Assembly (NCBI RefSeq): GCF_004211955.1
Contig: NZ_RHJI01000001.1
Span: 62,001 to 126,000 of the forward strand
Length of the DNA: 64,000 bases
DNA from: Escherichia sp. E1V33
Lineage (GTDB): Bacteria; Pseudomonadota; Gammaproteobacteria; Enterobacterales; Enterobacteriaceae
Reading direction: 5' to 3'
The translations under genes were made by a program, and so were the position numbers. Each line of letters opens with the position of its first letter. Position 1 is the stretch's first letter. The notes below the pieces were generated by a model that saw only the letters and a program-made list of their open reading frames with translations, was not told the DNA's origin and searched no databases. Below are positions 1 to 64,000 of this stretch, piece after piece.

Positions 1-77
1 CCGTCTGCCGCCAGTTGGCAGGCGATGGCGCGACCAATGCCTTTGCTGGCACCAGTAACCAGAACTGAACGACTCAT
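1..77 (-). CDS. apeQ: 3-ketoacyl-ACP reductase of the APE cluster, 5' end only
   Basis: Only the first 25 codons are inside the window; the gene runs off the left edge. The visible N-terminus carries the Rossmann nucleotide-binding signature TGASKGIG of short-chain dehydrogenases of the FabG type, which reduce 3-ketoacyl-ACP with NADPH. The ATG overlaps the TGA of apeP by one base, so translation is probably coupled. In APE clusters this enzyme reduces each beta-keto intermediate before dehydration. Assignment rests on motif plus position between the dehydratase gene apeP and the expected apeR. Confidence 0.85.
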   Translation of the reverse strand, partial: MSRSVLVTGASKGIGRAIACQLAAD

Positions 78-541
78 CAGGACGCTCCTTGTTGAAACAG
101 GGTGGTAAGTTCTTCCGCGGTCGGCTGGAAGGTGTTAATGCGGCCCGTCGCCTCGCCGTCGTTGATGCTGCACTCAAAACTGCCGAAGCGATCGTCCTGC
201 ATCAGCAGTTTGACGGTAATGGTTAGCGTCTGGCCTGCGGGCAGAATGCCAGCGGCGCAAAGCAATTCACGCGCGCCCAGTACCATCCCTAACGCAATAC
301 TGTTTTTGCCCTGCTGGTGGCGATGCCAGCCAGACCAGACGCCGACGGTTTGCGCCATCAGTTCAAGGGCAAACCAGCCAGGGAGATTGCCGTCCGGGTC
401 GAGAAACGGTGCCAGTACGCCACTGGGCGAGACCGTTACGCGGCACACCGCGCTGTCATCGCTGACGCTCACCACGTCTTCCAGCAGTAACATGGGCGCG
501 TCGTGGGGCAGATAAGCGCCGGGGGATAAATAGTGGCTCAC
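77..541 (-). CDS. apeP: APE dehydratase subunit, FabZ-like hotdog protein
   Basis: A 154-residue hotdog-fold protein of the 3-hydroxyacyl-ACP dehydratase family. The FabZ helix motif is seen as FALELMAQTVG with the acidic residue at Glu60. The histidine of the usual PGHFPG loop is absent: aligned on the following PG, the position is Phe46. A catalytic dyad is therefore incomplete here, while ApeI, encoded in the same operon, keeps both residues. APE dehydratases are described as ApeI:ApeP heterodimers, which fits. It would dehydrate 3-hydroxyacyl-ACP to the trans-enoyl product that builds the conjugated polyene. The start overlaps the end of apeO by four bases. Confidence 0.85.
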   Translation of the reverse strand: MSHYLSPGAYLPHDAPMLLLEDVVSVSDDSAVCRVTVSPSGVLAPFLDPDGNLPGWFALELMAQTVGVWSGWHRHQQGKNSIALGMVLGARELLCAAGILPAGQTLTITVKLLMQDDRFGSFECSINDGEATGRINTFQPTAEELTTLFQQGAS

Positions 542-1707
542 GAAACCCTCCCGAGCAGAATGCTGGCGTTATTGCCGCCAAAGGCGAAGGAATTGGACAG
601 GATCACCGGACGTGCCAGCGGCTGTGGTTTTTCGATAATGCCGCACGGTGGCAGCGTGGGATCGCACGGCGACAGGCTGAAGTCCTGAGCGGGCAGCGGT
701 AAATCACGCTGTAAAATCAACATGCTGATTGCCGCCTCGGTAATGCCCGCCGCGCCCAGCGTGTGTCCGGTCAAATGTTTGGTGGAGCTGCAAGGTACGC
801 GTTCACCAAACAGGGCGTTAACCACCATTGATTCAATCTGATCGTTGAGTTGTGTGGCGGTGCCGTGCAGGTTGATATAGCCGACGTCATCTGGCGTAAG
901 CTGCGCATCGGTCAGCGCCTGATTAATAGCGCGGATCGCCCCTTCGCCCTGCGGATGAGGGGCTGAAATATGGTAAGCGTCGCTCGATTCACCAACGCCC
1001 AGCAATGCGATGGGCTGCGGTTCGCGGGTCAGTAGCATTAGCCCCGCGCCTTCGCCAATGGTGATACCTGCGCGGTCACGACCGAACGGCTGACATAAAG
1101 TTGGCGAGAGCGATTCGAGGCTGTGAAAACCGTTAATCGGCATCCGGCTCAGGGTGTCTGCGCCACCCACAATGGCGGCATCGACCAGCCCCGCCTCGAT
1201 AAGCCTGCGCCCGCTGATCATCGCTCTGGCGCTGGAAGAGCAGGCGGTCGAAAGGGTATAGGCCGGGCCGTCGAGCGCCAGCCAGTGGCTGAGAAAGCGC
1301 GACGGATCGCCGAGTTCCTGTTGTGCGTAGTGCCATGTGGTGCTCGGCTGCCCGTTGGTGCACAGGTTAACGTGCGTGTCGCCTTCATGCAGGCCGGAGG
1401 TGCTGGTGCCAAGTACAATCGCGATGCGCTCGCGACCATATTTCGCGATAGCGTCATCAACCTGCGGCTGTATCTGCGCCAGCGCCGCCAGCAGGATCTG
1501 ATTGTTGCGCGAGCGGTGCGCCGCGAATTTTTCCGGGATAAGCGGAAGCTCGCCATCCACGCCAGCCAGGACCGCCTGCGGATGCCCCTGCAACCAGCCT
1601 GCGCGCGGGCGCATGCCGGGAGCGACACCGCGAGTCAGGTTGGCTGCGATATCGTCAAGGTTATTTCCCAGGGCGTTGATCATGCCGATGGCGGAAATAT
1701 AAATCAT
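538..1707 (-). CDS. apeO: APE beta-ketoacyl-ACP synthase (chain-elongating KS)
   Basis: FabF-type condensing enzyme, 389 residues from the ATG at 1707. That ATG follows an AGGTGA ribosome site by five bases and lies one base after the apeN stop; a GTG three codons upstream (1716) is the alternative. The catalytic residues are complete: the nucleophile in TACSSS (Cys156), histidine in NLHGTAT (His281), and lysine plus histidine in STKHLTGH (Lys310, His315). It would catalyse decarboxylative condensation of malonyl-ACP onto the growing aryl-polyene chain. In characterised APE systems ApeO pairs with ApeC, a chain-length-factor-like protein, also encoded in this operon. Confidence 0.9.
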   Translation of the reverse strand: MIYISAIGMINALGNNLDDIAANLTRGVAPGMRPRAGWLQGHPQAVLAGVDGELPLIPEKFAAHRSRNNQILLAALAQIQPQVDDAIAKYGRERIAIVLGTSTSGLHEGDTHVNLCTNGQPSTTWHYAQQELGDPSRFLSHWLALDGPAYTLSTACSSSARAMISGRRLIEAGLVDAAIVGGADTLSRMPINGFHSLESLSPTLCQPFGRDRAGITIGEGAGLMLLTREPQPIALLGVGESSDAYHISAPHPQGEGAIRAINQALTDAQLTPDDVGYINLHGTATQLNDQIESMVVNALFGERVPCSSTKHLTGHTLGAAGITEAAISMLILQRDLPLPAQDFSLSPCDPTLPPCGIIEKPQPLARPVILSNSFAFGGNNASILLGRVS

Positions 1708-1708
1708 A

Positions 1709-2293
1709 TCAGTCACCTAAGTATTGAATGGTGATGTGGTATTTAAAGACATGCTGCTCAATGCTGATTGGCACGCGTTTGCCCTGGCGATTCAAATAGG
1801 TGATTTCCGTGACCAGCTTGCCGCTGGCGTTACGCAGCTCGCGTTTGTCGCCGTTGTCGCGAAGCGTCCAGTCTGTGGGAAGTTGCGGTTGCCAGGCGCT
1901 AATCGGCCAGTGGCTGAGCATCACGTCAGCCAGTACCTGACTTGCGGGCGGTAACTGTGGGACGACGATGGATTGCTCGGCGCGTAGCCCTTTTGCATCG
2001 TAGGTCACCAGAAACAGGCGAATGCCGACCGACGACAGCCCGGCAAGGGTGATTTTCTGGTCGTCGGCGTTAAGCATCACTAACAGCGACTGGGTTTTGC
2101 CGTTGAAGCTGCCGGTCAACAGTTGCTGGGAATTGACGGCGGGTGAAATCCCCGGCGCAGGCAGTGTGATGCGTGTGCCAGGTTGCAGCCACGCCTGCGG
2201 GCGGCTTTCCTGTTCCGGTTGCGAGTGGCTACAGCCGGTGAGGATAAGCGTAGCGGTCAGGGCGAACGCTCGCCAGAATGTGGGTTTGATCAT
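1709..2293 (-). CDS. apeN: DUF3261 lipoprotein of the APE cluster
   Basis: A 194-residue lipoprotein. The N-terminus is a short positively charged segment, a hydrophobic stretch and the lipobox LTGC, with Cys21 as the predicted lipidation site. The mature part starts with a polar linker (SHSQPEQES) and a beta-rich domain resembling the DUF3261 family that accompanies APE clusters. Its role is unknown; with the LolA-like ApeL and pump ApeM next to it, a part in delivering the aryl polyene lipid to the outer membrane is a reasonable inference. Its ATG overlaps the apeM stop in an ATGA junction. Confidence 0.8.
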   Translation of the reverse strand: MIKPTFWRAFALTATLILTGCSHSQPEQESRPQAWLQPGTRITLPAPGISPAVNSQQLLTGSFNGKTQSLLVMLNADDQKITLAGLSSVGIRLFLVTYDAKGLRAEQSIVVPQLPPASQVLADVMLSHWPISAWQPQLPTDWTLRDNGDKRELRNASGKLVTEITYLNRQGKRVPISIEQHVFKYHITIQYLGD

Positions 2294-4608
2294 TTTTTTG
2301 TTCTCTTTTTATCGGGCATCGCCAGCGGCGAAAGCAGGAAGGCGGTGAAAATACCGCTCACCAGCACAATGCCAAAACTGCTGATGGCCTGGGTGGCGCT
2401 GAATACCAACATTCCCAGCGTCAGCAAGGTGGTGAGCATTGCCAGCGTGATCGCCAGTAGCGAAGTTAACGGTGTACCGCGCGGATTACTGAAAAACAGC
2501 GTGTAATTGATGCCGATGCCAAGCACCAGCACCAGCGCCAGCAGTGAAAAGAGATTCACCGCCTGCCCGCTAATCGCCAGCACCGCCAGACCGCAGCCCA
2601 GAGAAAGCACCGAAGGCACCAGGCTGATAAGCCCTTTGCGCCAGCCGAGACGGGCCACTGCGCCGCAGGCAATCACCGCCAGCGCCACCAGCAACAAGCC
2701 GGTTAAGACGTAGCGGTAAAGTGCGAACAATTCATCAAAGGTGCTTTTGCGATCAACCCAGGCAATGCCGCCAGGGTAATAGCTGGCGATTTCCTGCAAC
2801 AACGCGCTACTTTTAACCCCTTCAACCGGCACCAGTACGCCGCTTTCGCCGTTTTCCAGCGTCAGCCACAGCAGACGCCAGCCTTCACTGGCGGGGCTTG
2901 CCAGCCATTCATCAACGTTCACTGGCATGGCGTTGAGATCTGGTTTCACCGCCGCCAGCCCGGCGTTTTGCAGTGCTTTTGTTATCGTCGGGGCCGCCGT
3001 TTTCAGCAGGTCTAAATCTTCCTCCTGTCGCGCCAGAGAGTTCAGCGGAATAGTGCGGTAATTGCTGATAAGACCGTCTTTTTTCGCCTTCTCCAGCGAG
3101 GAGGTAAATGTCTCCAGCCGTCCCAATGTTTGCTGTGGGGAGTCGCCGTAAACCACAAACCATTTTTGATCGACGCTCTGCCCGGTCAGGGCGGTAATGG
3201 CTTTTTCCTGTGCCAGAATATGCTGCGGTAGCGCCTGTAACTGCGAGATATCGTCATCGACGCGTAGCATTGACATCCCCGCCAGCGAAAACAGCGCCAG
3301 CGCGACGGGCAGACCCCGCGACAGTTTTTTATTGCGCCGCCACGCTGCCAGCCAGCGTAGCATCAGCGCCATCGCCGGAACCGGACGCACCGGCAGGCCA
3401 CGGCACAGCCACGGATGCCAGAACAGGACGGTCAGACAAGAGGCGCTCAACCCGACGGCGGCAAAAATCGCCATCTGGCGAATTCCGGGGAAGGGGGCGA
3501 GCATCATAATCAGATATGCCGCCACGGTAGTGAGCAGCGCCAGCAGCAAGGCATTGCGCACTTTCGCCAGGCTTTGCCACGGCGAAACGTCGTTGCCGTG
3601 CACCATCCGTTCGGTGAGGTAATAGAGCGTGTAGTCAGCGGAAATGCCGATAACGCTCATGCTCATCACCAGCGTCATCAGGTGTAATTCGCCGAAAATC
3701 AACAATGTGGCAACCGTTCCCGCCAGTGCGCCGATGCCGATGGAAATCACGCAAAGCAGCAACGGGCGTAAAGAGCGGAACACCGCCACAATCAGTAATA
3801 TCACCCCTAGCAGCGTTGCCACGCCCAGGGTGGAGATATCCTGCTTCGCCTGTTGGCTGGCGTAATCGCTGTAAAATACCGTGCCGCGCGAGAGCAACTG
3901 CGCCTGCGGGTAACGCGTTTTCAGATCCTTTTCCAGCGTATTCAGGGTCGTGATGAGCTGGTGGGTTTGCTGCATATCAAACGACGATCCCGCCAGTTCA
4001 CCGTGCAGCAGATACCAGTAGTTGCCCTGGGGATCCTGCGTCACCAGCCAGCCGTCCATCAGCCGCAAACGCTGGCCGTTTTTCGCCATCGCCAGCTGCG
4101 AGCCGCGCATTAACATCAGCGGATCGTTTTGCAGCTCTTTGCCGCTTACCCCGGAGAACGCAGAATAAAGCTGGGAGAGGATCCACTGCGCCTGCGCTTC
4201 GCCGCCGTTTTGCAGGCGGGCGCGGGTGTCGGGGTCAATCAGGCCGTTGCGATGCTGCCAGAAAAATGCTCCCCACGCCTGCTGGCTGGCGGCATCCATT
4301 GGCCCTTTAACGTCGCCGAGCGCAGCGGATTTTTGCAGCAGCGTCAGCCACTCCTGAGCGACCAGGGGATTAGCCTCTTTACCGGGGCTGACCAGCCACA
4401 CCAGTTGGCGGTCCAGACGCTGCATAAAGCCGTCATTCAGCGCCGGAGGAATATCGCCCATCGCCTGTTTGGGTAACATGGCCAGCACGCTACTGTTCAG
4501 TCGTGATTGCGGCAGCAGGATCAGTAACGCCGCCGCCATGACCAGGCAGACTAGCCCCCATAACAGCGCGGGGCGTTTACTGGGCGGCAAAACGTTGGCG
4601 TTCGTCAT
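2290..4608 (-). CDS. apeM: MMPL/RND-family exporter of the APE cluster
   Basis: A 772-residue inner-membrane protein with the two-fold repeated MMPL/RND layout: a first membrane helix (about residues 13-30), a large periplasmic domain, a block of about five helices (from about residue 260), a second isolated helix, a second periplasmic domain and a final helix block near the C-terminus. Proteins of this type export lipids; here the likely cargo is the aryl polyene lipid or an intermediate. The 5' end overlaps apeL by 32 bases, an unusually long overlap, and no strong ribosome site is seen at 4608, so a start a little downstream cannot be excluded. Confidence 0.85.
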   Translation of the reverse strand: MTNANVLPPSKRPALLWGLVCLVMAAALLILLPQSRLNSSVLAMLPKQAMGDIPPALNDGFMQRLDRQLVWLVSPGKEANPLVAQEWLTLLQKSAALGDVKGPMDAASQQAWGAFFWQHRNGLIDPDTRARLQNGGEAQAQWILSQLYSAFSGVSGKELQNDPLMLMRGSQLAMAKNGQRLRLMDGWLVTQDPQGNYWYLLHGELAGSSFDMQQTHQLITTLNTLEKDLKTRYPQAQLLSRGTVFYSDYASQQAKQDISTLGVATLLGVILLIVAVFRSLRPLLLCVISIGIGALAGTVATLLIFGELHLMTLVMSMSVIGISADYTLYYLTERMVHGNDVSPWQSLAKVRNALLLALLTTVAAYLIMMLAPFPGIRQMAIFAAVGLSASCLTVLFWHPWLCRGLPVRPVPAMALMLRWLAAWRRNKKLSRGLPVALALFSLAGMSMLRVDDDISQLQALPQHILAQEKAITALTGQSVDQKWFVVYGDSPQQTLGRLETFTSSLEKAKKDGLISNYRTIPLNSLARQEEDLDLLKTAAPTITKALQNAGLAAVKPDLNAMPVNVDEWLASPASEGWRLLWLTLENGESGVLVPVEGVKSSALLQEIASYYPGGIAWVDRKSTFDELFALYRYVLTGLLLVALAVIACGAVARLGWRKGLISLVPSVLSLGCGLAVLAISGQAVNLFSLLALVLVLGIGINYTLFFSNPRGTPLTSLLAITLAMLTTLLTLGMLVFSATQAISSFGIVLVSGIFTAFLLSPLAMPDKKRTKK

Positions 4609-5182
4609 CGGTCAGTTGCGCTGGCGTCAGTTGATGTTGGGTAAGAGCGATATCAGTGCGGTCGCCCTGTTTATCATTAAGCTGAATGCTCTCCAGATAG
4701 GTTTGCCCGGCGAGATCGATGGTGTTGAAAATTTTATCCAGCGGCGTGGTGGTCGGCGTCAGGCGCAGCGTCCAGCGGCCTTCGCCTTTGTCGGCAAATT
4801 CGACGCGGAAGTTTTGTTCCAGCACTTTGCGATCGGCCTGGAACAGCGCACGCAGCAGGTGGTTAAACTGGAACATCTGCGGGTTATTTTCTGCCGTGAT
4901 GATTTGCGGCGGCTGACCGTTGATCACCTGCACCATGCGTTTATCGTCCAGCAATAGCTGCATGGGGAACGGTGAGGTTTGATCCCACAACAGCCCCTGG
5001 TCGCGGGCGATCAACATCTGGCCCTGAGATCGCAGCGGCTGCGGCAGATCTTTAATCGTCCGGGTTTGATCGAAATGGGCGCGGATCACCGGCTGTTCGG
5101 TAAAGCGTTGCTGAAGATCGTCCAGGGTCAGAGCGCACACAAACGGGCTAATCAGCAGCGCCAGCAGCGGTAAAAATTTCAT
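4577..5182 (-). CDS. apeL: LolA-like periplasmic lipoprotein/lipid carrier
   Basis: 201 residues with a cleavable signal peptide (hydrophobic residues 4-17, likely cut after VCA near residue 17). The mature protein resembles LolA-type outer-membrane lipoprotein carriers, whose half-barrel shields acyl chains while crossing the periplasm. Together with the exporter ApeM and lipoproteins ApeA and ApeN this suggests a dedicated route for the aryl polyene lipid from inner to outer membrane. The start overlaps the apeK stop (ATGA). The LolA relationship is inferred from overall pattern and cluster position, not from a single invariant motif. Confidence 0.8.
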   Translation of the reverse strand: MKFLPLLALLISPFVCALTLDDLQQRFTEQPVIRAHFDQTRTIKDLPQPLRSQGQMLIARDQGLLWDQTSPFPMQLLLDDKRMVQVINGQPPQIITAENNPQMFQFNHLLRALFQADRKVLEQNFRVEFADKGEGRWTLRLTPTTTPLDKIFNTIDLAGQTYLESIQLNDKQGDRTDIALTQHQLTPAQLTDDERQRFAAQ

Positions 5183-5601
5183 GGTTTGACTCCCATGCGT
5201 TCAAACAGAATATCGGGGCTGACAAAGCACAGTTCGCGGCTTTTCTCGTCGACCGCGACCTGAATGGTGTATCCGGTGGTGGCGCGTTTGCCCGTTTCGG
5301 CATCGAAAATCTGATAGCCAATCCGCAGGCGATTTTCGAACTCTTCGATATGCGCACGTACGCGAATGCGTTGCTCAAAAGTGAGGGCGTGGCGATATTT
5401 CACCCGCGCATCGACCACTGGCCACAAATAACCGGACTCTTTCATCTGCCGATAGCCGTAATTGAACTGGTTGAGCAGCGCCTCGCGGGCCACTTCAAAG
5501 TAGCGAAAATAGTTACCGTGCCAGGCCACGCCCATCATATCGACGTCGTGAAAGGGAATGGTCAGCTCGACTTCAGCGGTAAATCGGGGATCGTTCAGCA
5601 C
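5179..5601 (-). CDS. apeK: 4-hydroxybenzoyl-CoA-thioesterase-type hotdog thioesterase
   Basis: 140 residues with the YbgC/4HBT signature HDVDMMGVAWHGNYF near the N-terminus; Asp21 is in the position of the catalytic aspartate. Such enzymes hydrolyse acyl-CoA or acyl-ACP thioesters. In the APE pathway it may release a stalled or finished chain or edit starter units; its exact role is not evident from sequence. The start is GTG at 5601, six bases after an AAGGAG ribosome site that lies in the last codons of apeJ. The end overlaps apeL. Confidence 0.82.
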   Translation of the reverse strand: MLNDPRFTAEVELTIPFHDVDMMGVAWHGNYFRYFEVAREALLNQFNYGYRQMKESGYLWPVVDARVKYRHALTFEQRIRVRAHIEEFENRLRIGYQIFDAETGKRATTGYTIQVAVDEKSRELCFVSPDILFERMGVKP

Positions 5602-5604
5602 CCT

Positions 5605-7281
5605 TTACTCCTTGTCCTGGACTTCCGGCAGTTGCCAGAAATCGAAAAAATTAAACCAGTCGAGGGGCGACTGGAGCGCGTAATGTTCCAGACGCGCGGC
5701 GTAGTGGTCGATAGCGTTTTGCAGCGCCTGCTGGCGTTCGCCACGTGGCAACAGCAGCGGGTCGGCAAAGGTTTCGCAGTGAATATGCAGCTTGCCGTGC
5801 TGGCGCAGGGCGAAAATCAGATTCACCGGGCAGCGCAAAATAGAGGCGAGAATAAACGGCCCCTGTGGGAAAGGCGCAGGCTGGCCCATAAACGGACTCC
5901 AGCAGACGCGCCAGTCGCCGCCGCGTTGCGGGGTGACGGCGATGCGGTCACCGACAATCGCCACCCATTCGCCGTTATCCAGCTTCTCTTTCAGCAGGAT
6001 GGCGGTTTCCGGGCCGATATCCGTTACCGGCATCAGGTTGATGCCGGCCTGCGGAGCCATCTCTTGCATTATCTGTTTAAAGCGTTGGGCGTTTTCGCTA
6101 AACACCAGCGTGTTAATGGTTTTGTAGCCCTGAATTTTTGCCAGCGCCCGGCACACTTCCACATCGCCAAGATGCGAGGCCAGCAGCAATTTGCCGCGCG
6201 GATCGCTGACGTTAAGCGCCGCTTCTGCGCCTGGCGCAAACAGCACATCGCGCCCCAGTTGCAGCTCGCCGCGCCAACTGGCGATTTTGTCGAGCATGGC
6301 GTTACCGAAACGTAGAAAGTGCTGATAGCTGTTGAGTTTTGCTGCCTGTGGTTGATGCTGGCGCACACGGGCGAGCCAGTCTTGCGACGCTTTGCGCGCA
6401 CGAGAAGCAGTGAGCCAGTAGACGCCCACTACCGGGTAAAGCAGCGCGCTAAACGCCGTTCTTCCCAGCAGACGCCAGACCAGTAGCATCAGGCGCATTC
6501 CCCATAATCCTTTCACTTCACTCTGCCGCGCCCAGTGGCTGGAAGAGCGGCGCATCAGCAGCGAAGGAATACGCGGCAACATGCCGAAAAACAGCCGTGT
6601 GTGCATGAGCGAGATGCGGACGTTATCTTTCAGGGCATCAAAATGCGAAAGCCCGTCCAGCGGATAGGTGACGCGGGTCGGCACGAAATAGCTGGTATTT
6701 CCCTGCCAGTAGAGGCGCACCATCACTTCGGTGTCGAAATCCATCCGCTTGCCGATGGTGGCGTGTTTTGCCAGTTGCAGCGTCGGCGCAACCGGATAAA
6801 CGCGAAAGCCGCACATGCTGTCTTTCAGTTGCAGGGAGAGCGTTTCGATCCATACCCAGACGTGAGTGACCCAGCGCCCGTACAGCCGTGAGCGGGGGAT
6901 GGATTCATCGTAAATCGGCTGGCCGGAGATCAGCGCAGCAGGGTGCTGTTCGGCAAGTGCCAGCAGTTTAGGGATATCTTCAATCGCGTGCTGACCGTCA
7001 GCATCCACCTGCACTGCATGGCTGAAGCCCGCGTCTTTCGCCGCCTGTAAGCCGCGCATCACCGCCGCGCCTTTACCTGCGTTTTCTGCCAGGCGGATTA
7101 AGGTCACGCCAGGCTGTTCGGCAAGCAGACTGTCCAGTTGCTGTTGCGTGGCGGCATCGCTGCCGTCATCCACCACAATACAGGGCAGATTAAATGGCTT
7201 AAGACGCGCCAGCACGCCCGGCATCATTGCGCCGTGGTTGTAGCAGGGGATCAACACGCAGGGAGAAAAGTTTACCGGCAT
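5605..7281 (-). CDS. apeJ: Fused family-2 glycosyltransferase and LpxL-type acyltransferase
   Basis: A 558-residue two-domain protein. The N-terminal half is a dolichol-phosphate-mannose-synthase-like GT2 domain with DDGSD (38-42) and the metal-binding DADGQH (93-98). A hydrophobic hinge at about 265-290 leads to a C-terminal lipid A biosynthesis-type acyltransferase domain with an HX4E motif (His370, Glu375). It would attach a sugar and an acyl chain, plausibly producing the lipid anchor that carries the polyene to the outer membrane. The order of these reactions is inference. Its start overlaps the end of apeI by 10 bases. Confidence 0.85.
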   Translation of the reverse strand: MPVNFSPCVLIPCYNHGAMMPGVLARLKPFNLPCIVVDDGSDAATQQQLDSLLAEQPGVTLIRLAENAGKGAAVMRGLQAAKDAGFSHAVQVDADGQHAIEDIPKLLALAEQHPAALISGQPIYDESIPRSRLYGRWVTHVWVWIETLSLQLKDSMCGFRVYPVAPTLQLAKHATIGKRMDFDTEVMVRLYWQGNTSYFVPTRVTYPLDGLSHFDALKDNVRISLMHTRLFFGMLPRIPSLLMRRSSSHWARQSEVKGLWGMRLMLLVWRLLGRTAFSALLYPVVGVYWLTASRARKASQDWLARVRQHQPQAAKLNSYQHFLRFGNAMLDKIASWRGELQLGRDVLFAPGAEAALNVSDPRGKLLLASHLGDVEVCRALAKIQGYKTINTLVFSENAQRFKQIMQEMAPQAGINLMPVTDIGPETAILLKEKLDNGEWVAIVGDRIAVTPQRGGDWRVCWSPFMGQPAPFPQGPFILASILRCPVNLIFALRQHGKLHIHCETFADPLLLPRGERQQALQNAIDHYAARLEHYALQSPLDWFNFFDFWQLPEVQDKE

Positions 7282-7625
7282 AGGCGGATCTTCCCGCTAC
7301 TGGCGGTGTGGCGGGCGTCACCGTCGTGACGCTGATAGCTAAAGCTCAGAATCTGGCGATCTTCCTGCCAGTTAAGCGTGAGCGTGACGCGGTTTTCCGG
7401 CAGCAACGGAGACTGGAATTTTATGTTCTGAATGGAGTGAAAACGCCAGCCAGGCGCGAGCAGGGCAAGCGCGTAACTCATTGCCCAGTCGATTTGTGCC
7501 ACGCCAGGGAGTAACGGTTGCACGGCAAAATGGCCGCGAAACCAGAACAGCTCTGCCCTGAGATGCAAAACAATCTCAAGGTGATTCGCTTGTGCCTGAT
7601 GGCGCTCGATTTCATGGGGCTTCAT
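7272..7625 (-). CDS. apeI: APE dehydratase subunit with His/Asp dyad, FabA/FabZ-like
   Basis: 117 residues from the ATG at 7625, chosen because AGGAG lies seven bases upstream; longer in-frame starts lack this. The hotdog loop reads GHFAVQPLLPGVAQIDWAM with His32 and Asp46, the 14-residue spacing of the FabA dyad (FabZ has Glu). ApeP lacks the histidine, so in an ApeI:ApeP dimer the only conventional site is formed by ApeI. It would dehydrate 3-hydroxyacyl-ACP in each elongation round. It overlaps apeH by 14 bases and apeJ by 10. Confidence 0.87.
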   Translation of the reverse strand: MKPHEIERHQAQANHLEIVLHLRAELFWFRGHFAVQPLLPGVAQIDWAMSYALALLAPGWRFHSIQNIKFQSPLLPENRVTLTLNWQEDRQILSFSYQRHDGDARHTASSGKIRLCR

Positions 7626-8973
7626 GAAATAACTCCTGTAATTGCGCATAGACACGCTTGTTCATACTGTTTACTGGCATTTCATCAATAACGCGCCAGT
7701 AACGCGGAATGGCAACAGGCTCCAGCGTCGGGCGCAGTAATCGCCGCCAGGCTATTTCCTGGCTATGCCCGCCGCCGTTCTGCCATTGCAGGCGAGCTTT
7801 GTCATCCAGCACCAGCAAAACGCCAATACTCTGACGCCCGCCGCGCATAACAGGAACAGCCGCCGCCTCGCGAATGCCGTCCAGCGCCAGCAGACGTTGT
7901 TCCACTTCCTGCAAAGAAATACGTTTTTCTTCAATCTTAACGATGCGTCCGCGACGCCCCATCAGATGGAACTGGCCGTCTTCGCTAAACTGTAAGTTAT
8001 CGTCGAGCAACAGGCCGTTATCTTCCGTCATCAGCGGTGAAAAGAGACGAAATGCATTCCCTTCGGCCTGGAACTGCATACCTGGGAAGGGTAGCCAGCG
8101 GCGTTGCTCCTGTTCGCGGTAACGCCAGGCAATGACGCCGGTTTCCGTGCTGCCGTAGATTTCATCAGGCCAGACGCGCAGCCAGCTCGCGGTGTGTTGT
8201 ACGTCCTGCCACGGTAGCTCACCGCCAGCGGACAGAAGCACCTGAACAGGCGGCGGACAAAGCTGGGTATCCAGACGCTTCAAAAATGCCGGGCTGCTGA
8301 TGAAGATATAGCGATGCTGATGACTCAACGCGGCAAACTGTTCGACATACCAGAGCATGGCGGCGTGGAGCGGTAATCCCAGCGCCATTGGCAGGAAAAC
8401 GCGAAAAGTCAGGCCGTACAAATGCTGCGGCAATACGGAACCGATGACACGACATCCGGCAAGACGTGCGCCTAATCGTTCAGCCAGCAGTTCTGCTTCA
8501 CGGTCCAGCAAATGAACAGGTTTAATCACCCGCTTCGGCTGTCCCGTGGAACCAGAGGTAAACAGCTCGATATAAGCCTCTGGCGCTATGGCGGCAAAGG
8601 TGAATGATTGTGTCGCGACTTGTGGGGAACTTGCTACCAACAGCAATGAACCTTGCCAGTTAAGTTCGCTGTCGCTAAGCACACCATCGAACAGTTCACG
8701 TTGCTCGTTAAGCTGGATGACACGGTTATGCCCCGGAAGCACCGGTGTTTTTCCGGCGTGTAGCGTGGCGAGCAGGGCAACGATAAACAGATAGCTGTTC
8801 TCAAAGCACAGCGCCCAACGTTCACCCGGCTGTTGCTGCAAACGGCAGATAAGTTGCGCGACATCGTGACGCAAATCGCCCAGCGTCCAGGTGCTTTCGT
8901 CCAGCCACGCAATGGGCGTGTCATCAGGGCGTGGCGCAGTCAGCCAGCGTGCAAGCGGTAAGGTCTGCTTCAT
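7612..8973 (-). CDS. apeH: AMP-forming acyl-ACP ligase for the aryl starter
   Basis: Adenylate-forming enzyme, 453 residues from the ATG at 8973, which overlaps the apeG stop as ATGA; an upstream extension into apeG is unlikely. The phosphate-binding core LFTSGSTGQPK is at about 137-147 and the adenine motif YGSTETG at about 267-273. A candidate catalytic lysine is in SMNKRVY near the C-terminus. In characterised APE clusters the homologue activates 4-hydroxybenzoate as AMP ester and loads it on the ACP as polyketide starter; the substrate here is inferred from that. It is somewhat shorter than typical acyl-CoA ligases. Confidence 0.87.
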   Translation of the reverse strand: MKQTLPLARWLTAPRPDDTPIAWLDESTWTLGDLRHDVAQLICRLQQQPGERWALCFENSYLFIVALLATLHAGKTPVLPGHNRVIQLNEQRELFDGVLSDSELNWQGSLLLVASSPQVATQSFTFAAIAPEAYIELFTSGSTGQPKRVIKPVHLLDREAELLAERLGARLAGCRVIGSVLPQHLYGLTFRVFLPMALGLPLHAAMLWYVEQFAALSHQHRYIFISSPAFLKRLDTQLCPPPVQVLLSAGGELPWQDVQHTASWLRVWPDEIYGSTETGVIAWRYREQEQRRWLPFPGMQFQAEGNAFRLFSPLMTEDNGLLLDDNLQFSEDGQFHLMGRRGRIVKIEEKRISLQEVEQRLLALDGIREAAAVPVMRGGRQSIGVLLVLDDKARLQWQNGGGHSQEIAWRRLLRPTLEPVAIPRYWRVIDEMPVNSMNKRVYAQLQELFHEAP

Positions 8974-9551
8974 GAGCGATCTCTTTTCATCACCTGACGG
9001 CGCACCAGCCATTCACCAGCCATTAATGTTCCCATCAACAAATAAGCAATCATGCCGTTCCAGGCAGTCCATAACGACATATCGCCATGCAGCGCGGTAA
9101 AGAGGGCAATTCCACCGTTAATGATGAAAAAACCGCACCAGATTTGCGTAACGTGGCGGGTATAGCGCACGCCCTTTTCCGGCAGATCTGGCTCCTGCAA
9201 ACGCGCCAGCCGCTCAACAATCGGCATTGCCGACCACAGCGAACCGCCAAAAACCGCCAGCATGACCGCGTTAACCACTACCGGGTAAAACAGCAGTAGC
9301 TGGTGTGTTTTCAACAGAAAGCTGGCGACACACAAGGCGATGCCCACGACAGCGACGATTTGTGTGACGACCTGGAGCGGCCCAGCCTGGCGACGGGTCT
9401 GGCGCAGGCGCAACAAAAGCAGCAACGCCATTAGCGGCAACAACCAGTACAGGCCGTTATGCGCCAAACCAAGCCAAACCACAAACGGCCAGGCGAGCAG
9501 TAATAATCCGGTCAGCAGCTTAATCATCGGTAGCGAGCGAATGCCCGACAT
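8970..9551 (-). CDS. apeG: COG4648-type inner-membrane protein of the APE cluster
   Basis: 193 residues, nearly all hydrophobic, with about five to six predicted membrane helices (for example around residues 9-30, 33-47, 62-80, 86-104 and 135-180). This protein accompanies APE clusters next to the ACPs and ligase but has no established biochemical function; participation in assembly or flipping of the lipid product is conjecture. It starts four bases after the apeF stop and overlaps apeH by four bases. The ribosome site is weak, consistent with coupling to apeF. Confidence 0.75.
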   Translation of the reverse strand: MSGIRSLPMIKLLTGLLLLAWPFVVWLGLAHNGLYWLLPLMALLLLLRLRQTRRQAGPLQVVTQIVAVVGIALCVASFLLKTHQLLLFYPVVVNAVMLAVFGGSLWSAMPIVERLARLQEPDLPEKGVRYTRHVTQIWCGFFIINGGIALFTALHGDMSLWTAWNGMIAYLLMGTLMAGEWLVRRQVMKRDRS

Positions 9552-9555
9552 CAGA

Positions 9556-9807
9556 TCAGGCTTCTTGTAGCAGGCGTTCTACAGCCTCGACCACATCCTG
9601 GACTGTACGCACAGCTTTAAACTCTTCCGGCTTGATTTTCTTACCGGTTTTCTTTTGCAGGTGCACAATCATGTCAACGGCGTCGATGCTGTCCAGTTCC
9701 AGATCTTCGTACAGGCGCGCTTCAGGTTTGATGTCCTGCGGATCGATTTCAAACAGCTTAACCAGCAGGGCTGAGACTTCCTGATAGACGGTTTGTTGTT
9801 CTGTCAT
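9556..9807 (-). CDS. apeF: APE acyl carrier protein 2
   Basis: 83-residue acidic carrier protein. The phosphopantetheine attachment motif is LDSIDAVDM with Ser40. A helix 1 - loop - helix 2 pattern typical of ACPs is evident. The prosthetic group is expected from AcpT, the dedicated transferase encoded next to this locus in O157:H7-like genomes. Eleven bases separate it from apeE. Two ACPs in tandem are standard in APE clusters; which one carries the starter and which the extender cannot be read from sequence alone. Confidence 0.92.
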   Translation of the reverse strand: MTEQQTVYQEVSALLVKLFEIDPQDIKPEARLYEDLELDSIDAVDMIVHLQKKTGKKIKPEEFKAVRTVQDVVEAVERLLQEA

Positions 9808-9818
9808 GATGACTCTCC

Positions 9819-10076
9819 TCAGGCGCGTTGCGCAGCAATGAAAGAGGCCAGAGTGGCGACGGAGAAAAAGTGCTGACGCATCTCTTCGCTTTCCGCAGAG
9901 AGCACGATGCCGTACTCATTTTTTACTGCCAGTCCCAGTTCCAGGGCATCGATAGAGTCCAGCCCTAAACCGTCGCCGAACAGCGGCGCATCGGTCTCGA
10001 TATCATCAGGAGTCAACTCGTCCAGATTGAGGGTGCTGATGATGAGATTTTTAATTTCCAGATAAAGCGCTTGCAT
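9819..10076 (-). CDS. apeE: APE acyl carrier protein 1
   Basis: 85-residue acyl carrier protein with the motif LDSIDALEL; Ser41 is the 4'-phosphopantetheine site. It diverges clearly from ApeF outside the motif, so the two are probably not interchangeable. An AGGAAT ribosome site precedes the ATG. The gene overlaps the apeD 3' end by 26 bases. In the pathway it holds the growing polyene chain for the ketosynthase, reductase and dehydratases. Confidence 0.92.
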   Translation of the reverse strand: MQALYLEIKNLIISTLNLDELTPDDIETDAPLFGDGLGLDSIDALELGLAVKNEYGIVLSAESEEMRQHFFSVATLASFIAAQRA

Positions 10077-10872
10077 TATTTATTCCTGAGAGAGGTAAAC
10101 AACCTTGTTGTAATTGAAGCAAAAGATGCCGGTTTAGCTGCCTTGCTGCCAGCGCCGGTTCTTGTGAAGTTGCATCGTAAAATTCTTGAATTTCTACCCG
10201 CCCACGGACTTCAACCGTAAAAAACGGTCGGGCAGGTGGAACGTCATACCATTTACTTTGTTTATCCAGCAGATGCTCGCTACAGCCGATCGTTACGATG
10301 CGCATATCGCTGGCGCAGCGCACGGCAATATTCGCCGCACCGCGCTGTAACGTCATTTTTTCACCAGGCTTCGTCCGCGTGCCTTCGGGGAAAATCAGGA
10401 TAGTGTCACCCTGTGCCAGTCGCTGTTGGCAGCGGGGTAACAGGGTTTCAGCTTCGCTGTTGATTAAATAATCTGCCGCCCGCACGACGCCACCAAGAAA
10501 AGGATTTTTTAACAGCGCGCTTTTCACCAGGCAGTCAGTTTCTGGCATGACTGACGCCAGCAGTACGTAATCGATCAGCGTGGGATGATTAGCTACGACG
10601 AGGCAACCCCGTTCCTGACGTAAAATTTCAGCCCCATCAATCCGATAATCCAGCACGCCAAGCCCTTTTGCGACTGTTAAAAACAGGCGAAAACTGGCGG
10701 CAATGCTGCGGCGCGCCAAACGACGGCGGCGGGAAGTATTCCACACCAACACTAACAATACGTTAAACCACACCACAGAGAGCAATAGTCCGCCGAGGCC
10801 AAACAGGGCAAAACACAACCCGGTCATAACCAGTCGCCATGCCCATTCCAGGCGCGACATCAGCTTACTCAT
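10051..10872 (-). CDS. apeD: 1-acylglycerol-phosphate-acyltransferase-like enzyme
   Basis: About 273 residues from the ATG at 10872, which overlaps the apeC stop (ATGA) and has GGAG seven bases before it; an ATG six codons upstream is possible. A membrane helix occupies about residues 12-45. The PlsC-type acyltransferase motifs are present: NHPTLID at 95-101 (catalytic His96, Asp101) and FPEGTR at 161-166. It likely transfers an acyl or aryl polyene group to a lipid acceptor. With ApeJ it gives the cluster two membrane acyltransferase functions. Confidence 0.85.
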   Translation of the reverse strand: MSKLMSRLEWAWRLVMTGLCFALFGLGGLLLSVVWFNVLLVLVWNTSRRRRLARRSIAASFRLFLTVAKGLGVLDYRIDGAEILRQERGCLVVANHPTLIDYVLLASVMPETDCLVKSALLKNPFLGGVVRAADYLINSEAETLLPRCQQRLAQGDTILIFPEGTRTKPGEKMTLQRGAANIAVRCASDMRIVTIGCSEHLLDKQSKWYDVPPARPFFTVEVRGRVEIQEFYDATSQEPALAARQLNRHLLLQLQQGCLPLSGINNASALSGN

Positions 10873-11591
10873 CTGCGGCTCCAGCGCCATTGCACGCGCT
10901 CGCCAGGCAGTGAAAAAGCATCTGCATTTTGTAAATAGTGCTGTAAAAACAACATGCTTTGCGGCAGTGATGTTTCATCTCCTGCGATGGCTGGCTGCGT
11001 TTCACACTGCCACTTATCTCCCGCTTCAATCACCAGCGCGACAGCATATGGCCAGGTCGGCATTTCTGCTGGGAGCTGCGGGTGATAAAACTCAGGCAGA
11101 AAACCATCGAAGTCGACCATCAACACGCGCTGGTATCCCGCCTGTAACAGACTAAGCACTTCACACAAACCTTGTTGAAAAGTGTCGCGACCAGCTGAAA
11201 GCGATGATGAAACGATCGGCTGTTTGGCCGCAATGGTCAGGTTACCCACGGAAGAGTTGTGTACGGAGAGCGCGAAGTCCGTCGGAGAGAGCGCCTGTTC
11301 GGTTGCCAGTGCATGAACTATGCGGTAATTGCGTTCCAGTTCGCCATGACGACTGGTATACAAAACGGCCTCTGGCTGATGGCGGCGCAGCATTGCCAGA
11401 CCGCACTCCACGGCCAGTTTGCTGCCAGAACTGAGACGGCGGGCGGTCATCATTGGCAATTCGCTTAATTTTGCCAACGGTGCAGCAGGGTCAACCGCCC
11501 ACGGCTGGCGCGACCATGCTTGCCATTGCTGGGCTTCGCTAAGTCCAGGCGCCAGTGCCTTCCAGTCGGTAATATTTAATGTAAATTTCAT
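10869..11591 (-). CDS. apeC: Ketosynthase-like chain-length-factor partner
   Basis: 240 residues from the ATG at 11591; upstream in-frame codons include only a TTG. It matches the N-terminal ketosynthase-like family (SVHNSSVGNLTIA at about 109-121) but is far shorter than a full condensing enzyme. Where a ketosynthase has the TACSSS nucleophile elbow this protein reads VSSSLSAGRD (127-135), so the active cysteine is missing. This fits its description in APE systems as the non-catalytic partner of ApeO, in the manner of polyketide chain-length factors. It overlaps apeD by four bases. Confidence 0.83.
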   Translation of the reverse strand: MKFTLNITDWKALAPGLSEAQQWQAWSRQPWAVDPAAPLAKLSELPMMTARRLSSGSKLAVECGLAMLRRHQPEAVLYTSRHGELERNYRIVHALATEQALSPTDFALSVHNSSVGNLTIAAKQPIVSSSLSAGRDTFQQGLCEVLSLLQAGYQRVLMVDFDGFLPEFYHPQLPAEMPTWPYAVALVIEAGDKWQCETQPAIAGDETSLPQSMLFLQHYLQNADAFSLPGERVQWRWSRR

Positions 11592-11631
11592 CAACGCGCG
11601 CCCGCGGTAAACCAAAATTATTAAGTGACGA

Positions 11632-12690
11632 TTATTTCTTTTGGCATATCAATAATGTATGCCCAACGCCTAAATTATCGTGGCGCTCTGCTACCTGAAA
11701 TCCTGCTTTATTCAGATAGTCGTAAAATTTCTCTGCGCTATAGAAACGGCTGTTACCGTTTGCCATGCAGGTGAAATAAAGTGAGGAGGCATTCAGGCTA
11801 AACGATGCCGCTTCAAACCGCTGCGCATCCCAGAACAACTCCATAATGCAGAGTTTTGCGCCGGGCTTCATTACGCTGGCAACTTTGCTGAGTATGCTAA
11901 TTATTTGTTCGGGTGAAAAACAGTCTAAAAATTGACTCATCCACCAGATATCAGCCTCGCCCGGCAACGGCGCATCGCTTAGCATATCCACAGCATGGAA
12001 ATCTATACGATCAGAAAAGCCTGCATTCGCGATATTTTCTTTGGCGAGCACAATTTGTTGTGGCAGATCTAATAACGTAACGGTGATGTTTTCGTTGTAT
12101 TTACAGCAGCGCAAAGCCCACTTACCGGTATTGCCGCCTACATCGTACAAGGTTGTGGGGTTGTTGGCGAATACATAAGGCAGTGCGGCGTTAAATGCGC
12201 CATCTGAATAGTAATGATCAAACGCGAACCAGCTTTCACGGGCGGCGTCAGGTAATTGTGAAAGTGCCGGATATATCGTCGGCCAGTCGCCAAATACTTT
12301 TAACCCGGAAGGTTTGCCTTCATTGAGTGAATCGGCGAGGAAGAATAGCCCCTGATAACAGACATCCTGGGTGAAATCCATATTCACGCGCGTCATGGTG
12401 TCATGCAGGAGGTAATGACCGATTTTCGCCAGGTAATAAATTCCCTCTTTGCAGGTAATAATTCGCCCGCTTAAGCCCATATCTAACAGGACGCTGGCAG
12501 CATATTCGTTGATATGACTATTTTCGGTGATATCAGCCAGCGTTGCGCCATGTTTGCCTTGCCGATCCAGATAAGAAAGCACACCCGCATTCCGCAGGCA
12601 GAGAGCTGTTTGAAAAAGCATAGGGGCAAAGGCAATGCGTTGAGCTTCGGTAATCGCATCCAGTGCGCTAAGAGAATCCTGTTCGTACAT
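11632..12690 (-). CDS. apeB: SAM-dependent O-methyltransferase-like protein
   Basis: About 352 residues from the ATG at 12690; a GTG at 12699 is the alternative start and neither has a perfect ribosome site. The N-terminal half is a helical dimerisation-type region, the C-terminal half a Rossmann methyltransferase with SAM motif I DVGGNTG at 183-189 and an acidic motif DLPQ further on. The layout resembles plant/polyketide O-methyltransferases. It probably methylates the aryl head group of the polyene. This gene and apeA look more A+T-rich than the rest of the cluster. Confidence 0.83.
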   Translation of the reverse strand: MYEQDSLSALDAITEAQRIAFAPMLFQTALCLRNAGVLSYLDRQGKHGATLADITENSHINEYAASVLLDMGLSGRIITCKEGIYYLAKIGHYLLHDTMTRVNMDFTQDVCYQGLFFLADSLNEGKPSGLKVFGDWPTIYPALSQLPDAARESWFAFDHYYSDGAFNAALPYVFANNPTTLYDVGGNTGKWALRCCKYNENITVTLLDLPQQIVLAKENIANAGFSDRIDFHAVDMLSDAPLPGEADIWWMSQFLDCFSPEQIISILSKVASVMKPGAKLCIMELFWDAQRFEAASFSLNASSLYFTCMANGNSRFYSAEKFYDYLNKAGFQVAERHDNLGVGHTLLICQKK

Positions 12691-12758
12691 GTTGGGCACA
12701 ACCTGTTAAGAGGGAATTAAATTATTATCGGACCGAAGCGGCCCGACTTTAGGGGAAA

Positions 12759-13148
12759 TTACAAATCTGCGCCAGCCGACAAATTCAGTTGAATATCTTT
12801 GTCGAGATTGCGGACCCAGCGATTATAGTTTTTATGAATTTGTCCGCCTGATGCTTGCAGGTTCTGACTATTTTCATAATTGATATCGTAGCTGGATGCC
12901 GTGTAGTTAATGCGAATTTCTGCTGAATGATCGCGTGATTGTTGACGTGCTTTAATTACGCCTTGTCCGGCTTCGGACATAATCCATTTGCGTTCAACGC
13001 CAGCTTTCAGAATCGCTTTTTTAACTTGATCCTGGGTATGACCGGCGCTGACGGTTGAGTGAACTTGATCAATTGGCGCAGTACGCGCACAACCCGCTAA
13101 AGCGCCCACAACAGCAATAGCAGCAAACCATTTCATGTAGTGTTTCAT
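12759..13148 (-). CDS. apeA: Small lipoprotein at the head of the APE operon
   Basis: 129-residue lipoprotein: signal segment with lipobox LAGC, lipidation at Cys20. The mature part has a basic, beta-rich domain with no motif I recognise. As the first gene of the operon it fits the position of ApeA in the A-to-R naming of the E. coli APE cluster. Function unknown; a periplasmic role with ApeL, ApeM and ApeN is possible. A GGGG stretch lies a few bases before the ATG. Name given by position, so less certain than for the enzymes. Confidence 0.7.
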   Translation of the reverse strand: MKHYMKWFAAIAVVGALAGCARTAPIDQVHSTVSAGHTQDQVKKAILKAGVERKWIMSEAGQGVIKARQQSRDHSAEIRINYTASSYDINYENSQNLQASGGQIHKNYNRWVRNLDKDIQLNLSAGADL

Positions 13149-13531
13149 TAGAACCCCATTAAGGTATTGTTTTTACGAGTAAAGCAGGATTTAACTGTAA
13201 TTGCTGGTATCACTCTTCTTTATTTAGCGAAAAATTTACTTATGAGATAAGTCAGTAAGTGCATATCAGAACAAAAAACATTTTGAGATGACTAACTTAC
13301 TGCCAGCGGGGACCAACTATAAGTGAGTGAGAAAAATGAGGCAATAAAAATAACACAATGTAATCAGTGCATTCTCTGGGATAGAAATTTAATAGTTATT
13401 CCGTGTTTATATATATTTGACTTAGGGAGTGGTTTTTATAAATTAATTTTATGAATAATATTTCATCATTTTCTCAAATCAAATGGCCACCGTTAGATAA
13501 ACGGTGACCATTGCCTGATAAGGAGGCGCTA
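13149..13531. promoter_or_regulatory. A+T-rich leader/promoter region of the APE operon
   Basis: 383 bases without a gene between yhhT and apeA. The stretch is markedly A+T-rich compared with its neighbours, as expected for H-NS-silenced acquired DNA. It contains inverted elements that could be operators: ACTTAT and ATAAGT arms three bases apart at 13238-13252, immediately followed by CAGTAAGT (13253-13260), whose complement ACTTACTG recurs at 13295-13302. The operon promoter must lie here on the minus strand, but I cannot name a convincing -35/-10 pair. Confidence 0.5.
13482..13512 (-). terminator. Stem-loop after yhhT
   Basis: A 13-base stem with one mismatch (AATGGCCACCGTT against AACGGTGACCATT) around a five-base loop, 20 bases past the yhhT stop. 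The downstream T-content on the minus strand is modest (ATTTGATTTGAG), so it may be a weak terminator or a 3'-end stabiliser. It would limit read-through from yhhT into the APE operon. Confidence 0.5.
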
Positions 13532-14581
13532 TTATCCCGGTAACCGACTTTTCGGTCTGCCTGGTCCCAATAAAATCGCCAGTTTGCTACCGCCTTTCGT
13601 GGTTTCCATCCAGATTTTACAGACGCTGGTTAATGGCACCGAGAGTAGCATTCCTACCGGACCGAGCAGCCATCCCCAAACTAACAACGAAAGAAATACC
13701 ACCAGCGTGGACATCCCCAGGCGATGGCCCATCATCCGTGGTTCTAAAATATTGCCGATGACCATATGGACAACTAAAAACAGCGCACCGACCAGAATAC
13801 ATTCGTAAACGCCATTAAACAGCAACACCTGGATCATTGGCGGCACGGCGGAGATCACCGCGCCGATATTGGGGACGTAGTTGAGTAAAAACGCCAGCAC
13901 TGCCCACATTAGCGCAAACTGTACGCCCATCAGCGCCAGCCCCAGCCAGACGATAACGCCCGTCCATAAACTTAGCAGCGTTTTTAATGCCAGATAGTGC
14001 GAAACGCCTTTTAATGCGCGGTGTAATCCGGCGATATGAATCTGTGGGTTATTCAACGCAAAGCGCATTTTGTAAGGGACGTGGCGTACTTCAAACAGCA
14101 TAAAAACAACGGTCATCACCAGCAGAAGTACGCTCGCCATTGCCCCGGAAAGCCCGGTCATTAATGCGGTGGTGAAGGTAACCACTTTTTCTGAATCCAT
14201 CCGCTGCAGCATTCGTTCCGGCGACATATGCAAATTAAGAAAAGGCAGCATTTCCTGCAATTTAAAAAGCTTGCGCGTTAGCTCCTTATTAAACTTCGGC
14301 AGCATAGAGATGAATTCGTTAAATGATGCCGCCAGCACACCGACCAGCGCAGTAAGCGCAATCAGCATCACTACGACCACAATCGTAATGGCAACGGGAC
14401 GCTGAACTCCGCGACGAATAAACCAGGTGACCAGTGGGTTGAGGACGATGGCAAAAAACAGCGCCAGTAACAATTGAACAATGATATCTGCCGCTGCGTG
14501 AATCCCCGCAAGGATCACTACCAGTGAAGCCAGCTTGAGTAGAATATGCATGCCCGTTTTATCGGGTTGAGGGGTTTCCAT
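13532..14581 (-). CDS. yhhT: AI-2E-family membrane transporter YhhT
   Basis: 349 residues from the ATG at 14581, preceded by AAGGAAG; a longer reading frame exists upstream but lacks a ribosome site and exceeds the known length. About seven to eight hydrophobic helices, with the long hydrophilic segment after the first pair typical of the AI-2E/PerM transporter family. Substrate unknown. It is divergent from yhhS with 131 bases between. In E. coli K-12 acpT and the nik genes lie beyond it; here the APE cluster does. Confidence 0.9.
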   Translation of the reverse strand: METPQPDKTGMHILLKLASLVVILAGIHAAADIIVQLLLALFFAIVLNPLVTWFIRRGVQRPVAITIVVVVMLIALTALVGVLAASFNEFISMLPKFNKELTRKLFKLQEMLPFLNLHMSPERMLQRMDSEKVVTFTTALMTGLSGAMASVLLLVMTVVFMLFEVRHVPYKMRFALNNPQIHIAGLHRALKGVSHYLALKTLLSLWTGVIVWLGLALMGVQFALMWAVLAFLLNYVPNIGAVISAVPPMIQVLLFNGVYECILVGALFLVVHMVIGNILEPRMMGHRLGMSTLVVFLSLLVWGWLLGPVGMLLSVPLTSVCKIWMETTKGGSKLAILLGPGRPKSRLPG

Positions 14582-14712
14582 TGGGGCTTCCTTGTGACTT
14601 TTTGTATTAAGTGTAGCGGGAGTCACGCCAGCAATATTCTGATTTTTCCTGCTGATTTTCACGCCACCACGTGGTAAAAATGAAACACTGTTGTAAAAAT
14701 GTGGTGATCCTC

Positions 14713-15930
14713 ATGCCCGTACCCGTTGCCGAACCGGCGCTTAACGGATTGCGCCTGAATTTGCGCATTGTCTCCATTGTCATGTTTAACTTTGCCAGCT
14801 ATCTGACCATTGGGTTACCGCTCGCTGTGCTGCCGGGCTATGTCCATGATGTGATGGGCTTTAGCGCCTTCTGGGCAGGGTTAGTTATCAGTCTGCAATA
14901 TTTCGCCACCTTGCTGAGCCGCCCTCATGCCGGACGTTATGCCGATTTACTGGGGCCCAAAAAGATTGTCGTCTTCGGTTTGTGCGGCTGCTTTTTGAGC
15001 GGCCTGGGGTATCTGAGTGCTGGGTTAACCGCCAGTCTGCCAATTATCAGCCTGTTATTACTTTGCCTGGGACGCGTCATCCTTGGGATTGGGCAAAGTT
15101 TTGCCGGAACGGGATCGACCCTGTGGGGCGTTGGCGTGGTTGGCTCGCTGCATATCGGACGGGTGATTTCGTGGAACGGTATTGTCACTTATGGGGCGAT
15201 GGCGATGGGTGCGCCGTTAGGTGTCGTGTTTTATCACTGGGGCGGCTTGCAGGCGTTAGCGTTAATCATCATGGGCGTGGCGCTGGTGGCAATTTTGTTG
15301 GCTATACCGCGTCCAACGGTGAAAGCCAGCAAAGGCAAACCGCTGCCGTTTCGCGCGGTGCTCGGGCGTGTCTGGTTATACGGCATGGCGCTGGCGTTGG
15401 CTTCTGCCGGATTTGGCGTTATCGCCACCTTTATCACGCTGTTTTATGACGCTAAAGGTTGGGACGGTGCGGCTTTTGCGCTGACGCTGTTTAGCTGTGC
15501 GTTTGTCGGAACGCGATTGTTATTCCCTAACGGCATAAATCGTATCGGCGGCTTAAATGTGGCGATGCTCTGCTTTAGCGTTGAGATTATCGGCCTGCTA
15601 CTGGTTGGCGTGGCGACTATGCCGTGGATGGCGAAAATCGGCGTCTTACTGGCGGGGGCAGGGTTTTCGCTGGTGTTCCCGGCATTGGGCGTAGTGGCGG
15701 TAAAAGCGGTTCCGCAGCAAAATCAGGGGGCGGCGCTGGCAACCTACACCGTATTTATGGATTTATCGCTGGGCGTGACCGGACCACTGGCAGGGCTGGT
15801 GATGAGTTGGGCGGGCGTACCGGTGATTTATCTGGCGGCGGCGGGACTGGTAGCAATCGCGTTATTGCTGACCTGGCGGTTAAAAAAACGGCCTCCGGTG
15901 GAAGCACCTGAGGCCGTCTCGTCATCTTAA
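14713..15930 (+). CDS. yhhS: Major facilitator superfamily transporter YhhS
   Basis: 405 residues from the ATG at 14713, the length of the E. coli protein; an extension upstream lacks a ribosome site. Twelve hydrophobic helices are seen, with the MFS inter-helix signature GRYADLLGPKK after helix 2. It is a putative exporter; I recall only weak phenotypic data for it. The gene converges on dcrB with two bases between stop codons, and its last 50 bases double as the dcrB terminator on the other strand. Confidence 0.92.
   Translation: MPVPVAEPALNGLRLNLRIVSIVMFNFASYLTIGLPLAVLPGYVHDVMGFSAFWAGLVISLQYFATLLSRPHAGRYADLLGPKKIVVFGLCGCFLSGLGYLSAGLTASLPIISLLLLCLGRVILGIGQSFAGTGSTLWGVGVVGSLHIGRVISWNGIVTYGAMAMGAPLGVVFYHWGGLQALALIIMGVALVAILLAIPRPTVKASKGKPLPFRAVLGRVWLYGMALALASAGFGVIATFITLFYDAKGWDGAAFALTLFSCAFVGTRLLFPNGINRIGGLNVAMLCFSVEIIGLLLVGVATMPWMAKIGVLLAGAGFSLVFPALGVVAVKAVPQQNQGAALATYTVFMDLSLGVTGPLAGLVMSWAGVPVIYLAAAGLVAIALLLTWRLKKRPPVEAPEAVSSS
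15882..15917 (-). terminator. Rho-independent terminator of dcrB inside the yhhS coding end
   Basis: On the minus strand ACGGCCTC and GAGGCCGT form a perfect stem, extended by AGGTG/CACC, followed directly by seven T residues. It begins 16 bases after the dcrB stop. All of it lies within the last codons of yhhS, so the two convergent genes share the DNA. Confidence 0.85.
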
Positions 15931-15932
15931 AA

Positions 15933-16490
15933 TCACTGAATAACCAGCGTATTAATGATGTTTTCTGCGGTGGTCTGCGCTTTTTGCTGATCGTCAGCAG
16001 GCAGTGTGATTTGCATCGTCAGCAGTTGGTTGCCCACGTTACCCAGAATGACGGAAGAGTACGCCGTCTGGCCTTTCGCAGAGATAACGCTGTCTAACTG
16101 CTGCATTTTGTGACCTTTCAGCTCAATGGCTTTATTGGTTACCACTTGCAGCTGTGGATCGCGGCTACGTTGCTGATCTTCCAGACGCTTCGCCAGCACA
16201 GCCAGGTCTTCTTTCGGATCATCGCCCATGATGACGATGACTGCTTTCTGCCCGGTGGCGTCGGACCAGACGTGCATGTTATTGGCCTGTGTCCCCAGCT
16301 TACCGCTCTGGTCGGTCATATCCGCTGGCAGCGAGAAGCTTAACTTGCCATCAAGCAGGTTGACGGTATTCACGGTAGCGTTACTTTCCGCGACTGTACC
16401 TTCCGCTGTAGCGTTAGTGTCTTTATCATCACAGGCCGCAAGCCCCATAACCAGCAGGCCAATTCCGACATATTTAACCAGATTGCGCAT
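15933..16490 (-). CDS. dcrB: Inner-membrane lipoprotein DcrB
   Basis: 185 residues from the ATG at 16490, seven bases after GGAAG; the longer frame upstream is not expected to be translated. The signal ends in the lipobox LAAC (Cys19). E. coli DcrB is known from its requirement for infection by phages C1 and C6 and as a lipoprotein affecting envelope lipoprotein maturation. The mature domain is a soluble beta-rich fold. It follows yhhQ on the same strand after 72 bases and terminates in the hairpin inside yhhS. Confidence 0.93.
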
Positions 16491-16562
16491 TGACATCTTC
16501 CTTTTGATAAACGGCCATAACGGCTCATTCATCCATCTTATCACAACTCCGATAACGAACCT

Positions 16563-17228
16563 TTAACTCGCCTGCAAAGCGTTGATTTCAGATTTATCTG
16601 CCAGTCTTTTCAATAACATATTGAGTAATACGCCATACATTGGCAGGAAGAAAACGATACTGATTAACACTTTGAAACAGTAATCAACCAGCGCGATTTC
16701 CATCCAGTGTTCGGCCATAAAGGCATCCGGACTGCGCCAGAACGCAATGAAGAAGAAGGCCAGCGTGTCACTGACGTTACCGAACAGTGTGGAAGCCGTC
16801 GGTGCCAGCCACCAGCGGCGATTCTGGCGCAGGCGGTTAAAAACGTGCACGTCGAGGATCTGTCCCAGCGCGTAGGCCATGAAACTGGCGGTGGCAATAC
16901 GGGCGACAAACAGGTTGAAGTGGGCGAGAGCGCCGAATCCCTGCCAGGAACCCATATAGAATAGCGACGAGATGACGTAGGAGATCAGCAACGCAGGGAT
17001 CATCACCGCGAAGATAATACGACGAGCCAGCGGTGCGCCAAAAATACGCACGGTCAGGTCGGTAGCAAGAAAAATAAATGGAAAGCTAAACGCGCCCCAG
17101 GTGGTATGAAAACCAAAAATGGAGACGGGAAGCTGAACCAGATAGTTACTGGAGGTGATCACCAGTAGATGAAATAACGATAACCAGAACAACGCCTTAT
17201 AGCGTTGAGTTTGCGAGAAAACGTTCAT
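16563..17228 (-). CDS. yhhQ: Queuosine precursor transporter YhhQ
   Basis: 221-residue inner-membrane protein of the YhhQ/ECF-like family, about six helices, full length. E. coli YhhQ imports the queuine precursors preQ0 and preQ1 for tRNA modification. The sequence is near identical to the K-12 protein as I remember it. Divergent from tusA with about 210 bases between; a short hairpin (17250-17270) lies just upstream of the start in the leader, without a recognisable riboswitch fold. Confidence 0.95.
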   Translation of the reverse strand: MNVFSQTQRYKALFWLSLFHLLVITSSNYLVQLPVSIFGFHTTWGAFSFPFIFLATDLTVRIFGAPLARRIIFAVMIPALLISYVISSLFYMGSWQGFGALAHFNLFVARIATASFMAYALGQILDVHVFNRLRQNRRWWLAPTASTLFGNVSDTLAFFFIAFWRSPDAFMAEHWMEIALVDYCFKVLISIVFFLPMYGVLLNMLLKRLADKSEINALQAS

Positions 17229-17437
17229 ATTGTACCTTTTTGATTAACCATTGGGGTGAGGGAACCCAATACGTGCGACACGCTATTTTATACGTGCTTA
17301 CCCTTTTTTCGAGCCGCCGCATGATACTGCTTTACGTTGACAATGCAATGGTTAATTTTCACGCAATCGTTAACCTGGTTTGCTTACGGACTCACAGGGC
17401 GTAAACTAGCGCCGTTTTTTTATGTGATGAGAAGAAA

Positions 17438-17683
17438 ATGACCGATCTCTTTTCCAGCCCTGACCACACACTCGACGCACTTGGCCTGCGCTGCCCGGAA
17501 CCAGTAATGATGGTGCGCAAAACCGTGCGCAATATGCAGCCTGGTGAAACGTTGCTGATTATTGCTGACGATCCGGCGACGACCCGCGATATCCCTGGGT
17601 TTTGTACCTTTATGGAGCACGAACTGGTGGCCAAAGAGACGGATGGATTGCCTTATCGCTATTTGATTCGTAAAGGTGGTTAA
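17438..17683 (+). CDS. tusA: Sulfur-carrier protein TusA
   Basis: 81-residue SirA/TusA protein. The signature [17 protein letters not shown] includes Cys19, which carries the persulfide. TusA takes sulfur from IscS and passes it to TusBCD for 2-thiouridine synthesis at the tRNA wobble base; it also feeds molybdenum-cofactor metabolism. A purine-rich AGAAGAAA precedes the ATG. It is followed by a box C-like repeat, a REP element and an extra small gene before zntA. Confidence 0.96.
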
Positions 17684-17701
17684 GGTGGATCACGGACTGT
17701 T

Positions 17702-17740
17702 CCCCTAACCCTCTCCCCAGAGGGGCGAGGGGACCGATCG
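17702..17740. repeat. Box C-like GC-rich inverted repeat
   Basis: CCCTCTCCCC and its imperfect complement GGGGCGAGGGG in a short stem-loop, ending in ACCGATCG. The same ending follows the copy after ugpB (about 36602-36610), so these are members of one interspersed family. Confidence 0.75.
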
Positions 17741-17769
17741 AACTCAATGTTGCTGCTTGAAACCGGTTT

Positions 17770-17803
17770 GTAGGACGGATAAGGCGTTCACGCCGCATCC
17801 GGC
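17770..17803. repeat. REP element
   Basis: Single REP/PU unit: GTAGGACGGATAAGGCG followed by TTCACGCCGCATCCGGC, the imperfect palindrome of enterobacterial BIMEs. It lies between tusA and the small membrane protein gene. Confidence 0.9.
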
Positions 17804-17827
17804 AAGCTAGTGTAATGGAATACACAA

Positions 17828-18136
17828 ATGGATTATTTAATTCCTGTTTGCCTGGGATTGCTGGGATTGTTCGCGATGTTCGCCCCCAATTGGCTGATGC
17901 CTGTTTTAATCGCCGTGGGGGGATGGCTGGGGGTACTTGCCTGTGGTTGGCTCTGGCTAATGATTTTTTTACCTTTACTTAACGGCGTCGGGCTTGCTTA
18001 TGCCCTGTGGTTGATGTTCAAAAGGCCATCATTCACGTCCCGCCTGGTTGCTACATGTTGTGTTATCTCCGTCATTCTGATGTTAGCGCTTTATTATGCT
18101 TTCCTGACCATGCCGCCGTTCCCGCCTCAGCACTAA
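17828..18136 (+). CDS. Small tri- or tetra-helix membrane protein, not in K-12 at this place
   Basis: 102 residues, almost entirely hydrophobic, with helices at about 4-22, 25-42, 44-64 and 72-94, a short basic loop (FKRPSFTSR) and a Pro-rich tail. No conserved motif is recognised. A weak GGAA lies seven bases before the ATG. In K-12 I recall tusA and zntA as immediate convergent neighbours, so this gene with its REP and box C repeats looks like an insertion or, alternatively, a gene lost in K-12. Conservative reading: expressed small membrane protein of unknown function. Confidence 0.65.
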   Translation: MDYLIPVCLGLLGLFAMFAPNWLMPVLIAVGGWLGVLACGWLWLMIFLPLLNGVGLAYALWLMFKRPSFTSRLVATCCVISVILMLALYYAFLTMPPFPPQH

Positions 18137-18161
18137 GCCTGATAGCCAGAGGCTATCAGGC
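18137..18161. terminator. Perfect 11-base stem between convergent genes
   Basis: GCCTGATAGCC, AGA, GGCTATCAGGC, starting immediately after the stop of the 102-residue membrane protein gene and ending seven bases before the zntA stop. It can act on both strands, though no strong T-run follows on either. Confidence 0.7.
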
Positions 18162-18168
18162 AACACCT

Positions 18169-20367
18169 TTACTTCCTGCGCAACAACCTTAACGCATTCG
18201 CCGTCACCAGCACCGTCGCACCCGTATCTGCCAGCACCGCCAGCCACAGTCCGGTCATCCCCAACAGCGTCGTGACGAGGAAGACCCCTTTCAGCCCCAG
18301 TGCAATAGTGATGTTCTGACGGATATTAGCGTGAGTGGCGCGCGCCAGTTCAACCATTTGCACCAGACCGCGCAGGTGGTTATGGGTTAATGCCGCGTCG
18401 GCGGTTTCCAGTGCGACGTCTGTGCCGCTACCCATTGCAATCCCAATGGCGGCAGCTTTCATCGCTGGCGCGTCGTTAATACCGTCGCCGACCATCGCCA
18501 GCGGTGCGTGTTGATTCAGCTCGGTCACCGCTTTGACTTTATCTTCCGGCAATAGGCCCGCTTTAAATTCCAGCCCCAATTCTCCGGCGATTGCCGCCGC
18601 GGCGCGTGGATTATCGCCGGTGAGGATCACTCCTTTGACGCCCAGCGCGTTCAGTTCACTGATGGCAGTTGCGGCATCGGCGCGCAGAGTATCCTGCAAT
18701 GCAATGACACCCAGCACATCATCGTTACGTACGACCAGCACTACCGTTTGCCCTGCGCTTTCCAGTTCGTTAATTAAACCAGCAAATGCATCAGCGGGAT
18801 GTTTACCAGCAGCGCAAATCAATACGCGCTCACCGTTAACCTGCGCTTCAATGCCAGACCCGACCAGCGCCCGCTGTGATTCGGCGGCGGGAATGTTTAG
18901 TGCAGCGACCTGTGCTTCGCGCACGATGGCCTGGGCCAGCGGATGCGTTGCCCCTTGTTCTACCGCCGCCGCCAGTGTCAGCAGTTCAGATTCGCTAATA
19001 CCCGTTGCCGGATGAATCGCGGTGACGCGCGGTTTGCCAACAGTCAGCGTACCGGTTTTATCAAACGCCACCTGGGTAACACGACCCAGCTGCTCCAGCG
19101 CCGCACCGCCTTTAATCAACGCCCCACGACGTGCAGCTGCTGCCAGCCCGGAGGTAATCGCCGCAGGTGTTGAGATAACTAACGCACACGGGCAGCCAAT
19201 CAGCAGCAGCGTCAGGCCTTTATAAATCCACTCTTGCCAGCTTGCGGCAAACAGCAGCGGTGGAACCAGTGTCACCAGTAGAGCGACGGCCATAATCGCT
19301 GGCGTGTAGATACGGCTGAAACGGTCGATAAACCGCTCAATCGGTGCGCGGCGCTCTTCGGCCTCTTCGATCAGTTTCAGAATGCGGTCAATGGCGCTGG
19401 CACCCGGTTCTGACAATACTTCCAGCGTCACCAGACGGTCTGCGCTGGTGGCGCCTGCAGGAACTTTATCGCCCGTCGCGCGCTCCACCGGAATGGATTC
19501 GCCGGTCAGGGCGCTTTCATCAAAGCTGGCAAAGGGCGAGAGCAGTTTACCGTCAGCAGGCAAACGCCCGCCTGCCGCAACTTCAATCACATCGCCCGGA
19601 CGCAGGCTGTTAATCGCCACCTCTTCACGCTCACCGTTACGTAAACGCGTAGCGGTTTCTGGTTTCAGCGCCATCAACGCGCTGACGCCCTGACGCGCGC
19701 GGCTGGCAGCCCAGCCTTCCAGTCGTTCGCCAATCAAAAACAACAGCAATACCATCGCGGCTTCTGCCGTTGCGCCAATAAACAGTGCGCCAATGGCGGC
19801 TACGCTCATTAATGTTTCAATGGCAAAGTAACTGCCGGATTTGATCAGCCGTAATGCCTGACGAGCAATCGGGTACAGCCCAACCAGCGTGGTGGCGATA
19901 AATGCCAGTTGACCGAACGGATGATTAAATTGCTCCAGTCCCCAGCTGATTGCCATCATCACGATAAGCGTAATCAGCGGCAGATTCTCTTTCAGGCGCG
20001 ATGCTTGCGGTTCGTCGGCGGCCTGTTCATCGCGCAGGGAATAGCCTGCTTTTTGCACCGCAGATTCAACTTGTGCACGGATGTCAGTGTCGGCATCAAC
20101 CACCAGTTTCTCGGTGGCGAACAACACTTGCACCTGATTTACGCCAGAAAGCTGGCGCACGGCATTTTCCACTTTGCGCGCACAGGCGGCGCAGTCCATG
20201 CCGCTAACTTTCCAGCTATAGCGGGTGCCGGAGACGTTTTCAGAGAGAGTTGGCGTGCTGGAACATGCGCCGTCGCAGCAACAGTCGTTAGCGTTTTGTA
20301 CCGTGGTTAGCGGTTTGAACGCGGCAAATTGAGGTGCTTTCTTGCCGTGATTGTCAGGAGTCGACAT
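18169..20367 (-). CDS. zntA: Zn(II)/Cd(II)/Pb(II)-exporting P1B-type ATPase
   Basis: 732 residues. The N-terminal metal domain has a Cys-rich segment (NDCCCDGACS) and the HMA motif GMDCAAC. The membrane CPC motif (GCPCALVIS), the phosphorylation loop DKTGT and GDGINDAPA are all present. It pumps zinc, cadmium and lead out of the cytoplasm. Expression is set by ZntR through the dyad visible at 20410-20429, directly in the promoter spacer. It is convergent with the small membrane protein gene. Confidence 0.97.
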   Translation of the reverse strand: MSTPDNHGKKAPQFAAFKPLTTVQNANDCCCDGACSSTPTLSENVSGTRYSWKVSGMDCAACARKVENAVRQLSGVNQVQVLFATEKLVVDADTDIRAQVESAVQKAGYSLRDEQAADEPQASRLKENLPLITLIVMMAISWGLEQFNHPFGQLAFIATTLVGLYPIARQALRLIKSGSYFAIETLMSVAAIGALFIGATAEAAMVLLLFLIGERLEGWAASRARQGVSALMALKPETATRLRNGEREEVAINSLRPGDVIEVAAGGRLPADGKLLSPFASFDESALTGESIPVERATGDKVPAGATSADRLVTLEVLSEPGASAIDRILKLIEEAEERRAPIERFIDRFSRIYTPAIMAVALLVTLVPPLLFAASWQEWIYKGLTLLLIGCPCALVISTPAAITSGLAAAARRGALIKGGAALEQLGRVTQVAFDKTGTLTVGKPRVTAIHPATGISESELLTLAAAVEQGATHPLAQAIVREAQVAALNIPAAESQRALVGSGIEAQVNGERVLICAAGKHPADAFAGLINELESAGQTVVLVVRNDDVLGVIALQDTLRADAATAISELNALGVKGVILTGDNPRAAAAIAGELGLEFKAGLLPEDKVKAVTELNQHAPLAMVGDGINDAPAMKAAAIGIAMGSGTDVALETADAALTHNHLRGLVQMVELARATHANIRQNITIALGLKGVFLVTTLLGMTGLWLAVLADTGATVLVTANALRLLRRK

Positions 20368-20401
20368 GGCATCCTCCGGTTAAGTTTTTCTCATTAACCG
20401 A

Positions 20402-20433
20402 AGGATACACTCTGGAGTCGACTCCAGAGTCAA
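20402..20433 (-). promoter_or_regulatory. ZntR-controlled zntA promoter
   Basis: On the minus strand TTGACT (20433-20428) and TATCCT (20407-20402) are 20 bases apart. The spacer holds the dyad CTCTGGAGTCGACTCCAGAG (20410-20429). An overlong spacer with a central dyad is the hallmark of MerR-family promoters, in which ZntR-Zn(II) untwists the DNA to realign -35 and -10. Confidence 0.93.
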
Positions 20434-20439
20434 GTTTTA

Positions 20440-21066
20440 TCAGAGATACAGCGAGCGGACGATGAGGAAGTGACCGGCAAAGTAACAAGCTGCGGCAATG
20501 GCGTTATCGGCCCGGAAGCGGCGGCGATAGTGACTACCCAGCCAGACAAAGTTACTGATAAACAGTAACGAAGCACCGACAAACGCAGAAAGGGCCGGAG
20601 CGGTCGGGCGGAAGAACCACAATTCTCCTGCCAGCCACACCATCACCAGCGTCATCCCGACAAAGGTACAAATGGGCCAGCGTAACTCTTCCAGGCGCGT
20701 CCAGATAATGGCCAGCAACAGCGCGCCCAGTACCAGCAGCACCAGCGGCAACGGCCAGAAGAAAGAGAGCGTCATCTGGCTGGCAAAATAGATGGTGTAC
20801 AGCAGGTGCGAGAGGAAAAATGCGCCAATGGCGTACATCAGACGCTGACGTGGTAATAGCGTTAGCGCATCGCCCAGCAGCGACGCACATAGCCCTGCCA
20901 GCACCAGATAGCTAATGGCGTCGAACATCGGCGCTTGCCAGGCCAGCAATAGCAGGAGAAGAAGAGTTAACGGTTTAAACACCCAGCGTTGCCAGGTTGA
21001 ACCACGATAGGAGGCATCCACAGATAGCCATGCGGAAAGACAGACAGCGATAAACGACCAAAGCAT
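20440..21066 (-). CDS. yhhN: YhhN/TMEM86-family membrane protein
   Basis: 208 residues with about eight short hydrophobic helices, the pattern of the YhhN (TMEM86) family. Eukaryotic TMEM86B is a lysoplasmalogenase; the bacterial function is not established. It is upstream of the zntA promoter on the same strand and divergent from yhhM. The start ATG lies 141 bases from yhhM. Confidence 0.93.
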
Positions 21067-21207
21067 CTTAGTTCCTTGAATTCGTTATTATTTAGTAAGC
21101 GGAATGCCTACAGTCTTGCTATTCAGTTTAGTGGCGAGGGTGGACAGATGACAACACCATAACGGGCAGGGTATGCTTATTTCCGCATTTTCCGATAAGG
21201 TACAAAG

Positions 21208-21567
21208 ATGAGTAAACCACCTCTTTTCTTTATTGTTATCATTGGTTTAATTGTTGTCGCTGCATCGTTTCGCTTTATGCAGCAGCGGCGGGAAAAAGCT
21301 GATAATGATATGGCACCGCTCCAGCAAAAGCTGGTGGTGGTGAGTAACAAGCGGGAAAAACCAATTAACGATCGCCGTTCGCGCCAGCAGGAAGTGACTC
21401 CGGCTGGCACCAGTATGCGCTATGAGGCAAGCTTCAAACCGCAAAGCGGCGGACTGGAGCAGACGTTCCGTCTGGATGCCCAGCAATACCATGCCCTGAC
21501 AGTGGGGGATAAAGGTACGCTGAGCTATAAAGGCACGCGATTTGTCAGCTTTGTTGGCGAACAATAA
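21208..21567 (+). CDS. yhhM: DUF2500 membrane-anchored protein YhhM
   Basis: 119 residues: one N-terminal membrane helix (about 5-22), a basic linker and a small C-terminal beta domain ending GTRFVSFVGEQ. Function unknown. The gene ends two bases before the yhhL stop (convergent). Confidence 0.9.
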   Translation: MSKPPLFFIVIIGLIVVAASFRFMQQRREKADNDMAPLQQKLVVVSNKREKPINDRRSRQQEVTPAGTSMRYEASFKPQSGGLEQTFRLDAQQYHALTVGDKGTLSYKGTRFVSFVGEQ

Positions 21568-21569
21568 GG

Positions 21570-21839
21570 TTATTTTTTGACCTTGAATTTCTTCTGCCAG
21601 ACCAGCAGTTCAAACACGCCGAAAAGGAAAATACGCACCTTTTCGGCGGTGGTCATCTGCGGGCCATCTTTCGGTAAGGTGGATTTCAGTAATGCCAGTT
21701 GCAAACCATGCATCAGCACCGTAAAAATCAGCGCCACGTTAACGAAAATATTCAGTGGTCGCGGAAATGGCTGAACAAGATTGAGGATTAAAAATCCCCA
21801 TACGCAAAGCATTAACAAACGTCCAATATTAATCAGCAT
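21570..21839 (-). CDS. yhhL: DUF1145 small membrane protein YhhL
   Basis: 89 residues from the ATG at 21839, preceded by AAGGAG inside the 3' end of rsmD; a longer upstream frame is only rsmD sequence in another phase. Two to three membrane helices and a basic C-terminus (WQKKFKVKK). Function unknown. It overlaps rsmD by 11 bases and is presumably translated from the same transcript. Confidence 0.9.
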   Translation of the reverse strand: MLINIGRLLMLCVWGFLILNLVQPFPRPLNIFVNVALIFTVLMHGLQLALLKSTLPKDGPQMTTAEKVRIFLFGVFELLVWQKKFKVKK

Positions 21840-22425
21840 CACTTTCTCCTTGTGTTTCACGCTGATACAAGCGATAAGCAACTTGACCCGCCACTTTCTC
21901 CCGATATAACGCCCAGTTTGCCGGAACAGTAGGCAGGCCATTTTCTACTTCGCTCTCGACATATATCCAGGCTTCGTCAGCCAGCCAGCCGTTCTCTTCC
22001 AGTAAATTAATGGTTTCTTCCAACAAGCCTCGGCGGAATGGTGGATCGACAAACACGATATTATGCGGTGTGCCTTTTTGCGCCAGGAATGACATTGCAT
22101 TACTGTTAACCACCCGCGCATTATCTGCTTTCAGGGTTGCCAGATTCTTGATTAATTGCTGATGCACCGCGCGATCCATCTCAATCAGCGTGGCGCCCGC
22201 AGCGTAGCGTGACAAGGCTTCCAGCCCCAGCGCGCCGCTACCGGCGAAGCAATCCAGACATTGCGCATCGACGATAACCGGAGCCAGCCAGTTAAATAAC
22301 GTTTCGCGCACGCGATCGGTGGTGGGGCGCAGGCCTGGGCTGTCCGGAACCGGGAGTTTACGGCCTCGCCACTGCCCGCCAATAATGCGGATTTGGCCGC
22401 TACCGGAATGATTCGGTTTTTTCAT
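21829..22425 (-). CDS. rsmD: 16S rRNA m2G966 methyltransferase RsmD
   Basis: 198 residues. SAM motif I is CLDCFAGSGALGLEAL and the N6/N2-methyltransferase motif IV is DPPF. It methylates G966 of 16S rRNA in the assembled 30S subunit. Divergent from ftsY with about 149 bases between; followed by yhhL with overlap. Confidence 0.95.
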   Translation of the reverse strand: MKKPNHSGSGQIRIIGGQWRGRKLPVPDSPGLRPTTDRVRETLFNWLAPVIVDAQCLDCFAGSGALGLEALSRYAAGATLIEMDRAVHQQLIKNLATLKADNARVVNSNAMSFLAQKGTPHNIVFVDPPFRRGLLEETINLLEENGWLADEAWIYVESEVENGLPTVPANWALYREKVAGQVAYRLYQRETQGESDAD

Positions 22426-22574
22426 GATAAATTGCTCAATCCGCCAGATAACACATAATTGCAGGCGGTGATGTGTATTCAGTTAAGTGATAGACTATTT
22501 CATCATTTTTTTAGCTGCTATGTACATAGCGTTAACGCTGTGCCATGAAGCAACAGCGAGGAGTGTAGTCGCAG

Positions 22575-24104
22575 ATGGCGAAAGAAAAAAAACGTGGCTT
22601 TTTTTCCTGGCTGGGCTTTGGTCAAAAAGAGCAGACCCCGGAAAAAGAGACAGAAGTCCAGAACGATCAACCGGTTGTAGAAGAAACTGTCCAGGCAGAA
22701 GAGCCTGCGAAGCTTGCTGAACAACCTGTTGAGGAGTTGCCGCAGGCCCATACTGAAGCCGAGGCGGAAACTTTTGCTGCCGAAGTGGTGGAAGTAACGG
22801 AACAGGTTGCCGAAAGCGAGAAAGTGCAGCCTGAAGCTGTTATCGAAGCGGAAGTCAGTGCGCTGCCAGAACCCGTAGTGGAAGAATCGCCAGCACCGGT
22901 AGTTGAACCTGAAGTTACGCCGGAGCCAGTGGCTATTGAGCGTGAAGAGCTGCCGTTGCCGGAAGAGGTCAACGCCGAAGAGGTTTCGCCAGAAGAGTGG
23001 CAGGCTGAAGCGGAAACCGTGGAGATTGTCGAAGCGGCGCAAGAAGAAGCGGCTAAAGAAGAAATCACCGACGAAGAGCTGGAAGCACAGGCGCTGGCGG
23101 CAGAAGAGGCGGTAATGGTGGTTTCTCCGGCAAAAGAAGAGCAGCCGGTGGAAGAAATCGCTCAGGAGCAGGAAAAACCGACCAAAGAAGGTTTCTTCGC
23201 GCGCCTGAAACGCAGCCTGTTAAAAACTAAAGAAAACCTCGGTTCCGGATTTATCAGCCTGTTCCGCGGTAAAAAAATCGACGATGATCTGTTTGAAGAG
23301 CTGGAAGAACAGCTGTTGATCGCCGATGTGGGCGTGGAAACCACGCGTAAAATCATCACCAACCTGACAGAAGGCGCATCCCGCAAGCAGCTTCGTGATG
23401 CCGAGGCGCTCTATGGCCTGCTGAAAGAAGAGATGGGCGAGATTCTGGCGAAAGTCGATGAACCGCTTAACGTCGAAGGCAAAGCGCCGTTCGTGATCCT
23501 GATGGTAGGCGTCAACGGAGTGGGGAAAACCACGACGATTGGTAAGCTGGCGCGTCAGTTTGAGCAGCAAGGTAAATCGGTCATGCTGGCGGCGGGCGAT
23601 ACTTTCCGTGCGGCAGCGGTTGAGCAGTTGCAGGTCTGGGGCCAGCGTAACAATATCCCGGTGATTGCCCAGCATACTGGTGCGGATTCCGCCTCTGTTA
23701 TCTTCGACGCGATTCAGGCTGCGAAGGCGCGTAATGTTGACGTCCTGATTGCCGATACCGCCGGACGCCTGCAGAACAAATCGCACCTGATGGAAGAGCT
23801 GAAAAAAATCGTCCGCGTGATGAAGAAACTCGATGAAGATGCGCCGCATGAGGTTATGCTGACTATCGACGCCAGCACCGGGCAGAATGCGGTAAGCCAG
23901 GCCAAACTGTTCCACGAAGCGGTTGGCTTAACCGGCATCACGCTAACGAAACTGGACGGCACAGCGAAAGGCGGGGTAATTTTCTCGGTGGCTGACCAGT
24001 TTGGTATTCCTATCCGCTATATTGGTGTCGGCGAACGTATTGAGGATTTGCGTCCGTTTAAAGCGGACGACTTTATAGAGGCACTTTTTGCCCGAGAGGA
24101 TTAA
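22575..24104 (+). CDS. ftsY: Signal recognition particle receptor FtsY
   Basis: 509 residues, somewhat longer than the 497 of K-12 as I recall; the difference lies in the acidic, low-complexity A domain (about residues 20-205, rich in Glu, Val, Ala, Pro). After a basic start (AKEKKRGFFSWLGFG) that binds membrane come the N domain and the GTPase G domain with GVNGVGKTT, DTAGR and TKLDGTAKGG. It receives ribosome-SRP complexes at the inner membrane. First gene of ftsYEX. Confidence 0.97.
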   Translation: MAKEKKRGFFSWLGFGQKEQTPEKETEVQNDQPVVEETVQAEEPAKLAEQPVEELPQAHTEAEAETFAAEVVEVTEQVAESEKVQPEAVIEAEVSALPEPVVEESPAPVVEPEVTPEPVAIEREELPLPEEVNAEEVSPEEWQAEAETVEIVEAAQEEAAKEEITDEELEAQALAAEEAVMVVSPAKEEQPVEEIAQEQEKPTKEGFFARLKRSLLKTKENLGSGFISLFRGKKIDDDLFEELEEQLLIADVGVETTRKIITNLTEGASRKQLRDAEALYGLLKEEMGEILAKVDEPLNVEGKAPFVILMVGVNGVGKTTTIGKLARQFEQQGKSVMLAAGDTFRAAAVEQLQVWGQRNNIPVIAQHTGADSASVIFDAIQAAKARNVDVLIADTAGRLQNKSHLMEELKKIVRVMKKLDEDAPHEVMLTIDASTGQNAVSQAKLFHEAVGLTGITLTKLDGTAKGGVIFSVADQFGIPIRYIGVGERIEDLRPFKADDFIEALFARED

Positions 24105-24106
24105 CA

Positions 24107-24775
24107 ATGATTCGCTTTGAACATGTCAGCAAGGCTTATCTCGGTGGGAGACAGGCGCTGCAGGGCGTTACGTTCCATATGCAGCCGGGTGAGATGGCGT
24201 TTCTGACCGGCCATTCCGGCGCAGGGAAAAGTACCCTCCTGAAGCTGATCTGTGGGATTGAGCGGCCCAGCGCCGGGAAAATCTGGTTTAGCGGCCATGA
24301 CATCACGCGTCTGAAAAACCGTGAAGTTCCGTTTTTGCGTCGCCAGATCGGCATGATTTTCCAGGATCACCATCTACTGATGGACCGTACTGTCTACGAT
24401 AACGTGGCGATCCCGCTGATTATCGCCGGTGCCAGCGGTGACGATATTCGTCGCCGCGTTTCTGCTGCGCTGGACAAAGTCGGGCTACTGGACAAAGCGA
24501 AAAACTTTCCGATACAGCTTTCTGGCGGTGAACAGCAGCGCGTTGGCATTGCCCGCGCGGTGGTGAACAAACCTGCGGTACTGCTGGCGGACGAACCGAC
24601 CGGTAACCTGGATGATGCGCTGTCAGAAGGGATTTTACGTCTGTTTGAAGAGTTTAATCGCGTTGGGGTAACAGTATTGATGGCAACGCACGACATCAAC
24701 CTGATTTCACGACGTTCCTATCGCATGCTCACTCTGAGCGATGGTCACTTGCATGGAGGCGTGGGCCATGAATAA
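24107..24775 (+). CDS. ftsE: Cell-division ABC ATPase FtsE
   Basis: 222 residues. Walker [10 protein letters not shown] at 35-43, signature LSGGEQQR, Walker [13 protein letters not shown]. With FtsX it forms a complex that activates septal murein hydrolases through EnvC. Starts two bases after ftsY; overlaps ftsX by eight bases. Confidence 0.97.
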
Positions 24776-25826
24776 GCGCGATGCAATCAATCATATCCGG
24801 CAGTTTGGCGGGCGTCTTGATCGCTTCCGTAAATCGGCTGGCGGCTCTGGCGACGGTGGTCGTAACGCGCCGAAACGCGCGAAGTCTTCGCCAAAACCGG
24901 CAAATCGCAAAACTAACGTTTTCAACGAACAGGTACGCTATGCGTTCCACGGCGCTTTGCAGGATCTGAAAAGCAAACCGTTCGCCACGTTTTTAACCGT
25001 GATGGTCATCGCCATCTCCCTGACGCTGCCCAGCGTCTGCTATATGGTGTACAAAAACGTTAACCAGGCGGCGACGCAATATTATCCGTCACCGCAAATT
25101 ACCGTTTATCTGCAAAAAACGCTGGATGATGACGCCGCTGCGGGCGTGGTGGCGCAGCTACAGGCCGAGCAGGGCGTGGAGAAAGTGAATTATCTTTCTC
25201 GTGAAGACGCACTGGGCGAGTTCCGTAACTGGTCTGGTTTTGGTGGTGCGCTGGATATGCTGGAGGAAAACCCGCTTCCGGCAGTAGCGGTGGTGATCCC
25301 GAAACTCGATTTTCAGGGAACGGAATCACTGAATACGCTGCGCGACCGTATCACCCAGATTAACGGCATTGATGAAGTGCGGATGGATGACAGCTGGTTT
25401 GCCCGTCTGGCGGCGTTAACCGGGCTGGTCGGGCGCGTTTCGGCGATGATTGGCGTATTGATGGTGGCGGCAGTATTCCTCGTCATCGGCAACAGTGTGC
25501 GTCTGAGCATATTTGCTCGCCGTGACTCCATTAACGTGCAGAAACTGATTGGTGCGACGGATGGTTTCATCCTTCGCCCATTCCTGTACGGCGGCGCGCT
25601 GTTGGGATTTTCTGGCGCATTGCTGTCATTAATTTTGTCAGAAATTCTGGTACTACGTTTGTCATCAGCGGTGGCGGAAGTGGCGCAGGTTTTCGGAACG
25701 AAGTTTGATATCAATGGCTTATCGTTCGATGAATGTCTGCTTTTGCTGCTGGTGTGTTCGATGATTGGCTGGGTGGCAGCTTGGCTTGCCACGGTACAAC
25801 ATTTACGCCATTTTACGCCTGAATAA
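24768..25826 (+). CDS. ftsX: Cell-division membrane protein FtsX
   Basis: 352 residues from the ATG at 24768, overlapping the end of ftsE. A long basic cytoplasmic N-terminus (about 70 residues), one membrane helix, a periplasmic domain (about 100-215) that contacts EnvC, and three C-terminal helices. The usual topology of the FtsX family with four helices. rpoH follows after 244 bases. Confidence 0.97.
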
Positions 25827-25837
25827 TAAAAGCGTGT

Positions 25838-25878
25838 TATACTCTTTCCCTGCAATGGGTTCCGTAGCAGGGAAAGAG
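25838..25878 (+). promoter_or_regulatory. Candidate rpoH P1 -10 and adjoining perfect stem-loop
   Basis: TATACT at 25838-25843 would place a transcript start about 220 bases before rpoH, where the P1 promoter is expected. Overlapping it, CTCTTTCCCTG (25842-25852) and CAGGGAAAGAG (25868-25878) form a perfect 11-base stem with a 15-base loop and no T-run, so it may be a 3'-end structure of ftsX mRNA or the 5' structure of the P1 transcript. Confidence 0.45.
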
Positions 25879-25931
25879 ACCCCGTTGTCTCTTCCCGGTA
25901 TTTCATCTCTATGTCACATTTTGTGCGTAAT

Positions 25932-25964
25932 TTATTCACAGCGTTGCATTGAACTTGTGGATAA
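25932..25964. promoter_or_regulatory. Two DnaA boxes upstream of rpoH
   Basis: TTATTCACA at 25932-25940 and TTGTGGATAA at 25955-25964 (the complement of TTATCCACAA) match the DnaA-box consensus. DnaA control of rpoH promoters is described for E. coli. The second box overlaps the sigma-E -35 element. Confidence 0.8.
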
Positions 25965-25977
25965 AATCACGGTCTGA
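25951..25977 (+). promoter_or_regulatory. Sigma-E promoter of rpoH (P3)
   Basis: GAACTT (25951-25956), a 16-base spacer and TCTGA (25973-25977), the extracytoplasmic sigma-E consensus. It raises sigma-32 when the envelope is stressed at high temperature. Confidence 0.88.
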
Positions 25978-26070
25978 TAAAACAGTGAATGATAACCTCA
26001 TTGCTCTTAAGCTCTGGCACAGTTGTTGCTACCACTGAGGCGCCAGAAGATATCGATTGAGAGGATTTGA

Positions 26071-26925
26071 ATGACTGACAAAATGCAAAGTTTAGCTTTA
26101 GCCCCTGTTGGCAACCTGGATTCCTACATCCGGGCAGCTAACGCGTGGCCGATGTTGTCGGCTGACGAGGAGCGGGCGCTGGCTGAAAAGCTGCATTACC
26201 ATGGCGATCTGGAAGCAGCTAAAACGCTGATCCTGTCTCACCTGCGGTTTGTTGTTCATATTGCTCGTAATTATGCGGGCTATGGCCTGCCACAGGCGGA
26301 TTTGATTCAGGAAGGTAACATCGGCCTGATGAAAGCAGTGCGCCGTTTTAACCCGGAAGTGGGTGTGCGCCTGGTCTCCTTCGCCGTTCACTGGATCAAA
26401 GCAGAGATCCACGAATACGTTCTGCGTAACTGGCGTATCGTCAAAGTTGCGACCACCAAAGCGCAACGCAAACTGTTCTTCAACCTGCGTAAAACCAAGC
26501 AGCGTCTGGGCTGGTTTAACCAGGATGAAGTCGAAATGGTGGCCCGTGAACTGGGTGTAACCAGCAAAGACGTACGTGAGATGGAATCACGTATGGCGGC
26601 ACAGGACATGACCTTTGACCTGTCTTCCGACGACGATTCCGACAGCCAGCCGATGGCACCGGTGCTCTATCTGCAGGATAAATCATCTAACTTTGCTGAC
26701 GGCATTGAAGATGATAACTGGGAAGAGCAGGCGGCAAACCGTCTGACCGACGCGATGCAGGGCCTGGACGAACGCAGCCAGGATATCATCCGTGCGCGCT
26801 GGCTGGACGAAGACAACAAGTCCACGTTGCAGGAACTGGCTGACCGTTACGGTGTTTCCGCTGAGCGTGTGCGCCAGCTGGAAAAGAATGCGATGAAAAA
26901 ACTGCGCGCCGCGATTGAAGCGTAA
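26071..26925 (+). CDS. rpoH: Heat-shock sigma factor sigma-32
   Basis: 284 residues of the RpoH group. Region 2 ([32 protein letters not shown] begins near residue 58), the RpoH box QRKLFFNLR near 132-140 and the C-terminal region 4 helix-turn-helix ([20 protein letters not shown]) are visible. It directs RNA polymerase to heat-shock genes. In E. coli the 5' coding mRNA forms a thermosensor controlling translation, and the protein is degraded by FtsH with DnaK help. AGAGGA precedes the ATG. Confidence 0.98.
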
Positions 26926-26944
26926 TTTCCGCTGTTAAGCAGAG

Positions 26945-26978
26945 AACCCTGGATGAGAGTCCGGGGTTTTTGTTTTTT
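26945..26978 (+). terminator. rpoH terminator
   Basis: AACCCTGGA and TCCGGGGTT around a six-base loop, followed by an interrupted T-run (TTTTGTTTTTT), 20 bases after the rpoH stop. Confidence 0.9.
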
Positions 26979-27196
26979 AGGCCACTGCAATAATCAATTC
27001 CCGCCTCCGGCAAAACGTCAATCCCCACGCAGATTGTTAATAAACTGTCAAAATAGCTATTCCAATATCATAAAAATCGGGTATGTTTTAGCAGAGTATG
27101 CTGCTAAAGCACGGGTAGTCATGCATAAAACGAAATAAAGTGCTGAACAACAACATCACAACACACGTAATAACCAGAAGAATGGGGATTCTCAGG

Positions 27197-28300
27197 ATGA
27201 ACATGAAGGGTAAAGCGTTACTGGCAGGATGTATCGCGCTGGCATTCAGCAATATGGCTCTGGCAGAAGATATTAAAGTTGCGGTCGTGGGCGCGATGTC
27301 CGGTCCGGTGGCCCAGTACGGTGACCAGGAGTTTACTGGCGCAGAACAGGCGGTTGCGGATATCAATGCTAAAGGTGGTATCAAAGGCAATAAACTGCAA
27401 ATCGTAAAATATGACGATGCCTGTGATCCGAAACAGGCGGTTGCGGTGGCGAACAAGGTCGTTAACGACGGCATTAAATACGTGATTGGTCACCTCTGCT
27501 CTTCATCAACGCAGCCTGCGTCTGACATCTACGAAGACGAAGGCATTTTAATGATCACCCCAGCGGCAACCGCGCCAGAACTGACCGCGCGCGGCTATAA
27601 GTTGGTTATGCGCACCACCGGCCTGGACTCCGACCAGGGACCAACGGCGGCGAAATATATTCTTGAGAAAGTGAAACCGCAGCGTATTGCTATCGTCCAC
27701 GACAAACAACAGTACGGTGAAGGTCTGGCGCGTGCGGTTCAGGACGGCCTGAAGAAAGGCAATGCTAACGTGGTGTTCTTTGATGGTATCACCGCCGGGG
27801 AAAAAGATTTCTCAACGCTGGTGGCGCGTCTGAAGAAAGAGAATATCGACTTCGTTTACTACGGCGGTTATCACCCGGAAATGGGACAAATCCTGCGTCA
27901 GGCACGCGCGGCAGGGCTGAAAACTCAGTTTATGGGGCCGGAAGGTGTGGCTAACGTCTCGCTGTCTAACATTGCAGGTGAGTCAGCGGAAGGGCTGCTG
28001 GTAACCAAGCCGAAGAACTACGACCAGGTTCCGGCAAACAAACCAATTGTTGACGCGATCAAAGCGAAAAAACAGGATCCAAGCGGCGCGTTCGTCTGGA
28101 CCACCTACGCCGCGCTGCAATCTTTGCAGGCGGGCCTGAATCAGTCTGACGATCCGGCGGAGATTGCCAAATACCTGAAAGCGAACTCGGTTGATACCGT
28201 GATGGGGCCGCTGACCTGGGATGAGAAAGGCGACCTGAAAGGCTTTGAGTTCGGTGTATTTGACTGGCACGCCAACGGCACGGCGACCGATGCGAAGTAA
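27197..28300 (+). CDS. livJ: Leucine/isoleucine/valine-binding protein LivJ
   Basis: 367 residues from the ATG at 27197; a longer frame upstream lacks a ribosome site. Signal peptide of 23 residues ending MALA before EDIKVAVVG. Periplasmic type I binding fold with the paired cysteines (DACDPKQA and GHLCSSSTQ). It delivers Leu, Ile and Val to LivHMGF. It is a close paralogue of LivK, 1 kb downstream, with panM between. Transcribed alone, with regulation by Lrp and leucine known in E. coli. Confidence 0.96.
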
Positions 28301-28359
28301 TTGTTAATCGGCAACTTTGGGTTGCCGCCAAATTGCTAATATCGAGTACGTTGCTTCAT

Positions 28360-28458
<99 letters not shown>

Positions 28459-28498
28459 ATTTCTCGTTGGTCATCACTTTTGAAATCAAACTTGACGA

Positions 28499-28882
28499 TT
28501 AACGCTTCTCCCAGCCGCCCTGTTGTGCCGTAAACCCCAGTGCCTGCATAAACGCTGTCATTACGCTGCGATCTTCCACGCCAGCATCCGCCATCCACCA
28601 GCCTGAAACGCCAGGATTGTTACGCAAAACCTCTTCCAGCAGATATTGCCCCACACCGCGACGCCGGGTGACTTCCCGCACGCGCAGGGAATCCAGTGCC
28701 CCCTCGGTGCCGCTTAAGGTCACCCGCACGGCAGCGAGCAGGCGCTCGTTAAAACGCGCGGCGTAAATACGGTGGTTATCGTCAACCTGTAAAGAGGAAG
28801 GGGAATACTCCGGCCAGATCTTTTGCAGGTCAATCCGGTCCTGGTCGCTAAAGTTTTCTAATCGAATGATGGTCAGCTTCAT
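28499..28882 (-). CDS. panM: PanD maturation factor PanM (PanZ)
   Basis: 127-residue GNAT-fold protein with the acetyl-CoA-binding region RVREVTRRRGVGQYLLEEVL. In E. coli it triggers self-cleavage of pro-PanD (aspartate decarboxylase) and, with CoA bound, inhibits it, so linking beta-alanine supply to CoA level. It is encoded on the opposite strand between livJ and livK. Confidence 0.94.
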   Translation of the reverse strand: MKLTIIRLENFSDQDRIDLQKIWPEYSPSSLQVDDNHRIYAARFNERLLAAVRVTLSGTEGALDSLRVREVTRRRGVGQYLLEEVLRNNPGVSGWWMADAGVEDRSVMTAFMQALGFTAQQGGWEKR

Positions 28883-29305
28883 GGGGAACCCGTGTAAATC
28901 ACAAAAGTGGAACCAGTGTAACGAAATAATTTAATCGGAGGCTTTCTCTTTTTTATTTCTTTTGGCAGGTGATTAATTTTTTTTCAGCAATAATTACAAA
29001 GTTAAAACATTAGAGAATGAAAAATGTCCAGCATAATCCCCTGAATGGTAGTGAATTATTCCGCCCTTTGTGCCGTTATTTTATGCTGACAAAGGCGCTT
29101 TTTTCTGTTTATCTATCAACATATTCAGAATATTATCTGTTCTTAATCGACTGAAAAATAGGGATTTTAATCGCTATTATCACAATATACTGTGCTAAAC
29201 CCTTAATCAGACAGGTAAAAACAGTGCAGTATAAAAAAAGAACAGTCTGATTTTTGAATACATAAAAACAAAGCAGCACAACATTACGAGTGGGGATTTT
29301 GAATA
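28883..29305 (+). promoter_or_regulatory. livK upstream region
   Basis: 423 bases without a gene, strongly A+T-rich, containing the divergent promoters of panM and livK. A -10-like TATAAA (near 29229-29236) is seen in the context CAGTATAAAAAAAG. No clear stem-loop or operator repeat was recognised. Lrp-dependent control of livK is known but its sites cannot be read reliably by eye. Confidence 0.4.
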
Positions 29306-30415
29306 ATGAAACGGAATGCGAAAACTATCATCGCAGGGATGATTGCACTGGCAATTTCACACACTGCTATGGCTGACGATATTAAGGTTGCCGTTGTCGG
29401 CGCGATGTCCGGCCCGATTGCCCAGTGGGGCGATATGGAATTTAACGGCGCGCGTCAGGCAATTAAAGACATTAATGCCAAAGGGGGAATTAAAGGCGAT
29501 AAGCTGGTTGGCGTGGAATATGACGACGCCTGCGACCCGAAACAAGCCGTTGCGGTCGCCAACAAAATCGTTAACGACGGCATTAAATATGTTATTGGTC
29601 ATCTGTGTTCTTCTTCTACCCAACCTGCATCAGATATCTACGAAGACGAAGGTATTCTGATGATCTCGCCGGGAGCGACCAACCCGGAGCTGACCCAACG
29701 CGGTTATCAACACATCATGCGTACTGCCGGGCTGGACTCTTCCCAGGGGCCAACGGCGGCAAAATACATTCTTGAGACGGTGAAGCCCCAGCGCATCGCC
29801 ATCATTCACGACAAACAACAGTATGGCGAAGGGCTGGCACGTTCGGTGCAGGACGGGCTGAAAGCGGCTAACGCCAACGTCGTCTTCTTCGACGGCATTA
29901 CCGCTGGCGAGAAAGATTTCTCCGCACTGATCGCCCGCCTGAAAAAAGAAAACATCGACTTCGTTTACTACGGCGGTTACTACCCGGAAATGGGCCAGAT
30001 GCTGCGCCAGGCCCGTTCCGTTGGCCTGAAAACTCAGTTTATGGGGCCGGAAGGTGTGGGTAACGCATCATTGTCGAATATTGCCGGTGATGCTGCCGAA
30101 GGCATGTTGGTCACTATGCCAAAACGCTATGACCAGGATCCTGCAAACCAGGGCATCGTTGATGCGCTGAAAGCAGACAAGAAAGATCCATCCGGGCCAT
30201 ATGTCTGGATCACCTACGCGGCGGTGCAATCTCTGGCGACTGCCCTTGAGCGTACCGGCAGCGATGAGCCGCTGGCGCTGGTGAAAGATTTAAAAGCTAA
30301 CGGTGCAAACACCGTGATTGGGCCGCTGAACTGGGATGAAAAAGGCGATCTTAAGGGATTTGATTTTGGTGTCTTCCAGTGGCACGCCGACGGTTCATCC
30401 ACGGCAGCCAAGTGA
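29306..30415 (+). CDS. livK: Leucine-specific binding protein LivK
   Basis: 369 residues; 23-residue signal ending TAMA before DDIKVAVVG. Same fold as LivJ, with very similar sequence from residue 24 on, and the same cysteine pair. Specific for leucine. First gene of livKHMGF; the next gene is separated by a strong stem-loop, which may favour excess binding protein over permease. Confidence 0.96.
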
Positions 30416-30423
30416 AAATCCCA

Positions 30424-30444
30424 CCGCCCGTGAAATGCGGGCGG
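30424..30444 (+). terminator. GC stem-loop between livK and livH
   Basis: CCGCCCG (30424-30430) and CGGGCGG (30438-30444) around a seven-base loop, followed by GTTTAG. With only a short T-run it probably acts as partial terminator or mRNA stabiliser that lowers downstream expression. Confidence 0.65.
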
Positions 30445-30462
30445 GTTTAGAAAGGTTACCTT

Positions 30463-31389
30463 ATGTCTGAGCAGTTTTTGTATTTCTTGCAGCAGATGTT
30501 TAACGGCGTCACGCTGGGCAGTACCTACGCGCTGATAGCCATCGGCTACACCATGGTTTACGGCATTATCGGCATGATCAACTTCGCCCACGGCGAGGTT
30601 TACATGATCGGCAGCTACGTCTCCTTTATGATCATCGCCGCGCTGATGATGCTGGGCATTGATACCGGCTGGCTGCTGGTGGCGGCGGGATTCGTCGGCG
30701 CAATCGTCATTGCCAGCGCCTACGGCTGGAGTATCGAACGGGTAGCCTATCGCCCGGTGCGCAACTCTAAGCGCCTGATTGCGCTTATTTCCGCAATCGG
30801 TATGTCCATCTTCCTGCAAAACTACGTTAGCCTGACCGAAGGTTCGCGCGACGTGGCGCTGCCCAGCCTGTTTAACGGTCAGTGGGTGGTGGGCCATAGC
30901 GAAAACTTCTCTGCTTCTATTACTACCATGCAGGCGGTGATCTGGATTGTCACCTTCCTCGCCATGCTGGCGCTGACGATTTTCATTCGCTATTCCCGCA
31001 TGGGGCGCGCGTGTCGTGCCTGCGCGGAAGATCTGAAAATGGCGAGTCTGCTTGGCATCAACACCGACCGGGTGATTGCGCTGACCTTTGTGATTGGTGC
31101 GGCGATGGCGGCGGTGGCGGGAGTACTGCTCGGCCAGTTCTACGGCGTGATTAACCCCTACATCGGCTTTATGGCCGGGATGAAAGCCTTTACCGCTGCG
31201 GTGCTCGGTGGGATTGGCAGCATTCCGGGAGCGATGATTGGCGGGCTGATCCTGGGGATTGCGGAGGCGCTCTCTTCTGCCTATCTGAGTACGGAATATA
31301 AAGATGTGGTCTCATTCGCCCTGCTGATTCTGGTGCTGCTGGTGATGCCGACCGGTATTCTGGGGCGCCCGGAGGTAGAGAAAGTATGA
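30463..31389 (+). CDS. livH: Branched-chain amino acid permease LivH
   Basis: 308-residue inner-membrane permease with about eight helices, starting with the typical [20 protein letters not shown]. Forms the channel with LivM for LivJ- and LivK-bound substrates. AAAGG precedes the ATG; the stop overlaps livM (ATGA). Confidence 0.96.
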
Positions 31390-32663
31390 AACCGATGCAT
31401 ATTGCAATGGCGTTGCTCTCTGCCGCGATGTTTTTTGTGCTGGCGGGCGTCTTTATGGGCGTGCAACTGGAGCTGGACGGCACCAAACTGGTGGTCGACA
31501 GCGCTTCGGATGTCCGTTGGGAGTGGGTGTTTATCGGCACGGCGGTGGTCTTTTTCTTCCAGCTTTTGCGACCTGCTTTCCAGAAAGGGCTGAAAAGCGT
31601 TTCCGGGCCGAAGTTTATTCTGCCAGCCATTGATGGCTCCACGGTGAAGCAAAAGCTGTTTCTCGTGGCGCTGCTGGTGCTTGCGGTGGCGTGGCCGTTT
31701 ATGGTCTCACGCGGGACGGTGGATATCGCCACCCTGACCATGATCTACATTATCCTCGGCCTCGGGCTGAACGTGGTGGTAGGGCTTTCTGGCCTGCTGG
31801 TGCTCGGTTACGGCGGCTTTTACGCCATCGGCGCTTACACTTTTGCGCTGCTCAATCACTATTACGGTCTGGGCTTCTGGACCTGTCTGCCGATTGCCGG
31901 GTTAATGGCAGCGGCGGCGGGCTTCCTGCTCGGCTTTCCGGTGCTGCGTCTGCGCGGTGACTATCTGGCGATCGTTACCCTCGGTTTCGGCGAAATTGTG
32001 CGCATATTGCTGCTCAATAATACCGAAATTACCGGCGGCCCGAATGGCATCAGCCAGATCCCAAAACCGACCTTCTTCGGGCTTGAGTTTAGCCGTACCG
32101 CCCGTGAAGGCGGCTGGGACACGTTTAGTAATTTCTTTGGCCTGAAATACGATCCCTCCGATCGCGTTATCTTCCTCTACCTGGTGGCATTGCTGCTGGT
32201 GGTGTTAAGCCTGTTTGTCATTAACCGCCTGCTGCGGATGCCGCTGGGTCGCGCGTGGGAAGCGTTGCGTGAAGACGAGATAGCCTGCCGTTCGCTGGGC
32301 TTAAGCCCGCGTCGTATCAAGCTGACTGCCTTTACCATCAGCGCCGCGTTTGCCGGTTTTGCCGGAACGCTGTTTGCGGCGCGCCAGGGCTTTGTCAGCC
32401 CGGAATCCTTCACCTTTGCCGAATCGGCGTTCGTGCTGGCGATAGTGGTGCTCGGCGGTATGGGCTCGCAATTTGCGGTGATTCTGGCGGCAATTTTGCT
32501 GGTGGTGTCGCGCGAATTGATGCGTGATTTCAACGAATACAGCATGTTAATGCTCGGTGGTTTGATGGTGCTGATGATGATCTGGCGTCCGCAGGGCTTG
32601 CTGCCCATGACGCGCCCGCAACTCAAGCTGAAAAACGGCGCAGCGAAAGGAGAGCAGGCATGA
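31386..32663 (+). CDS. livM: Branched-chain amino acid permease LivM
   Basis: 425 residues with two extra N-terminal helices before the LivHM-type core ([27 protein letters not shown] begins near residue 120) and the EAA-like loop [21 protein letters not shown]. Second membrane subunit of the Liv ABC transporter. Overlaps livG by four bases. Confidence 0.96.
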
Positions 32664-33427
32664 GTCAGCCATTATTATCTGTTAACGGCCTGATGATGCG
32701 TTTCGGCGGCCTGCTGGCGGTGAACAACGTCAATCTTGAACTGTACCCGCAGGAGATCGTCTCGTTAATCGGCCCTAACGGTGCCGGAAAAACCACGGTT
32801 TTTAACTGCCTGACCGGATTCTACAAACCCACCGGAGGCACCATTTTACTGCGCGATCAGCATCTGGAAGGTTTGCCGGGGCAGCAAATTGCCCGCATGG
32901 GCGTGGTGCGCACCTTCCAGCATGTGCGTCTGTTCCGTGAAATGACGGTGATTGAAAACCTGCTGGTGGCACAGCATCAGCAACTGAAAACCGGGCTGTT
33001 CTCTGGCCTGTTGAAAACGCCTTCTTTCCGTCGTGCCCAGAGCGAAGCCCTCGACCGCGCCGCGACCTGGCTTGAGCGCATTGGTTTGCTGGAACACGCC
33101 AACCGTCAGGCGAGTAACCTGGCCTACGGTGACCAGCGCCGTCTTGAGATCGCCCGCTGCATGGTGACGCAGCCGGAGATTTTAATGCTCGACGAACCGG
33201 CGGCGGGTCTTAACCCGAAAGAGACGAAAGAACTGGATGAGCTGATTGCCGAACTGCGTAACCATCACAACACCACTATCTTGTTGATTGAACACGATAT
33301 GAAGCTGGTGATGGGAATTTCAGACCGAATTTACGTGGTCAATCAGGGGACGCCGCTGGCAAACGGTACGCCGGAGCAAATCCGTAATAACCCGGACGTG
33401 ATCCGTGCCTATTTAGGTGAGGCATAA
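32660..33427 (+). CDS. livG: Branched-chain amino acid ABC ATPase LivG
   Basis: 255 residues. Walker [10 protein letters not shown] at 38-46, Walker [14 protein letters not shown], and a signature that reads LAYGDQRR instead of LSGGQ, as usual for this family. Energises the LivHM permease with LivF. Confidence 0.97.
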
Positions 33428-33428
33428 G

Positions 33429-34142
33429 ATGGAAAAAGTCATGTTGTCCTTTGACAAAGTCAGCGCCCACTACGGCAAAATCCAGGCGCTGCATGAGGTG
33501 AGCCTGCATATCAATCAGGGCGAGATTGTCACCCTCATTGGCGCAAACGGGGCGGGGAAAACCACCTTGCTCGGCACATTATGCGGCGATCCGCGTGCCA
33601 CCAGTGGGCGAATTGTGTTTGATGATAAAGACATTACCGACTGGCAGACGGCGAAAATCATGCGCGAAGCGGTAGCGATTGTCCCGGAAGGGCGTCGCGT
33701 CTTCTCGCGGATGACGGTGGAAGAGAACCTGGCGATGGGCGGCTTTTTTGCCGAACGCGACCAGTTTCAGGAGCGCATAAAGTGGGTGTATGAACTGTTC
33801 CCGCGTCTGCATGAGCGCCGTGTTCAGCGGGCAGGCACCATGTCCGGCGGTGAACAGCAGATGTTGGCGATTGGTCGCGCGCTGATGAGCAACCCGCGTT
33901 TGTTGTTGCTTGATGAGCCATCGCTCGGTCTTGCGCCGATTATCATCCAGCAAATTTTCGACACCATCGAACAACTGCGCGAGCAGGGGATGACCATCTT
34001 CCTCGTCGAGCAGAACGCCAACCAGGCGCTAAAGCTCGCCGATCGCGGCTACGTGCTGGAAAACGGTCATGTGGTGCTCTCCGATACTGGTGATGCACTA
34101 CTGGCGAACGAAGCGGTGAGAAGTGCGTATTTAGGCGGGTAA
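33429..34142 (+). CDS. livF: Branched-chain amino acid ABC ATPase LivF
   Basis: 237 residues from the ATG at 33429, one base after the livG stop; an earlier in-frame start inside livG is unlikely. Walker A GANGAGKTT at 38-46, signature MSGGEQQ, Walker B LLLLDEPSLGLAP. Last gene of the liv operon, followed by a terminator. Confidence 0.97.
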   Translation: MEKVMLSFDKVSAHYGKIQALHEVSLHINQGEIVTLIGANGAGKTTLLGTLCGDPRATSGRIVFDDKDITDWQTAKIMREAVAIVPEGRRVFSRMTVEENLAMGGFFAERDQFQERIKWVYELFPRLHERRVQRAGTMSGGEQQMLAIGRALMSNPRLLLLDEPSLGLAPIIIQQIFDTIEQLREQGMTIFLVEQNANQALKLADRGYVLENGHVVLSDTGDALLANEAVRSAYLGG

Positions 34143-34149
34143 ATTATCA

Positions 34150-34182
34150 ATAACCCGGCAGCTAAGTTCTGCCGGGTTATTC
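34150..34182 (+). terminator. liv operon terminator
   Basis: AATAACCCGGCAG and CTGCCGGGTTATT, a perfect 13-base stem around CTAAGTT, eight bases after livF. The A/T pairs at its base give the U-tract. Confidence 0.9.
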
Positions 34183-34260
34183 GTCCGTATACAGACTTGT
34201 TTCAACTGACCGGGAGGATTAAAACCAGACCACTTATTTGCCACGGAAAGGTTCCCTCCT

Positions 34261-35007
34261 ATGCATTATGCCGTTGTCGCCATGTTTGAAATGCTTTGCT
34301 GTATTCACGCTTACCGTACCGGACAAGAGCGATACTGGTTTTTTATCATCTTCTGTTTTCCGGTGATTGGCTGCGTGGCGTATTTTGTCATGGTGATGCT
34401 GCCTGAAACGGGCGCTGACCGTCACGGGCGCACCTTTCTGATGCGCCTGCAGGACAAAATCAACCCGGAACGCCACCTGCACAAATTAACCGAAGAGCTG
34501 GCGATTGCCGAGACGAATCAAAACCATTATGCGTTGGCTAATGAACTGGCGCGTCTGGGGCGTTATCACGAAGCTGTTCCCCATTATCAGCAGGCGTTAA
34601 GCGGGATATTCGCCCATGAAGCGGCAATGATGCTCAGCCTGGCGCAGGCACAGTTTGCTATTCAGGAGTTCGCCGCCTGTCAGCAGACGCTGGAAGATGT
34701 GATGCGTTATAACCCTGATTTTCAGTCGGCAGACGGGCATTTGTTATTTGCCAGAACGTTAGCCGCACAAGAAAAATACGCTGATGCGGAAAGCGAGTTT
34801 GAAGTATTGATTTCTTATTACCCCGGCCCGCAGGCGCGTATTTACTATGCGGAAATGTTGGCGAAAATGAGTCGGTTACGTGAAGCCAACGAGCAGTATA
34901 TTGCCGTGGTTGATACGGCTAAACGTTCAAGACCACATTATAGAAAACACCACCGGGAATGGATTAAGACCGCCAATGATCGGCTGAAGCAGAGTATTGT
35001 TCAGTAA
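34261..35007 (+). CDS. Membrane-anchored TPR-type protein of unknown function
   Basis: 248 residues. The N-terminus has two hydrophobic helices (about 3-15 and 22-45) with a short loop, resembling phospholipase-D-nuclease N-terminal type anchors. From about residue 80 helix-pair repeats follow (ALANELARLGRYHEAVPHYQQAL and ARTLAAQEKYADAESEFEVLI), typical of tetratricopeptide repeats, which mediate protein contacts. A GAAAGG lies nine bases before the ATG. I recall nothing between livF and ugpB in K-12, so this is accessory. Its partner is unknown. Confidence 0.75.
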   Translation: MHYAVVAMFEMLCCIHAYRTGQERYWFFIIFCFPVIGCVAYFVMVMLPETGADRHGRTFLMRLQDKINPERHLHKLTEELAIAETNQNHYALANELARLGRYHEAVPHYQQALSGIFAHEAAMMLSLAQAQFAIQEFAACQQTLEDVMRYNPDFQSADGHLLFARTLAAQEKYADAESEFEVLISYYPGPQARIYYAEMLAKMSRLREANEQYIAVVDTAKRSRPHYRKHHREWIKTANDRLKQSIVQ

Positions 35008-35103
35008 GCGCTGCGCCAGATAGTCTCTGGCGCGTTAATTTTCCCCAACGTAGCATTATCCGTGCCCCATCTCCCATTTTCCCTCACCCGTACCGTCACC
35101 GCC

Positions 35104-35121
35104 TTGTCATCTTTCTGACAC
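35104..35121 (+). promoter_or_regulatory. Candidate Pho box upstream of ugpB
   Basis: TTGTCAT and CTGACAC start 11 bases apart (35104 and 35115), matching two PhoB half-sites (consensus CTGTCAT). PhoB activation of ugpB under phosphate starvation is known. Further degenerate half-sites occur downstream (ATGTCAT at 35172). Confidence 0.7.
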
Positions 35122-35239
35122 CTTACTATCTTACAAATGTAACAAAAAGGTTATTTTTCTGTAATTCGAGCATGTCATGTTACCCCGCGAGCATAAAACG
35201 CGTGAATTCGCGCATTCGGTACAACAAGAGAGATAAACG

Positions 35240-36556
35240 ATGAAACCGTTACATTATACAGCTTCAGCACTGGCGCTCGGACTGGCGTTAATGGGGAATG
35301 CACAGGCAGTGACGACCATTCCGTTCTGGCATTCTATGGAAGGGGAACTGGGTAAAGAGGTGGATTCTCTGGCCCAACGTTTTAACGCCGAAAACCCGGA
35401 TTACAAAATTGTACCGACCTATAAAGGCAACTACGAGCAGAATTTAAGTGCGGGAATCGCCGCATTTCGCACCGGCAACGCGCCGGCTATTTTGCAGGTT
35501 TATGAAGTTGGCACCGCCACCATGATGGCGTCGAAAGCCATTAAACCGGTGTATGACGTGTTTAAAGAGGCGGGGATTCAATTCGATGAGTCGCAGTTTG
35601 TGCCGACGGTTTCAGGTTACTACTCCGACAGCAAAACGGGCCACTTACTCTCCCAGCCGTTTAACAGCTCGACCCCCGTTCTCTATTACAACAAAGACGC
35701 CTTCAAGAAAGCAGGATTAGACCCGGAACAGCCGCCGAAAACCTGGCAGGATCTGGCGGACTATTCTGCAAAACTGAAAGCCTCCGGTATGAAGTGCGGC
35801 TACGCCAGCGGCTGGCAGGGCTGGATCCAACTGGAAAACTTTAGCGCCTGGAACGGTCTGCCGTTTGCCAGCAAAAACAACGGCTTTGACGGCACGGATG
35901 CGGTGCTGGAGTTCAACAAGCCGGAGCAGGTGAAACACATCGCCATGCTTGAAGAGATGAACAAGAAGGGCGATTTCAGCTACGTCGGGCGTAAGGATGA
36001 ATCCACCGAGAAGTTCTATAACGGTGATTGCGCGATGACCACCGCCTCTTCCGGTTCTCTCGCTAATATTCGTGAGTACGCCAAATTTAACTATGGCGTA
36101 GGCATGATGCCTTACGACGCCGATGCGAAAGATGCACCGCAAAACGCCATTATCGGCGGGGCCAGCCTGTGGGTGATGCAGGGCAAAGATAAAGAAACGT
36201 ATACCGGCGTGGCGAAGTTCCTCGACTTCCTCGCGAAGCCAGAAAACGCTGCCGAGTGGCATCAGAAAACCGGTTATCTGCCAATCACCAAAGCAGCGTA
36301 TGACCTGACCCGTGAGCAGGGCTTTTATGAGAAAAACCCAGGGGCGGATACCGCGACGCGTCAGATGCTGAATAAGCCGCCGTTGCCGTTCACCAAAGGG
36401 CTGCGTCTGGGCAACATGCCGCAGATCCGCGTGATTGTGGATGAAGAGCTGGAGAGCGTGTGGACTGGTAAGAAGACGCCACAGCAGGCGCTGGATACTG
36501 CCGTTGAGCGTGGAAATCAGTTGCTGCGCCGTTTTGAGAAATCGACGAAGTCTTAA
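35240..36556 (+). CDS. ugpB: sn-Glycerol-3-phosphate-binding protein UgpB
   Basis: 438 residues; signal peptide of 23 residues ending AQA. Type I extracellular solute-binding family 1 domain. Binds glycerol-3-phosphate and glycerophosphodiesters in the periplasm for UgpAEC. An AGAGAG ribosome site precedes the ATG. Expressed under phosphate limitation, as the Pho box suggests. Separated from ugpA by 180 bases of inverted repeats. Confidence 0.96.
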
Positions 36557-36567
36557 TTCGAGCTTTA

Positions 36568-36713
36568 CCCCTCACCCTAACCCTCTCCCTAAGGGAGAGG
36601 GGACCGATCGGCGTGGTGGAAAAATGCCGTATAGGTTTGCAACTTTGCTCGGTGGGAAAAGTATGCACCGCCTTTCTCCCTCGCCCCTCAGGGGAGAGGG
36701 CTGGGGTGAGGGG
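36568..36713. repeat. Two facing box C elements between ugpB and ugpA
   Basis: First copy 36568-36602 begins CCCCTCACCCTAACCCTC; the second, 36674-36713, ends GAGGGCTGGGGTGAGGGG, its near complement. Each copy also folds on itself. Together they make an inverted repeat with arms of about 35-40 bases and a 70-base spacer. In the ugp mRNA this should form strong structure after ugpB. Confidence 0.85.
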
Positions 36714-36736
36714 AACACAACACGAAGAGTTTAACT

Positions 36737-37624
36737 ATGTCATCATCCCGTCCGGTGTTCCGCTCGCGCTGGCTGCCTTATCTGCTGGTCGCGCCGCAGC
36801 TCATCATCACCGTTATCTTTTTTATCTGGCCTGCGGGCGAAGCGTTGTGGTACTCGCTGCAAAGCGTCGATCCGTTTGGTTTCTCCAGCCAGTTTGTCGG
36901 CCTGGATAACTTCGTCGCGCTGTTTCATGACAGCTACTATATCGACTCCTTCTGGACGACGATAAAATTCAGCACCTTTGTCACCGTCAGCGGTTTGCTG
37001 GTATCGCTGTTCTTTGCGGCGCTGGTGGAGTACATCGTGCGCGGCAGTCGTTTCTATCAAACCTTGATGCTGCTGCCGTATGCCGTGGCTCCCGCCGTTG
37101 CCGCCGTATTGTGGATCTTCCTGTTTAACCCCGGTCGCGGGCTGATCACCCATTTTCTCGCTGAGTTCGGCTACGACTGGAACCACGCGCAAAACAGCGG
37201 TCAGGCAATGTTTCTGGTGGTGTTTGCCTCAGTATGGAAGCAAATCAGCTACAACTTCCTGTTCTTCTATGCCGCGCTGCAATCCATTCCCCGTTCGTTG
37301 ATCGAAGCCGCAGCCATCGACGGTGCAGGGCCGATTCGCCGCTTCTTTAAGATTGCGCTGCCGCTTATCGCCCCGGTGAGTTTCTTCCTGCTGGTAGTGA
37401 ACCTGGTGTATGCCTTCTTCGACACCTTCCCGGTGATCGACGCCGCCACGTCCGGCGGGCCGGTTCAGGCCACCACGACACTGATTTATAAGATTTACCG
37501 CGAAGGCTTTACCGGACTGGATCTGGCTTCGTCTGCCGCACAGTCGGTGGTGTTGATGTTCCTCGTCATCGTGCTGACGGTGGTGCAGTTCCGCTATGTT
37601 GAAAGCAAGGTGCGTTACCAATGA
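36737..37624 (+). CDS. ugpA: Glycerol-3-phosphate ABC permease UgpA
   Basis: 295 residues, six helices, with the MalF-type EAA loop [20 protein letters not shown]. First membrane subunit of the Ugp importer. Stop overlaps ugpE (ATGA). Confidence 0.96.
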
Positions 37625-38466
37625 TTGAGAACCGTCCGTGGCTGACGATATTCAGCCATACCATGCTGATCCTCGGGATCGCGGTGATCCTCTTCCCGCT
37701 GTACGTGGCGTTTGTCGCGGCGACGCTGGATAAACAAGAAGTCTACGCCGCACCGATGACGCTCATCCCCGGCACGCATCTGCTGGAAAACATCCACAAC
37801 ATCTGGGTGAACGGGGTAGGCACGAATAGCGCGCCGTTCTGGCGGATGTTGCTTAACAGCTTCGTGATGGCGTTCAGCATTACGCTCGGCAAAATAACCG
37901 TCTCGATGCTCTCGGCATTCGCCATTGTCTGGTTTCGTTTTCCGCTACGTAACCTCTTCTTCTGGATGATTTTTATCACCCTGATGCTGCCAGTTGAAGT
38001 ACGTATCTTCCCGACGGTGGAAGTCATCGCCAACCTGAAGATGCTCGACAGCTACGCAGGTTTAACGCTGCCGCTGATGGCCTCGGCGACCGCTACCTTC
38101 CTGTTCCGCCAGTTCTTTATGACGCTGCCGGATGAACTGGTGGAAGCCGCGCGGATCGACGGCGCGTCGCCAATGCGCTTCTTTTGCGACATCGTTTTTC
38201 CGTTGTCCAAAACTAATCTGGCGGCGTTGTTTGTGATCACCTTTATTTACGGCTGGAACCAGTATTTGTGGCCGTTGTTGATTATTACCGACGTGGATCT
38301 CGGCACCACCGTGGCAGGGATCAAAGGGATGATCGCCACTGGCGAAGGCACCACGGAATGGAACTCAGTGATGGCGGCGATGTTGTTAACGCTTATCCCT
38401 CCGGTAGTGATTGTTTTAGTGATGCAGCGTGCCTTCGTGCGCGGCCTGGTCGATAGTGAGAAATAA
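37621..38466 (+). CDS. ugpE: Glycerol-3-phosphate ABC permease UgpE
   Basis: 281 residues, six helices, EAA loop [20 protein letters not shown]. Second membrane subunit. Followed by ugpC after one base. Confidence 0.96.
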
Positions 38467-38467
38467 G

Positions 38468-39538
38468 ATGGCAGGACTGAAATTACAGGCAGTAACCAAA
38501 AGCTGGGATGGCAAAACCCAGGTCATTAAACCGCTGACCCTTGATGTGGCGGATGGCGAATTTATCGTGATGGTCGGGCCGTCTGGCTGCGGGAAATCGA
38601 CGCTGCTGCGCATGGTTGCCGGGCTGGAGCGGGTGACGGAAGGCGATATCTGGATCAACGACCAGCGGGTGACCGAAATGGAGCCGAAAGATCGCGGGAT
38701 TGCGATGGTGTTCCAGAACTACGCGCTTTATCCGCATATGAGTGTTGAAGAAAACATGGCGTGGGGGCTGAAAATTCGCGGCATGGGCAAGCAGCAAATT
38801 GCCGAGCGCGTTAAAGAGGCGGCGCGCATTCTGGAACTGGACGGTCTGCTTAAGCGCCGCCCGCGCGAGCTTTCCGGCGGTCAGCGTCAGCGTGTGGCGA
38901 TGGGCCGCGCGATTGTGCGCGATCCGGCGGTGTTCCTGTTTGATGAGCCACTCTCTAACCTCGATGCCAAGCTGCGCGTACAGATGCGTCTTGAACTGCA
39001 ACAGCTGCACCGTCGGCTGAAAACGACTTCACTCTACGTTACTCACGATCAGGTTGAAGCAATGACGCTCGCTCAGCGGGTAATGGTTATGAACGGCGGC
39101 GTTGCCGAACAGATTGGCACACCGGTGGAAGTGTACGAAAAGCCCGCCAGCCTGTTTGTAGCGAGTTTTATCGGCAGCCCGGCGATGAACCTGCTGACAG
39201 GCCGCGTGAATAATGAAGGCACGCATTTCGAACTGGACGGCGGTATCGTGCTACCGCTAAACGGTGGCTACCGTCAGTATGCCGGGCGTAAAATGACTCT
39301 CGGCATTCGCCCGGAACATATAGCGCTAAGCTCGCAGGCAGAAGGTGGTGTGCCGCTGGTGATGGACACGCTGGAGATCCTCGGCGCAGATAACCTGGCG
39401 CACGGACGCTGGGGCGAACAGAAGCTGGTGGTACGGCTGGCGCATCAGGAGCGCCCGACGGCAGGCAGCACGCTGTGGCTGCATCTGCCGGAAAATCAGC
39501 TACATCTTTTTGATGGTGAAACAGGACAACGAGTATGA
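38468..39538 (+). CDS. ugpC: Glycerol-3-phosphate ABC ATPase UgpC
   Basis: 356 residues from the ATG at 38468; an earlier start within ugpE is not supported. Walker [10 protein letters not shown] at 37-45, signature LSGGQRQR, Walker [13 protein letters not shown], and a C-terminal MalK-like regulatory domain. Overlaps ugpQ by four bases. Confidence 0.97.
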
Positions 39539-40278
39539 GTAACTGGCCTTATCCCCGCATTGTCGCCCATCGTGGCGGCGGTAAACTGGCCCCGGAAAAC
39601 ACCCTGGCGGCAATCGACGTCGGGGCAAAATACGGTCATAAGATGATCGAATTTGACGCGAAGTTATCGAAAGATGGCGAGATCTTCCTGCTCCATGACG
39701 ACAATCTTGAACGTACCAGCAACGGCTGGGGGGTTGCGGGCGAACTGAACTGGCAGGATTTACTGCGCGTGGATGCGGGCAGTTGGTTTGGTGGTGAGTT
39801 CAAAGGCGAGCCTCTGCCATTACTTTCGCAGGTCGCAGAACGCTGCCGCGAACACGGGATGATGGCGAATATCGAAATCAAACCCACCACTGGCACCGGA
39901 CCATTAACGGGCAAAATGGTGGCGCTGGCGGCACGCGAACTGTGGGCTGGTATGACGCCACCGCTGCTGTCATCGTTTGAGATTGATGCTTTAGAAGCCG
40001 CACAGCTGGCGGCACCGGAACTGCCGCGTGGTTTATTGCTTGATGAGTGGCGCGACGACTGGCGCGAACTGACCACGCGGCTGGGCTGCGTCTCTATTCA
40101 TCTCAATCATAAGTTGCTCGATAAAGCGCGAGTGATGCAGTTGAAAGACGCCGGACTGCGGATTCTGGTGTATACCGTCAACAAACCCCAGCGCGCGGCA
40201 GAGTTGCTGCGCTGGGGCGTGGATTGCATCTGTACTGATGCGATTGATGTTATTGGTCCGAACTTTACGGCCCAATAG
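39535..40278 (+). CDS. ugpQ: Cytoplasmic glycerophosphodiester phosphodiesterase UgpQ
   Basis: 247 residues, no signal peptide. GDPD family: [15 protein letters not shown] at the N-terminus and [18 protein letters not shown]. Hydrolyses imported glycerophosphodiesters to glycerol-3-phosphate plus alcohol. Last ugp gene; its end overlaps the convergent yhhA by 14 bases. Confidence 0.96.
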
Positions 40279-40705
40279 TTTTCAACGGAATGTCAGGCTG
40301 CGACGTGCCGGGTGGATTCAGCATGTCGCCGTTTTTCCTCTGTTGCAGCATATGCTGCTGATTTAGCGAACTATCCGGATTATGGTTGCTGTTTAACATC
40401 CCGCCGTTGGTGTTGGGCAGCATTTGCTGCCGGGCGGGGTTTAGCTCCCCCGGCTGCGACTGCAATACCCGCTGAGAGTTGCTATTAATCTGATTTTCTA
40501 AATGCTGCTGTTGTAATTGCGTCTGCGTTTTCAGTTGCTGATTCAGCATCCCTTTTTGCTGGATTTGCTGAGTCTGCATCTGGGTTTGCATCCGCTGCTG
40601 GCTGGGGATCTGATATCCCGGCTGGTTGGGGTTATTCAGAGTATTAATGGGCTGTGCAAAGCCGACAAACGGCAGGAGTGCCGTCAAAAGCAGAAGTCGT
40701 TTCAT
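40265..40705 (-). CDS. yhhA: Gln/Asn-rich secreted protein YhhA (DUF2756)
   Basis: 146 residues. Signal peptide cut after GFA near residue 17. The mature protein is low complexity, dominated by Gln, Asn, Met and Leu ([16 protein letters not shown] region), probably a coiled or disordered periplasmic protein. Function unknown. Convergent with ugpQ, divergent from ggt. Confidence 0.92.
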
Positions 40706-40826
40706 CGCGTATCCTCCTCTGAAGATATCCTTTAAGTTTACTCTGTTCCCGGCGAAACGATGATTATTTCAGAGTTATACACCAGGCTTAAGTGGGGAAG
40801 GCCCCTCACATAACTGGAGAATAACG

Positions 40827-42572
40827 ATGATAAAACCGACGTTTTTACGCCGGGTGGCGATTGCTACTTTGCTTTCAGGATGCTGTTTTAGTGCTGCCGC
40901 CGCGCCACCTGCGCCGCCGCCCGTTTCGTATGGCGTGGAGGAAGATGTCTTCCATCCGGTACGCGCGAAGCAGGGAATGGTAGCGTCTGTGGACGCCACT
41001 GCCACCCAGGTGGGGGTAGATATTCTAAAGGAGGGCGGGAATGCCGTTGATGCCGCTGTGGCAGTGGGGTATGCGCTGGCGGTAACACATCCGCAGGCAG
41101 GGAATCTGGGCGGCGGTGGTTTTATGCTGATCCGATCGAAAAATGGCAATACCACCGCTATCGATTTCCGCGAAATGGCGCCCGCCAAAGCAACACGCGA
41201 TATGTTCCTCGATGACCAGGGCAACCCGGACAGCAAAAAATCACTCACTTCGCATCTGGCTTCCGGCACACCAGGTACGGTAGCGGGCTTCTCGTTGGCG
41301 CTGGATAAATACGGCACCATGCCGTTGAATAAAGTGGTGCAACCGGCGTTTAAACTGGCACGCGATGGTTTTATCGTTAACGACGCGCTGGCCGACGATC
41401 TCAAAACCTACGGCAGTGAAGTGCTACCAAATCACGAAAACAGCAAAGCTATCTTCTGGAAAGAGGGCGAGCCGCTGAAAAAGGGCGACAAGCTGGTGCA
41501 GGCGAACCTGGCAAAGAGCCTGGAGATGATTGCCGAAAACGGCCCGGACGAATTCTACAAAGGCACGATAGCGGAACAGATTGCCCAGGAGATGCAGAAA
41601 AATGGTGGTTTGATCACTAAAGAGGATTTAGCGGCCTATAAAGCGGTCGAACGTACACCGATTAGCGGCGATTATCGTGGGTATCAGGTTTACTCCATGC
41701 CACCGCCATCTTCCGGCGGGATTCATATCGTACAGATCCTCAATATTCTGGAAAACTTCGATATGCAGAAATACGGCTTTGGCAGTGCCGATGCGATGCA
41801 AATCATGGCAGAAGCTGAGAAACACGCCTACGCCGACCGCTCGGAATATCTTGGCGACCCGGATTTTGTCAAAGTCCCGTGGCAGGCGTTGACCAATAAA
41901 GCCTATGCCAAATCTATTGCCGATCAAATTGATATCAATAAAGCGAAGCCATCCAGCGAAATTCGTCCTGGCAAGCTTGCACCTTATGAGAGTAATCAAA
42001 CTACCCATTACTCAGTGGTGGATAAAGACGGTAACGCGGTGGCGGTGACCTATACGCTGAACACCACCTTCGGTACGGGGATTGTCGCGGGCGAGAGCGG
42101 TATTTTGCTCAATAACCAGATGGATGATTTCTCCGCCAAACCGGGCGTACCGAACGTTTACGGGCTGGTGGGCGGGGATGCCAATGCCGTCGGGCCGAAC
42201 AAACGCCCGCTGTCATCGATGTCACCAACCATTGTGGTGAAAGATGGTAAAACCTGGCTGGTCACCGGAAGCCCTGGCGGAAGCCGGATTATCACCACCG
42301 TGCTGCAAATGGTGGTGAATAGCATCGATTATGGCATGAATGTCGCCGAAGCGACCAATGCGCCGCGTTTCCACCATCAGTGGTTGCCGGACGAGCTACG
42401 TGTCGAAAAAGGGTTTAGCCCGGATACGCTCAAACTGCTGGAAGCAAAAGGTCAGAAAGTGGCGCTGAAAGAGGCGATGGGTAGCACGCAAAGCATTATG
42501 GTTGGGCCTGACGGTGAGTTGTACGGTGCATCCGATCCGCGCTCGGTGGATGATTTAACGGCGGGGTACTAA
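40827..42572 (+). CDS. ggt: Periplasmic gamma-glutamyltranspeptidase
   Basis: 581 residues. Signal peptide of about 25 residues; the Pro run behind it (PPAPPPVS) is one residue longer than I recall in K-12. Ntn-hydrolase: autocleavage before the threonine in ESNQT|THYSVVDKDG (about residue 392) gives large and small subunits; the GSPGGSRI loop of the active site is present. Cleaves and transfers the gamma-glutamyl group of glutathione. A GGAGA site precedes the ATG. Confidence 0.97.
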   Translation: MIKPTFLRRVAIATLLSGCCFSAAAAPPAPPPVSYGVEEDVFHPVRAKQGMVASVDATATQVGVDILKEGGNAVDAAVAVGYALAVTHPQAGNLGGGGFMLIRSKNGNTTAIDFREMAPAKATRDMFLDDQGNPDSKKSLTSHLASGTPGTVAGFSLALDKYGTMPLNKVVQPAFKLARDGFIVNDALADDLKTYGSEVLPNHENSKAIFWKEGEPLKKGDKLVQANLAKSLEMIAENGPDEFYKGTIAEQIAQEMQKNGGLITKEDLAAYKAVERTPISGDYRGYQVYSMPPPSSGGIHIVQILNILENFDMQKYGFGSADAMQIMAEAEKHAYADRSEYLGDPDFVKVPWQALTNKAYAKSIADQIDINKAKPSSEIRPGKLAPYESNQTTHYSVVDKDGNAVAVTYTLNTTFGTGIVAGESGILLNNQMDDFSAKPGVPNVYGLVGGDANAVGPNKRPLSSMSPTIVVKDGKTWLVTGSPGGSRIITTVLQMVVNSIDYGMNVAEATNAPRFHHQWLPDELRVEKGFSPDTLKLLEAKGQKVALKEAMGSTQSIMVGPDGELYGASDPRSVDDLTAGY

Positions 42573-42575
42573 TAT

Positions 42576-42608
42576 CTTAAGCCCTCTCCCGGTAGGTGAG
42601 GGCTTAAG
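42576..42608. terminator. Stem-loop between convergent ggt and yhhY
   Basis: CTTAAGCCCTC (42576-42586) and GAGGGCTTAAG (42598-42608) pair perfectly around an 11-base loop. The A/T-rich base supplies a short U-stretch in both directions. Confidence 0.8.
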
Positions 42609-42632
42609 TGACAACCCTGGATTGCAAATCCT

Positions 42633-43121
42633 TTATTTCACCCGCGCCATATAATACGCATCAACATATTCACCGTTTCGCAATGCGTACTTCTTACCGG
42701 TCCCTTCAATCTCAAAGCCGAATTTTTTATAGACCTTAATCGCTGGCGCGTTATCGACGAACACCGTTAGCTCAATACGATCTACCCGCAACCAGTTGTC
42801 GCACATTTCAATCATCTCTCGCATCAGGGCGCTGGCGACGCCGCGGTTCTTCCAACGAGAGTCGACACAGATACCAAAATCGGCAACATGACTGCGTCGC
42901 GGGCGTTGTTGCACGTCAATGGTGAGATGGCCTACGACGTCTCCATCAATACAGGCGACGAGTTGCTTGATGCCGGGGCGATCGGCGAGTCGATCCTGCC
43001 ACATTGGCTCTGACGGATGAGGCACCTGTAGCGTGTTGTAATACACCTCTGGCTGGGCGTGAATCTGCCTGATGGCCTCGTAATCGCGCGTTTCAGCATG
43101 GCGTATCACTATCTCACTCAT
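42633..43121 (-). CDS. yhhY: GNAT amino-acid N-acetyltransferase YhhY
   Basis: 162 residues from the ATG at 43121, which follows an AGAGGA site; the longer frame upstream is not expected. GNAT motif A is RWKNRGVASALMREMIE, followed by NAPAIKVYKKFGF. E. coli YhhY acetylates some amino acids and confers resistance to toxic analogues. Convergent with ggt, only 60 bases away; K-12 has IS1, yrhB and yhhZ in this interval as I recall. Confidence 0.94.
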   Translation of the reverse strand: MSEIVIRHAETRDYEAIRQIHAQPEVYYNTLQVPHPSEPMWQDRLADRPGIKQLVACIDGDVVGHLTIDVQQRPRRSHVADFGICVDSRWKNRGVASALMREMIEMCDNWLRVDRIELTVFVDNAPAIKVYKKFGFEIEGTGKKYALRNGEYVDAYYMARVK

Positions 43122-43205
43122 TCTTCTGTCCTCTTTAGGGTAAATGTCCCTTTCAACATCATTGACTTTCAAATGCGAGTCAAATGCATTTTTTTGCAAA
43201 AAGTG

Positions 43206-43238
43206 TTGGACAAGTGCGAATGAGAATGATTATTATTG
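43206..43238 (+). promoter_or_regulatory. ryhB promoter with Fur box
   Basis: TATTAT at 43231-43236 lies exactly at -12 to -7 of the ryhB start; TTGGAC (43206-43211) is a distant -35. Overlapping is AATGAGAATGATTATTATTG (43218-43237), close to the Fur consensus GATAATGATAATCATTATC. Fe-Fur blocks transcription. Confidence 0.9.
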
Positions 43239-43242
43239 TCTC

Positions 43243-43332
43243 GCGATCAGGAAGACCCTCGCGGAGAACCTGAAAGCACGACATTGCTCACATTGCTTCC
43301 AGTATTACTTAGCCAGCCGGGTGCTGGCTTTT
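43243..43332 (+). ncRNA. ryhB: Iron-responsive small RNA RyhB
   Basis: 90 nucleotides beginning GCGATCAGGAAGACC and ending in the terminator stem AGCCAGC-CGGGT-GCTGGCT plus U-run. The internal single-stranded seed around CACGACATTGCTCACATTGC is intact. RyhB, with Hfq, represses mRNAs of nonessential iron proteins (sdh, sodB, and others) when iron is scarce. It sits in the yhhY-yhhX interval, in the same direction as yhhX, as in K-12. Confidence 0.98.
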
Positions 43333-43407
43333 TTTTTGCTTTCGTACTGGTTTGATTGCTACTTTGTCCACGGGAAGTGTTCCTCGTGTTGAGACAAATG
43401 CAAAATT

Positions 43408-43488
43408 GCCTGATGCGCTACGCTTATCAGGCCTACAAACCGATGCCATTTTGTGTAGGCAGGGTAAGGCGTTCACGCCGCATCCGGC
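43408..43488. repeat. BIME: two facing REP units
   Basis: GCCTGATGCGCTACGCTTATCAGGC... and GTAGGCAGGGTAAGGCG...CGCCGCATCCGGC in opposite orientation, between ryhB and yhhX. Confidence 0.92.
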
Positions 43489-43596
43489 ATGAACAAAGTA
43501 CACTTTGCCAACAATCTGACGTACTGAAGCACAGGCATAGGAACCACGTCCGCTTTGCGCTAAGGTGTAAATAACCACCTTAAAAAGGACGAAATC

Positions 43597-44634
43597 ATGG
43601 TCATCAACTGCGCCTTTATTGGCTTCGGCAAAAGCACCACCCGTTACCATCTGCCGTATGTACTTAACCGCAAGGATAGCTGGCATGTCGCGCATATTTT
43701 TCGCCGCCATGCGAAGTCGGAAGAACAGGCCCCCATTTATTCCCATATCCATTTCACCAGCGATCTCGACGAAGTGTTAAACGATCCCGATGTTGAGCTG
43801 GTTGTCGTCTGCACCCACGCGGACAGCCACTACGAGTACGCGAAACGCGCGCTGGAAGCCGGGAAAAATGTGCTGGTCGAAAAACCGTTCACCCCGACGC
43901 TTGCCCAGGCGAAAGAGCTGTTTGCGTTGGCGAAAAGCAAAGGGCTGACCGTCACGCCGTATCAGAATCGTCGCTTTGACTCCTGCTTCCTGACGGCGAA
44001 AAAAGCGATTGAAAGCGGCAAGCTGGGAGAGATTGTTGAAGTGGAAAGCCATTTTGACTATTACCGCCCGGTGGTAGAAACCAAACCTGGACTGCCGCAG
44101 GATGGCGCGTTCTATGGTCTTGGCGTGCATACGATGGACCAGATTATCTCGCTGTTTGGTCGCCCGGATCATGTAGCCTATGACATCCGCAGCCTGCGTA
44201 ATAAAGCTAATCCTGACGACACCTTCGAAGCGCAGTTGTTTTATGGTGACCTGAAAGCGATCGTCAAAACCAGCCATCTGGTGAAAATCGATTATCCGAA
44301 ATTTATCGTTCACGGTAAGAAAGGTACATTTATTAAATACGGCATCGACCAGCAGGAAACCAGCCTGAAGGCTAATATTATGCCGGGCGAACCGGGATTC
44401 GCGGCGGATGATTCGGTCGGTGTGCTGGAGTATGTCAATGACGAGGGCGTGACGGTCAGAGAAGAGATGAAGCCGGAGATGGGCGATTATGGGCGCGTTT
44501 ATGATGCGTTGTACCAAACCATCACCAGCGGGGCGCCAAATTACGTCAAGGAATCTGAAGTTCTTACCAATCTGGAAATCCTTGAACGCGGATTTGAGCA
44601 AGCCTCTCCCTTCACAGTGACTCTCGCGAAGTAA
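43597..44634 (+). CDS. yhhX: Gfo/Idh/MocA-family oxidoreductase YhhX
   Basis: 345 residues. N-terminal NAD(P)-binding Rossmann fold (NCAFIGFGKSTTRYH) and the family signature VEKPFTPT near residue 97; C-terminal alpha/beta domain carries the substrate site (GVHTMDQ). Substrate unknown, probably a sugar or inositol derivative. AAAGGAC precedes the ATG. Followed by a long stem-loop. Confidence 0.93.
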   Translation: MVINCAFIGFGKSTTRYHLPYVLNRKDSWHVAHIFRRHAKSEEQAPIYSHIHFTSDLDEVLNDPDVELVVVCTHADSHYEYAKRALEAGKNVLVEKPFTPTLAQAKELFALAKSKGLTVTPYQNRRFDSCFLTAKKAIESGKLGEIVEVESHFDYYRPVVETKPGLPQDGAFYGLGVHTMDQIISLFGRPDHVAYDIRSLRNKANPDDTFEAQLFYGDLKAIVKTSHLVKIDYPKFIVHGKKGTFIKYGIDQQETSLKANIMPGEPGFAADDSVGVLEYVNDEGVTVREEMKPEMGDYGRVYDALYQTITSGAPNYVKESEVLTNLEILERGFEQASPFTVTLAK

Positions 44635-44641
44635 GTTTGAT

Positions 44642-44680
44642 GGCCCCTCGAATAGTTCAATTTTTTTGAACAGAGGGGTC
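44642..44680 (+). terminator. yhhX terminator-type stem-loop
   Basis: GGCCCCTC and GAGGGGTC pair with one wobble, with an inner stem TTCAA/TTGAA capped by five T, beginning eight bases after the yhhX stop. Confidence 0.7.
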
Positions 44681-44756
44681 AATTTTCACCCTCTATCATC
44701 CCAGGCGGATCGGGTCCACACTAAGCCCATCGAAATCATTCAGGGGGCGAATACAA

Positions 44757-45452
44757 ATGATCTACTTACGCAAAGCAAATGAACGCGGTCATGCAAATCA
44801 TGGCTGGCTGGACTCCTGGCATACTTTCTCTTTTGCCAACTATTACGATCCGAACTTTATGGGCTTCTCCGCGCTGCGTGTGATTAACGACGACGTGATT
44901 GAAGCAGGGCAGGGCTTCGGCACTCACCCACATAAAGATATGGAAATTTTGACCTACGTGCTGGAAGGTACTGTTGAGCACCAGGACAGCATGGGCAATA
45001 AAGAGCAGGTTCCGGCGGGCGAGTTCCAGATTATGAGTGCGGGTACGGGGATTCGTCACTCAGAGTACAACCCAAGCAGCACCGAGCGTCTGCACCTGTA
45101 TCAGATCTGGATCATGCCAGAAGAAAACGGTATTACGCCGCGTTATGAACAGCGTCGCTTCGATGCCGTGCAGGGCAAACAACTGGTGCTTTCGCCGGAT
45201 GCGCGTGACGGTTCGCTGAAAGTGTATCAGGATATGGAACTGTACCGCTGGGCGCTGGTAAAAGATGAGCAGTCGATACATCAGATTGCCGCTGAACGCC
45301 GCGTCTGGATCCAGGTAGTGAAAGGTCATGTCACCATTAACGGCGTGAAAGCCTCGACCAGCGATGGTCTGGCAATCTGGGATGAGCAGGCGATTTCCAT
45401 CCATGCTGATAGCGACAGTGAAATCCTGCTGTTCGATTTACCGCCAGTCTAA
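44757..45452 (+). CDS. yhhW: Pirin-like quercetin 2,3-dioxygenase YhhW
   Basis: 231 residues, bicupin pirin family. Metal ligands are visible: His57 and His59 in THPHKDME, His101 and Glu103 in GIRHSEYN. The E. coli enzyme has quercetinase activity in vitro; the natural substrate is not known. Between yhhX and gntR on the same strand. Confidence 0.95.
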   Translation: MIYLRKANERGHANHGWLDSWHTFSFANYYDPNFMGFSALRVINDDVIEAGQGFGTHPHKDMEILTYVLEGTVEHQDSMGNKEQVPAGEFQIMSAGTGIRHSEYNPSSTERLHLYQIWIMPEENGITPRYEQRRFDAVQGKQLVLSPDARDGSLKVYQDMELYRWALVKDEQSIHQIAAERRVWIQVVKGHVTINGVKASTSDGLAIWDEQAISIHADSDSEILLFDLPPV

Positions 45453-45464
45453 ATTTATCTCACA

Positions 45465-45490
45465 AACCTTCCTGAGGAATCAGGAAGGTT
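45465..45490 (+). terminator. Stem-loop after yhhW
   Basis: AACCTTCCTGA and TCAGGAAGGTT, a perfect 11-base stem closed by GGAA, 12 bases after the yhhW stop. No long T-run follows; it separates yhhW from gntR. Confidence 0.75.
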
Positions 45491-45545
45491 GTGATGCGTC
45501 CGTGGTAAACTAAAGGAATCTATCCCTTTTGTACCTTTCAGGACG

Positions 45546-46541
45546 ATGAAAAAGAAAAGACCCGTACTTCAGGATGTGGCTGACCGTGTAGGCGTGACCA
45601 AAATGACGGTCAGCCGCTTTTTACGCAACCCGGAGCAGGTTTCCGTTGCTCTACGTGGCAAGATTGCCGCCGCTCTTGATGAACTGGGTTATATTCCCAA
45701 TCGCGCGCCCGATATCCTCTCAAACGCCACCAGCCGGGCGATTGGCGTCCTGTTACCTTCTCTCACCAACCAGGTTTTCGCCGAAGTATTACGCGGAATC
45801 GAAAGCGTCACCGACGCGCACGGTTATCAAACCATGCTGGCGCACTACGGTTATAAACCGGAAATGGAGCAAGAACGCCTTGAATCAATGCTCTCCTGGA
45901 ATATCGATGGCCTGATCCTCACCGAACGCACCCATACGCCGCGCACCTTAAAGATGATTGAAGTGGCGGGTATTCCAGTGGTGGAGTTGATGGACAGCAA
46001 GTCGCCGTGCCTCGATATCGCCGTCGGTTTTGATAACTTTGAAGCGGCACGCCAGATGACCACCGCGATTATTGCTCGCGGGCATCGCCACATTGCCTAT
46101 CTCGGCGCACGCCTCGACGAACGAACTATCATCAAACAGAAGGGATATGAACAGGCGATGCTGGATGCAGGCCTGGTGCCGTATAGCGTGATGGTTGAGC
46201 AGTCTTCATCTTACTCTTCCGGTATTGAACTGATTCGCCAGGCGAGACGGGAATATCCGCAGCTGGATGGCGTATTCTGTACCAACGATGACCTGGCGGT
46301 CGGCGCAGCGTTTGAATGCCAGCGTCTGGGGTTGAAAGTTCCTGACGATATGGCGATTGCCGGTTTCCACGGTCATGATATCGGCCAGGTGATGGAGCCG
46401 CGGCTGGCGAGCGTGCTGACGCCGCGTGAGCGGATGGGCAGCATTGGCGCTGAACGCCTGCTGGCGCGTATTCGTGGCGAAGCCGTAACACCAAAAATGT
46501 TAGATTTAGGTTTCACCTTGTCACCGGGCGGATCTATTTAA
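45546..46541 (+). CDS. gntR: Gluconate repressor GntR
   Basis: 331 residues, LacI family. The N-terminal helix-turn-helix is LQDVADRVGVTKMTVSRFLRNP; the rest is a periplasmic-binding-like effector domain. It represses gntKU, gntT and the edd-eda genes until gluconate binds. Its own operators lie just downstream, before gntK. Confidence 0.96.
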   Translation: MKKKRPVLQDVADRVGVTKMTVSRFLRNPEQVSVALRGKIAAALDELGYIPNRAPDILSNATSRAIGVLLPSLTNQVFAEVLRGIESVTDAHGYQTMLAHYGYKPEMEQERLESMLSWNIDGLILTERTHTPRTLKMIEVAGIPVVELMDSKSPCLDIAVGFDNFEAARQMTTAIIARGHRHIAYLGARLDERTIIKQKGYEQAMLDAGLVPYSVMVEQSSSYSSGIELIRQARREYPQLDGVFCTNDDLAVGAAFECQRLGLKVPDDMAIAGFHGHDIGQVMEPRLASVLTPRERMGSIGAERLLARIRGEAVTPKMLDLGFTLSPGGSI

Positions 46542-46620
46542 GCTCACAAATTTGAAGTAGCTCACACTTATACACTTAAGGCACGGATGGATATTGCTTC
46601 TGTTTTTGTCCGGCTGGAGA

Positions 46621-46649
46621 ATGTTACCGATAACAGTTACCCGTAACAT
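46621..46649. promoter_or_regulatory. Two overlapping GntR operators before gntK
   Basis: ATGTTACCGATAACAG (46621-46636) and CAGTTACCCGTAACAT (46634-46649) each match the GntR dyad ATGTTA-N4-TAACAT with one half degenerate. They overlap by three bases and lie 31 bases upstream of gntK. Confidence 0.9.
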
Positions 46650-46679
46650 TCTTAATTCTTGTACTGTGGGGGCACCACT

Positions 46680-47207
46680 TTGAGCACGACTAATCATGAT
46701 CACCACATTTACGTCTTAATGGGCGTATCGGGCAGCGGCAAATCTGCGGTCGCCAGTGAAGTGGCGCATCAACTTCATGCCGCGTTTCTTGATGGCGATT
46801 TCCTCCATCCGCGCTGCAATATTGAAAAAATGGCGTCTGGTGAACCGCTGAATGACGACGATCGTAAACCGTGGTTACAGGCGCTGAACGACGCCGCATT
46901 TGCCATGCAGCGTACCAATAAAGTGTCGCTGATTGTCTGTTCCGCACTGAAAAAGCACTATCGCGACCTGCTACGTGAGGGCAATCCGAATCTCTCTTTC
47001 ATCTACCTGAAAGGCGATTTTGATGTGATTGAAAGCCGCCTGAAAGCGCGCAAAGGCCATTTCTTTAAAACCCAAATGCTGGTGACGCAGTTTGAAACGC
47101 TGCAGGAGCCGGGTGCGGACGAAACCGATGTACTGGTGGTGGATATCGATCAACCGCTGGAAGGTGTTGTGGCAAGCACCATTGAGGTTATTAAAAAAGG
47201 CAAATAA
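46680..47207 (+). CDS. gntK: Thermoresistant gluconokinase
   Basis: 175 residues starting at TTG 46680, behind the strong GGGGG at 46668-46672; this gives the known length. P-loop GVSGSGKS. Phosphorylates D-gluconate to 6-phosphogluconate for the Entner-Doudoroff pathway. One substitution seen relative to memory of K-12: HPRCN instead of HPRRN near residue 49. gntU follows after three bases. Confidence 0.95.
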   Translation: MSTTNHDHHIYVLMGVSGSGKSAVASEVAHQLHAAFLDGDFLHPRCNIEKMASGEPLNDDDRKPWLQALNDAAFAMQRTNKVSLIVCSALKKHYRDLLREGNPNLSFIYLKGDFDVIESRLKARKGHFFKTQMLVTQFETLQEPGADETDVLVVDIDQPLEGVVASTIEVIKKGK

Positions 47208-47210
47208 GTA

Positions 47211-48551
47211 GTGACTACATTAACGCTTGTTTTAACAGCAGTAGGGTCTGTTTTACTGCTGCTGTTTTTAGTCATGAAAGCGCGTATGCACGCTTTCCTG
47301 GCTTTGATGGTGGTGTCTATGGGGGCTGGCCTTTTTTCCGGTATGCCGCTCGATAAAATCGCAGCGACAATGGAAAAAGGGATGGGAGGCACCCTCGGCT
47401 TCCTGGCGGTGGTTGTCGCCCTGGGAGCCATGTTTGGCAAGATCTTACATGAAACCGGCGCAGTCGATCAGATTGCCGTCAAAATGCTCAAATCCTTCGG
47501 TCACAGCCGCGCGCATTATGCCATTGGCCTTGCAGGGCTGGTTTGTGCGCTGCCGCTGTTCTTTGAAGTGGCGATTGTTCTGCTGATTAGCGTTGCTTTC
47601 TCGATGGCGCGCCACACTGGTACGAACCTGGTGAAACTGGTGATCCCATTATTCGCAGGCGTGGCGGCAGCGGCGGCATTTCTGGTTCCTGGACCAGCGC
47701 CGATGCTGCTGGCATCGCAGATGAATGCCGACTTTGGCTGGATGATCCTGATTGGCCTGTGTGCTGCAATTCCAGGAATGATTATTGCCGGGCCGCTGTG
47801 GGGCAACTTCATCAGCCGTTACGTTGAGCTGCACATTCCTGACGACATCAGTGAACCGCATCTCGGTGAAGGCAAAATGCCATCCTTCGGATTCAGCCTG
47901 TCGCTGATCCTGCTGCCGCTGGTACTGGTAGGTCTTAAAACCATTGCCGCGCGTTTTGTACCGGAAGGATCAACTGCTTACGAATGGTTTGAGTTTATTG
48001 GTCATCCATTTACCGCGATTCTGGTTGCTTGTCTGGTAGCAATTTATGGCCTGGCAATGCGTCAGGGTATGCCAAAAGACAAGGTCATGGAGATTTGCGG
48101 TCATGCGCTGCAACCAGCAGGGATCATTCTGCTGGTGATTGGTGCAGGCGGCGTGTTCAAACAGGTGCTGGTTGACTCTGGCGTAGGTCCGGCGCTGGGC
48201 GAAGCGTTAACCGGCATGGGCCTGCCGATTGCTATCACCTGCTTCGTGCTGGCAGCGGCTGTGCGCATCATTCAGGGTTCTGCCACCGTTGCCTGTTTAA
48301 CGGCGGTGGGGCTGGTGATGCCGGTCATTGAACAACTGAATTACTCCGGTGCGCAAATGGCGGCACTGTCGATTTGTATCGCCGGTGGTTCGATTGTTGT
48401 CAGCCACGTTAACGACGCAGGCTTCTGGTTGTTCGGTAAATTTACAGGTGCGACCGAAGCCGAAACGCTGAAAACCTGGACCATGATGGAAACCATCCTC
48501 GGCACTGTCGGTGCTATCGTCGGGATGATTGCGTTCCAGTTGTTGAGTTAA
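47211..48551 (+). CDS. gntU: Low-affinity gluconate transporter GntU
   Basis: 446 residues starting at GTG 47211. GntP family, about 12-14 helices. The operon with gntK is co-repressed by GntR and subject to catabolite repression. The ORF is intact. A clear terminator follows. Confidence 0.95.
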   Translation: MTTLTLVLTAVGSVLLLLFLVMKARMHAFLALMVVSMGAGLFSGMPLDKIAATMEKGMGGTLGFLAVVVALGAMFGKILHETGAVDQIAVKMLKSFGHSRAHYAIGLAGLVCALPLFFEVAIVLLISVAFSMARHTGTNLVKLVIPLFAGVAAAAAFLVPGPAPMLLASQMNADFGWMILIGLCAAIPGMIIAGPLWGNFISRYVELHIPDDISEPHLGEGKMPSFGFSLSLILLPLVLVGLKTIAARFVPEGSTAYEWFEFIGHPFTAILVACLVAIYGLAMRQGMPKDKVMEICGHALQPAGIILLVIGAGGVFKQVLVDSGVGPALGEALTGMGLPIAITCFVLAAAVRIIQGSATVACLTAVGLVMPVIEQLNYSGAQMAALSICIAGGSIVVSHVNDAGFWLFGKFTGATEAETLKTWTMMETILGTVGAIVGMIAFQLLS

Positions 48552-48560
48552 TTCTGTTTG

Positions 48561-48586
48561 CCCGGTAGGTCTTACGCTACCGGGCT
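48561..48586. terminator. Stem-loop between convergent gntU and yhgN
   Basis: GCCCGGTAG and CTACCGGGC around an eight-base loop, nine bases after the gntU stop and 22 bases from the yhgN stop, so it may serve both genes. Confidence 0.85.
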
Positions 48587-48607
48587 CCTTCCTGGTAATG
48601 CCTCTCG

Positions 48608-49201
48608 TTACCCCTTCATCCACATCCGAATGCCGTCGAGGAACATCTGGGTTGCCATCATCACCAGAATCAATCCCATCAGACGTTCCAGTGCGTTCAC
48701 ACCTTTCTCGCCCAGCAGACGTAAAAATAGCGACGACTGTAACAGGATGACAAATGTACCGCCCCAGGCCAGCAGCAGCGCAATCACCAGATGCCCCATC
48801 TGATTCGGGTACTGGTGGGACAGCAGCATTAAGGTGGCGAGGATAGTCGGTCCTGCTACCAATGGGATTGCCAGCGGAACAATAAACGGCTCCTCACCTG
48901 CCGGAAGCCCGCTGCTATTTCCTGAAGCGCTGGGGAAAATCATCTTAATGGCGATCAGAAACAGAATGATGCCGCCAGAAATGGAGACGGTTTCCGCACG
49001 CAGGCTAAGAAAAGCCAGAATTTTCTCGCCCGCAAACAGGAACACCAGCATCACCAGGAGAGCAATAAGCAACTCTCGCACCATGATTGCCCGACGTCGC
49101 TTGGGTTCTGTATGTTTCAGTACGGACATAAAAATAGGTAGGTTTCCGAGCGGATCCATAATCAGGATCAATAAAACTGCTGCAGAAATGATTTCATTCA
49201 T
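48608..49201 (-). CDS. yhgN: MarC-family membrane protein YhgN
   Basis: 197 residues, six helices, MarC/UPF0056 family (starts MNEIISAAVLLILIMDPLGNLP). Function not established. Divergent from asd with about 190 bases between. Confidence 0.94.
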   Translation of the reverse strand: MNEIISAAVLLILIMDPLGNLPIFMSVLKHTEPKRRRAIMVRELLIALLVMLVFLFAGEKILAFLSLRAETVSISGGIILFLIAIKMIFPSASGNSSGLPAGEEPFIVPLAIPLVAGPTILATLMLLSHQYPNQMGHLVIALLLAWGGTFVILLQSSLFLRLLGEKGVNALERLMGLILVMMATQMFLDGIRMWMKG

Positions 49202-49392
49202 AACTCAAGTTCCCTGATAATTGCCGTGGACTTTCTGCGTGCTACGAAAGCAGGATAAGTCGCATTACTGATGGCTTCGCTATCATTGATTAATTTCACT
49301 TGCGACTTTGGCTGCTTTTTGTATGGTGAAAGATGTGCCATGAGGACACCGGCACATATATACAGCACACATCTTTGCAGGAAAAAACGCTT

Positions 49393-50496
49393 ATGAAAAA
49401 TGTTGGTTTTATCGGCTGGCGCGGTATGGTCGGCTCCGTTCTCATGCAACGCATGGTTGAAGAGCGCGACTTCGACGCCATTCGCCCTGTCTTCTTTTCG
49501 ACTTCCCAGTCTGGTCAGGCTGCACCTTCCTTTGGCAGTGCTTCTGGCACACTTCAGGATGCCTTTGATCTGGAGGCGCTGAAGGCCCTCGATATCATCG
49601 TAACCTGTCAGGGCGGCGATTATACCAACGAAATCTATCCAAAGCTCCGTGAGAGCGGATGGCAAGGTTACTGGATTGACGCAGCATCGTCTCTGCGCAT
49701 GAAAGATGACGCCATCATCATTCTTGACCCAGTCAATCAGGACGTCATTACTGACGGATTAAATAAAGGCATCAGGACTTTTGTTGGCGGTAACTGTACC
49801 GTAAGTCTGATGTTGATGTCGTTGGGCGGTTTATTCGCCAATGATCTTGTTGATTGGGTTTCCGTTGCAACCTACCAGGCGGCTTCCGGCGGTGGTGCGC
49901 GACATATGCGTGAGTTGTTAACCCAGATGGGCCAACTGTATGGCCATGTGGCGGATGAACTTGCGACACCGTCCTCTGCTATTCTCGATATTGAACGCAA
50001 AGTCACGACCTTAACCCGCAGCGGCGAGTTGTCAGTGGATAACTTTGGCGTGCCGCTGGCGGGCAGCCTGATTCCGTGGATCGACAAGCAGCTTGATAAC
50101 GGTCAGAGCCGCGAAGAATGGAAAGGGCAGGCGGAAACCAACAAGATTCTCAACACATCTTCCGTTATTCCGGTAGATGGTTTGTGTGTGCGTGTCGGGG
50201 CGTTGCGCTGCCACAGCCAGGCATTCACCATCAAATTGAAAAAAGATGTGTCTATTCCGACCGTGGAAGAACTGTTGGCGGCCCATAACCCGTGGGCAAA
50301 AGTGGTTCCAAACGATCGCGAAATCACTATGCGTGAGCTAACCCCAGCTGCCGTCACCGGTACGCTGACCACGCCGGTAGGCCGTCTGCGTAAGCTGAAT
50401 ATGGGACCTGAGTTCCTGTCAGCTTTTACTGTGGGCGACCAGCTGCTGTGGGGGGCCGCGGAGCCGCTACGCCGGATGCTTCGTCAACTGGCGTAA
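49393..50496 (+). CDS. asd: Aspartate-semialdehyde dehydrogenase
   Basis: 367 residues from the ATG at 49393; an upstream extension is not the known start. NADP motif GWRGMVGS at the N-terminus; the active cysteine is in [11 protein letters not shown] (Cys135). It converts aspartyl phosphate to aspartate semialdehyde for lysine, diaminopimelate, threonine and methionine. Transcribed alone, upstream of glgB. Confidence 0.97.
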
Positions 50497-50514
50497 TGTT
50501 TATTCATTAAATTT

Positions 50515-50536
50515 GGGGCGTAATGCTGCCCCTTTT
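50515..50536 (+). terminator. Candidate asd terminator
   Basis: GGGGC (50515-50519) and GCCCC (50528-50532) followed by TTTT, 18 bases after asd. The five-base stem is short, so termination may be partial; transcription from asd into glgB has been considered for E. coli. Confidence 0.6.
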
Positions 50537-50767
50537 AGTGCGTAGTACAGGAGTAAGCGCAGATGTTTCATGATTTACCGGGAGTTAAATAGAGCATTGG
50601 CTATTCTTTAAGGGTGGCGGGATACATACGTATTCAATGCCTTACCTGAAGTGAGGACGGCGTAGAGAGGATGCACAGAGTGCTGCGCCGTTCAGGTCAA
50701 AAAAATGTCACAACCAGATGTCAAAAATTAGTTGGATGGGGTGACACAATAAAACAGGAAGACAAGC

Positions 50768-52954
50768 ATGTCCGATCGTATCGATAGAGACGTGATTAAC
50801 GCGCTAATTGCAGGTCATTTTGCGGATCCTTTTTCCGTACTTGGAATGCATAAAACCACAGCGGGACTGGAAGTCCGTGCCCTTTTACCTGACGCCACTG
50901 ATGTGTGGGTAATTGAACCAAAAACTGGACGCAAAGTCGCTAAACTGGAGTGTCTCGACTCTCGTGGATTCTTCAGCGGCGTCATTCCGCGGCGTAAGAA
51001 TTTTTTCCGCTATCAGTTGGCGGTTGTCTGGCATGGCCAGCAGAATCTGATTGATGATCCTTACCGTTTTGGCCCTTTAATCCAGGAAATGGACGCCTGG
51101 CTGTTATCTGAAGGTACCCACCTGCGCCCATACGAAACCTTAGGCGCGCACGCGGATACTATGGATGGCGTTACCGGCACGCGTTTTTCTGTCTGGGCGC
51201 CAAATGCCCGCCGTGTCTCGGTTGTTGGGCAATTCAACTACTGGGATGGTCGTCGTCACCCAATGCGCCTGCGTAAAGAGAGCGGCATTTGGGAACTGTT
51301 TATCCCTGGCGCGCATAACGGTCAGCTCTATAAATACGAAATGATTGATGCCAATGGCAATCTGCGTTTGAAGTCTGATCCTTATGCCTTCGAAGCACAG
51401 ATGCGCCCGGAAACCGCTTCCCTTATTTGCGGACTGCCTGAAAAGGTCGTGCAGACCGAAGAGCGCAAAAAAGCGAATCAGTTTGATGCGCCAATTTCTA
51501 TCTATGAAGTTCACCTGGGGTCATGGCGTCGTCATACCGACAACAACTTCTGGTTAAGCTATCGCGAGTTGGCCGATCAACTGGTGCCTTATGCGAAATG
51601 GATGGGCTTTACCCATCTCGAACTGCTGCCAATTAACGAGCATCCATTCGATGGCAGTTGGGGCTATCAGCCGACTGGTTTATATGCGCCAACTCGCCGT
51701 TTTGGCACCCGCGATGATTTCCGCTATTTCATTGATGCCGCCCACGCAGCAGGTTTGAACGTGATTCTCGACTGGGTGCCGGGTCACTTCCCGACAGATG
51801 ACTTTGCACTTGCCGAATTTGACGGCACAAATCTGTATGAACACAGCGATCCGCGTGAAGGCTACCATCAGGACTGGAATACCCTGATCTACAACTATGG
51901 TCGTCGCGAAGTCAGCAATTTCCTTGTTGGTAACGCGCTGTATTGGATCGAGCGTTTTGGTATCGATGCGCTGCGCGTCGATGCTGTAGCTTCGATGATT
52001 TATCGTGATTACAGCCGTAAAGAGGGCGAGTGGATCCCGAACGAGTATGGTGGACGCGAGAATCTCGAAGCGATTGAATTCCTTCGCAATACCAACCGTA
52101 TTATCGGTGAACAAGTACCTGGCGCGGTGACGATGGCGGAAGAGTCTACCGACTTTCCTGGCGTTTCTCGCCCGCAAGATATGGGCGGTCTGGGTTTCTG
52201 GTATAAGTGGAACCTGGGATGGATGCACGACACCCTCGACTACATGAAGCTCGACCCGGTTTATCGTCAATATCATCACGATAAACTGACGTTCGGCATG
52301 CTCTACAACTACACTGAAAACTTCGTCCTTCCGTTATCACACGATGAAGTGGTGCACGGCAAAAAATCGATTCTCGACAGAATGCCAGGCGATGCATGGC
52401 AGAAATTTGCCAATCTGCGTGCCTACTATGGCTGGATGTGGGCGTTCCCGGGCAAGAAACTGTTGTTCATGGGTAACGAATTTGCCCAAGGGCGTGAGTG
52501 GAACCACGATGCTAGCCTCGACTGGCATCTGCTGGAAGGTGGCGACAACTGGCATCACGGTGTCCAGCGATTGGTGCGCGATCTGAACCATACTTATCGT
52601 CACCACAAAGCACTGCACGAGCTGGATTTTGACGCGTACGGCTTTGAATGGCTGGTGGTGGATGACCATGAACGCTCGGTGCTGATTTTTGTACGTCGCG
52701 ATAAAGAGGGTAACGAAATTATCGTTGCCAGCAACTTTACGCCGGTGCCGCGCCATGATTATCGCTTCGGCATTAATCAGCCAGGTAAATGGCGTGAGAT
52801 TCTCAACACCGATTCCATGCACTACCACGGCAGCAATGCTGGCAATGGCGGTGCGGTACATAGCGATGAGATCGCCAGCCACGGTCGTCAGCATTCATTG
52901 AGCCTTACTCTACCACCGCTGGCCACTATCTGGCTGGTGCGGGAGGGAGAATGA
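50768..52954 (+). CDS. glgB: 1,4-alpha-glucan branching enzyme
   Basis: 728 residues. N-terminal beta-sandwich domains, then the GH13 barrel with [10 protein letters not shown] (nucleophile near Asp405) and [10 protein letters not shown] (acid near Glu458). Introduces alpha-1,6 branches in glycogen. First gene of glgBXCAP; the 271 bases before it hold the promoter but no operator I can name. Overlaps glgX by four bases. Confidence 0.97.
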
Positions 52955-54924
52955 CACAACTCGCCATTGGCAAACCTGCTCCCCTTGGCGCGCACTATGA
53001 TGGCCAGGGCGTCAACTTCACTCTCTTTTCCGCTCATGCCGAGCGGGTAGAGCTGTGTGTGTTTGACGCTCAGGGCATAGAACACCGGTATGACTTGCCA
53101 GGACGCAGCGGCGATGTCTGGCACGGTTACTTGCCGGATGCACGCCCGGGTTTGCACTATGGGTATCGCGTACATGGCCCCTGGCAACCTGCTGTGGGAC
53201 ATCGCTTTAACCCGGCGAAGTTGTTGATTGATCCCTGCGCGCGGCAAATTGAAGGTGAGTTTAAAGATAACCCGCTGCTGCATGCAGGCCATAATGAACC
53301 TGATTATCGTGACAACGCCGCCATTGCACCGAAATGCGTCGTGGTGGTCGATCACTATGATTGGGAGGATGATGCCCCGCCGCGCACGCCGTGGGGCAGC
53401 ACTATCATTTATGAAGCCCATGTCAAAGGCTTAACCTACCTGCATCCGGAGATCCCGGTTGAGATACGCGGCACCTATAAAGCGCTCGGCCATCCGGTGA
53501 TGATCAACTATTTAAAACAGTTGGGCATTACCGCGCTGGAACTGTTGCCGGTGGCGCAGTTTGCCAGTGAACCGCGCCTGCAACGTATGGGGCTAAGTAA
53601 CTACTGGGGCTACAATCCGGTGGCGCTGTTTGCGCTGCATCCGGCATATGCCAGCTCGCCCGAAACGGCGTTGGACGAGTTCCGCGACGCAGTGAAAGCC
53701 CTGCACAAGGCGGGTATTGAAGTCATTCTCGACATCGTACTCAACCACAGTGCGGAACTGGACCTGGACGGCCCGGTATTCTCACTGCGCGGGATCGACA
53801 ACCGTAGCTATTATTGGATAAGAGACGACGGCGATTATCACAACTGGACTGGCTGTGGTAATACGCTCAATTTAAGCCATCCGGCGGTAGTGGAGTACGC
53901 CAGCGCCTGTCTACGTTACTGGGTGGAAACCTGCCACGTTGATGGTTTCCGCTTCGATCTCGCAGCAGTTATGGGGCGAACACCTGAGTTTCGTCAGGAT
54001 GCGCCGCTGTTTACGGCTATCCAGAATTGCCCAGTGCTTTCGCAAGTGAAGTTAATTGCCGAACCGTGGGATATCGCGCCCGGCGGCTATCAGGTGGGCA
54101 ATTTCCCACCGCTGTTTGCCGAGTGGAATGACCATTTCCGCGACGCCGCACGCCGTTTCTGGCTGCACTATAACCTGTCGCTGGGTGAGTTTGCCGGGCG
54201 TTTTGCCGCCTCCAGCGATGTTTTTAAACGTAATGGCCGTCTGCCGAGCGCTGCGATTAATCTCGTCACTGCGCATGACGGTTTTACGCTTCGCGACTGC
54301 GTTTGTTTCAACCATAAACACAATGAAGCAAATGGAGAAGAAAATCGCGACGGGACCAACAACAATTACAGTAACAATCATGGTAAAGAAGGGTTAGGCG
54401 GTACTCTTGATTTGATTGAACGGCGGCGCGACAGCATTCACGCCCTGTTAACGACGTTGTTGCTCTCCCAGGGTACGCCGATGTTACTGGCAGGTGATGA
54501 ACATGGTCACAGCCAGCATGGCAATAACAATGCCTACTGCCAGGATAACCAACTAACGTGGTTGGACTGGTCGCAGGCAAACAGTGGGTTAACGGCGTTT
54601 ACCGCCGCGTTAATCCATCTGCGCAAGCGCATTCCTGCTTTGGTAGAGGATCGCTGGTGGGAAGAAGGCGATGGCAATGTCCGTTGGCTGAATCGATATG
54701 CTCAACCTTTAAGCTCGGATGAGTGGCAATACGGGCCAAAGCAGCTGCAAATTTTGCTTTCGGATCGTTTTTTGATCGCAATAAACGCCACGCTTGAGGT
54801 AACAGAGATTGTTTTACCTGCTGGGGAGTGGCACGCCATTCCCCCATTCGCTGGAGAGGATAACCCAGTGATTACGGCTGTCTGGCCGGGACCTGCACAC
54901 GGATTGTGTGTGTTCCAGAGATGA
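52951..54924 (+). CDS. glgX: Glycogen debranching enzyme GlgX
   Basis: 657 residues, GH13 isoamylase type. N-terminal carbohydrate-binding domain ([20 protein letters not shown]) and catalytic barrel with [12 protein letters not shown] and LIAEPWD. Cuts the short limit-dextrin branches left by GlgP. Separated from glgC by 17 bases. Confidence 0.97.
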
Positions 54925-54941
54925 TAAAAAAGGAGTTAGTC

Positions 54942-56237
54942 ATGGTTAGTTTAGAGAAGAACGATCACTTAATGTTGGCGCGCCAGCTGCCATTGAAATC
55001 TGTTGCCCTGATACTGGCGGGAGGACGTGGTACCCGCCTGAAGGATTTAACCAATAAGAGAGCAAAGCCTGCCGTACACTTCGGCGGTAAGTTCCGCATC
55101 ATCGACTTTGCGCTGTCCAACTGCATCAACTCTGGGATCCGTCGTATGGGCGTGATCACCCAGTACCAGTCTCACACCCTGGTGCAGCATATTCAGCGCG
55201 GCTGGTCGTTCTTCAATGAAGAAATGAACGAGTTTGTCGACCTGTTGCCCGCGCAGCAGAGAATGAAAGGGGAAAACTGGTATCGCGGTACCGCAGATGC
55301 GGTCACGCAAAACCTCGATATTATCCGCCGCTATAAAGCGGAGTATGTGGTGATCCTGGCAGGTGACCACATCTACAAGCAAGACTATTCGCGAATGCTT
55401 ATCGACCACGTCGAAAAAGGTGCTCGTTGTACCGTTGCTTGTATGCCAGTACCGATTGAAGAAGCCTCTGCATTTGGCGTTATGGCAGTCGATGAAAACG
55501 ATAAAATTATCGAATTTGTTGAAAAACCGGCTAACCCGCCTTCAATGCCAAACGATCCGAGCAAATCTCTGGCGAGTATGGGTATCTACGTCTTTGACGC
55601 CAACTATCTGTATGAATTGCTGGAAGAAGACGATCGCGATGAAAATTCCAGCCACGACTTTGGTAAAGATTTGATTCCAAAAATCACCGAAGCAGGCCTG
55701 GCTTATGCGCATCCATTCCCTCTCTCTTGCGTACAGTCTGACCCAGACGCCGAGCCGTACTGGCGCGACGTGGGTACGCTGGAAGCTTACTGGAAAGCGA
55801 ACCTTGATCTGGCCTCTGTGGTGCCGGAACTGGATATGTACGATCGCAACTGGCCAATTCGCACCTACAATGAATCATTACCACCAGCGAAATTTGTTCA
55901 GGATCGCTCCGGTAGCCATGGGATGACCCTTAACTCACTGGTTTCCGGCGGTTGTGTAATCTCTGGTTCAGTGGTGGTGCAGTCCGTTCTGTTCTCGCGC
56001 GTTCGTGTTAATTCATTCTGCAACATTGATTCCGCCGTATTGTTACCGGAAGTATGGGTAGGTCGCTCGTGCCGTCTGCGCCGCTGTGTCATTGACCGCG
56101 CTTGTGTCATTCCGGAAGGCATGGTGATTGGTGAGGACGCAGAGGAAGATGCACGTCGTTTCTATCGTTCAGAAGAAGGCATCGTGCTGGTTACGCGCGA
56201 AATGCTACGGAAGTTAGGGTATAAACAGGAGCGATAA
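54942..56237 (+). CDS. glgC: Glucose-1-phosphate adenylyltransferase
   Basis: 431 residues from the ATG at 54942, preceded by AAGGAG. Nucleotide-binding [15 protein letters not shown]; the C-terminus is the left-handed beta-helix. Makes ADP-glucose, the committed step of glycogen synthesis; activated by fructose-1,6-bisphosphate and inhibited by AMP in E. coli. CsrA binds the glgC leader in E. coli; an AAGGAG ribosome site overlapping a GGA is present. Its TAA overlaps the glgA ATG. Confidence 0.97.
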
Positions 56238-57670
56238 TGCAGGTTTTACATGTATGTTCAGAGATGTTCCCGCTGCTTAAAACCGGCGGTCTGGCTGATG
56301 TTATTGGGGCATTACCCGCAGCACAAATCGCAGACGGCGTTGACGCTCGCGTACTGTTGCCTGCATTTCCCGATATTCGCCGTGGCGTGACCGATGCGCA
56401 GGTGGTATCTCGTCGTGATACCTTTGCCGGGAATATCACGCTGCTGTTCGGACATTATAACGGGGTTGGTATTTACCTGATTGACGCGCCGCATCTCTAC
56501 GATCGTCCCGGAAGCCCATATCACGATACCAACTTATTTGCCTACACCGACAACGTGTTGCGTTTTGCGCTGTTGGGGTGGGTCGGGGCAGAAATGGCCA
56601 GTGGGCTGGACCCATTCTGGCGCCCTGATGTAGTGCACGCGCACGACTGGCATGCAGGCCTTGCGCCTGCGTATCTGGCGGCACGTGGGCGTCCGGCGAA
56701 GTCAGTGTTTACTGTGCACAATCTGGCCTATCAAGGCATGTTTTATGCACATCACATGAATGACATCCAATTGCCATGGTCATTCTTTAATGTTCACGGG
56801 CTGGAGTTCAACGGGCAAATCTCTTTCCTGAAAGCCGGACTGTATTACGCTGACCATATTACAGCGGTTAGTCCGACCTACGCTCGCGAGATTACTGAAC
56901 CACAGTTTGCCTACGGTATGGAAGGTTTACTTCAGCAGCGTCATCGTGAAGGGCGACTTTCCGGCGTACTGAACGGCGTGGACGAGAAAATCTGGAGTCC
57001 AGAGACGGACTTACTTTTAGCCTCGCGTTACACCCGCGATTCATTGGAGGATAAAGCGGAGAATAAGCGCCAGTTGCAAATTGCAATGGGGCTTAAGGTT
57101 GACGATAAAGTACCGCTTTTTGCAGTGGTGAGCCGTCTGACCAGCCAGAAAGGCCTGGATCTGGTGTTAGAAGCCTTACCGGGCCTTCTGGAACAAGGCG
57201 GACAACTGGCGCTGCTCGGCGCGGGCGATCCGGTATTGCAGGAAGGTTTCCTTGCTGCAGCAGCGGAACACCCCGGTCAGGTTGGTGTACAGATTGGTTA
57301 TCACGAAGCATTTTCGCATCGCATTATGGGCGGCGCGGACGTCATTCTGGTGCCCAGTCGTTTTGAACCGTGCGGTTTAACACAACTTTATGGATTGAAG
57401 TACGGCACGCTGCCTTTGGTGCGGCGTACCGGTGGGCTTGCTGATACAGTCTCTGACAGTTCTCTTGAGAACCTCGCAGATGGCGTCGCCAGCGGGTTTG
57501 TCTTTGAAGATAGTAATGCCTGGTCGCTGTTACGGGCTATTCGACGTGCTTTTGTACTTTGGTCCCGTCCTTCACTTTGGCGGTTTGTGCAACGTCAGGC
57601 TATGGCAATGGATTTTAGCTGGCAGGTCGCGGCGAAGTCGTACCGTGAGCTTTACTATCGCTTGAAATAG
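56237..57670 (+). CDS. glgA: Glycogen synthase
   Basis: 477 residues, GT5. KTGGLADV motif near residue 15 binds ADP-glucose; the C-terminal half holds [18 protein letters not shown] with the catalytic-site glutamate. Elongates alpha-1,4 chains. glgP follows after 18 bases. Confidence 0.97.
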
Positions 57671-60136
<2,466 letters not shown>

Positions 60137-60153
60137 GTTCGCTAAAAAACAGA

Positions 60154-60179
60154 ACGGGGCCAAAAGGTCCCGTTTTTTT
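60154..60179 (+). terminator. glg operon terminator
   Basis: ACGGGGCC, AAAA, GGTCCCGT with one wobble pair, followed by seven T, 17 bases after glgP. Confidence 0.92.
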
Positions 60180-60251
60180 CGCCTTTATTTCGGAAAAGTG
60201 TCCAGAGGGGGCGAGGGTTCTCGGGGAGTATAATTCCGTCATTCAGGAAGA

Positions 60252-61769
60252 ATGGACAGAATGATGCCAAATAGAAAATGGATTTTGACCTCGCTGATAA
60301 TGACTTTTTTCGGCATCCCCATACTGGCGCAATTTTTGGCAGCGGTTGTTGCCATGCTGGGTGTCGGGCTTACCGGTATTATTGAAGTTTGTAATATCCT
60401 TATCACGCCAACAATTTATCTTCTACTCAACGTCTTTATGCTGACGCTGGGGGCGATAATAATATTTTTCTCTGGTCGCGTGTGGGCCGGTGATAGCGCA
60501 CCAGAAAACAGAGAAATAGCCGTCTGGCGGCAATGCTTTTTTCTCTTACCCGCGCTATTAACCCTGGTTGGCTGGATAATCACGCTACATCTGGCAGATT
60601 ATCAATTTCGCCAGATGGGAGCAGGTTGGTTGGCAAACCTTATGCTTCCCTGGCTGGGCGTTTTTTTAGTCTCATTAGTGGGTGGTGAGTACTGGTGGAT
60701 GGTCATTATTCCCGTTGGGGCGCATATCAGTTTTTCGCTGGGATACGCCTGGCCGACCAGATATCCTTTATCCGGCACGTCCGGACTACGTTGCCGTAAC
60801 TTACTCCTGTTTCTACTTCTCTTACTTGGTATTGTCGCCGGGTATCAGGCCCATTTATATAAGCAGCAAAATCCTGGTGTCGGTGTACGCGAAAATATTG
60901 ATATCTGGGCCTGGCGACCCGATAAACTCAATAATCGACTGACGCCGCTGCGTGGCAAACCGCAAATTCAGTTTAGGCAAAACTGGCCGCGAATCGATGG
61001 CGCCACGGCTGCGTACCCAATTTATGCTTCTGCATTTTATGCATTAAGTGTAATACCAGAGGATTTTCACGTTTGGGATTATCTGGAAAACTCTCGTACG
61101 CCAGAAGCATATAACAAAATCGTTAAGGGCGATGCTGATATTATTTTCGTGGCGCAACCTTCCGGTGGGCAAAAAAAACGTGCAAAGGAATCTGGTGTCA
61201 CTTTGCTGTACACCCCCTTTGCCCGTGAAGCATTTGTTTTTATCGTTAATGCTGATAATCCAGTTAATTCCCTGACTGAACAACAAGTGCGAGACATTTT
61301 TAGTGGCGCAATTACCAATTGGCGTACTGTTGGCGGTAACGATCAGGAGATCCAGACCTGGCAGCGCCCGGAAGACTCTGGCAGCCAGACAGTGATGCAA
61401 TCACAGGTCATGAAAAATGTCCGCATGATCTCGCCGCAGGAAACGGAAGTGGCAAGCGTGATGGAGGGAATGATTAAAGTCGTTGCCGAATACCGTAATA
61501 CAAACAACGCAATAGGCTATACCTTCCGCTATTACGCGACGCAAATGAATGCTGATAAAAATATAAAATTGCTAGCGATTAACGGTATTACACCGACGGC
61601 GGAAAACATTCGCAACGGCAAATATGCGTACATCGTCGATGCATTTATGGTGACGAGAGAAAATACAACGTCAGAAACACAAAAACTGGTCGAATGGTTT
61701 TTAACGCCGCAGGGGCAGAGTCTGGTAGAAGATGTGGGATATGTGCCGCTGTATCCAACAATGGAATAA
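60252..61769 (+). CDS. Membrane protein fused to a PstS-like phosphate-binding domain
   Basis: 505 residues from the ATG at 60252; ATGs at 60261 and 60264 are better spaced from AGGAAG and may be used. Residues 1-200 form five to six membrane helices (about 11-40, 44-73, 96-114, 128-145, 148-166, 183-199). Residues about 225-505 form a periplasmic PBP-like fold: DGATAAYPIYAS (249-260) and RPEDSGS (372-378), which matches the phosphate loop R-x-D-x-S-G-T of PstS with Asp to Glu and Thr to Ser changes. So a phosphate or other oxyanion sensor/binder tethered to the membrane. No ABC partner is nearby. Confidence 0.75.
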   Translation: MDRMMPNRKWILTSLIMTFFGIPILAQFLAAVVAMLGVGLTGIIEVCNILITPTIYLLLNVFMLTLGAIIIFFSGRVWAGDSAPENREIAVWRQCFFLLPALLTLVGWIITLHLADYQFRQMGAGWLANLMLPWLGVFLVSLVGGEYWWMVIIPVGAHISFSLGYAWPTRYPLSGTSGLRCRNLLLFLLLLLGIVAGYQAHLYKQQNPGVGVRENIDIWAWRPDKLNNRLTPLRGKPQIQFRQNWPRIDGATAAYPIYASAFYALSVIPEDFHVWDYLENSRTPEAYNKIVKGDADIIFVAQPSGGQKKRAKESGVTLLYTPFAREAFVFIVNADNPVNSLTEQQVRDIFSGAITNWRTVGGNDQEIQTWQRPEDSGSQTVMQSQVMKNVRMISPQETEVASVMEGMIKVVAEYRNTNNAIGYTFRYYATQMNADKNIKLLAINGITPTAENIRNGKYAYIVDAFMVTRENTTSETQKLVEWFLTPQGQSLVEDVGYVPLYPTME

Positions 61770-61794
61770 CGCTCGAGAGAAAGGAATCAGCGAG

Positions 61795-62787
61795 ATGAAT
61801 AAATTCACCGGTGTTTTACTATTAGGCACGGCGTTACTGGCGGGATGTGTCGACCGGGAAGGGTACTATAACAGCGTCAGGGAAGAAGAGAGCCATGGAC
61901 TGACGTCTCTGCGGGGGCAACCTGCATTACGTTACAGCGATGATTGGTCAAGATGGCCGAGAGTGTACGGCGCTACAGCCTTATACCCGCTGTATGCCTC
62001 CGCGTATTATAAATTAGTACCCGAGCCAAAAGATAAGGATCGAACCTCGCTGGCCTGGCAGGCGTATGGTTTGCAGCAAACCCGAACAGCTGAAGCCTAC
62101 GATAGTCTGATTAAAGGTTCCGCGACGGTTATTTTTGTTGCACAACCGTCGGAAGGACAGAAAAAACGTGCAGAAGAAGCGGGTGTTAAACTGAAATATA
62201 CCGCTTTCGCCCGCGAAGCCTTTGTCTTTATCGTTGATATTAATAACCCGGTAAATTCTCTCTCTGAGCACCAGGTTAAAGCTATTTTTAGCGGCAAAAC
62301 TAGCCGCTGGAATAAAGTAGGTGGTAGTGACGAACATATAAAAGTCTGGCAGCGCCCTGAAGATTCTGGAAGCCAAACGATTATGAAGGGGCTGGTTATG
62401 CAAGACACCCCAATGCTGCCAGCTAAAAAATCCACTGTGATTGATCTTATGGGCGGTTTAATTACTGAAGTTGCCGACTATCAAAACACGCCATCTTCCA
62501 TTGGGTACACCTTCCACTATTACGTCACTCGTATGAATGACAATATGCTCAAAATGCGCAAGCAGATTAAACTTTTGGCTATAAATGGCGTTGCGCCTAC
62601 CGAGGAAAATATCCGCAACGGCACTTATCCATACATTGTGGATGCCTATATGGTGACGCGTGAAAATCCCACGCCGGAAACGCAGAAATTTGTTGACTGG
62701 TTTATAAGTCAGCAGGGGCAACAGTTGGTAGAGGATGTGGGGTATGTGCCGCTGTATGAAGCATCCCCCGAATCATCAGGACAATAA
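61795..62787 (+). CDS. PstS-like lipoprotein, paralogue of the preceding fusion protein
   Basis: 330 residues from the ATG at 61795, which is followed by a lipoprotein signal with lipobox LAGC (Cys18); an earlier in-frame start inside the previous gene would lose this signal. The mature domain is closely similar to the C-terminal half of the preceding protein: GATALYPLYASAY, FVAQPSEGQKKRA, the loop RPEDSGS (187-193) and the common C-terminus LVEDVGYVPLY. So it is a tandem duplicate that has exchanged the membrane domain for a lipid anchor. K-12 yzgL, at this place, is probably a decayed remnant of such a gene. Confidence 0.78.
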   Translation: MNKFTGVLLLGTALLAGCVDREGYYNSVREEESHGLTSLRGQPALRYSDDWSRWPRVYGATALYPLYASAYYKLVPEPKDKDRTSLAWQAYGLQQTRTAEAYDSLIKGSATVIFVAQPSEGQKKRAEEAGVKLKYTAFAREAFVFIVDINNPVNSLSEHQVKAIFSGKTSRWNKVGGSDEHIKVWQRPEDSGSQTIMKGLVMQDTPMLPAKKSTVIDLMGGLITEVADYQNTPSSIGYTFHYYVTRMNDNMLKMRKQIKLLAINGVAPTEENIRNGTYPYIVDAYMVTRENPTPETQKFVDWFISQQGQQLVEDVGYVPLYEASPESSGQ

Positions 62788-63389
62788 TGATGAATATAAT
62801 CAGACTTTATATTTATCCGTTATTTCTCGGCTTTGTTATTGTGCCGTTGTTGGTGTGGCCGATGGTGGTTGCGCTGGCTGCTTGTATTATCACGCTGAGT
62901 TTTCTGGGGGAAATGCTGTTCTCAATCCCGCTCATGATCAGGCGTATTTCACTTCTGCAATTACAACTTTGGTTATCGGCTGAATATGCGCTTTTTTTCT
63001 GTGTAATATGTTGTGTCGGTTGGCAATTTGCTCGCAGAACTCAATCTAAATTGAAAAGCAGGCTCCATTGTTGGTTGGTATTCGCACCGATCTATTTATG
63101 GTTGATCCTCTGGAATATCATTTATTACATCGCGCCAGCGAAAATTGCGCTGCTGGAAAATATCCGCAATTTCTTTCTGCTTGTTGTCTGGCTACCCCTG
63201 AATTTTTCGCCATTTTGGCCTCAGCCGTGGACGGATTTTATCGGTCCGATAAGCGCACAGCTTGGGTTTGCGTTGGGATATTACTGCCAGTGGTGCAGCA
63301 AAAATAGAAGCCAGAGGCAGAAGTGGGGGGAGTGGGTAACGTGCTTAAGTTTTGTTACGTTGGGTATGATGGCGTGGGCTTTGCGGTAA
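62787..63389 (+). CDS. Small multi-helix membrane protein, partner of the PstS-like lipoprotein
   Basis: 200 residues with about five membrane helices (9-30, 32-50, 62-82, 94-115, 128-147, 151-166). The ATG overlaps the stop of the preceding gene (TAATG), with AGGA five bases before, so the two are co-translated. The stretch PISAQLGFALGYYCQW resembles PVGAHISFSLGYAWPT of the 505-residue fusion protein, also after a hydrophobic helix. It thus looks like the separate version of that protein's membrane half. Function unknown. Confidence 0.7.
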   Translation: MMNIIRLYIYPLFLGFVIVPLLVWPMVVALAACIITLSFLGEMLFSIPLMIRRISLLQLQLWLSAEYALFFCVICCVGWQFARRTQSKLKSRLHCWLVFAPIYLWLILWNIIYYIAPAKIALLENIRNFFLLVVWLPLNFSPFWPQPWTDFIGPISAQLGFALGYYCQWCSKNRSQRQKWGEWVTCLSFVTLGMMAWALR

Positions 63390-63442
63390 TTCCCTGAATC
63401 AAAAAGTAGGTCAGATTGTTGACAAAGTGGCGCTTTGTTCAT

Positions 63443-63540
63443 GCCTGATGCGGCGTGAACGCCTTATCAGGCCTACAAAATCATGCAAATTCAATATATT
63501 GCATAAACCACGTAGGCCTGATAAGCGTAGCGCATCAGGC
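63443..63540. repeat. BIME: two facing REP units
   Basis: GCCTGATGCGGCGTGAACGCC... (63443-63476) and GTAGGCCTGATAAGCGTAGC... (63512-63540), opposite orientation, between the three-gene locus and convergent glpD. Confidence 0.92.
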
Positions 63541-63603
63541 AATTTTGTGTTTGTCATCACTCTCAGGCCAGATTGAAATCTGACCTGATCACCTTACGTT
63601 AAT

Positions 63604-64000
63604 TTACGACGCCAGCGACAGCTTCTGCTGCGTATACTCCACCAACCACTGACTCACACGAGATTGTTGTTCCGCACTCAGCCACATACCTTGTTTTGTG
63701 CGACGCCACAGGGCATCGTCGGCGCGGCGGACCCACTCGTGGTCGACCAAATATTTCAGCTCCGCTTCGTAGAACTCATGACCGAAATCTTCCCCAAGAT
63801 CGCTTACCGCTCCCGCATTGCCGAGCAGCAACTCGCTGTTGCTGCCATAAGTACGCGCGTAATGACGTGCCAGCGATTCGGTCAGGAACGGATAACGGCG
63901 GCGTAAGCGAGCGGCATAATCGTCGCGGTCGCCCTCGATGGCACCACCCGGTAACACGCTCTCTTTTGTCCATGCCGGGCCAATGCCCTGATAATACGGC
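63604..64000 (-). CDS. glpD: Aerobic glycerol-3-phosphate dehydrogenase, C-terminal part
   Basis: The last 131 codons; the gene continues beyond the right edge. The visible part (YYQGIGPAWTKESVLPGG ... TQQKLSLAS) is the C-terminal cap domain of GlpD, the membrane-associated flavoenzyme that oxidises glycerol-3-phosphate to dihydroxyacetone phosphate and reduces quinone. It converges on the three-gene locus. Confidence 0.95.
   Translation of the reverse strand, partial: PYYQGIGPAWTKESVLPGGAIEGDRDDYAARLRRRYPFLTESLARHYARTYGSNSELLLGNAGAVSDLGEDFGHEFYEAELKYLVDHEWVRRADDALWRRTKQGMWLSAEQQSRVSQWLVEYTQQKLSLAS

What the first reader, a model, noticed from the sequence alone, without database searches (positions are those of the whole stretch)
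60252..63389. Three-gene PstS-like binding-protein/membrane-protein locus between glgP and glpD
Two adjacent genes encode paralogous oxyanion-binding-type domains, one fused to about six membrane helices and one as a lipoprotein followed by a separate membrane protein. Both keep the phosphate-loop pattern RPEDSGS. There is no permease, ATPase or kinase. A fused version and a split version side by side suggest that binding domain and membrane domain work together, perhaps as a signalling or non-ABC uptake device, or as scavenger of a phosphorylated compound. I know no description; K-12 retains at most the yzgL fragment.
Basis: partly seen in the sequence, partly recalled or inferred. Interest (0 to 1): 0.8.

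Follow-up and report, generated by a model that had tools for sequence, protein, structure and literature searches.

The report
Membrane-tethered PstS-like binding-protein cassette
Three genes between two sugar-metabolism genes make phosphate-binding-type proteins tied to the inner membrane without the usual transporter; they belong to a scattered bacterial family that seems not to have been studied, and the block looks as if it was recently swapped between Escherichia species.

Summary
60252-61769 (fus) encodes a membrane domain of about five helices fused to a PstS-like PBP_like_2 domain. 61795-62787 (lip) is a lipoprotein with a paralogous PBP domain (57% identical). 62787-63389 (tm) is homologous to the fus membrane domain but ends before its last helix. 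No ABC permease or ATPase lies here.

Fus belongs to a wide, patchy family (79 of 80 loci examined, five phyla) in which the membrane-PBP fusion is the rule and no Pst neighbour was found. The 'split pair' is not a stable unit: in E. coli the lip form is a minority (865 of 5,426 genomes), another operon has p237 and p255 in place of lip (p255 in 2,939), and one Enterobacteriaceae genome has lip without tm. K-12 yzgL is a deletion of the locus (junction in 1,258 genomes).

60173-62995 differs by 1.0% from an E. coli allele while glgP differs by 8.7%, which points to recent exchange between species.

Best reading: a transporter-independent, membrane-tethered oxyanion receptor with partial paralogues. 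New variant of a known kind.

The parts
60252..61769 (+). fus: membrane domain fused to a PstS-like PBP domain, 505 aa (start may be 60261 or 60264)
   Evidence: ORF; PF12849 2.8e-29
60252..60866 (+). N-terminal membrane domain of fus, about five helices, N-terminus inside
   Evidence: clade-averaged hydropathy and charge of loops; homology to tm
60921..61760 (+). PBP domain of fus, predicted periplasmic
61365..61391 (+). anion-loop motif RPEDSGSQT of fus
   Evidence: read; aligned with R135 to T141 of PstS; residue roles recalled
61795..62787 (+). lip: lipoprotein with a PBP domain, 330 aa
   Evidence: ORF (longer start listed there); PF12849 5.4e-30; lipobox LLAGC by eye
62353..62379 (+). 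anion-loop motif RPEDSGSQT of lip
   Evidence: read
62787..63389 (+). tm: membrane protein of 200 aa, homologous to the fus membrane domain without its last helix; start overlaps the lip stop
60173..62995 (.). tract 1.0% different from E. coli SCU-316, inside sequence that differs by 8-9%: likely recent recombination

Best explanation
The locus encodes a transporter-independent, membrane-tethered PstS-like receptor and two partial paralogues of it. Fus holds a PBP domain on the periplasmic face of the inner membrane. The domain binds an oxyanion: phosphate or a phosphorylated small molecule. Closure of its two lobes on the ligand is passed to the membrane domain, which changes its contact with a partner not encoded here (sensing), instead of feeding an ABC permease. 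Lip is a copy of the binding domain anchored by lipid, and tm a copy of the membrane domain without a binding domain; they more likely modulate fus, or act alone, than form a second receptor together. Shown: domain make-up, homologies, retained anion-loop pattern, constraint, and no PstC, PstA or PhoU relative among the neighbours tested. Predicted by simple hydropathy only: topology. Inferred: ligand class, signal transfer, roles of lip and tm.
For: PBP_like_2 and PstS-type profiles in fus and lip; full-length alignment with the PstS of the same genome, keeping T10, R135, S139 and G140, with S for T141 and a hydroxyl residue for S38 (hhalign probability 81.6%, E 1.1e-5); nearest solved structures are phosphate-binding proteins. 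The fusion recurs in 79 of 80 loci examined, three or more helices being predicted in 72 of the 79. No PstC, PstA or PhoU relative among 1,429 neighbouring ORFs of 100 loci. Binding domain strongly, membrane domain weakly conserved. Odd helix number with K/R-rich inner loops puts the PBP domain outside in Enterobacteriaceae outside Escherichia and in Bacillales.
Against: The counterpart of D56, which selects phosphate in PstS (recalled), is A301 in fus. Lip has changed D249 and D296, conserved at 91% and 95%. No kinase, cyclase or other output partner is linked and no neighbour is conserved across groups, so the signal has no known receiver. The helix scan gives six peaks for the Escherichia group. 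No Pho box in the locus. No structure, binding or expression data for the intact genes.
Confidence: 0.42

Rival explanations
1. Helper binding protein: fus (and lip) capture phosphate at the membrane and hand it to the ordinary PstCAB permease encoded elsewhere in the genome.
For: PstS-like domain with the anion loop; the same genome has a pst locus on contig C22 with PstS and PstC.
Against: Never found linked to PstC, PstA or PhoU in the loci examined; D56 not kept; a tether of five helices is more than capture needs.
Confidence: 0.15
2. Conflict locus: the cassette protects against, or is an entry point for, a toxin or phage that uses an inner-membrane protein, and is swapped because diversity pays.
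For: Cassette exchange between species and alternative gene sets at one site; p237 labelled YbbD family by RefSeq, ybbD lying near rhsD (recalled); in L050 fus lies downstream of a PAAR/Pyocin_S effector with small tandem ORFs.
Against: No PADLOC match for fus, lip, tm; p237 and p255 have no significant Pfam family, DUF4279 included; p237 and p255 were found in only 6 and 3 of 295 Enterobacteriaceae genomes, mostly as the glgP-glpD cassette or fragments; a toxin neighbour only in L050 among the loci I looked at.
Confidence: 0.15
3. Stand-alone carrier: the membrane domain itself moves the ligand across the membrane, served by its fused binding domain.
For: Several helices fused to a binding domain with no other permease nearby.
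Against: The helix number varies from about three to six in the family, conserved residues are few in the membrane domain, and it matches no transporter family over a cut-off; three helices are few for a carrier unless it forms oligomers.
Confidence: 0.1
4. Relic: fus duplications in decay, lip and tm being leftovers without a role of their own.
For: Tandem fus copies in L048 (L075), a 30-aa fus remnant before lip in L056; frameshifted tm in L144, broken fus and tm in L008; deletion junction in 1,258 of 5,426 E. coli genomes.
Against: tm dN 0.17-0.19 against dS 0.76-0.80 between alleles; lip dN/dS 0.12-0.14 between alleles and 0.04 against L056, the last at saturated dS; lip start 93% identical in E. 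albertii (L065).
Confidence: 0.18

Closest known systems
PstS, phosphate-binding protein of PstSCAB (PBP_like_2, TIGR02136)
   Same: Same domain family over its length; anion loop R-x3-S-G-S/T and GAT motif
   Different: Fused to a membrane domain (fus), scores below the TIGR02136 cut-off (122.6 and 118.7 against 206.6), no linked permease or ATPase, D56 replaced by A
ABC importers with a binding domain fused to the permease, such as OpuA and GlnPQ (recalled)
   Same: Binding domain fused to a membrane domain
   Different: The membrane domain here matches no ABC permease and no ATPase gene is present
yzgL of E. coli K-12
   Same: Same site, start of the same fus gene
   Different: Remnant left by a deletion of about 2.8 kb
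fus-p237-p255-tm operon of other E. coli (L142, L143)
   Same: Same site, orthologous fus and tm
   Different: p237 and p255 in place of lip; no meaningful BLAST similarity between them and lip

Membership tests
PBP superfamily, PBP_like_2 | Profile match over the curated cut-off | tested here: met
   103.1 and 105.5 bits, cut-off 27
PstS substrate-binding proteins (TIGR02136) | Score over NCBIfam cut-off of 206.6 bits | tested here: not met
   122.6 (fus) and 118.7 (lip) bits
PstS substrate-binding proteins | Phosphate contacts T10, S38, D56, R135, S139, G140, T141 (recalled) | tested here: inconclusive
   All kept or replaced by a like residue except D56, which is A301 (alignment of moderate confidence)
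Pst ABC transporter | Linked PstC, PstA, PstB | tested here: not met
   None in the locus; no PstC, PstA or PhoU relative among 1,429 ORFs of 100 loci, some of them the same genome twice; PstB was not tested, as the ORF caller dropped it
Pst ABC transporter | Phosphate binding and uptake | not testable with these tools
   Needs a binding assay
PBP fold | Two-lobed structure | not tested
Anti-phage defence or toxin-immunity genes | Match to a known defence or immunity family | tested here: not met
   No PADLOC family for fus, lip, tm; no significant Pfam family for p237, p255

The most novel reading that the evidence does not exclude
A so far unnamed, phylum-spanning class of receptors in which a PstS-like domain is built onto its own polytopic membrane module and works without any ABC transporter; in Escherichia it is an exchangeable cassette with alternative partner genes (lip, or p237 and p255) swapped across species borders, which implies selection on the diversity of an inner-membrane oxyanion receptor.
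Probability: 0.4. Interest if true: 0.72.

Novelty: new variant of a known kind. Interest (0 to 1): 0.5.

Why it matters
RefSeq names these proteins phosphate ABC transporter substrate-binding proteins, yet no transporter is linked, they carry their own membrane module, and the position of the phosphate-selecting acid of PstS is an alanine. About six in ten complete E. coli genomes carry the binding-domain part of the fused gene (3,305 of 5,426), while K-12 has only a remnant, which may be why it was overlooked. A ligand assay on one soluble domain would show whether bacteria have a transporter-free class of oxyanion receptors. The locus is also a clear case of cassette exchange between Escherichia species at a fixed site.

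Tried and rejected
DUF4279 for p237 was my guess from the look of the sequence; Pfam did not support it. RefSeq's 'YbbD family' label was not tested further. A septation-inhibitor NCBIfam hit of tm (8.7e-5, 22.7 bits, cut-off 120) was taken as chance. Gene conversion between fus and lip as the cause of the clustered differences at 61235-61329 and 61569-61658: no clear excess of lip-like bases (window like lip at 11 of 22 sites, the other allele at 7). Carriage by plasmids or phages: two plasmid records (one a 4.8-Mb E. coli record, one Treponema) at 1e-20, and 16 phage records with partial matches at 1e-5. Pho box: 8 matches in the whole window against 4.4 expected, none in the locus. Promoter and terminator scan of the locus: no more than in shuffles. 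ECs4269, found in one paper, is glpD. A first control for the tm homology failed to run (part) and was done. At first I took the window for E. coli; none of the 5,394 matching records exceeds the 90-95% band in glgC-glgA-glgP, the best being 92.8%.

Full report
What is there. Between glgP (ends 60136) and glpD lie three + strand genes, here called fus (505 aa), lip (330 aa) and tm (200 aa). Fus has an N-terminal membrane domain and a PBP_like_2 domain (2.8e-29); lip has a lipobox (LLAGC, by eye) and a PBP_like_2 domain (5.4e-30). The two PBP domains are 57% identical over 292 aa. Tm matches no Pfam family over its cut-off, but is homologous to the fus membrane domain: hhalign 98.4%, E 1e-14, 169 columns. 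A HMM of the fus membrane domain finds the five tm proteins at 4e-17 to 0.011, against 0.25 for the best reversed sequence, and hhalign of tm with four other membrane proteins and the reversed fus domain gives 0.1-2.4%. The lip stop and tm start overlap.

Topology. Hydropathy averaged over clades gives five helices in Enterobacteriaceae outside Escherichia and three in Bacillales, K/R-rich loops lying on the side of the N-terminus, so the PBP domain should be outside. The same simple scan gives six peaks, some adjoining, for the Escherichia, Budviciaceae-type and Campylobacterota groups, so the count there is unsure and the outside placement rests on the other groups. The shorter tm relative in L061 has four peaks.

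Ligand site. A profile of 87 family members aligns with PstS of the window's own genome over 250 columns (probability 81.6%, E 1.1e-5). R135-x3-S139-G140-T141 corresponds to R372-x3-S376-G377-S378, T10 to T252, S38 to S281 in that alignment (T283 if the gap is moved), and D56 to A301. The roles in PstS are recalled. The nearest solved structures by profile are phosphate-binding proteins (4q8r, 4gd5). Lip keeps the loop but has Y for D249 and T for D296; the lip of L056 shares the Y and keeps the D. An oxyanion ligand is likely; phosphate itself is not shown.

The family. In 79 of 80 loci an ORF of the family was found (L097 is the exception). Three or more helices are predicted in 72 of the 79; L065, L071, L107, L121, L122, L125 and L134 show fewer or are broken. 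The rows come from Bacillota, Pseudomonadota, Campylobacterota, Actinomycetota and one spirochaete. No neighbour is conserved across groups. None of 1,429 ORFs from 100 fetched loci (80 and 20, partly the same genomes, two of the 20 holding only a remnant or only tm) matches PstC, PstA or PhoU at 1e-6; PstB was not tested. The family is patchy: 20 of 295 Enterobacteriaceae genomes at 1e-10, a count with a remnant, a lip-only genome and weak PstS-type hits, and 2 of 398 genomes of the phylum at 1e-40. The window's genome has three PBP_like_2 proteins over the cut-off: PstS, lip and fus.

Origin of lip and tm. In a tree of 86 PBP domains lip and the lip of G281 pair with full support (100/100), next to the Escherichia fus clade (87/91, below the tree's own threshold), inside a 14-row Enterobacteriaceae clade (100/100) most of whose loci lie at the glgP-glpD site. 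Intestinirhabdus has two fus copies in tandem there. G281 has lip, a 30-aa remnant of the fus start before it, and no tm. E. albertii (L065) has fus in two pieces and the start of lip, 93% identical over 102 aa, cut by the contig end. Lip and tm thus look like partial copies of fus from tandem duplication (inference).

What E. coli has at this site. Of 5,426 complete genomes, with at least 80% of the query matched: PBP part of fus 3,305, p255 2,939, p237 2,315, lip 865, the whole three-gene stretch 865, the yzgL deletion junction 1,258. These are DNA matches, not checked for intact frames, and tm was not counted. Arrangements read: fus-p237-p255-tm (L142, L143), fus-p255-tm (L003; L008 with broken fus and tm), fimbrial genes with p237-p255-tm (L004, L006), fimbrial genes with a tm remnant (L007), fus-lip-tm (L002, L144 with frameshifted tm, L156, L157) and yzgL (L009). 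p237 and p255 show no meaningful similarity to lip and no significant Pfam family. They were found in 6 and 3 of 295 Enterobacteriaceae genomes, some hits being fragments. So 'a fused and a split version side by side' is true of the window but a minority form.

Cassette exchange. The window's genome is not E. coli in the strict sense: the best identity over glgC-glgA-glgP is 92.8%. Yet 60173-62995 differs from E. coli SCU-316 at 29 of 2,823 positions (1.0%), against 213 of 2,448 (8.7%) in glgP and 34 of 403 (8.4%) just after; 63399-63985 is at 2.4%. Lip is at least 99% identical in 551 of the 878 E. coli records matched. E. whittamii (L062) and two further Escherichia genomes (L063, L064) have no lip in the fetched locus, E. 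albertii has one. The simplest reading is recent replacement by homologous recombination; the direction, from E. coli into this lineage, is inferred. The site takes other inserts: the auf fimbrial operon (PMC12928451, passages seen) and an IclR-regulated metabolic cluster in Salmonella and others (PMC12445098, one passage seen).

Selection. Pairwise dN/dS: fus 0.10-0.18, lip 0.12-0.14, tm 0.22-0.42, p237 0.15, p255 0.20-0.29, glgP 0.013-0.015 among Escherichia alleles. All are constrained, less so than glgP. Mosaic alleles make dS values rough.

Function. The binding domain is the conserved part; the membrane part is weakly conserved and varies in helix number. That fits a tethered receptor or capture protein better than a carrier. 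I put 0.42 on a transporter-independent receptor; helper, conflict, carrier and relic rivals are given with tests. Literature: yzgL stands in a table of the CpxR regulon with -2.0 (PMC2731931, one passage seen). No paper on the intact genes turned up, of which I saw the listings; the library is open-access only.

Noticed in passing
window 60173-62995: Tract nearly identical to E. coli alleles inside a genome whose glg genes differ from E. coli by 7-9%: recent between-species recombination at a fixed site.
   Followed up: yes
window 61235-61329 and 61569-61658: Two short clusters of differences from SCU-316 inside fus, a mosaic of alleles; not clearly conversion from lip.
   Followed up: partly
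window 60474-60486 and 63325-63337; L009:5336-5348: The yzgL deletion of K-12 type joins these two places, which share only a short imperfect stretch (G-GTGGG type).
   Followed up: partly
L050:4504-8897: A PAAR/Pyocin_S effector followed by several small ORFs of about 105 aa, some alike, directly upstream of fus.
   Followed up: partly
L046:5099-12117: Superficieibacter carries fus, p237, an AAA_11/AAA_12 helicase with DUF2726, a second p237, p255 and tm in a row at the same site.
   Followed up: no
L045:8297-8842: Protein of family PRK09781 after fus whose first 50 residues resemble those of p237 but whose rest differs; RefSeq labels p237 elsewhere 'YbbD family'.
   Followed up: no
window 62743-62787 against L143:7321-7364: The last residues of lip and of the unrelated p255 are alike in DNA (YEASPESSGQ, YDASSESPGK type), a likely junction of cassette swapping.
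   Followed up: partly
L083, L085, L087, L090, L117: In Campylobacteraceae fus follows a conserved run of three small genes, at least two of them lipoproteins by eye (clusters 19, 20, 21).
   Followed up: no
L069:15249-15677 and L071:9578-10015: Small, apparently secreted protein of short DGHxxG repeats next to glpD in Superficieibacter.
   Followed up: no
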